27,952 nt of DNA from a virus, in IMG/VR virus record IMGVR_UViG_3300024344_000102, positions 1-27,952 of that record; one strand, given 5' to 3'. This document shows positions 1 through 27,952 of the stretch, piece after piece. The notes below the pieces were generated by a model. It was given only the letters and a program-made list of their open reading frames with translations, did not search any database and was not told the origin of the DNA. The translations under genes and the position numbers were made by a program. The number at the start of each line of letters is the position of its first letter. Within the stretch, counting starts at the first letter, position 1.

Positions 1-5
1 TCTAA

Positions 6-662
6 TGGAGGTACTCTGTAGTTATAGCAAGTGGTACAACATACACAGCTTTCGGTGGCGGAGGCGGTGGAGGCGGTTCTAATGCCCCTCCTCAAAATGG
101 AGGATCAGGCGGAGGCGGAGCTTCTACTGGCCCAGGTGCATCTCCAAACGCACCAGGTCAAGGTAACACAGGTGGAGATAGATCAGGTGGAAACACTTGC
201 CCATCTGGTGGTTCAGGATCTGGCGGAGGCGGTGGCGCTGGTAGCGACGGCCTAACAGGCGGTAATGGATCTCAACCAGGTAGAGGTGGTAACGGTGGAA
301 ACGGTTCCCCATACAATGTAGGAAATTATTCAGCTACTGTTGCAGGCGGTGGTGGAGGTGGCACTGTAAAAGGTAACACAGCAGGCGGTAGTGCTGGCCC
401 AGGTGGAGCTGGTGCTGGTGGAACAGACGCAGACGGATCAAACGGTTCAGATAATACAGGTGGAGGTGGTGGAGGAGCAGGTTCTTCTTGTCACCCAAGA
501 GGTAACTCACCAAATAGAGGTGGTGGAAATGGAGGTAGTGGTAAAGTAGTAATACATGAAGCTGCTGTTCCAGGCGTAACCTTTATAGCTCCAGGCATGT
601 GGAATCAAAAAGATGTATTCGACAGAATTGAAGCAGGAAGATGGAAATCAACATCAGGATAA
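6..662 (+). CDS. Glycine-rich tail fibre / adhesin C-terminal region (5' incomplete, frame problem)
   Basis: The frame is open from base 6 to the stop at 660-662 (218 codons) and encodes a very glycine-rich protein with runs such as GGGGGGGG plus many N, S, T and P. It ends in a compact module with the motif KDVFDRIEAGRWK. Glycine-rich tips of this sort are known from phage tail-fibre adhesins, and short W/G-ending C-termini are common in tail proteins, so I infer a receptor-binding fibre end at the virion tip. No ATG, GTG or TTG lies in this frame before base 598, and it is closed by TAA at 3-5. Frame 1 reads SNGGTL and then stops at 19-21, and would join well to VVIASGTTYTAFGGG of this frame by a -1 shift near base 18. 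The gene is therefore probably the end of a longer gene carrying a real or assembly frameshift. Function is moderately sure, start unknown. Confidence 0.6.
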   Translation, partial: WRYSVVIASGTTYTAFGGGGGGGGSNAPPQNGGSGGGGASTGPGASPNAPGQGNTGGDRSGGNTCPSGGSGSGGGGGAGSDGLTGGNGSQPGRGGNGGNGSPYNVGNYSATVAGGGGGGTVKGNTAGGSAGPGGAGAGGTDADGSNGSDNTGGGGGGAGSSCHPRGNSPNRGGGNGGSGKVVIHEAAVPGVTFIAPGMWNQKDVFDRIEAGRWKSTSG

Positions 663-671
663 ACTAACACT

Positions 672-697
672 GGGGGTGGGAGACTGCCCCCTCTTTT
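672..697 (+). terminator. Rho-independent terminator after the fibre gene
   Basis: A G-run and a C-run form an 8-bp stem (5 G:C, two T:G wobbles, one G:C) with a GAGA loop, followed by TCTTTT. It sits 9 nt after the stop of the fibre gene and just ahead of the accessory cassette. Its 3' arm contains one copy of the TGCCCCCT octamer discussed in the findings. Some read-through would be needed to transcribe the cassette, since no promoter is visible between it and base 710. Confidence 0.65.
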
Positions 698-709
698 ACA
701 GGAGAGTGT

Positions 710-1255
710 GTGTATTTAAATAAACTAGAACAAGAATTAAGAGACTTGCATATTCCGTTAAAGGAAGATGATGTATTAGATCTTTTACAAATAAGAAAAC
801 GATGGCCTTTAAAATATCCATGGGGTCAATACGGTGTAGAAATATTAAATAGCAGTGGCATATTAGTATTTCCTTTTTATAGTTACGATGGTTACTTTGT
901 CTATGAAGAATGGAAAAAGTATTACGACAACGGTTTTATGACTGTGTTAAATAGTGTACTAGATTTAACAAAAGAATTAAGAGAATTAGATTTAATCTGC
1001 AAAAGACTAGTAGGTGATACAGTAAATGCAAACTTTGTTTTTGCCAAGCCAGGGGGGCAGAAAATAAGTTACACTGTGCATGAACACGACTTTGATGTGG
1101 TCGTTAAACAAATATACGGAACAGGACATTGGTTAGTTAGTAATGAAGAAGTTACACTAAAAGCCAATGATACTTTATTAATTCCTAGATTTACAAGACA
1201 CGAGGTGACTAAAACAACAGATAAAAAATTATCTATTGGTATAACTATTCCGTGA
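710..1255 (+). CDS. Cupin-fold protein, JmjC/Cupin_4-like putative oxygenase
   Basis: 181 aa starting at GTG, with GGAG at 701-704 giving a 5-nt spacer. The C-terminal half shows both cupin motifs: H124-E-H126 followed by Q134 and G137, then P159-x4-H164. The stretch DVVVKQIYGTGHW resembles the 'DVFxxQ..G.K.W' signature of Cupin_4/JmjC-like hydroxylases, but the usual HxD is HxH here. Metal binding is likely; 2-oxoglutarate use is possible but not proven. It is the first gene of a cassette, and its TGA overlaps the GTG of the carbamoyltransferase gene (GTGA), implying coupled translation. A non-enzymatic cupin is the alternative. The N-terminal 100 residues are not recognised. Confidence 0.6.
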   Translation: MYLNKLEQELRDLHIPLKEDDVLDLLQIRKRWPLKYPWGQYGVEILNSSGILVFPFYSYDGYFVYEEWKKYYDNGFMTVLNSVLDLTKELRELDLICKRLVGDTVNANFVFAKPGGQKISYTVHEHDFDVVVKQIYGTGHWLVSNEEVTLKANDTLLIPRFTRHEVTKTTDKKLSIGITIP

Positions 1256-2340
1256 TTTGTTTAGGTATAAATCGTAATCATAACGCTTCTGTTTGTTTAG
1301 TTAAAGATGGTGAAGTCTTACTGCATTTAGAAAACGAAAGATTAACAAAAATAAAATACGACTGTCTTCCAATACATGCTATGTTAGAAATAACTAAGTA
1401 TGTAGATCACATAGACAGATTAGGTATAGCAGCTTTCTCTAAACAAGATATAGATTATTGGGAAGGCAAAGATATATTTACACATCTTGTAGATAACTTA
1501 TCTCGCTCATTCAAAGGTAAACCATTTAAGACTACAGACTTAAGTAGTCATCATCATCAACTTCATGCTGCTTGTAGTTTTTACAACTCAGGTTTTGAAA
1601 ATGCTTTATGTATAGTTATAGATGGTATGGGTTCAGAAGTTTACTTTAAACTAGATGATCAAAGAGTATATGGCAGAGAACACACATCAGTGTTTCAAGG
1701 TTCTTATCCAGCATCTTTTGAATTATTAGAAAAACACGTAAGCTATCCTACAGAAGTAACAGGTAAAGTAGATATAGATAGCAGGATACATGTCAGTAAT
1801 CATATTAGTCCAGCTCAAGCATTTGGTCACAGCTCTGAATTTTTTGGCTTTGCACATATGGACGCTGGCAAACTTATGGGTATGGCTAGTTATGGCAAAC
1901 CTAATGAATGCGTTCCGCCAATATACACAGATGGTAAATTAAATAATAGACTTTTTTATATAGATGACAATCTAACTAAAATGTTTATTAATAATAAAAA
2001 TTATCCATACATGGATTTAGCTAGAGATAACTTTCAAGCTGGAGCAGACTTTGCATATGCCTTACAAACAGAAACTCAAAAACATGTAAAAGAATATGTG
2101 TTAGATTGGGTACAGAAAACCAAGACAAAAAAGGTTTGTTTGAGTGGTGGTTACTTCTTGAATTGCGTAGCCAATTATGATATAATGAAATCGTTACCAG
2201 ATGATGTTTCTTTGTATATAGAACCTTTATCTAACGATGCAGGAACTTCAATGGGAGCAGCTAAGATGTTGTATCATGGTGAAGCAAAAGATATGACAAT
2301 TAGAAAACAGGAGAATATATATTATGGTCGTAACACATAA
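1252..2340 (+). CDS. Carbamoyltransferase, N-terminal (Kae1-like) half, NodU/TobZ family
   Basis: 362 aa, GTG start inside the stop of the preceding gene. The N-terminus (LGINRNHNASVCLVKDG) and following ENERLTKIK match the Carbam_trans_N signature. H101-x3-H105 and D124 (VIDGMG) fit the metal/nucleotide site of the Kae1-like domain. Further family signatures are LMGMASYGKP, LSGGYFLNCVANYD and NDAGTSMGAA. In this family carbamoyl phosphate plus ATP gives carbamoyl-adenylate, and the carbamoyl group is moved to a hydroxyl of the substrate; the substrate here is unknown. The protein ends right after ENIYYG, exactly where intact homologues run into the C-terminal domain. That domain is encoded by the next gene, which overlaps by 17 nt. 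The two products presumably work as one enzyme of about 540 residues. Confidence 0.88.
   Translation: MICLGINRNHNASVCLVKDGEVLLHLENERLTKIKYDCLPIHAMLEITKYVDHIDRLGIAAFSKQDIDYWEGKDIFTHLVDNLSRSFKGKPFKTTDLSSHHHQLHAACSFYNSGFENALCIVIDGMGSEVYFKLDDQRVYGREHTSVFQGSYPASFELLEKHVSYPTEVTGKVDIDSRIHVSNHISPAQAFGHSSEFFGFAHMDAGKLMGMASYGKPNECVPPIYTDGKLNNRLFYIDDNLTKMFINNKNYPYMDLARDNFQAGADFAYALQTETQKHVKEYVLDWVQKTKTKKVCLSGGYFLNCVANYDIMKSLPDDVSLYIEPLSNDAGTSMGAAKMLYHGEAKDMTIRKQENIYYGRNT
2309..2313 (+). promoter_or_regulatory. Shine-Dalgarno for the separate carbamoyltransferase C-terminal gene
   Basis: AGGAG lies inside the 3' end of the N-terminal gene, 10 nt before the ATG at 2324. Its presence argues that the C-terminal half is translated as its own protein and that the split is not just a recent frameshift. 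Confidence 0.55.
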
Positions 2341-2863
2341 AGAAGTTGCACAGTTACTAACAGAAAATAAAATAATTGCTGTGTTTCAGGGGGCATCTGA
2401 ATCAGGCCCAAGAGCATTAGGTAATAGAAGTATATTACACAATCCAGCCAATCCTAATGGTAAAGACAAAGTAAATACAGTAAAGAAACGAGAATGGTTT
2501 AGACCGTTCGCAGGTACAGTTTTGTACGAGTATGCAAAAGATTGGTTTGATCTAGGTAAACAAACTGAGTCACCATTTATGATGTATGCCGTAGATGTAA
2601 TTAAATCTAAACAATCTTTGATACCAGCTATAACACATGTAGATGGTACATGTAGAGTTCAAACTTTGCGAAGAGAGACAAACAAAAACTTTTATGATTT
2701 GATAAAAGAATTTTACAATCTAACACAGATTCCAATATTATTTAATACTTCATTCAACATAGCAGGTTATCCTATTGTACAAACTTTAAAAGATGCAAAG
2801 AATGTAGTTGAACAATCTGCAATAGACTATTTATATCTACCTGAAAGCAAGGAGTTAATATGA
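2324..2863 (+). CDS. Carbamoyltransferase, C-terminal (YrdC-like) half, NodU/TobZ family
   Basis: 179 aa. It matches the Carbam_trans_C domain along most of its length: ESGPRALGNRSIL, VKKREWFRPFA, ITHVDGTCRVQTL, PILFNTSFNIAGYPIVQT and the closing DYLYL. In TobZ-type enzymes this domain supports formation of the carbamoyl-adenylate intermediate that the Kae1-like half then uses. It is read in a different frame from the preceding gene, with its own AGGAG and a 17-nt overlap, so the enzyme is probably two subunits. No slippery heptamer is visible in the overlap, which argues against programmed frameshifting. Its TGA overlaps the next ATG (ATGA). The domain assignment is strong; whether the split exists in the living phage needs read-level confirmation. 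Confidence 0.87.
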   Translation: MVVTHKEVAQLLTENKIIAVFQGASESGPRALGNRSILHNPANPNGKDKVNTVKKREWFRPFAGTVLYEYAKDWFDLGKQTESPFMMYAVDVIKSKQSLIPAITHVDGTCRVQTLRRETNKNFYDLIKEFYNLTQIPILFNTSFNIAGYPIVQTLKDAKNVVEQSAIDYLYLPESKELI

Positions 2864-3432
2864 TATTAGATTATAATTATTGGTATTTTAACCAAGCCAT
2901 GCCAAACAATATTTGTGAAGATATAATAAAAGTAGGCAAAGATAAAAAACTAGATGTAGCATTAGCTGGTGATAATACAGACCCAGCTAAACAAAATTTA
3001 GAAATTAGAAATTCAAACATCTCTTGGATAGATGAAGATTGGTTATATGGTTTAATATTTCCATTCGTACATGAAGCCAATACAAATGCTGGTTGGAATT
3101 TTCAGTACGAAAAATCTGAGCCAGTTCAATTCACAGAATATAAACCAGGACAACATTATGATTGGCATTATGATTTTAATTCAGATGGTGACACAATCAG
3201 AAAGTTATCAGTTGTAATATCTTTAAGCGATCCATCAGAATACGAAGGTGGTAATTTTATGTTAAGTAATGCAAATGTTATTAAACCAGCAGAAGAGTTA
3301 ACTGTTTCTGAATTAAAACCAAAAGGAAGCCTTGTAGTATTTCCTTCATTTCTATGGCACAAAGTTATGCCAGTCACCAAAGGTGTTAGATACTCAGCAG
3401 TGTCATGGTTAAGAGGAAAAAATTTTGTATGA
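2860..3432 (+). CDS. 2OG-Fe(II) oxygenase, prolyl-4-hydroxylase/PKHD-like
   Basis: 190 aa, ATG overlapping the previous stop, AAGGAG 5 nt upstream. The double-stranded beta-helix core shows FTEYKPGQHYDWHYDF with Fe ligands H103 and D105, then LSVVISLSDPSEYEGG, then GSLVVFPSFLWHKVMPV with distal ligand H167, and R177 in KGVRYSAVSW for the 2-oxoglutarate carboxylate. This spacing is typical of the PiuC/PKHD and prolyl-4-hydroxylase group. The family couples oxidative decarboxylation of 2-oxoglutarate to hydroxylation of a protein, nucleic acid or small molecule. It is third in the coupled cassette, directly after the carbamoyltransferase, so it could make the hydroxyl group that is carbamoylated. 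That link is inference. Confidence 0.85.
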   Translation: MILDYNYWYFNQAMPNNICEDIIKVGKDKKLDVALAGDNTDPAKQNLEIRNSNISWIDEDWLYGLIFPFVHEANTNAGWNFQYEKSEPVQFTEYKPGQHYDWHYDFNSDGDTIRKLSVVISLSDPSEYEGGNFMLSNANVIKPAEELTVSELKPKGSLVVFPSFLWHKVMPVTKGVRYSAVSWLRGKNFV

Positions 3433-4034
3433 GTTTTGCAGAAGATAATTATTTAGTTGTACCAAATGCAATAGATAAAAAGTTTGCTAATTTTCTTTAC
3501 CAGTATATGTTACTGCAAAGAAACATTGCTAAATTTAAATTTGAAACTAAATATATAACTTACTTTACTGTAGACCATGGAACGTTTGGTGATCGTCAAG
3601 TACCTCAAACATATGGAATGTATGGTGATCCAGTATTTGATTTACTATTAGAAAAAGATATAAGACCTATATTAGAAAAAGAAAGTAAATTAAATTTATA
3701 TTCTACTTACACATACTACAGAATATATAAAAAAGGTGATGTCTTAAAAAGACATAAAGATAGACCATCATGTAAAATTTCTACAACGATGAACATAGGA
3801 GGAGATGAGTGGCCCATTTATTTAGAACCATCAGGTGAAAAAAATAAGAAAGGCATAGAAGTAAATTTAAATCCAGGTGATATGTTAATGTATAGAGGAT
3901 GTGAGTTAGAACATTGGAGAGATGTCTTTGAAGGAGATGATTGTGCACAAGTATTTTTTCATTTTACCGATGATAAAAATTATATGTATGATACAAGACC
4001 CTTCTTAGGATTACCACAATATTTTAAAAAATGA
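3429..4034 (+). CDS. 2OG-Fe(II) oxygenase-like protein
   Basis: 201 aa from the ATG that overlaps the preceding TGA (ATGA). An in-frame ATG at 3405 exists but lacks a ribosome site and would overlap more, so I prefer 3429. The core has TYYRIYKKGDVLKRHKDRPS with likely Fe ligands H109 and D111, then STTMNIGGDEWPIYLEP, NPGDMLMYRG and EHW with H162 as distal ligand. No arginine sits at the usual position about ten residues after the distal histidine, so the 2OG contact is unclear. Proteins of this shape are common in marine phage genomes; substrates are unknown. It sits mid-cassette and is coupled to the next gene by another ATGA overlap. Confidence 0.75.
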   Translation: MSFAEDNYLVVPNAIDKKFANFLYQYMLLQRNIAKFKFETKYITYFTVDHGTFGDRQVPQTYGMYGDPVFDLLLEKDIRPILEKESKLNLYSTYTYYRIYKKGDVLKRHKDRPSCKISTTMNIGGDEWPIYLEPSGEKNKKGIEVNLNPGDMLMYRGCELEHWRDVFEGDDCAQVFFHFTDDKNYMYDTRPFLGLPQYFKK

Positions 4035-4489
4035 TTAAAGTAACACGTATAGAAAACGACGATCTAATTAATGAGTTGTTAGATTTATTAGAATATTGGA
4101 AAGCTCGAACTCCGATATTAGAAATAAGAAATACAAAAAATAAAACACAAAACGGATATCAGACTGGTAATGTTTTGTATCCTACACTACATTCAAAGTT
4201 AGTTAAAGAATTAAAATTAGAAGAATACAACTTTGATCACATGCATTTGATAGAATACTTTGAAGGAGGTCATCAAGATGTTCACAACCATGAGGAATAC
4301 GAAGATAGATCATTCATACTTTATCTAAATGATTCTGATGGTGATACGGTATTTTACCGAGACAATGAAGTGATAAGCACAAAACCTAAAAGAGGTAAGC
4401 TAGTTGTATTTGATGCTAATATAGAACATGAAGGATTACAATCTACACTAAGTAAACGAGTTGCAGTAGGAGGACTTAAATGGAAGTAA
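4031..4489 (+). CDS. Small 2OG-Fe(II) oxygenase-like protein with variant HxE/HxH site
   Basis: 152 aa. The jelly-roll core is visible: YFEGGHQDVHNHEEYEDRSF, then ILYLND, DTVFYRDN, KRGKLVVFDANIEHEG and SKRVAVGGLKW. The distal histidine is H133 and R143 lies ten residues later, as expected for 2-oxoglutarate binding. The proximal site is unusual: H85-N-H87-E-E89 in place of a plain HxD, so the ligands are H87 and E89 (HxE) or H85 and H87. It is shorter than most of the family (about 180-220 aa). It overlaps the next gene by 10 nt, and the AGGAGG for that gene lies inside this coding region. Confidence 0.7.
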   Translation: MIKVTRIENDDLINELLDLLEYWKARTPILEIRNTKNKTQNGYQTGNVLYPTLHSKLVKELKLEEYNFDHMHLIEYFEGGHQDVHNHEEYEDRSFILYLNDSDGDTVFYRDNEVISTKPKRGKLVVFDANIEHEGLQSTLSKRVAVGGLKWK

Positions 4490-5070
4490 TAACAGAGAAA
4501 TTTTTTGCTACGGGTATTGGATATTCGTTAAACGAAAACAATAAAAATATAAAAGATAAACTAGTAAAGAGATGTTTAGAAATAAAAAATAGAACAAAAG
4601 CAGGTGGCGAAGGTTGGTTAGCTAATAAGACTTATAACACAATACACACAGATTATAATCTACTTGAAGATAAAACATTTGCTGATTTACACAACTGGAT
4701 ATTTGGTAAAGTAGGAGAATATATGGGTAGTAATTATATTAAGTCTAATGTTAAACCAGAGAATGGTTGGTTTAATATATACAATAAAGGAGATTTTCAA
4801 GAGTTTCATTTACATACAGGCTCTGCATTATCTGTTATATACTTCTTGAAGTCACCAAAAGGAGGCAGCAAAGTGTGGTTTAAATCGCCAGTAGAAGATA
4901 TGGTTGAGTTACAATACAATAAAGAAGACCCATATGCTCATGTCACACATGAATCTGTTGAAGGAAAACTGCTAATATTTAGAAGTCATATACACCATGC
5001 AGTTGAACAGCACCCATTAGATGAATCTAGAATAACTTTAGCCTATAATTTTGCAGTCCAGAAGGCTTGA
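4480..5070 (+). CDS. Putative 2OG-Fe(II) oxygenase of the PF13759 / TIGR02466 type
   Basis: 196 aa, with a strong AGGAGG at 4468-4473, 6 nt before the ATG. The sequence ENGWFNIYNKGDFQEFHLHT, then LSVIYFLKSPKGGSKVWF, then GKLLIFRSHIHHAVEQHP and ESRITLAYNF, follows the PF13759 pattern 'W.N.Y.kGdf...H.H....S.vyYl' and 'LlLFpS...H.V.p....eRit..fN'. Candidate Fe ligands are H110, H112 and H172/H173, with R184 for 2-oxoglutarate. It is the last gene of the cassette. A 58-nt gap with a candidate promoter and a palindrome follows before virion genes resume. Confidence 0.82.
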   Translation: MEVITEKFFATGIGYSLNENNKNIKDKLVKRCLEIKNRTKAGGEGWLANKTYNTIHTDYNLLEDKTFADLHNWIFGKVGEYMGSNYIKSNVKPENGWFNIYNKGDFQEFHLHTGSALSVIYFLKSPKGGSKVWFKSPVEDMVELQYNKEDPYAHVTHESVEGKLLIFRSHIHHAVEQHPLDESRITLAYNFAVQKA

Positions 5071-5095
5071 ATATTACGTAAAAACATGGTAAATT
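5067..5095 (+). promoter_or_regulatory. Candidate sigma70-type promoter before the nozzle gene
   Basis: TTGAAT, 17 nt, TAAATT, with TGG directly ahead of the -10 (extended -10). The -35 and the TGG are identical to those of the minus-strand promoter at 22615-22643. The predicted start is near 5102, and the gene at 5129 has GAAGGA at 5118-5123. Each box matches consensus at only 4 of 6 positions, so this is moderate evidence. Confidence 0.4.
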
Positions 5096-5109
5096 AGAAG
5101 GGCTAATTT
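5091..5109. repeat. Palindrome AAATTAG-N5-CTAATTT over the promoter start region
   Basis: Perfect 7-bp arms with a 5-nt spacer, covering most of the -10 box and the predicted start site. It could be an operator, or a weak hairpin ending the accessory cassette; only ATTT follows it, so termination would be poor. Confidence 0.45.
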
Positions 5110-5128
5110 ATTTAAACGAAGGAAAACT

Positions 5129-7018
5129 ATGCCCTTGGTCAAATTAACAGCTCCTGCGGGAGTTGTAACAGACATTACGGATTATCAAGCAGGATTAAGA
5201 TACACTGATTCAGACAAGATAAGATTTAGAAAAGGTGCTCCTGAAAAAATAGGTGGTTGGGTTAAAAGAGAAGCTTTTAGTTCTACTACTTTATCTGGAG
5301 TATGTAGATCTATCTTCAATCACCGAGATTCTACTGGTAAAAAATTTAATTTTTATGGCACAAGTACACATGTTTTCATGGAATTTGGTGATTCTGTTTA
5401 TGACATTACACCTTTTAGAACAGATACTCAAACTCTGTCAAATCCTTTTACCACAGGATCAGCAGGTAGTAGCACTGTCACAGTCACAGATGCCAATCAC
5501 GGAGTTACCAGCACAACACCTCAATCTAGAGTCGTAATAGAATCTGTAGGATCAGGAACCACAGACGGAGTTACAATTACAGCTGGTGAATATTTTGTAG
5601 AATTTTTAACAGCTAACAGTTATAATATAACAGCAGTCTCAGGGGGCACAGGTAGTATATCAGGCACAGCATCATCAGGATCTACATCAGGTGGTGGCAC
5701 AGTTACAGTAAGATATTTAACAAACAATGGCCCATCAGATGCTACAACAGGATTTGGTTGGGGTGCTGGAACTTATGCATTATCTACATGGGGCACAGCT
5801 AGAACAATCGCAGCTGGTATTGTATTAGAACCTAGAGTATGGTCATTCGATTCTTTTGGTGAAGACGTAATAGCTTCTACAGCAGACGGTACAGACACTA
5901 TATATTATTTTGACATTAGTGCATTCTTGGCAGGCGCTTCTACTTACAGAGGTGTAACTTTATCGCACTATGTAACTAACACATTAAGTGGTGACGCAAC
6001 ACAAATACCAACTAAAACTGGTAGAGTATTAGTATCTACACCAGATAGACACATTTGTGTATTCGGTTGTAATCCACAAGGATCTACAGATTTTGATGAA
6101 ACAACAATTCGTTTCTCTTCACAAGAAAGTTTATCTACATGGAATGCTGATATAACTAATACATCAGGTTCACAAAAACTAGGAACAGGTAGTAGAATAG
6201 TTTCTGCTACAAAAGGTCGTGGTCAGATGTATGTTTGGACTGATAGAGATTTATATAGTATGCAGTTCGTAGGCCCACCATTCACATTTTCTTTCCAACA
6301 ACTCAGTGAGGCGTCAGGTTCTTTGGCACCTAAAGCTCCTGGTATGGTTGAAGGTTTAGCATACTGGATGGGTTTAGATAACTTCTATGTTTACGATGGT
6401 GCAGTTAAAACTTTAGAATGTCCTGTAAGAACTACAGTATTTGATAATATAAATAACATACAAAGAGAAAAAGTTTTTGCCGCAGTCAATACTAAGTTTC
6501 AAGAAGTGTGGTGGTTTTATCCATCAGGAACTAATACAGAAATAACAAACTATGTAATTTATAATTACGTGGATAATACTTGGGCTATAGGTTCTTTAGT
6601 TAGAACTGCTTGGACAGATTCAGATATAGAAGAGTTCCCATTAGCTACAGATTCTTCAGGCAATGTATTTGAGCATGAGAACGGAGTCAATGATAATACA
6701 TCAGCATTAGCAGCTTCAGTTGAAACTGGATTTTTTAATGGTGATGAGAATGGTGATAACTTAATATTTATGAGTAGAATTATACCTGACACTACATTCT
6801 TTTCAGGTTCTCAAATAAAATTTCAAATGAAATCAAAAAGGTATCCTAATGGTAGTGAGATAACCAAAGGGCCTTTTACACTATCATCTTCAACAACCAA
6901 ATTAAATTTACGTTCTAGAGGCAGATCATTTCAAGTAAAATATTTTTCAGATGCAGCAGATACATCTTGGAGACTTGGAACTTGGAGAGCTGAAGGACAA
7001 GCAGACGGAACAAGATAA
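5129..7018 (+). CDS. Tail nozzle / packaged-DNA-stabilisation-like virion protein
   Basis: 629 aa, ATG with GAAGGA 5 nt upstream. The N-terminus (LTDITDYQ-like 'VVTDITDYQAGLRYTDSDK', then IRFRKGAPEKIGGW) and the ending with RGRSFQVKYFSD and WRLGTWRAEGQADG match a protein common in short-tailed marine and soil phages that sits in the tail, comparable in position to P22 gp10 or a T7-type nozzle. The middle is beta-rich: a G/S/T-rich insertion at about residues 105-200, then repeated strands such as GRVLVSTPDRHICVFGCNP and FYVYDGAVKTL, suggesting a propeller-like body. No enzymatic motif is seen. Virion identity is fairly sure; the exact ring is inferred from gene order. Its TAA overlaps the next ATG (TAATG). 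Confidence 0.6.
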   Translation: MPLVKLTAPAGVVTDITDYQAGLRYTDSDKIRFRKGAPEKIGGWVKREAFSSTTLSGVCRSIFNHRDSTGKKFNFYGTSTHVFMEFGDSVYDITPFRTDTQTLSNPFTTGSAGSSTVTVTDANHGVTSTTPQSRVVIESVGSGTTDGVTITAGEYFVEFLTANSYNITAVSGGTGSISGTASSGSTSGGGTVTVRYLTNNGPSDATTGFGWGAGTYALSTWGTARTIAAGIVLEPRVWSFDSFGEDVIASTADGTDTIYYFDISAFLAGASTYRGVTLSHYVTNTLSGDATQIPTKTGRVLVSTPDRHICVFGCNPQGSTDFDETTIRFSSQESLSTWNADITNTSGSQKLGTGSRIVSATKGRGQMYVWTDRDLYSMQFVGPPFTFSFQQLSEASGSLAPKAPGMVEGLAYWMGLDNFYVYDGAVKTLECPVRTTVFDNINNIQREKVFAAVNTKFQEVWWFYPSGTNTEITNYVIYNYVDNTWAIGSLVRTAWTDSDIEEFPLATDSSGNVFEHENGVNDNTSALAASVETGFFNGDENGDNLIFMSRIIPDTTFFSGSQIKFQMKSKRYPNGSEITKGPFTLSSSTTKLNLRSRGRSFQVKYFSDAADTSWRLGTWRAEGQADGTR

Positions 7019-7206
7019 TGAGTTTATTTAGTAAGGGAGTATACCCAGAGTTATCATACGAAGAAAGAAATAACAATTCTGTATTCGCTAGAACATATGA
7101 TGCTTTGATTAATATTCTACGATTACGCGATGCTTCAGAAGGTGAGATACCTGTAAAGATTGCTGATCAAGATCAACAACGATCAATGAATTGGTTTCTA
7201 AACTAA
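7018..7206 (+). CDS. Small hypothetical protein in the virion operon
   Basis: 62 aa, start overlapping the nozzle-gene stop by one base, and its own stop overlapping the next ATG by one base. It has no signal peptide or membrane segment. It is rich in charged residues with a helical middle (RTYDALINILRLRDA). The tight coupling on both sides argues that it is real. I do not recognise a family; by position it may be a small connector or assembly factor. Confidence 0.6.
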   Translation: MSLFSKGVYPELSYEERNNNSVFARTYDALINILRLRDASEGEIPVKIADQDQQRSMNWFLN

Positions 7207-7574
7207 TGGCTATACAATACAAAAATTCAGTAAAGTCTGTGACTACAACAGGTTCTGATCAAACGATATATACCTGTCCAACTTCTACAACTTTGATACA
7301 ATTTACAGCAATAGTTAAAACATTTACAATTCATAACACAACAGGTGGTGGTGGCACAGTGGATGTCAAAGTAACAGACTCCAGTGCTAGTGCAACACAC
7401 ACCATTAATCATTTTACATCTAGTGATTTTGCAACTAAAAAGACAGTCGATGCTACGAGCGGTGGGCCGATTGTTTTAGAATCAGCTGATATATTAAAGA
7501 TAGATACCTCGGTGCAACCAGCAAATGTCTTGGTTTCTGTCATGGAAATAAGCGATAGTATAAAAGGAGCTTAG
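7206..7574 (+). CDS. Small beta-rich putative virion protein
   Basis: 122 aa from the ATG at 7206 (TAATG overlap). A TTG at 7191 in the same frame is possible but has no ribosome site. The protein is almost all predicted beta: YKNSVKSVTTTGSDQTIYTC, TLIQFTAIVKTFTIHNTT, VDVKVTDSSASATHTINHF, GGPIVLESADILKIDTS, VLVSVMEISD. This layout ('TIYTcPssTT... sitvhN... V.V...ds...IVLEagD.L.i') is common in small phage structural proteins, often bound to the head or tail surface. The precise role is unknown. A 45-nt gap with a strong promoter follows. Confidence 0.6.
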   Translation: MAIQYKNSVKSVTTTGSDQTIYTCPTSTTLIQFTAIVKTFTIHNTTGGGGTVDVKVTDSSASATHTINHFTSSDFATKKTVDATSGGPIVLESADILKIDTSVQPANVLVSVMEISDSIKGA

Positions 7575-7582
7575 TTGCCCCC

Positions 7583-7611
7583 TTTACATTCGTATAAAAA
7601 TGGAGTATAAT
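7583..7611 (+). promoter_or_regulatory. Strong sigma70 promoter for the ejection-protein genes
   Basis: TTTACA, exactly 17 nt, TATAAT: 11 of 12 consensus positions. It lies in the only gap (7575-7619) of this part of the operon and just after a TGCCCCC run at 7576-7582. The predicted start is around 7618, only about two bases before the ATG at 7620. Confidence 0.75.
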
Positions 7612-7619
7612 ATACATAT

Positions 7620-9311
7620 ATGGCTACAGGTATAGAAAGTTTAGCAGGCCCCGTAAGTCCTGGAGATATAATTATGAGACAAGAAGAAGCCCCAAGAGGA
7701 GCAGCTGCATTATTAAATAAGATGTTAAATAAAGGCACTAGAGGTATGTATAAACTACCTGAACCTGATAAAGATATGCCGTCATTTATGAAGTCTGCTA
7801 CTAAAAACCTAGATAAAATGGCACAAAGTGATACTATAAATATCATGGCAGGAGAACTAATAAGACAAGGATTTGATCCTAATATGATAAGACAAATGGA
7901 CTCTATGGGTATTCAACAATTATATGAGTCAACCTTTGGTTCACAAAGAGATGCTCAAGAAATGACAGCTGTTGATCCATCTGATTTTAGAACTATATTA
8001 AAAATGATACAATCTGGAATGTCCGAAGCTGAAATAGAAGAACAACTTGCGGCTGCAAAATTTCCAGGTAACTTTACCGAAAATAGACAAGAAGTAAAAA
8101 CACTCCCTACTAATTTAAAAACTGGCCCAGACAATCCCGAAACATCACTGGCTTATATAACAGATGAAGAAAAAGGAATATTAGCTATGTTAAATCCTGG
8201 CACACCACATGAAGGGCCTGAAGGTATACCATCTTATGATGAAGGCGATTACTTAACAGATATTGGTTACACACCTCAACAAGCAAAACAAGCGCAAGAA
8301 CGTATAAAAGATGTTCAGATAGATGTGTCCACTCAAGAAGGTCAAGAGAAGAAACAAGAGTTTAGAGATAGAACAGGATCAGATGTTGTATCAGATGCAG
8401 AGATGGCAGCGCGTGGTATTACAGATAGAGATAGTACTGAATTTAAAAAATTAATACAAGCAGGCCCAGGCGGCGATACATTTGCTCAAACAGTTTTAAA
8501 ATCAGATGATCCACAGCAAACATTTTTAGATAGTGATGTATATAAACAATATGAAGATCTTATAAATCAGTATGAACCGTTAACAGATAACGTTGAATTT
8601 GGCCCATTCTTAGAAATGTTAACAAAAGGATTTAGCGGCGCGTTCAAACCTAAAGAAGAAAGATTAGAAAGAGAAGACGATACCATGACTAAAGAAGGTT
8701 TAATGGAAAAAATTAAAAAAGATACTATCGGTGGTCGTACAGAGTTTTTTAATTTATTAAAAAGATTTGCACCAGAAAAATTTTACAAAGCTACAGGCAT
8801 GCCTGCAACTTCAGGCAACATAGAAGATTTATCTAAAGTTCAATTTAAAGATACAAGTCAAATAGCTAAAGACTTTGGAAAAGATTCACAACAATATAAA
8901 GAAGCTATGGCTTTAAATAGAAAAATAGATGAAGCTAGAATGTTAGTTAATAAAAAGAAAGATGGTCAACGACCTCAACAAGGAGGGGGCAGACCTATAG
9001 AAAAACCTGCAGAAGAAAAAGAAGAAAAAGATCAAAGCGAATATGCGGGCGCTTTTGACGTACCAGGCACTATGATGTTTGAGGGTCAAGAAGTTCCTGT
9101 AGGAAGAAGATTCACCACTTCACCAAAAGATGCGGCAGAGGCTATGCAGTATGCAACTCAAGGCGGTTTTAATCAACTAGAACCTTTTGCACAATATGTT
9201 AAAAGAAGAAGAGAATTTTTAGGAGAAGATGAAGATGAGTTTTTTGATGAAGATGGAAATGTAATTTACAGTGGAGATGTTGAAAAGTCTTTAGGGGGGA
9301 GTATAACATAA
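7620..9311 (+). CDS. Unrecognised 563-aa protein, probably virion-associated
   Basis: No family is recognised. The protein is hydrophilic and rich in Q, E, K and D, with predicted helices (EEQLAAAKF, AQERIKDVQ, EAMALNRKIDEARML), a basic/glutamine linker near residues 440-470 (KKKDGQRPQQGGG) and an acidic end (FLGEDEDEFFDEDG). No membrane segment is seen. It lies between small structural genes and two helical ejection-type proteins, so an internal virion or scaffold-like role is inferred from place only. The start is uncertain. ATG 7620 has no ribosome site and lies about 2 nt downstream of the predicted transcript start. The in-frame ATG at 7674 has GGAG 8 nt upstream and would give 545 aa. 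Confidence 0.65.
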   Translation: MATGIESLAGPVSPGDIIMRQEEAPRGAAALLNKMLNKGTRGMYKLPEPDKDMPSFMKSATKNLDKMAQSDTINIMAGELIRQGFDPNMIRQMDSMGIQQLYESTFGSQRDAQEMTAVDPSDFRTILKMIQSGMSEAEIEEQLAAAKFPGNFTENRQEVKTLPTNLKTGPDNPETSLAYITDEEKGILAMLNPGTPHEGPEGIPSYDEGDYLTDIGYTPQQAKQAQERIKDVQIDVSTQEGQEKKQEFRDRTGSDVVSDAEMAARGITDRDSTEFKKLIQAGPGGDTFAQTVLKSDDPQQTFLDSDVYKQYEDLINQYEPLTDNVEFGPFLEMLTKGFSGAFKPKEERLEREDDTMTKEGLMEKIKKDTIGGRTEFFNLLKRFAPEKFYKATGMPATSGNIEDLSKVQFKDTSQIAKDFGKDSQQYKEAMALNRKIDEARMLVNKKKDGQRPQQGGGRPIEKPAEEKEEKDQSEYAGAFDVPGTMMFEGQEVPVGRRFTTSPKDAAEAMQYATQGGFNQLEPFAQYVKRRREFLGEDEDEFFDEDGNVIYSGDVEKSLGGSIT

Positions 9312-10204
9312 TGTCAATATTTAGTTTTTTATTTGGGGATAAAAATCCACCACCAGTAGAAACAACTGGTATAACAACAAGCGAAATACCTAAATACATT
9401 GCGGAACCAACAGCGCAAATAATAGGTTCAGCTATGGATGTAGCTAAAGAAGGATTTGTACCATATACAGGCCCAAGACTTGCTGGATTTCAACAAGATG
9501 AATTAGATGCTATGCAAAGAGTTAGAGACACGCAAGGTGTTGCAGGTCTTAGAACAGGTCAAGCATTTACTGCAGCGACTGCATCAGGTGCTCCAGCTTT
9601 AACTTCAGTCAGTCCTTACATGACAGATTACATGACTAACGTTGCAGATGTAGCCGCAGGTAAACTTAGAGATCAATCAATGCGAGAACAACAAGACATA
9701 GCAGCTAAAGCTGTAGGTGCTGGCGGATTAGACAACACACGTTTCGCTGTATTAGAAGCAGAAAGACAAAAGAATTTGCAAGAAGGTTTAGGAGATTTAT
9801 ATACCAAAGCACAAGCATCAGCATACGAAACTGCATTAAAAGCAGCACAACAAGATAGAAAGCAACAAGCAACTTCTGCAAACGTAATGGCTAAAACTGC
9901 AGCGGCAGGACAAGTAGCCGATACACAAGACATTGCAGCTCTATCAGGTATAGGTGCATTACAAAGAGATCTTGGTCAAAAGGCAATAGATATTGGTTAT
10001 ACAGACTTCTTACAAGAAAGAGAATATCCAAAACAACAACTTGGATTTGTTTCTGACATAATAAGAGGGGCACCATATGGGACAAAAGTAACGCAAACTG
10101 ATCAAACACCAGCTCAAAGACCTGCACCATTCTTAAGTCAATTACTTGGCATGGGTATGCAAGGTGCTAACATTTATGGAAGCATATTTGGCAAAGGAGG
10201 TTAA
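9311..10204 (+). CDS. Internal virion / DNA-ejection-type protein
   Basis: 297 aa, TAATG overlap with the preceding gene and AGGGGGGAG 9 nt upstream. Long alanine- and glutamine-rich helices carry the patterns MTDYMTNVADVAAGKL, AKAVGAGGLDNTRFAVLEAE and DIGYTDFLQEREYPKQQLGF, followed by PYGTKVTQTDQ and a glycine-rich end. I recognise this layout ('...G..GgsR.ali..E......Q.a...ya..dF..Q.dYP.qqL.....l.G.PyG') as a widespread phage protein encoded with tail and ejection proteins. The glycine/alanine-rich helical nature fits proteins that leave the virion with the DNA and line the envelope channel. The role is inferred. Confidence 0.6.
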   Translation: MSIFSFLFGDKNPPPVETTGITTSEIPKYIAEPTAQIIGSAMDVAKEGFVPYTGPRLAGFQQDELDAMQRVRDTQGVAGLRTGQAFTAATASGAPALTSVSPYMTDYMTNVADVAAGKLRDQSMREQQDIAAKAVGAGGLDNTRFAVLEAERQKNLQEGLGDLYTKAQASAYETALKAAQQDRKQQATSANVMAKTAAAGQVADTQDIAALSGIGALQRDLGQKAIDIGYTDFLQEREYPKQQLGFVSDIIRGAPYGTKVTQTDQTPAQRPAPFLSQLLGMGMQGANIYGSIFGKGG

Positions 10205-10207
10205 GTA

Positions 10208-11146
10208 ATGAACGTATTAGATTTATTTGGAGCAAACACCGCTGGTCTTGAAGTAGAGGATGTAACAAATCCTAAGTCTATTGTAGTAGATAAAAAGGGA
10301 GATGTTTATCAAGATGGTAAGTTAATTAAAAAAGGTGAAGATGTTAAGAATATAAAAAAAGTACCACTTCAAAAGAATGATAAAGATAGTGTAGATTTAA
10401 CTGATGCATCTGCTACATATAAAAGTATAGTAGAGGGATTACCACCTTTACCTGCTAGCACTTCTAACAAAGTTGTCTTTGATGACTTTATGAAAAACAG
10501 ATTAGGTAATTTACAATTTAAAAAAGATATGGAAGCTGAACAAAAAAGATTAGACAATCTAGGATTCTTTGGTAAGATGATGGAAACATTAAAAACAGAT
10601 GCAGATGCTAGAGAAAAGTTTTTTGATCAACTTGGTACTATAGGTGGAGAAATTAGTAGACCTACAGACCCAGGAGAAGCTAGAAGTTTGGCAAGAGATT
10701 TAATAGTAGGTTCACAAAAAGGTCAAGGACTAACTGCAGCTAAAGCAAAAGCAGAGGCAGAAAATTTAGCACAAATAGCTAAAGCTAGAAAAGATGCGAA
10801 CCCATTACAGTTTGCTTCTAGCTCTTATAAACAAGCATTAGAAGCTGCAAATGCAATGGTACAGCAAGGTAAACTATCACCAAATACTCCAGAGTATTTT
10901 GCTTTCATCGAAGACAGAATGACCAGTCTAGGTTTAGGCAGTCAAGTAACAAGCATCATGAGTGCTATAACTCAAGCACAAGAAAAATTAGTTTTTCTAG
11001 AAGATGAAACACAAAGATCAAACATGGAAAATTTAATTAACAATTTGCAGAACGAAATTTTTAATATTTTGGGCGGAAGCTCAAGCGCTGGTACAAGTCA
11101 AACTCAAAAAGATTTTATGAATGAGATTGACGCTACGCAAAACTAA
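10208..11146 (+). CDS. Helical putative internal virion protein
   Basis: 312 aa, ATG with AAAGGAGG 7 nt upstream. The N-terminus carries a short beta segment (KSIVVDKKGDVYQDGKLIKK). A long helical region of alanine, lysine and glutamine follows (LTAAKAKAEAENLAQIAKAR, then ITQAQEKLVFLEDETQ with coiled-coil character). It has no signal peptide or membrane helix. I recognise no family. Between the 297-aa ejection-like protein and the 2217-aa giant it fits the third member of an ejection set, as in P22 or T7, but only by position. Confidence 0.55.
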   Translation: MNVLDLFGANTAGLEVEDVTNPKSIVVDKKGDVYQDGKLIKKGEDVKNIKKVPLQKNDKDSVDLTDASATYKSIVEGLPPLPASTSNKVVFDDFMKNRLGNLQFKKDMEAEQKRLDNLGFFGKMMETLKTDADAREKFFDQLGTIGGEISRPTDPGEARSLARDLIVGSQKGQGLTAAKAKAEAENLAQIAKARKDANPLQFASSSYKQALEAANAMVQQGKLSPNTPEYFAFIEDRMTSLGLGSQVTSIMSAITQAQEKLVFLEDETQRSNMENLINNLQNEIFNILGGSSSAGTSQTQKDFMNEIDATQN

Positions 11147-11156
11147 TAAATAACTA

Positions 11157-11170
11157 AGGGGGTAACCCCT
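11157..11170 (+). other. Small GC hairpin with GTAA loop ahead of the giant gene
   Basis: AGGGG/CCCCT arms with a GTAA tetraloop in the 44-nt gap before base 11191. No T-tract follows, so it is more likely an RNA stability, processing or pausing element than a full terminator. Confidence 0.4.
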
Positions 11171-11190
11171 GAATACATTTTGTAAGGAAC

Positions 11191-14100
11191 ATGGCAGAAG
11201 AAGTAAAGTATATTACATTTGATACACCAGGGGCACCTCGTGTAAAATTTAATGCAGATGCAACGTCTGACTTTATGATGAATTATTTAAAGTCACCTGA
11301 GTTTGCAGAATCCATGGCTAATCAAGGCTATGCTTATATGTATGGACTTGAACCAGTTCCTTTATTTATAGAAGACAATGTAAATGATAATGCATTTACT
11401 TCCTCATTAAAATCTAATTACAATTTTTTAAAACAAGTTGGTGTTGCAATTAAAGCAGCAACCGCTGATGTGTTTGGTGCTAAAGAAACACAGCAAGCAG
11501 CTATGGAAAAATTTAGGCAGTATCAATTAGATGGTGCAGCTTACATGTTTAGAGACACAGGAGAAGTGGATCAAGATGGTAATAAAATATATTTACCAAG
11601 ACCAACTACTGTTGAAGAAGTATTAAACGATCCTAATCAATTAGAAGCATTTGCTAAATACTTAGCTTCTGTTGGCGGTCAGACTTTGGTAACAAGTGCT
11701 CCTATAGCGTTAGCAACTTTAACTGGTGCAGGACTTGGTAGTATAGTTGGGCCTTTAGGAACTGGTGCTGGGGCGACTGGTGGTTTCTTGGCATCTTCTT
11801 TTTTATTTGGTGTAGGAGATATTTACGGAGAACTTATTGATGCAGCTGGCCCTGAAGGAGATCCTGTTGCTATGTACGCTTTTGCTTTAGGTGTTCCATA
11901 CGCTGTAGCAGAACGGTACCTAGGTGCAACAAGAGTATTTTTAAATAAAGTACCAACATTTAAATCAGCTATATTAAAAGAAAAAGGTTTTAAAAAAGCA
12001 TTAAAAGACAAAATTGCTAGCAGAACTTTCTTAAAAGATGTAGCAAAATCTACTCTTGAAACAGGTGTACGAGAAGCAGGGGCGGAAGTTATACAAGAAA
12101 CTCTTAACGTAACTGCTGCAGATTTTTTACAAGAAGGTAAAGGTTTTGAAGATACTTATTTAAATACTGATTATGTAAAACGAATAGGTGAAGCAGGTGC
12201 TGCGGGTTTCTTTGGAGGTTATGGATTTGGTGTTATAAATCCTATAAGAAAAAAATTAAAAGGTTTTTACAGTGGTAAACAATTTTTTAATAACGGTTAT
12301 GTAGCTGATTATGAAGCTAATGAAGAATCATTTAGTGAGGTAGATTTTAATCCAGGTGATAGAGTTAAGATAAAACCACCACCTGTAAATCCAGAATTTA
12401 TTGGCCCTGTTAATCCATTGTTTACTGAACAAGATATATTTACAGCAGAAGGAACAGCAGAAAATAAAGATACAGGAGAAACTGATTTTATATTTAAGTT
12501 TGAAAAACCTATAGGTGTTGATGGAGACGCAAACGTTGCAATCTCTATTCCTAAAACACAAGTACAAAGTAATGTTACAGTTTTAAATCAAGTAGTAGAC
12601 CCATCTAAAAAATCTAAATCTGGTTTTTTATATGATGAAAGTCAAGACATTGATTTACAAAACAATCCAGAAAATAGAACAAAGTATACAAAAGCTAAAC
12701 AAAAATTAATTAGTTTAGGATACATCAAAGATGGTACAGATGCAGAAGTAGATAATTATTTTGACATAACAGGCATAAATAAAGAACAAGAAATAGAAAG
12801 TATTGCAAACGAAATAGAATATCAAAGAGAAGAAGCTAGACAAGCTGAAGAAAAAATAAACGAAGGTGACACAGAAATAGAACCTATAGTTTTAGATAAT
12901 GATTTTGCAACGTTTGATGGTAAAGAAGGGGCAGAACTTAGAGATGCTATTTCTAAAAGATGGTCAGCATACAGAAGAAAACTATTCGTTGAAGATGCGG
13001 ATAATATAAATACAAACTATGTTAGTCCAGAAGATAGAACTGCTTTATCTGATTTAGGATTTAATGGGCCGCTTGGTTTGGATTATGTAAACGATTTAAT
13101 AAATGACACTACGGTAGAGGGTAATACAACTGTAGGTAGAAAAAAATTATCTAAAATAATTAAGAACAAAAGAAGATATGAAGATGTATTTACGCCAGCA
13201 TTAAGAGAAGAAAAAGTTGTAATCGGTGAACAAGTAGAGACAATTAATCCTCTTACTGAATCTGAATATATTAGTATAACTGGAGTTAACTTAGCTGATC
13301 CTACTACCACAGATCCTAACTATGTATTTAATTTAGATCCTATTCAAAGAATAAGAGAAATTAAAATACTACAAGAAAGGTTAAATAAAAATGGTTGGAA
13401 GATTGCAGGATCTCCTTGGTACTCAGGATTTGTAGAAGCTAAAAAAGCAAAGCTTGAACAATATGGAAAGAACAGTATAGAATATAAACGTTGGGCTAAC
13501 ATTGGATATCATTTATTAGAAAATCCTTTTTCACCAAAAGGCACAATATCATATATACCTATTGCCAGTCCTACTGCAATCAGACAAGCTGAAAGAACTA
13601 TACAAGAATTAAAAAACAGTCTAGAGTATAAATCAGAAATACCATCTGTAAAAGCAGTAGCCGATCAAAAAATTGCTGCATTACAAAATTTAATAAATAG
13701 AGCTACACAACAACGTATTAGATTTAATCAATTACTTACATCTTTAAATATAGAACCTATAACAAATTGGGAAAACTTTACAACTGTAAAAGGTTTAAGT
13801 GCTTTAGAGAAAAGATTAAAACAAAAAGAAACTATAACTAAACGAAGAAACATATTTGCTAAATTATCAAAATGGCAAGTAAGTAAAGGCCCTGAGCCTA
13901 GAATAACTTATGCTTTTTATGAAAACGCTTTAAAAGTAGAAGCATATCTTAAACAAGAATTAAAAAGATTAGGTTTAAAAGATGTAGATTTAACCGTAAT
14001 AAAACAATTTTTAGATGACAACGGGGCAGTAGTAGGCAACGCAGGTAGATTTTTAGTAAATCAAAGAGCAATAGAAGTAGCTTTAAAACATCACGATGCT

Positions 14101-17100
14101 ATAATGATAGTGCAAGAAATGAGAGCGGCTGGTAAAGAACCTAATATGTCTGACTTATTGCCATACTATGAAACTACTTTACATCACGAAACAATACATG
14201 CTATGTTTGAATTAGGTTTAGTAACTCCACAAGAAAAAAGAATATTAGACAAAGCAGCAGATGATACGTGGATTGATCAATTCAATGTAAAAAGAGATTA
14301 TGGTAATTTAACTTTAGAACAACAAAGAGAAGAAGCTATTGCACATGCTTTTGCATATTACATGATAGAAGCAAAACATTTTGGCACAGGTATTGGCAGA
14401 GTTTTTAGAAGATTAAAAACATACTTAGTATCTTTAGCAAACGCATTAACTAGAACTGGGTTTAAAACTCCAACAGATATATTCAATGCAATGGACGCTG
14501 GTATTATAGGAAACAGAAACAGAGATAGACAAAACAGAGACGCAACAAAATCTGATGCTTATATTGTAGACAAAGAAGGTAATCCAATACAGTACAATTA
14601 TGAAACAAAATTTTATCCAGACCCAGGGGCTAGACCAGGTGATAATCCTGCCCCCTTTAACAGACAACAAAAAAGAAACGTTGCTAATCAATTAGAAAAA
14701 TTATCTAAAGGTATAGGTGACTATGATAAAGTAGAAAAGCTTGGTGTATGGGCTAGATTTTTTGGTCATGCAAATATAGCCGCAACAAACATACCTTTCT
14801 TTACACCTTTATATGACGCGATTGTAAACATAGATAGATACACTAGAACATTGCAAACAAATTGGTCTTTTCATATGTCAAAAAGATACTATCTTATTAA
14901 GCAAGATCCAACTGTAAATGATAGAATTAATAAAGCACATGACATTGCACAGATGACAGGTGGTGTATATAGACCAAACAGAAACGGACAAATTATATTT
15001 ACAGCACCCGCTGATACAGGAGCTTCTGATTTAGATTTAAAAGCAGGAGAAACTATTATATTAACAGGCGATGCGGCAGACGCTTATATGGATTCTGTTC
15101 TTCTAACAGGAATGGTTAACAAAGAAATGTTAAAAAGTATTATAGTTGGAACAGGTATGGACGAACAATTAATTGATACAATAAAATTATTATCCAAATA
15201 TGGGACAGCAGGTTTACCTGATTTAAATGTTTTAAGTGGAGAACAAATCCAATCATTAGTAGAAAACATGTCATTAGAAGATCTTACATTTTTACGTAAT
15301 CAATTAGCATCTATTGGAGAAGGAAGAGGTGGATATACTGCATACTTAAATGAAACAGATGGTGTTTCTGATGTAGTAAAAGCAATAGAATTATTAGGTT
15401 CTAAAGATAGTGGACTGCAAGCTTTAGTTAATGAAGCAACTAAAATTACTAGACGAGATGCAGCTATGGATTACGCACCATTGATGCGTTACGGAAACTA
15501 TTACATATCTGTAAAAGATCTTGAAGGTAATTTAATATGGTATCAATACTTTGAATCAAAACAAGAAGCAAATGATGCTTACGGTAAACTCAGAATAAAC
15601 TATCCAACAGCTACTGTTACTCCAGCAGCAAGAATAGATGATGCATTTGCATTAGAAAGACAGTTTATATCTGCAACTAAAAAAGACGCATTACCTTCTA
15701 TAGATAGATTAGCACAATATTTATCTACCTCTAGTGCAAAAAATTATAATGAAATATCTAAAGAACTAAGATCCATTATAGATAAAAATAAATATGTAGC
15801 TAACAGTGATCAATTCTACACAGCCAGAGATAAATCAGTTGGACTAGCTGGTGTACCTGGATATAGTGGTGACTATAGTAGAGCATATGCACAGTTTATT
15901 ATGATGGCTTCTGGCACTATTGCAAGAAATAGATTTTTAAGTAAAGCACATAAGGCTAAAAACGATGCAATCAAAGCAGCTCGAGATCCAAAAACAAAAG
16001 ATCCTAACTTAGAAAAAATGGTTAATTCGTTTTTCAGTTATGTAGAAGATCCTGTAAATGAATACGCATCATTTAGAAGATTGGGTTTCTGGTATTACCT
16101 TGGTGGTAATTTATCATCTGCACTATTACAATTTATGAGTGCCGTACAATTTACTGCGCCTACACTTTCAGAGTTTGGCGGTACAGTAAAAACAGGAAAA
16201 GAAATGGGCAAAGCTTTATCAGATACTGCTGCTATGTTGGTCAAGGGGGCAGGTGCATTGACTGGTCTTAGTAAGAGTGGTAAGTTACAATATGAAGATG
16301 CATTTTTAGATTTTTCAGTATTACCTGCTGATGTAAGAGACGCGGTGGCAGAAGCTATTGCGAATGGTACATTAAAACAAGGTATGGCTTTCTTAGAAGG
16401 AGGAATGGCAACAGGTGCAGGAGTAACTGGTTTGAGTATGCAAGAAAGGCAAAAGAATTTTGTAAGAAGTTTTGAAAACACAGTAATCGGTGGAGCATTT
16501 AATACTATGGAATCATTCTCACGTATTACATCTTTCATAGCTGCTTTACGTATATTGAGAAACAACACTAAAGCTTTAGAAAAAGCAGCGTTATATTATA
16601 ATGATGACTATATGTTTCAAACTAGAGTAGAAGAAAATGGTGGAGTTGTTACGGCTGAAATAGTTGCAGAACGATTGATGGTTGATAACTTTGGTGAGTA
16701 TAATAAATTTAACAGACCACAATTTATGAGAGGGATTTTAGCATTACCAGCTTTATTCCAAACTTACATAACACAAATGTTTGGTCGTATGTATAGAAAT
16801 TTAAATCCAACAATTATAAAACGTAAATATGATGAGTATGGAAATAAGAGTGGCTTTAAAATAGAACCTGCTCTTGCTGGCAGAAGTAGAGCACAAAATG
16901 CATTAGGAAGAAAAATCTTAGCAAAACAATTATTAATGATATATTTAACAGCAGGTATGTTTGGATTACCTGGCATAGATGATGGTGTAGATTTAATAGA
17001 ATGGTTAATAAAGAATGTGCCTGGTTTGGATGGTATAGATGTTGACTTAGAAAATGAATTAAGACAGATGATGAGAGAAGCAAACTTTGGTAAAGGCTTT

Positions 17101-17844
17101 ATTGAAATGCACAACAAAGGTGCTTTAAACGCATATTTAGGTATAGATATTAATAGACGTATTGGTTTTGGAAACGTACCATATTCTAACCAATTAAAAG
17201 CTATGGCAAATGTAGCTGGATTTAGAACTAGTGCAAAAGCAGAAGAGTTACTTGGTGCGCCAGGTTCTGTATTCATATCTGCTATTGAAGGTGTTGCAAT
17301 AGATGGTATACAAGAAGGTAACTGGCACAAAGCTGTTCAAAAATCTTTACCAAACTTTATGCAAAATTTTATAAAAGCTTCTTATATGGCAGATAATAGG
17401 TATGTTGAATCTACTTATGGAACTGTAATAACAGATGACATAACTAATCTTGATGTATTAAAACAAGTTTTAGGATTTACTCCTGCGATAGTGGCTAAAG
17501 AAAGACAAGCAGAATTTTTATCTAGAAGATTAGGTGGAGCCAATAGAAATTTAAAAAGAAGATACAATAACAGAATAACATCTGCATTAAAAGAAGTGTA
17601 TAGATCTTCTAAAGATAGAGATTATGTAGCTATGACTGCAGCACAAAAAAGAGTGCAAGAACTTATCAGAGAAATTATAGAAATAAATAGAAAATTACCA
17701 GCACATTTACAATACATACCAGATATAAGTGCGTTACGTGAGCAAGCATTGATGGACATCAATCCTAAGTATAGAAGATATAAGGAGGGTATGAAAACTT
17801 ATATGATGAAAGAAAACATCAGACTAAATTTAGGATTAGATTAA
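11191..17844 (+). CDS. Giant 2217-aa polyvalent internal virion protein with zincin motif
   Basis: A single uninterrupted frame. Residues about 160-210 and 330-350 are hydrophobic and glycine-rich (LVTSAPIALATLTGAGLGSI; GAAGFFGGYGFG), suited to membrane insertion. Residues about 400-980 are charged and helical. At H999-E1000-T-I-H1003 lies an HExxH zinc-peptidase motif (TTLHHETIHAMFE) with E1047/E1048 downstream (REEAIAHAFAYY) as candidate third ligand. The region from about residue 1627 (FRRLGFWYYLGGNLSSALLQ) to 1871 (FNRPQFMRGILALPALFQTY) resembles the C-terminal domains of large polyvalent 'PLxRFG/LPD' proteins. Such phage proteins are packaged in the virion and injected. Likely roles are channel formation plus a peptidase acting on host or virion protein. 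AAGGA lies only 2 nt before the ATG. The stop overlaps the converging gene. Confidence 0.7.
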   Translation: MAEEVKYITFDTPGAPRVKFNADATSDFMMNYLKSPEFAESMANQGYAYMYGLEPVPLFIEDNVNDNAFTSSLKSNYNFLKQVGVAIKAATADVFGAKETQQAAMEKFRQYQLDGAAYMFRDTGEVDQDGNKIYLPRPTTVEEVLNDPNQLEAFAKYLASVGGQTLVTSAPIALATLTGAGLGSIVGPLGTGAGATGGFLASSFLFGVGDIYGELIDAAGPEGDPVAMYAFALGVPYAVAERYLGATRVFLNKVPTFKSAILKEKGFKKALKDKIASRTFLKDVAKSTLETGVREAGAEVIQETLNVTAADFLQEGKGFEDTYLNTDYVKRIGEAGAAGFFGGYGFGVINPIRKKLKGFYSGKQFFNNGYVADYEANEESFSEVDFNPGDRVKIKPPPVNPEFIGPVNPLFTEQDIFTAEGTAENKDTGETDFIFKFEKPIGVDGDANVAISIPKTQVQSNVTVLNQVVDPSKKSKSGFLYDESQDIDLQNNPENRTKYTKAKQKLISLGYIKDGTDAEVDNYFDITGINKEQEIESIANEIEYQREEARQAEEKINEGDTEIEPIVLDNDFATFDGKEGAELRDAISKRWSAYRRKLFVEDADNINTNYVSPEDRTALSDLGFNGPLGLDYVNDLINDTTVEGNTTVGRKKLSKIIKNKRRYEDVFTPALREEKVVIGEQVETINPLTESEYISITGVNLADPTTTDPNYVFNLDPIQRIREIKILQERLNKNGWKIAGSPWYSGFVEAKKAKLEQYGKNSIEYKRWANIGYHLLENPFSPKGTISYIPIASPTAIRQAERTIQELKNSLEYKSEIPSVKAVADQKIAALQNLINRATQQRIRFNQLLTSLNIEPITNWENFTTVKGLSALEKRLKQKETITKRRNIFAKLSKWQVSKGPEPRITYAFYENALKVEAYLKQELKRLGLKDVDLTVIKQFLDDNGAVVGNAGRFLVNQRAIEVALKHHDAIMIVQEMRAAGKEPNMSDLLPYYETTLHHETIHAMFELGLVTPQEKRILDKAADDTWIDQFNVKRDYGNLTLEQQREEAIAHAFAYYMIEAKHFGTGIGRVFRRLKTYLVSLANALTRTGFKTPTDIFNAMDAGIIGNRNRDRQNRDATKSDAYIVDKEGNPIQYNYETKFYPDPGARPGDNPAPFNRQQKRNVANQLEKLSKGIGDYDKVEKLGVWARFFGHANIAATNIPFFTPLYDAIVNIDRYTRTLQTNWSFHMSKRYYLIKQDPTVNDRINKAHDIAQMTGGVYRPNRNGQIIFTAPADTGASDLDLKAGETIILTGDAADAYMDSVLLTGMVNKEMLKSIIVGTGMDEQLIDTIKLLSKYGTAGLPDLNVLSGEQIQSLVENMSLEDLTFLRNQLASIGEGRGGYTAYLNETDGVSDVVKAIELLGSKDSGLQALVNEATKITRRDAAMDYAPLMRYGNYYISVKDLEGNLIWYQYFESKQEANDAYGKLRINYPTATVTPAARIDDAFALERQFISATKKDALPSIDRLAQYLSTSSAKNYNEISKELRSIIDKNKYVANSDQFYTARDKSVGLAGVPGYSGDYSRAYAQFIMMASGTIARNRFLSKAHKAKNDAIKAARDPKTKDPNLEKMVNSFFSYVEDPVNEYASFRRLGFWYYLGGNLSSALLQFMSAVQFTAPTLSEFGGTVKTGKEMGKALSDTAAMLVKGAGALTGLSKSGKLQYEDAFLDFSVLPADVRDAVAEAIANGTLKQGMAFLEGGMATGAGVTGLSMQERQKNFVRSFENTVIGGAFNTMESFSRITSFIAALRILRNNTKALEKAALYYNDDYMFQTRVEENGGVVTAEIVAERLMVDNFGEYNKFNRPQFMRGILALPALFQTYITQMFGRMYRNLNPTIIKRKYDEYGNKSGFKIEPALAGRSRAQNALGRKILAKQLLMIYLTAGMFGLPGIDDGVDLIEWLIKNVPGLDGIDVDLENELRQMMREANFGKGFIEMHNKGALNAYLGIDINRRIGFGNVPYSNQLKAMANVAGFRTSAKAEELLGAPGSVFISAIEGVAIDGIQEGNWHKAVQKSLPNFMQNFIKASYMADNRYVESTYGTVITDDITNLDVLKQVLGFTPAIVAKERQAEFLSRRLGGANRNLKRRYNNRITSALKEVYRSSKDRDYVAMTAAQKRVQELIREIIEINRKLPAHLQYIPDISALREQALMDINPKYRRYKEGMKTYMMKENIRLNLGLD

Positions 17845-18320
17845 TTAGCCAAAGGGTTATTAGCTCTAGTCTTCATCTCTTCTATAAGTATATCTTGTAA
17901 TTCGTTTTCTTTTGCTACTACAGCAAGTTGTCTTTCCATTTCAGATAACGCCGCTTTGATTTCTTTAATATCTTTTTTAAGTCCATCAATATTAGGTATA
18001 TCTATCATAGCCATTTGTTCTCTAACTTTAGCAATGTCTTTAAATACTGTTGTTAAATCTACAGGTACAATTTTATCATCAACCTTTTTGATTCTGTCTA
18101 TAAGATCTACTTTATATTCATTAGCATATAATAATGCTTCATCTATTTTACTGTTTAATTCTTTATCTTTATTTTTTAATGGAGACAAATCTACAGCTGG
18201 TGTAGATTCAATGGCATCTAGTCTAGTATTAAACTGACCCCAAGTATAGAATCCTCCGCCGATCGCTCCAATCACACCAATAAGTGCGGCATATGTACTA
18301 AGTTTTTCTATAATTTTCAT
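17841..18320 (-). CDS. One-helix membrane protein with coiled coil (spanin/holin-like candidate)
   Basis: 159 aa, ATG with AAGGAG 5 nt upstream. Residues about 9-27 form one membrane helix (YAALIGVIGAIGGGFYTWG). The rest is soluble, charged and helical, with coiled-coil heptads in about 105-155 (LKKDIKEIKAALSEMERQLA). This N-terminal-anchor plus coiled-coil plan is that of an inner-membrane spanin subunit, and the gene lies in the lysis block, but no family match is recognised and no lipoprotein partner with a clear lipobox is visible. It is the last gene of the leftward transcript. Its TAA overlaps the stop of the giant gene on the other strand, with no terminator between. Confidence 0.6.
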   Translation of the reverse strand: MKIIEKLSTYAALIGVIGAIGGGFYTWGQFNTRLDAIESTPAVDLSPLKNKDKELNSKIDEALLYANEYKVDLIDRIKKVDDKIVPVDLTTVFKDIAKVREQMAMIDIPNIDGLKKDIKEIKAALSEMERQLAVVAKENELQDILIEEMKTRANNPLAN

Positions 18321-18329
18321 TAGTTCTCC

Positions 18330-18557
18330 TTAAGTTTTTTTCTTTTTCTTTTGATAAGCAGACATCAATGTGAAAGGAACATCACCCTTCATATATTGTT
18401 TTCCTGCAGATTTAAATTCACCTGATTTAATAGCTTTTCCAAATTTTTTTAGTTTGCCTTTGGTTAAAGCTTTTTTAGTTTCGCCTTTTTTACCAGCAAC
18501 ATCTGCTTTATTTGGCCCAGTTTTTGTTTTTCTTTTTAACATTTTAGTTTGTGGCAT
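18330..18557 (-). CDS. Very basic 75-aa protein
   Basis: The product is about one-third lysine, has no cysteine and ends in a lysine run. AAGGAG overlaps the stop region of the upstream gene, 7 nt before the ATG, so translation is well supported. No family is recognised. A DNA- or RNA-binding or virion-packaged role is possible from charge alone. It sits between the 532-aa exported protein and the membrane protein at the end of the leftward transcript. Another lysine-rich protein (73 aa) lies earlier in the same transcript. Confidence 0.6.
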   Translation of the reverse strand: MPQTKMLKRKTKTGPNKADVAGKKGETKKALTKGKLKKFGKAIKSGEFKSAGKQYMKGDVPFTLMSAYQKKKKKT

Positions 18558-18558
18558 T

Positions 18559-20157
18559 TTAATCTCCTTTGAGTTTCTTTAATTCTAACATAATCGATAG
18601 CTTTTGTCTAGATAAAAATTCCATTCTTTCTTCAAAAATCTGCATAGGATCATTGACAGAATAGGCAGACAGGGTAACACCAGCGTATATTTGTACACTA
18701 TAGCCACCCAAATCCACCTGATTCTCAAATAATTCTAAGTTAGCATCTTGATAGATATCTTTAGACTCATAAAACTCTACCTCCTCATAGGAGTCTAGCT
18801 CTGGTTGAATTAACATCTTATCAATTTTGCTAAGTTGTTTCTCAACTTTCTTAAGTTCTACTGTAGTTCCTCCAACATCCGTAGATATTTCAATTTGTTT
18901 TTCGGACTCCGTTGATATCTTTTCTTCGTCTCCTGCCTCTGCAGTCTGTACCTCGGTGTCCTCAGATTCTTCGCTATCGGGTTCTGCTTCTTCAGTTGTT
19001 TCATCTTCATCCTCATTAGCCTCCGATACGCTCTCTTTGTTTTCTGGCTCCTCTTCCATTGATTCACCAGTATCTTCCATAGTCTCTTCATTCTGAACCT
19101 CCTTTGTTGGTTCTTCCGTTTCTTCTATGGCAGCTTCTTCTTCGATTTCCATCTCAGGTTCAGCTTCTGGTTCTGGTTGTGACTCGACTTCTTCCATCTC
19201 TGCCACTTCCATTTCCATTTCTGCTTCTAGTTCCGCTATTTCTATTTCTTCTTCCTCAATAACTTCCATGTCAGCTTCTTCTATTATCTCCATGTCTTCC
19301 GTTGAAACAACAAACATCTCTTCAAACTCTTCGAAAGATTCAAAGTCTTCAAAGTACATGTCTTCTTCTATTATTTCTGGAAGAACATCGATCATAATAA
19401 ACTCGTCTTCAAAAGTAAATTCTTCTTCAAAGAAATCTTCTGGTATATCTTCTATTATATCGTATATATCTTCATCAATATTATCTATAGCTTCCTGTGC
19501 ATCTTCATTAATAGGGGGTGTGTCATCATATGTTACATTTAATGTAACATTATCTACGTCTGGTCCACGATGATAATCATCATAGGCTGTGCCTGCAGTT
19601 TCATTAAATAACTCTGCTCTAATTGTAATATCTGTTTGTGTATTTGAACCTTGGATGTATTGATTTGTATAGTTTGTAAACTTATTACCTGTTGTGCTGC
19701 TGGTGCCAGTTATTTCTCTAACTTGTGTAGATACTGAACCATCAGCTCCTGTAATAGTTTGTTTAAGAGTAAGTGTGTTTTCTATATTATTCCAAAACCA
19801 TGCATCTGCCCCCATGGTTGAGGTAAAACCTTGATTCATTTGATGTTGTGTTAAATGACCATCATCAACTAAATCTACATCTTGATATACATTATCTTCT
19901 TCGTGTCCTTCAAATGCTAACACACCTCCACTGCTATCCATACCTGTTTCATATGGAAATCCATTCCAGGCACCATGAGTGTGAATACCATCGTCTCCGT
20001 CTGTAGACCAACCAGTTGTGGTTGTAGTGTTACCAGTTCCAAAAGTAGAATTGTTAAGAAGGTTTCCTGTATTTACTTCGGTGCTATTCGCAACGCTATA
20101 AATACATAGAAATGATATGACTATTGAAAGCCATATGCTATAATATAACCACCTCAT
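18559..20157 (-). CDS. Exported 532-aa protein: beta-sandwich plus glutamate-rich tract
   Basis: The N-terminus is a Sec signal (about 1-24, MRWLYYSIWLSIVISFLCIY, cut near SVANS). Residues about 30-212 look like a carbohydrate-binding beta-sandwich (GNLLNNSTFGTG, GWSTDGDDGIHTHGAW, then DNVTLNVTYDD). Residues 218-420 are an extreme acidic tract, mostly E and D with M, I, F and P. Residues 430-532 return to a mixed sequence with helices (VELKKVEKQLSKIDK; FEERMEFLSRQKLSIMLELK). There is no lipobox and no second membrane helix. The start overlaps the upstream stop (ATGA). I recognise no family. It acts outside the cytoplasm, perhaps binding cations, peptidoglycan or glycans during lysis, or joining the virion surface; this is speculation. 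Confidence 0.65.
   Translation of the reverse strand: MRWLYYSIWLSIVISFLCIYSVANSTEVNTGNLLNNSTFGTGNTTTTTGWSTDGDDGIHTHGAWNGFPYETGMDSSGGVLAFEGHEEDNVYQDVDLVDDGHLTQHQMNQGFTSTMGADAWFWNNIENTLTLKQTITGADGSVSTQVREITGTSSTTGNKFTNYTNQYIQGSNTQTDITIRAELFNETAGTAYDDYHRGPDVDNVTLNVTYDDTPPINEDAQEAIDNIDEDIYDIIEDIPEDFFEEEFTFEDEFIMIDVLPEIIEEDMYFEDFESFEEFEEMFVVSTEDMEIIEEADMEVIEEEEIEIAELEAEMEMEVAEMEEVESQPEPEAEPEMEIEEEAAIEETEEPTKEVQNEETMEDTGESMEEEPENKESVSEANEDEDETTEEAEPDSEESEDTEVQTAEAGDEEKISTESEKQIEISTDVGGTTVELKKVEKQLSKIDKMLIQPELDSYEEVEFYESKDIYQDANLELFENQVDLGGYSVQIYAGVTLSAYSVNDPMQIFEERMEFLSRQKLSIMLELKKLKGD
18898..19506 (-). repeat. Low-complexity Glu/Asp coding tract
   Basis: About 200 codons dominated by GAA, GAG and GAT, encoding degenerate acidic repeats (for example EAEMEMEVAEMEEVE). 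The opposite strand shows long serine-rich open frames that are only its shadow. Confidence 0.8.
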
Positions 20158-20897
20158 TGATGAACATTAATAGTAGGTACGTATATTACTGGTGCTTCTG
20201 TTTCTGTTATCTGACTTTCTAATTGTTTGTCTAGTTCTTCTTGTGCTTTTCTAGCAGCTTCTTCATCTCTAGCTATTTGATCAGCTAACTCTGCCGCTAT
20301 GACTTCATCTACTTCTGCTTTAATTTCCATACGTTCTTTATACAGTTTGTAATCTGGTCTTAACTCTTCGTATGTATCCCATAAAGCAGCTGCTTCTGCC
20401 CCAATCTTGCCATCAAATGGGCATGGGGTGCCTGCAGCTTCCATCGCCATAAATACACGAGGATCTTGACACAACACTGCGACACTTGCGACCTTCATAC
20501 CAAAATCTTGTAATACCTTGGCAAGTTTAATACGCTCGCAGTTTAAATCGACTACATGTTTGCCGCCAGAAAGCCCAAATACGCCAGTGCTAACAGAACC
20601 GCTAACACCCATTGAGCAAACGTCTTGAGACATGCTTGAATAGGATGGGCTGTTCGCTGAAGGCGGTGGTATTTCTGACCCGTTCGTGCTTGATGTAGTG
20701 GTACTCGTCGTGGTGTTTGTCTGCCCTCCAGAGTAGGAGTTAGTCGTTGTTGAGGTGTATCCACCTGTAATTTGGGTGTTACTGCCTGACGAATTTGTTT
20801 GAGCATTGTTATCATTAGTTGAATCCCCCCATGCTGGTACACTTATACAAAGTATAAAGGTTACTAGAAAAGCTAGTATTAAATTATCTTTTAACAA
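20154..20897 (-). CDS. Exported 247-aa protein with T/S-rich linker and coiled coil
   Basis: I set the start at TTG 20897, which has CGGAGG with a perfect 5-nt spacer and gives a clean signal peptide MLKDNLILAFLVTFILCISV with cleavage after AWG. A longer reading from TTG 20921 would put that ribosome site inside the gene. The mature part has a Thr/Ser/Asn/Gly linker (about 26-85), a compact domain with four cysteines (94, 120, 143, 159; SMGVSGSVSTGVFGLSGGKH, DFGMKVASVAVLCQDPRVF), and a charged helical end with coiled-coil character (about 180-230). I have the impression that similar proteins occur in marine phages without known function. It overlaps the next gene by ATGA and the upstream gene by 14 nt. 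Confidence 0.65.
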   Translation of the reverse strand: MLKDNLILAFLVTFILCISVPAWGDSTNDNNAQTNSSGSNTQITGGYTSTTTNSYSGGQTNTTTSTTTSSTNGSEIPPPSANSPSYSSMSQDVCSMGVSGSVSTGVFGLSGGKHVVDLNCERIKLAKVLQDFGMKVASVAVLCQDPRVFMAMEAAGTPCPFDGKIGAEAAALWDTYEELRPDYKLYKERMEIKAEVDEVIAAELADQIARDEEAARKAQEELDKQLESQITETEAPVIYVPTINVHQ

Positions 20898-21408
20898 GGC
20901 TACCTCCGAAATACAAACCAATTATTGCTGACATTAGGTGTGTATCCAGAGGAGTTATAACCACTCCAAAGTATTCGCTATCTAGTACCACCTCTTTCTT
21001 TTCAATCAAGAATAAAAATCCTCTTGATAACTCAGTCCATGTAATCCAAACGCTTGTATCAAAAAATACAGGTACGATTTTGGGCCACACAATTATAGCA
21101 AATACCGCTGATAAAGCTATAATCCTACGGGTAAACTGAAACCCCTTGTTCTCATATGTTCTTGCTTTTTCTACAAAAGACATTTGTGTTTCAGCTCTCG
21201 CCAATAACATCTTTTGTTCATCTTGTTTTGCTTTAATACTCTGCGACCAGATAGACATAACTCCACCAAGTACGCTTGAGCCAAGCATTGTAATCATTTC
21301 TACAGGCAATCCTCCTAACATTCTAGTTCCTCCATTCGTTACTTGGGTTACTTCCTTTATGCCCCCTTGGACAATCGCTCCTGTAATAATTGCTATTAAC
21401 CATTCCAT
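20884..21408 (-). CDS. Multi-helix membrane protein, holin candidate
   Basis: 174 aa. Hydrophobic segments lie at about 2-16 (WLIAIITGAIVQGG), 36-54 (VEMITMLGSSVLGGVMSIW), 93-117 (TRRIIALSAVFAIIVWPKIV) and 155-171 (THLMSAIIGLYFGGS). An amphipathic charged helix (IKAKQDEQKMLLARAETQ) lies between the second and third. This resembles GTA_holin_3TM-like marine phage proteins in which a helix is followed by 'FxRRxIA'. It lies 3 nt after the endolysin stop, the normal place for a holin. No ribosome site is visible, so it probably depends on coupling. Holin function is a reasonable but unproven reading. Confidence 0.6.
   Translation of the reverse strand: MEWLIAIITGAIVQGGIKEVTQVTNGGTRMLGGLPVEMITMLGSSVLGGVMSIWSQSIKAKQDEQKMLLARAETQMSFVEKARTYENKGFQFTRRIIALSAVFAIIVWPKIVPVFFDTSVWITWTELSRGFLFLIEKKEVVLDSEYFGVVITPLDTHLMSAIIGLYFGGSLVKR
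20903..20907 (-). promoter_or_regulatory. Shine-Dalgarno that sets the TTG start of the exported protein
   Basis: GGAGG with TAGCC before TTG 20897. It lies 17 nt before the stop of the upstream holin-like gene, consistent with translational coupling. Confidence 0.6.
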
Positions 21409-21411
21409 TCA

Positions 21412-21915
21412 TTATGATTCTATACCAAAGAATTTATATGCTCTTTCTTCAGTAGCTTTATCTGGTTTGGTGTGGTGATATTTAGCATATAAATTATACC
21501 CAGCTTCTTTATCACCTTCTTCATATTTCTTTAATAAATCCATAGTGGGATCTGGATTTTGTTGTAAGTTTGCAAAGAATAAATCCTTTTGTTGTGCTGG
21601 TGTTAAACCTTTTATTCCCACTTCTTCTGCTTTTGATAACCATAAAGGTACGGTGTATCCTTCAGCTTCATATACATTTTTTGCTCTCTGTACTGCAGTT
21701 TTAAATCCTGCATCTGTAAATTGATATATACCTTTTGCAGTAGAATCTGGATTGTCTATATTTTTTCCATAATCACTTTCAATACCTGCTACAGTTTCAG
21801 CATAATTGTTTAATGTTTCATTGGAAAACCCATACTTATCTCTAAGTATGTTATCCATCTTGGTGCCATCAATCATCATTCCAAGTTCTGATATTAAATC
21901 TCTAATACCCGCCAT
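21412..21915 (-). CDS. Endolysin, lysozyme / lytic-transglycosylase-like
   Basis: 167 aa from ATG 21915. The lysozyme-fold signature is AGIESDYGKN with the catalytic glutamate in GIES, followed by DSTAKGIYQFTDAGF, the 'GxxQf' pattern of SLT/lysozyme domains. It should cleave the glycan strand of peptidoglycan. The same frame extends upstream to GTG 22017 and would then encode a valine-rich signal-like segment (VIVAMVVLVWAVNVNA). I prefer the inner start because upstream codons (GTC, GTG, GCG, ACG, CAG) are atypical here, while the other frame of the same DNA encodes a cysteine-rich mini-protein in typical codons. AAAGAG precedes ATG 21915 by 6 nt. With the short form lysis needs a holin; with the long form it would be Sec-exported. 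Confidence 0.75.
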   Translation of the reverse strand: MAGIRDLISELGMMIDGTKMDNILRDKYGFSNETLNNYAETVAGIESDYGKNIDNPDSTAKGIYQFTDAGFKTAVQRAKNVYEAEGYTVPLWLSKAEEVGIKGLTPAQQKDLFFANLQQNPDPTMDLLKKYEEGDKEAGYNLYAKYHHTKPDKATEERAYKFFGIES

Positions 21916-22036
21916 CCCAAACTCTTTCTGTCTCTGTATCGTCGTGTTCGCAGTTAGAGCATTCACATTGACCGCCCAAACAAGAACCACCATTGCTACA
22001 ATGACACGCATGACCACAATTAATACACTCAGGCAT
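21902..22036 (-). CDS. 44-aa cysteine-rich mini-protein overlapping the endolysin start
   Basis: Starts at ATG 22036 inside the stop of the upstream gene (8-nt overlap), with AGGA 10 nt upstream, and ends TAG at 21902. The sequence begins MPECINCGHACHCSN and has eight cysteines (4, 7, 11, 13, 19, 24, 26, 29) in CxxC and CxC pairs plus histidines 9 and 12, followed by an acidic tail. This is a typical zinc- or metal-cluster pattern and uses codons common in this genome (TGT, GGT, GAA, ACA, AGA). It overlaps the endolysin frame by 14 nt (start 21915) or much more (start 22017). The partner or role is unknown. The alternative, that this frame is an accident of the endolysin signal peptide, is less likely given codon use. 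Confidence 0.65.
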   Translation of the reverse strand: MPECINCGHACHCSNGGSCLGGQCECSNCEHDDTETERVWDGGY

Positions 22037-22280
22037 TATGTTGTATTCCTAACTTCATCTCTTCAAATAACTCTATTGGATATGAGTCTACTTCAAAACA
22101 TATAGAATCAAAATGAGCATCGTGATCACCTTGACTCTTGGCGTATTCTTTATAATTTTGTACATACATTTCAGTTGATGCCAAACAAGTATCCATATCT
22201 GGATATAAATATCCTTGATACTTTACGGATGGCCAGTTTGGCATTGATGTAATTATTATTGCCATAAATACTTTTATCAT
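22029..22280 (-). CDS. Small possibly exported protein with two cysteines
   Basis: 83 aa; the ATG overlaps the upstream TAA by one base. The first 13 residues are hydrophobic (MIKVFMAIIITSM) and may be a short signal peptide. The remainder is hydrophilic with C32 and C61, which could pair outside the cytoplasm (DTCLASTEMYVQNYKEYA; DSICFEVDSYP). I do not recognise a family. By context, just ahead of endolysin and holin, an envelope-facing helper of lysis is possible. Confidence 0.6.
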   Translation of the reverse strand: MIKVFMAIIITSMPNWPSVKYQGYLYPDMDTCLASTEMYVQNYKEYAKSQGDHDAHFDSICFEVDSYPIELFEEMKLGIQHNA

Positions 22281-22501
22281 TAATCTATCTCCACATCTGG
22301 ATAAGCCTCTTCTATTAAATCATAGTGAGTTTTAGTTGGTCTTTTAATTTTTAATTTAAGACCTTTAACTTTTGTACTAGGCATAGATTTTTTCTTATTC
22401 TTTCTAAATCTAGGAGCCTTACCCTTTTCTGTTAATCCAGTTTTAGATTTTGATGGTTTTCTTTTAATCGTTTGAGTCGTCTGACTTCTGCTGATCGCCA
22501 T
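22280..22501 (-). CDS. Basic 73-aa protein
   Basis: The N-terminal 55 residues are rich in K, R, S and T (KRKPSKSKTG; RFRKNKKKS) and the end is acidic (DLIEEAYPDVEID). ATG 22501 has GAGGA 5 nt upstream and lies inside the 3' end of the 42-aa gene (38-nt overlap in another frame). There is no membrane segment or cysteine. No family is recognised; nucleic-acid binding is possible from charge only. Confidence 0.6.
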   Translation of the reverse strand: MAISRSQTTQTIKRKPSKSKTGLTEKGKAPRFRKNKKKSMPSTKVKGLKLKIKRPTKTHYDLIEEAYPDVEID

Positions 22502-22592
22502 CGTTATCCTCTACCTTTACGGCGTCTCCGCCAATTTTTACAATACCCATAGCAAATTCATATCCTGGTGTCATTGGTTGATTATTATCCAT
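22464..22592 (-). CDS. 42-aa acidic-tailed protein, first gene of the lysis transcript
   Basis: ATG 22592 with an excellent GGAGG five nt upstream (GGAGGAAACTATG). The product starts MDNNQPMTPGYEFAMG, continues IVKIGGDAVKVE and ends with an acidic D/Q/S tail. It lies 23 nt downstream of the -10 box of the promoter at 22615-22643 and overlaps the basic 73-aa gene by 38 nt. No family is recognised. Promoter, ribosome site and overlap together make it likely to be translated. Confidence 0.65.
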   Translation of the reverse strand: MDNNQPMTPGYEFAMGIVKIGGDAVKVEDNDGDQQKSDDSND

Positions 22593-22614
22593 AGTTTCCT
22601 CCAATCAATCTGCT

Positions 22615-22643
22615 ATTATACCAGACAAAGGGGGCACATTCAA
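22615..22643 (-). promoter_or_regulatory. Promoter for the lysis/exported-protein block
   Basis: Minus strand TTGAAT, 17 nt, TATAAT, with TGG before the -10 (extended -10). The -35 lies in the loop of the terminator hairpin 22627-22649. The predicted start is about 22608, giving a leader of roughly 16 nt that carries GGAGG for the 42-aa gene. It should drive all genes down to 17841. Confidence 0.7.
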
Positions 22644-22649
22644 GCCCCC
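22627..22649 (-). terminator. Terminator after the metallophosphoesterase gene
   Basis: GGGGGC/GCCCCC arms, 8-nt loop, then TTTGTCT on the minus strand, 13 nt past the stop at 22662. The T-tract is short, so leak-through is possible. Its right arm is an AGGGGGCA-type octamer. Confidence 0.55.
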
Positions 22650-22661
22650 AATGAATCGGAT

Positions 22662-23894
22662 TTATGCGGCCCATTGAAGCCATTGTTTACTACGTTTCTT
22701 AACAGGTGCTTCTTCACAAATGATAGGCACTTGAAAAGTTACACCATGTTGTGGGTGTGTAAACCATAAAGCCTGTTTAGGTGTCTCAAAAGCAAAACGA
22801 TTACTCATAGCGTACTCATCATAACCTTTGAGTGAACCATTTACAATGGCTCCTTTGATAGATATATACTGATGGAAGTGCCCCATGATAACATAGTCAA
22901 TGGACTTACCAAGGTTTGTATATTCTGATCTAACCTTCTGAACTCCCCTCGCAATAGGCCCAAGCATTCCAACAATACCTGTACCTCCTCGCACACCAAG
23001 CCTATCGCCGTGTGTTAGTAGATATGTAGTGTCGTATACTTTATAATACGTATCGAATCCAGTTGGTATCTGAAATTTAATTCTGTTATCGTTAACAGAT
23101 TTAAAATGTTTCTCCAATAAATTATACAGCATCCAATCAAAACTTAAATGTGCCGCTTCTTTATTTCTATATTGTTGATAAGCACGAGAGTGATTACCAT
23201 AACACGTAGGTACAAATACCTTACCAAACTTATCAGCTAATGTGCTAATTGTCCAGATCATCTGATCAAATAATTCTAACACATGGTCTATTGTTGTGCC
23301 ATCATTTGATTCTGTTAACTCATCATGTATATTACCAGACATCATATCACCACCCAAAGCTAATACTATGCCAGGGTATTTAGGATTAACCATGTGATTA
23401 TGGCATAAGTCTATTGCATTTTCCACAGTGCTTTTTAATCTATCTTGTGATATCTTTTTATTAAAGTTGTTTAGATTATTAACAGCATCTTTCTTAACTA
23501 CTTCACCATAGTGAAAGTCAGATAAGAATAATGTAGGTACGCCTGGTGTATTTTTAGATGGTGTTGATTTGATTGTCCACTTGGGTGGGCTGGGATCATA
23601 CTCCCCTAATTTAAATACGTGTTTACGTATGTAACTAGCTGTAACATTTTGCAATGTTGCTTCTTCTAATTGACTTTTAAGATCTCGTATCTGTATGTCA
23701 TGTGTCATCTTCTGCTCTGCTAAAGCTACCTCTAAGTCAGGAGACTTAACAGTTGGTGTTATGTTCTGTCTCTTGGCTTTGGCTACTCTATCACAAAGAG
23801 TGGGTCTAGGAATACCCAAACGTCTAGCTGCTTCGGACTTATTTCCTTTGGCTAACACTAAAGCGTTGACTGCTTTTTGTAAATTTGTGTCCAT
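22662..23894 (-). CDS. Metallophosphoesterase with N-terminal helix-turn-helix
   Basis: 410 aa, ATG with AGGAG 7 nt upstream. Residues about 5-42 form a Fis/resolvase-type helix-turn-helix (GNKSEAARRLGIPRPTLCDR), followed by a short coiled coil (about 53-82). From about 118 onward all five calcineurin-like phosphoesterase motifs are present: D126-x-H128 (FLSDFHYGE), G-D183 (LALGGDMMSG), N234-H235 (CYGNHSR), H295 (LLTHGDRLG) and H339-x-H341 (VIMGHFHQY). It should be a two-metal phosphatase or nuclease, perhaps brought to DNA by the N-terminal domain. The substrate is unknown. Its start overlaps the preceding gene by 56 nt, and a terminator follows. This domain union is unusual for a phage phosphoesterase. 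Confidence 0.85.
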   Translation of the reverse strand: MDTNLQKAVNALVLAKGNKSEAARRLGIPRPTLCDRVAKAKRQNITPTVKSPDLEVALAEQKMTHDIQIRDLKSQLEEATLQNVTASYIRKHVFKLGEYDPSPPKWTIKSTPSKNTPGVPTLFLSDFHYGEVVKKDAVNNLNNFNKKISQDRLKSTVENAIDLCHNHMVNPKYPGIVLALGGDMMSGNIHDELTESNDGTTIDHVLELFDQMIWTISTLADKFGKVFVPTCYGNHSRAYQQYRNKEAAHLSFDWMLYNLLEKHFKSVNDNRIKFQIPTGFDTYYKVYDTTYLLTHGDRLGVRGGTGIVGMLGPIARGVQKVRSEYTNLGKSIDYVIMGHFHQYISIKGAIVNGSLKGYDEYAMSNRFAFETPKQALWFTHPQHGVTFQVPIICEEAPVKKRSKQWLQWAA

Positions 23895-24081
23895 GTTCTA
23901 TCTCCTGTTTTCTAAGTTCTTTTCGTTCTCTTTTTAAAGTTTGTGCTATTCCACGCCACTCATCTCTGTCTTTAAAATCTAGTCTTTCCCATATAGGCAC
24001 CTTGCCTTTCTTACCTCTTCTAAAATCATAGAATAATTTTTTAGCATACCCGTCATATTTAGTTTCTTTTTCTTGGTACAT
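23839..24081 (-). CDS. Small basic hypothetical protein
   Basis: 80 aa if started at ATG 24081, which has AAGGGAG 4 nt upstream. ATG 24084 and a TTG at 24096 are alternative starts. It is charged and helical (KDRDEWRGIAQTLKRERKEL), with no cysteine or membrane segment. It overlaps the neighbours on both sides (about 23 nt upstream, 56 nt downstream). No family is recognised. The long overlap with the phosphoesterase gene suggests coupled translation. Confidence 0.55.
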   Translation of the reverse strand: MYQEKETKYDGYAKKLFYDFRRGKKGKVPIWERLDFKDRDEWRGIAQTLKRERKELRKQEIEHGHKFTKSSQRFSVSQRK

Positions 24082-24379
24082 CATACTCCCTTCCAAATCC
24101 GTCTACTAATTTACCTACCCTGTTTGGATCACCAGAAGCTAGAACTCTAAAGTGTTTTACAAAATGACCGTTGGGTAAGTCATTATACAACCATGTATCT
24201 TTTGTCATCTTGTAATTTATGTTACGTATCATAGCTTGACAATCTAAATATTCTCTGTGATATTTTGCTTTTTCTTTTGGGTCAACACGCATCGAGCGAG
24301 ATCTAGAGTATGCTTCTTTACTACGCTTTTGATACTCCTTGATATACTTTTTTAATTCGTCTTGTGTAAAATCAATCAT
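24059..24379 (-). CDS. Hypothetical 106-aa helical protein
   Basis: ATG 24379 overlaps the stop of the oxygenase gene by 8 nt. The N-terminal 60 residues are strongly helical and charged (DELKKYIKEYQKRSKEAYSR; KYHREYLDCQAMIRN). The C-terminal 40 residues look like a small compact domain (HFVKHFRVLASGDPNRVG). No family is recognised. It is part of the oxygenase-phosphoesterase transcript. Confidence 0.55.
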   Translation of the reverse strand: MIDFTQDELKKYIKEYQKRSKEAYSRSRSMRVDPKEKAKYHREYLDCQAMIRNINYKMTKDTWLYNDLPNGHFVKHFRVLASGDPNRVGKLVDGFGREYDVPRKRN

Positions 24380-24968
24380 TAAATGAATACCATCCTGTTA
24401 TAATATACTTCTCGTTAGTTTGACTAATCTGCCCCGCATGGGCATGTGTCCATTCCGCAGGCCATATCAATGTTAAACCTTTTTCTGCAGGTGCTGTAAA
24501 TGATTGGCTGGGAAACTTTGTACCTCCGCCTGGCACGTCATTAAGATATGTCATGAATACTAAAATTCTTTTAGACATTTTAACACCAGTTCTTTCGGCA
24601 TGTAATCTTTTGAAACCTTGGGTCGGGGCATAGTATTGTAGATTAAACGTTTCGTTTATATTAAAAGGATCTAGCATTTCATTACAATCGGGATACTCTC
24701 TGAGGTATGCTGTTAAAACTCTTTGTTGCCATACCCTGTATTGATTGATCGGATAGTCTCCGTTGTTTTGTGAGATACCTATTTCAGTTGACTCTTTATA
24801 ACTAGGATCAATAGCAAAACCTTTTTCAAAGTGTTGATTATAAACCACACCTTCGACTTGATTCTGTTTATTGTCGTGATACCATTCTATTAACTTGTCA
24901 CAGATATCATGTGGTATATACCAACCACCAATAAACTTATCTTTACTTATACCTTCAAATTTTTTCAC
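24372..24968 (-). CDS. 2OG-Fe(II) oxygenase (prolyl-4-hydroxylase-like), sixth oxygenase-type gene
   Basis: 198 aa, GTG start with AGGAG 6 nt upstream. The core has YYAPTQGFKRLHAERTG with H123-A-E125 as an HxE metal site, then RILVFMTYLNDVPGGGTKFP, then GLTLIWPAEWTHAHAGQ with H175 or H177, and K187 (EKYIITGWYSF) for 2-oxoglutarate. This pattern is common in marine phage oxygenases. HxE in place of HxD is unusual but keeps an acidic ligand. It lies far from the oxygenase cassette, on the other strand, behind nrdB and downstream of its own promoter and a terminator hairpin. The substrate is unknown. Confidence 0.83.
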   Translation of the reverse strand: MKKFEGISKDKFIGGWYIPHDICDKLIEWYHDNKQNQVEGVVYNQHFEKGFAIDPSYKESTEIGISQNNGDYPINQYRVWQQRVLTAYLREYPDCNEMLDPFNINETFNLQYYAPTQGFKRLHAERTGVKMSKRILVFMTYLNDVPGGGTKFPSQSFTAPAEKGLTLIWPAEWTHAHAGQISQTNEKYIITGWYSFND

Positions 24969-24979
24969 ACACTTCTCCT

Positions 24980-25020
24980 AAAAAAGCTAAAGGCAAACCA
25001 ACCTAAATCAGCTTGCCTTT
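24980..25020 (-). terminator. Intrinsic terminator downstream of nrdB (possible attenuator)
   Basis: On the minus strand AAAGGCAA, a 16-nt loop, TTGCCTTT, then AGC and six T. It ends the nrdAB transcript but also lies downstream of the promoter at 25040-25068, between it and the oxygenase gene. Confidence 0.7.
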
Positions 25021-25039
25021 CTGCCCCCCTTATTCTGTA

Positions 25040-25068
25040 ATAATAGCACACTTTAGATTTTGTGTCAA
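25040..25068 (-). promoter_or_regulatory. Near-perfect sigma70 promoter between nrdB and the oxygenase
   Basis: Minus strand TTGACA (6/6), 17 nt, TATTAT (5/6), with TGC before the -10. It starts just past the nrdB stop. The predicted transcript begins near 25033, runs through a GGGGGGCA run and then the terminator hairpin before reaching GTG 24968. Confidence 0.8.
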
Positions 25069-25069
25069 G

Positions 25070-26029
25070 CTAAAAAGCATCTGCCCAACTACCCTTAAGT
25101 GTACCTTTTGCGTACTCTGTTGACCTGTTCTCAAAAAAGTTTGCATGTTCTACTCCATTTACTACCCAGTCTACCCATTCTAAAGGATTATCTTTAACAC
25201 CAAAGTTAGGTTTTAATCCTAGTTGCAGCAGTCTGCGGTCAGCTATGTGTCGTATGTATTGCTTAACTTCGTGAGGTTCGAGTCCTTCAACAGGGCCTAA
25301 CTCAAAAGCTAGATCTATAAATCTATCTTCAAGATTTACCATGTCTCTGCATATTTCATATAAACTCTTTTTAAAATTGTCATTCCAAACGTGTGGCTTC
25401 TCATCTAGTAGACAGTGAAATAATTTAATCATACTTTCTACATGATGTGACTCATCACGAATAGACCATGCAACAATTTGCCCCATGCCTTTCATCTTAC
25501 CATGACGTTGGAAGTTCAGCAACATGACGAAACTTGCAAACAGTTGCAAGCCTTCGCCAAATGCTGAGAATACAGCCATGTCTCGAACAAGTTGTTCATC
25601 CCTTGTGCCCCCCTTATTTTGCCAGAGATATTCATGCTTGTCGTTCATGGCCGCATATTCTTGAAATGCTTGATACTCTTTGTCATCCATACCTATTGTG
25701 TCATTCAACAAAGAATAAGAGTGTGCGTGGTTTGCTTCACTAGTTGCGATAGCAGACAACATCATTCTTATCTCTGGTTGTTTAAACATAGGCATGTAGA
25801 CATCCATATAAGCTTGTGCAATATCAACATCTCCTTGTGTAAAGAAGGTTAATATTTGTTTAACTAAATTTTTTTCTGCATTATCCATACGATTGTTCCA
25901 ATCGTTTACGTCTTCATGTAACGGTACTTCACTAGGAAGCCAATGCATTTTCTGTTGCATATCATAAGCTTCAAAAGCCCATGGATATTTAAATGGTTTG
26001 TAATAATCTCGTGCTTCAAATACTGACAT
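25070..26029 (-). CDS. nrdB: Ribonucleotide reductase class I, small (radical) subunit
   Basis: 319 aa, ATG with GGAGG directly after the nrdA stop (9-nt gap). All expected ligands of the di-iron site are present: D67 (FTQGDV), E98 and H101 (SEANH), E159 (FGEGLQ), E193 and H196 (RDESHH). The radical tyrosine is Y105 (HAHSY). The C-terminus ends in acidic and aromatic residues suited to docking on the large subunit. The length is usual for the family (320-380). It generates the tyrosyl radical used by NrdA to reduce ribonucleotides for phage DNA synthesis. It shares a transcript with nrdA and is followed by a terminator. Confidence 0.95.
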   Translation of the reverse strand: MSVFEARDYYKPFKYPWAFEAYDMQQKMHWLPSEVPLHEDVNDWNNRMDNAEKNLVKQILTFFTQGDVDIAQAYMDVYMPMFKQPEIRMMLSAIATSEANHAHSYSLLNDTIGMDDKEYQAFQEYAAMNDKHEYLWQNKGGTRDEQLVRDMAVFSAFGEGLQLFASFVMLLNFQRHGKMKGMGQIVAWSIRDESHHVESMIKLFHCLLDEKPHVWNDNFKKSLYEICRDMVNLEDRFIDLAFELGPVEGLEPHEVKQYIRHIADRRLLQLGLKPNFGVKDNPLEWVDWVVNGVEHANFFENRSTEYAKGTLKGSWADAF

Positions 26030-26038
26030 GTTTCCTCC

Positions 26039-27790
26039 TTATGCTTGACACGCTACACATTCATCTTCATTGCTATCTGCTCGGACTTGTCTCTCTACTT
26101 TTAAAGATACATTCTCTGCTCTCTTGATAGCTTCACTTCGTAAGTAATACAAAGTCTTTAATCCTTTTGTCCACGCTCTCTTGTGAACATTATTTAATCT
26201 TCTAACATCTGCGTCTGGTGCAAAAAATAAATTTAATGATTGCGCTTGACAGATGTACTTTTGTCTTTCGGCCGCGAGGTCAACCAACCAAGCTTGGTCG
26301 ATTTCGATTGCGGTTTTGTACACGTTCTTTTCGTGTGCATTGAGGAAGTCCAAATGCTGAACACTTCCTCCAGAAGTAATAATACTTGACCAAACATCTT
26401 TTGTATTCATCCCTTTCTTTTCTAATAGTTGTTCTAGATATTTATTTTTTAACAAGAAAGAACCACTCAAAGTTTTTTGAGAGAATGCATTTGCACGCAA
26501 AGGTTCTATACTTGGTGATGTGTTGCCACATATAACGGAGCTACTTGCATTTGGTGCAATGGCTGTCATGTGTGAAAATCTTTTACCAGTGCCTTTCATA
26601 TCTGGTGCTTCACCTTTTTCTTTTCCAAGAAGGTAGTTGGCATTATCACATTTCTTTTTTATGTGTTTAAATATTTTTAAATTAGGCCCCATAGACATAG
26701 GACTTTGTAAAGCTATGCCAATCTTTTGTAAATAAGAATGGAAACCCATCGTGCCTAGTCCAATAGATCTCTCTGATTGAGCACTCTTAACTGCTCTCCA
26801 CATAGTAGAGGGGGCAGATTTGATAAATGAATCTAAAGTATTATCTAACATTCTAACAATATCTTCTATAAACATTTCATCTTGTGACCACTCGTCAAAG
26901 TATTCTAAATTCAAACTAGACAAACAACACACTGCTGTTCTGTCTTCTGCTGTAGGTAATGTAATCTCACTACATAAATTAGATTGATGTACCTTTAAAC
27001 CTTTTGCTCTTAATTCTTTTGGCAACCCTTTTTGTACCGTGTCACCAAACATAATGTATGGTTCTCCAGTTGCTACTCTTGTCTCTAATAACTTTATCCA
27101 CAGGGTTCTAGCTTTTACAGTCTTGACTACGTCTTTGCTGTTCGGATCTACTAGATCCCAATCCAAGTCCCCTTCTACTGACTTCATAAACTTATCTGAT
27201 ATGACTACACCATGGTGTAGGTTTAGATTCTTTCTGTTAACGTCACCACCACTAGGCTTTCTCATCTCCATAAACTCTATGATCTCTGGGTGAGAGATGT
27301 CCATATAACTAGCGTACGATCCACGTCTCGTAGACCCCTGGTTGAATGCTACCATTTGTGAGTCCACTACGTGCATAAAAGGAATAACCCCTGTGGTTTT
27401 ATTACCTTTACTAGTTGACTGTCCCTGTGAGCGAATATGGCCCCAATAACCACCTATTCCACCCCCCATACTAGATAACCAGATGTTCTCTGTATAGTGA
27501 TCAGCCAGTCCAGTCCTGCTATCTGGTACGTAGTTTAAAAAACATGATATAGGTAAGCCTCTGTCTGTGCCACCATTAGATAGCAAGGGTGAGGCAAACA
27601 TAAACCAAAGATTAGATACATATTTATATAGTCTCTCAGCGTGTGCCTTGTTGTCTGCGAAAGCCATACAAGCTCTAGCAAATGATTCTTGTGGACTTAT
27701 TTCTTCTGGCAACATGTACCTGTCACGCAAGATATCCACAGCATTCTTGGGTAACATATTATCTTTAGTTATATCAATATTTAATTTCAT
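26039..27790 (-). CDS. nrdA: Ribonucleotide reductase class I, large (catalytic) subunit, no ATP-cone
   Basis: 583 aa, ATG with GAGAGG upstream. Catalytic residues are C83 (PISCFLN), N271-x-C273-x-E275 (SNLCSEI) and C288 (AVCCLSSLNL). The radical-transfer tyrosine pair is in LKTLYYLRS, and the C-terminal CVAC is the redox shuttle that passes electrons from thioredoxin or glutaredoxin. The protein starts directly in the helical domain before the barrel (VDILRDRYMLPEE), so the N-terminal ATP-cone of the roughly 760-residue enzyme is missing. Overall activity control by ATP/dATP is therefore probably absent, a trait seen in several phage enzymes. It is driven by a candidate promoter at 27821-27849 and followed at once by nrdB. 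Confidence 0.95.
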   Translation of the reverse strand: MKLNIDITKDNMLPKNAVDILRDRYMLPEEISPQESFARACMAFADNKAHAERLYKYVSNLWFMFASPLLSNGGTDRGLPISCFLNYVPDSRTGLADHYTENIWLSSMGGGIGGYWGHIRSQGQSTSKGNKTTGVIPFMHVVDSQMVAFNQGSTRRGSYASYMDISHPEIIEFMEMRKPSGGDVNRKNLNLHHGVVISDKFMKSVEGDLDWDLVDPNSKDVVKTVKARTLWIKLLETRVATGEPYIMFGDTVQKGLPKELRAKGLKVHQSNLCSEITLPTAEDRTAVCCLSSLNLEYFDEWSQDEMFIEDIVRMLDNTLDSFIKSAPSTMWRAVKSAQSERSIGLGTMGFHSYLQKIGIALQSPMSMGPNLKIFKHIKKKCDNANYLLGKEKGEAPDMKGTGKRFSHMTAIAPNASSSVICGNTSPSIEPLRANAFSQKTLSGSFLLKNKYLEQLLEKKGMNTKDVWSSIITSGGSVQHLDFLNAHEKNVYKTAIEIDQAWLVDLAAERQKYICQAQSLNLFFAPDADVRRLNNVHKRAWTKGLKTLYYLRSEAIKRAENVSLKVERQVRADSNEDECVACQA

Positions 27791-27820
27791 AATTCCTCTC
27801 TGTTAACACACGAACTTCGC

Positions 27821-27849
27821 AGTATAACATTATTTAGTTTGGCACGCAA
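27821..27849 (-). promoter_or_regulatory. Candidate extended -10 promoter for nrdAB
   Basis: Minus strand TTGCGT, 17 nt, TATACT, with TGT before the -10. It begins directly after the stop of the upstream gene (27850). The leader to ATG 27790 is about 25 nt and contains AGAGAGG. The -35 is weak; the -10 matches 5 of 6. Confidence 0.6.
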
Positions 27850-27952
27850 TTACTTTTTTGGAAAAATTAGATTTCCCTCCAACTTTATGTAGCCAGAATC
27901 TTGCATAGCCTTGATCGTCTGATCTAACTCACCAGGATTCTGTATCTTTCTT
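27850..27952 (-). CDS. C-terminal end of an unknown gene (cut by window edge)
   Basis: An open frame enters from the right edge and ends TAA at 27850-27852, giving 33 residues (including GELDQTIKAMQDSGYIKLEG and ending NLIFPKK). The end looks like a small helix-turn-strand ('M..sGyI.l.gn.i'), as in winged-helix C-termini, but the fragment is too short for assignment. Its stop adjoins the -35 of the nrdAB promoter. Confidence 0.5.
   Translation of the reverse strand, partial: RKIQNPGELDQTIKAMQDSGYIKLEGNLIFPKK

Follow-up and report, generated by a model that had tools for sequence, protein, structure and literature searches.

A split carbamoyltransferase and 2OG-oxygenase-family genes in a marine podovirus cassette: a possible pathway for hydroxylation and O-carbamoylation of a virion protein

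Introduction

What might a phage gain by packing a carbamoyltransferase together with several 2OG-Fe(II) oxygenase genes beside its tail genes? Few unexplained genes of ocean phages are as numerous as those for 2OG oxygenases, to which a role in DNA repair or general metabolism is usually assigned. The question is raised by IMG/VR record IMGVR_UViG_3300024344_000102, of which positions 1–27,952 (27,952 nt, hereafter the window) were analysed. The phage, a marine podovirus, has HTVC023P-type pelagiphages and the roseophages CRP-901/902 among its relatives; a megablast search of phage records with the first 20 kb of the window gave no match. A preliminary description of the window had proposed that one gene cassette hydroxylates and then carbamoylates a common substrate. 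Here the individual proteins, their conservation and the competing readings of the locus are considered in turn.

Results and discussion

Architecture and borders of the cassette

Seven same-strand (+) open reading frames span positions 710–5070, flanked on one side by a glycine-rich fibre gene and on the other by a nozzle-like gene (Table 1). Both flanking genes given in the preliminary description were confirmed, and the coordinates reproduce the overlaps that it reported (4, 17, 4, 4, 4 and 10 nt), with no junction left without one. For oxB the start is the ATG at 3429, the longest open reading frame beginning at 3405.

Table 1 Features of the fibre/nozzle slot (positions in the window)
Feature	Position	Strand	Basis or remark
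Glycine-rich tail-fibre-like gene, 3' end	1..662	+	5' part cut off by contig end
Intrinsic-terminator-like hairpin, fibre gene/cassette gap	672..691	+	8-pair stem, then TCTTTT
'Cupin' gene	710..1255	+	phrog_29157; Cupin_2/JmjC_2 below cut-off
CTn, N-terminal (Kae1-like) half of NodU/TobZ-type O-carbamoyltransferase	1252..2340	+	Carbam_trans_N 1.6e-23; phrog_1601 N part
CTc, C-terminal (YrdC-like) half of the same carbamoyltransferase	2324..2863	+	Carbam_trans_C 8e-62; phrog_20469, phrog_1601 C part
oxA, 2OG-Fe(II) oxygenase, PKHD/prolyl-4-hydroxylase type	2860..3432	+	2OG-FeII_Oxy_3 2.3e-18
oxB, predicted 2OG-Fe(II) dioxygenase fold, HKD...H	3429..4034	+	phrog_2954 ('ferrochelatase'); structure model
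oxC, 2OG oxygenase-family protein, HNH motif	4031..4489	+	2OG-FeII_Oxy_3 6.6e-8, above cut-off
oxD, 2OG-FeII_Oxy_5 family protein, HLH motif	4480..5070	+	PF13759 8.3e-14; TIGR02466 above cut-off; PDB 2rg4
AT-rich 7-bp palindrome, 5' of nozzle gene	5091..5109	.	AAATTAG/CTAATTT, direct reading
Nozzle/'stabilization protein'-like virion gene, right border of slot	5129..7018	+	phrog_3287 2.1e-72

The terminator described at the fibre-side border corresponds to a hairpin that is kept at the same position in eight other contigs; the terminator scan returned two sites against 1.3 expected and none 3' of the cassette. At the opposite border the palindrome was recovered as well, partly lost in the relative L017. 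The promoter placed before the nozzle gene was not borne out, as regional promoter matches occur at chance level and none precedes position 5129. A complete homologue of the truncated fibre-like gene (L032:6751–7800, 349 aa) matches phrog_2295 and, weakly, phrog_863 'tail fiber assembly', and, apart from two short contig fragments, all fibre homologues found (83–100%) come from contigs of the cassette clade. The nozzle-like gene gives tblastn matches to podovirus tail/stabilization proteins.

Conservation of gene order and variability of the slot

The preliminary description had suggested comparing related phages for co-occurrence of the seven genes. Eight other IMG/VR contigs carry the same cassette order, five with all seven genes and three cut by contig ends, and the cassette is under purifying selection (dN/dS about 0.01–0.24); together, the shared order and the low dN/dS are far beyond chance. 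Relatives identified through the nozzle gene at 58–68% identity lack the cassette, which is absent from L020 and L022–L028. In being an insertion between conserved genes that relatives lack, the cassette fits the earlier label "moron-like".

The content of the slot in relatives is highly variable, ranging from none to several 2OG genes along with small genes and fibre genes. The nozzle gene directly follows oxB in 38 of 80 oxB loci; in the window, oxC and oxD come between the two. Among the 80 nearest oxB loci none has a carbamoyltransferase, and homologues of the 'cupin' also occur elsewhere without one. Marine podoviruses widely carry a module of 2OG genes plus oxB immediately 5' of the nozzle gene, the carbamoyltransferase and the 'cupin' are add-ons to it, and the seven genes are no obligate unit. 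Because most oxB/2OG modules are without a carbamoyltransferase, the oxygenases serve a function independent of it and the coupling is not obligatory, a point against the pathway proposed below.

A carbamoyltransferase encoded by two genes

The two-part carbamoyltransferase of the preliminary description is well founded. CTn scores 84.1 bits against Carbam_trans_N (cut-off 24) and CTc 208.2 bits against Carbam_trans_C (cut-off 27), and the four iron ligands of CTn (H101, H105, D124 and D329), which align with H133/H137/D156/D333 of GdmN, are invariant in seven phage sequences. CTc is a separate gene in a different frame from CTn, with a 17-nt overlap and its own AGGAG. A frameshift or assembly error as the cause of the split was ruled out, because the same junction is found in the eight other assemblies and dN/dS is low in both halves; the two-gene form with the 17-nt overlap is present in 9/9 contigs of the clade, the window included. 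Judged by its domains and predicted active site, both intact, the protein pair is a real two-gene enzyme, a split form of class III. Splits of phage carbamoyltransferases arose at least twice with the N-terminal half first and at least twice with the C-terminal half first. Such repeated splitting and permutation of order shows that each domain can function, or at any rate persist, as a protein by itself.

Four oxygenase-family proteins and a JmjC-shaped 'cupin'

Direct reading of the metal-binding motifs gives HYD for oxA, HKD for oxB, HNH at the HxD position for oxC and HLH for oxD. This agrees with the earlier list (HxD, HxD, HxE/HxH, HxH) for the first, second and fourth proteins and gives HNH for the third. 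The oxA and oxB proteins have the classical HxD...H arrangement, whereas oxC and oxD depart from the canonical 2-His-1-carboxylate HxD/E...H. Both are homologous to the 2OG family, with profile scores above cut-off; their chemistry is uncertain and they may not be 2OG-dependent. Pfam assigns 2OG-FeII_Oxy_3 to two of the genes (oxA and oxC) and 2OG-FeII_Oxy_5 to one (oxD). The PDB relatives of oxA are PiuC and P4H, and its NCBIfam matches are PKHD-type models. A defence role was considered and discarded, CRISPR-associated 2OG models being the only matches and no defence system being found.

For oxB, Pfam gave no match, and the PHROGs matches were confined to entries labelled 'ferrochelatase'. 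Its AF2 model (pLDDT 92.4) was compared by Foldseek, in which all of the top 50 matches belong to the 2OG dioxygenases or their superfamily, with no chelatase fold among them, and 2OG profiles match the same residues of homologues. The ferrochelatase identity carried by the phrog_2954 label, and also used in papers, was therefore rejected: the family is mislabelled, its predicted fold being that of a 2OG dioxygenase. Since the predicted structure of oxB matches 2OG dioxygenases, the earlier count of four 2OG oxygenases stands. The predicted fold also removes a wrong annotation that has guided interpretation in terms of iron metabolism.

For the 'cupin', JmjC-shaped protein is the more fitting description. 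A PDB sequence search gave no reliable match, and the fold was settled by the predicted structure (AF2, pLDDT 90.5), for which the best Foldseek matches are NO66, MINA53 and YcfD (TMq 0.55–0.73). The metal site is an HxH...H triad (H124-E-H126...H164). An HxD/E...H triad is lacking, as is a Lys/Arg ligand for 2OG, with G139 at the +13 position, which we take to be the usual 2OG-binding Lys/Arg position of the JmjC family. Without the classical acidic ligand, the protein may not be 2OG-dependent.

Linkage of carbamoyltransferase and 2OG genes in divergent phages

A carbamoyltransferase adjoining 2OG genes recurs in the divergent phages S-CAM8, L060, L068, L085, L091 and L047/L081, among them overlapping arrays in which carbamoyltransferase and 2OG genes alternate (CT-2OG-CT-2OG). 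Immediate neighbours of phage carbamoyltransferases are 2OG genes at 28 of 164 positions, compared with 55 of 841 farther off (p = 4e-5). Within 8–9 kb of the carbamoyltransferase, a 2OG gene was found in 37/80 phage loci vs 1/80 cellular loci, a difference to be read with the phage set being the most window-like loci, the oxygenase profiles having been trained on phage proteins and 2OG genes being so common in these phages that more of them will be neighbours by chance. The combination is also found repeatedly next to tail genes, namely nozzle genes, collar-like fibre genes or both in L060, L068, L083, L091 and L115. The hydroxylate-then-carbamoylate idea is indirectly strengthened by this adjacency, which recurs in phages and is hardly seen near cellular relatives, but the obligate seven-gene unit has to be given up. 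Gene content, conserved order, catalytic residues, the folds of oxB and the 'cupin', and the repeated linkage beside tail genes were all obtained by computation.

Proposed pathway and alternative readings

We attribute the cassette, with a probability of roughly 0.4, to sequential hydroxylation and O-carbamoylation, probably of a tail-fibre or other virion protein, by an accessory set of the late region. Two to four oxygenases (the classical oxA and oxB, possibly the altered HxH proteins oxC and oxD) would place hydroxyls on the substrate, helped by the JmjC-shaped metalloprotein. CTc/CTn would make carbamoyl-AMP from carbamoyl phosphate and ATP, and the iron site of CTn would transfer the carbamoyl group to the hydroxyl. 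The likeliest substrate would be a phage virion protein, in the first place the adjacent glycine-rich fibre tip, modified while it is made late in infection. We infer this chemistry, the order of its steps, the late expression and the substrate; no usable timing of the 2OG genes is given in the main text of the pelagiphage transcriptome paper. Protein hydroxylases are among the members of the hydroxylase families to which the closest solved relatives of oxA (PiuC and P4H) and of the 'cupin' model belong. The packing of 2OG genes with a carbamoyltransferase by tail genes in divergent phages provides a concrete chemistry for them, of +16 and then +43 Da, together with a likely substrate. A broader proposal, that marine phages have a new fibre modification system in which amino-acid hydroxylation is followed by O-carbamoylation, supplied as plug-in sets by the fibre/nozzle genes with an order-permutable two-subunit carbamoyltransferase, is doubtful at present.

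Phage DNA, one candidate substrate of the preliminary description, has become less likely, because neither ThyA (PF00303) nor ThyX (PF02511) was found on four sampled cassette contigs, records that may be fragments; one of these (37.7 kb) holds terminase, DNA polymerase, primase and the start of an RNR gene. A thymidylate-synthase-type gene was likewise not found among the searched open reading frames of the window. Carbamoylation of a hydroxymethylated pyrimidine does have a precedent, in that 5hmdC is the substrate of homologous carbamoyltransferases in phages where these are paired with thymidylate-synthase-like enzymes (PMC8670742), and another phage carbamoyltransferase clade sits behind ThyX. 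The window enzyme, however, falls outside the ThyX-linked groups and its cassette lies among tail genes, not replication genes, so that DNA hypermodification appears very improbable.

A host-surface glycan (O-antigen or capsule) could instead be modified, with a sugar hydroxyl O-carbamoylated, sugar or lipid groups oxidised and the receptor changed, for example to block superinfection or to keep progeny from sticking to debris. NodU-type enzymes use sugar-containing acceptors, and a Pelagibacteraceae (SAR11) relative of the carbamoyltransferase (L354) is part of an O-antigen-type cluster, together with glycosyltransferases, epimerases, a polysaccharide-synthesis gene and an O-antigen ligase. 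Cellular carbamoyltransferase relatives can indeed sit among sugar genes, an observation that favours a glycan substrate over a virion protein. Still, neither within the cassette nor next to it is there a glycosyltransferase or sugar-nucleotide gene, oxA and oxB are similar to hydroxylases of amino acids/proteins or of small molecules, and the site among virion genes suggests late expression; on balance we hold a glycan target to be rather unlikely. A similarly reserved view is taken of the suggestion that insertions simply accumulate at the fibre/nozzle boundary as at a hot spot, and that the accessory genes there are unlinked and share no common pathway. The variability of the slot and the 'cupin' and oxB homologues without a carbamoyltransferase are what such a permissive site would be expected to give, whereas the overlap at every junction, the order kept throughout the clade and the carbamoyltransferase–2OG adjacency in divergent phages, alternating arrays included, argue for a shared function.

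Comparison with known systems

The cassette enzyme matches NodU/TobZ/GdmN (class III) in its two domains and its complete set of four iron ligands but is made as two polypeptides, whose overlapping genes are read in different frames. It shares its Pfam domains with the phage 5hmdC carbamoyltransferase of MetaGPA (PMC8670742) and differs in its tail-side context and in having no thymidylate-synthase-like (dCMP hydroxymethylase) partner on the four contigs. The 'cupin' shares its predicted fold with the JmjC ribosomal oxygenases NO66, MINA53 and YcfD, from which it departs in having HxH, not HxD, and Gly, not Lys/Arg, at the 2OG-binding position.

In HTVC023P-type pelagiphages a 2OG-Fe(II) oxygenase and a 'ferrochelatase' have been described as partner AMGs (Wittmers et al. 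2022, PMC9599517); the latter is here predicted to have a 2OG dioxygenase fold. HTVC023P and 023Pt_psg01 have homologous oxA- and oxB-type genes in the same fibre/nozzle slot, but no carbamoyltransferase was found in these slots or is mentioned in PMC9599517. Cyanophage S-CAM8 is a T4-like myovirus with no cupin and a fused carbamoyltransferase on the opposite strand, yet two of its tail-fibre genes enclose this enzyme together with an oxB homologue and another five 2OG-type genes; MS29 is likened to this cluster by tblastn matches only. Such similar sets by the tail genes of other marine phages suggest a little-noticed hydroxylation-then-carbamoylation at the phage surface or the host receptor.

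Organization and conservation of the cassette

At 27,952 bases, the window comprises an entire IMG/VR record. Its ORFs bore out the preliminary description as to the seven genes, their overlaps (4, 17, 4, 4, 4 and 10 nt) and the adjoining genes. Pfam and PHROGs searches placed Carbam_trans_N and Carbam_trans_C matches in two consecutive genes (CTn and CTc), assigned 2OG-FeII_Oxy_3 or _5 to three genes and gave the first gene a cupin/JmjC_2-like domain with a score below cut-off. For oxB, Pfam returned no match and PHROGs only entries labelled "ferrochelatase". The proposed terminator corresponds to a conserved terminator-like hairpin. A promoter had been suggested before position 5129, but no promoter-like site lies there, and across the region such sites do not exceed their frequency in shuffled sequences.

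When viral contigs were scanned for the nozzle-like protein, CTn and the cupin, eight further contigs with the cassette in identical gene order emerged; five carry all seven genes, and three are truncated at the contig boundary. In 9/9 clade contigs CTn and CTc meet in the same way, with AGGAG and the 17-nt overlap preserved. Pairwise dN/dS is 0.01–0.11 for both carbamoyltransferase halves, 0.05–0.24 for the other five genes and 0.04–0.06 for the nozzle gene. The cassette is real, conserved and under selection. It is absent from phages whose nozzle protein is 58–68% identical, in which fibre and small genes stand directly 5' of the nozzle gene. With regard to the earlier question of whether relatives carry the genes together or scattered, the set is fixed within the clade, although its components also occur apart. 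These components are of known kinds; new are their combination, its recurrence next to tail genes, the encoding of the carbamoyltransferase by two genes and the reassignment of the "ferrochelatase".

Positions of features in the window and at other loci
Feature	Location	Remarks
Terminator-like hairpin	672-691	
oxA	2860-3432 (+)	
oxB	3429-4034 (+)	phrog_2954
oxC	4031-4489 (+)	
oxD	4480-5070 (+)	
2217-aa protein	11191-17844 (+)	presumed to be a large virion protein; no Pfam match, PHROG matches solely to families of unknown function
Fifth 2OG-Fe(II) oxygenase	24372-24968 (-)	separate from the cassette, adjoins ribonucleotide reductase genes; phrog_61, PF13640 over cut-off
DNA polymerase matches, sister phage	L283:1456-4597	two ORFs (358 and 509 aa), short ORF between; either split polymerase or inserted element
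228-aa protein (phrog_7084, weak DUF6065)	L060:4975-5661; L083:3235-3921; L091:9377-10063; L056:1585-2271	conserved; packed among 2OG genes of independent carbamoyltransferase clusters
ORFs resembling small kinase and nucleotidyltransferase	L068:5798-6518	by eye; inside another carbamoyltransferase/2OG cluster
Carbamoyltransferase directly behind ThyX	L048, L051, L052, L059, L078, L110, L112, S-RIM44 (L013)	several split, C-half gene before N-half gene

Oxygenases, cupin and split carbamoyltransferase

The nearest structures to oxA are PKHD/prolyl-4-hydroxylases. The AlphaFold2 model of oxB (pLDDT 92.4) matched only the 2OG dioxygenase superfamily among its top 50 structures (MysH, proline hydroxylases, HygX), 2OG profiles span the same residues in 35 homologues, and 116 of 117 homologues show HxD with a distal H after it. 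It is therefore very probable that the "ferrochelatase" label, which PMC9599517 also uses and reads as heme chemistry, is a misannotation. The likewise labelled phrog_2954 and phrog_3531 both appear to be 2OG oxygenases; the latter has the appearance of two fused oxygenases, its N part matching oxB and its C part oxA. At the expected HxD position oxC has HNH and oxD HLH; both are family members by profile and may perform different chemistry. The cupin model (pLDDT 90.5) lies nearest to the ribosomal oxygenases NO66/MINA53/YcfD, with metal-site residues H124-x-H126 and H164 and no acidic ligand; the family invariants include both histidines of HxH and the distal one.

All four GdmN iron ligands, H133, H137, D156 and D333 (PMC9633730), have aligned counterparts in CTn, namely H101, H105, D124 and D329. 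Among the 80 most window-like phage loci, 69 hold at least one fused carbamoyltransferase and 11 none; the fused form occurs at 80/80 nearest cellular loci. Starred branches of the C-domain tree require at least two origins each of N-first and C-first splits. As three further loci (L060, L068, L083) share the 17-nt overlap, a single origin of this arrangement is improbable.

Candidate substrates

Hydroxylation followed by carbamoylation, as proposed, is a plausible mechanism. DNA is disfavoured as its substrate, because neither ThyA nor ThyX was matched on any of four contigs of the cassette clade; one of these (37.7 kb) covers head, terminase, polymerase and primase genes and reaches an RNR gene of the kind found at the end of the window. 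A separate phage carbamoyltransferase group sits directly behind ThyX and appears to be a ThyX-based equivalent of the hydroxymethylase–carbamoyltransferase DNA modification described earlier; the window enzyme falls outside it in the C-domain tree. A glycan is possible, given that a SAR11 carbamoyltransferase relative sits in an O-antigen-type cluster, but the cassette has no accompanying sugar gene. A virion protein would fit best, owing to the location between fibre and nozzle genes and the hydroxylase relatives.

Comparison with related phages

Carbamoyltransferase and 2OG genes accompany nozzle and/or collar-like fibre genes at five loci (L060, L068, L083, L091, L115), co-occur in L085 and form overlapping CT-2OG-CT-2OG arrays at four (L047, L062, L063, L081). 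The 2OG share is higher among immediate carbamoyltransferase neighbours (28/164) than among farther genes (55/841; p = 4e-5), in samples of nearest matches only, with loci not all independent. A recognisable 2OG gene lies near the enzyme at only 1/80 nearest cellular loci, as judged by profiles trained on phage oxygenases. At the 80 nearest oxB loci, other 2OG genes are found in 76, oxB stands directly 5' of the nozzle gene in 38, and a carbamoyltransferase is absent from all 80.

In the cyanophage S-CAM8, carbamoyltransferase and 2OG genes are set between two fibre genes. In the pelagiphage HTVC023P and in 023Pt_psg01, the region that houses the cassette in the window contains oxA- and oxB-type genes. 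The structural region of HTVC033P includes such genes, and the 2OG genes in the corresponding region of HTVC027P lie on the opposite strand; the 2OG groups of these pelagiphages have been reported previously (PMC9599517).
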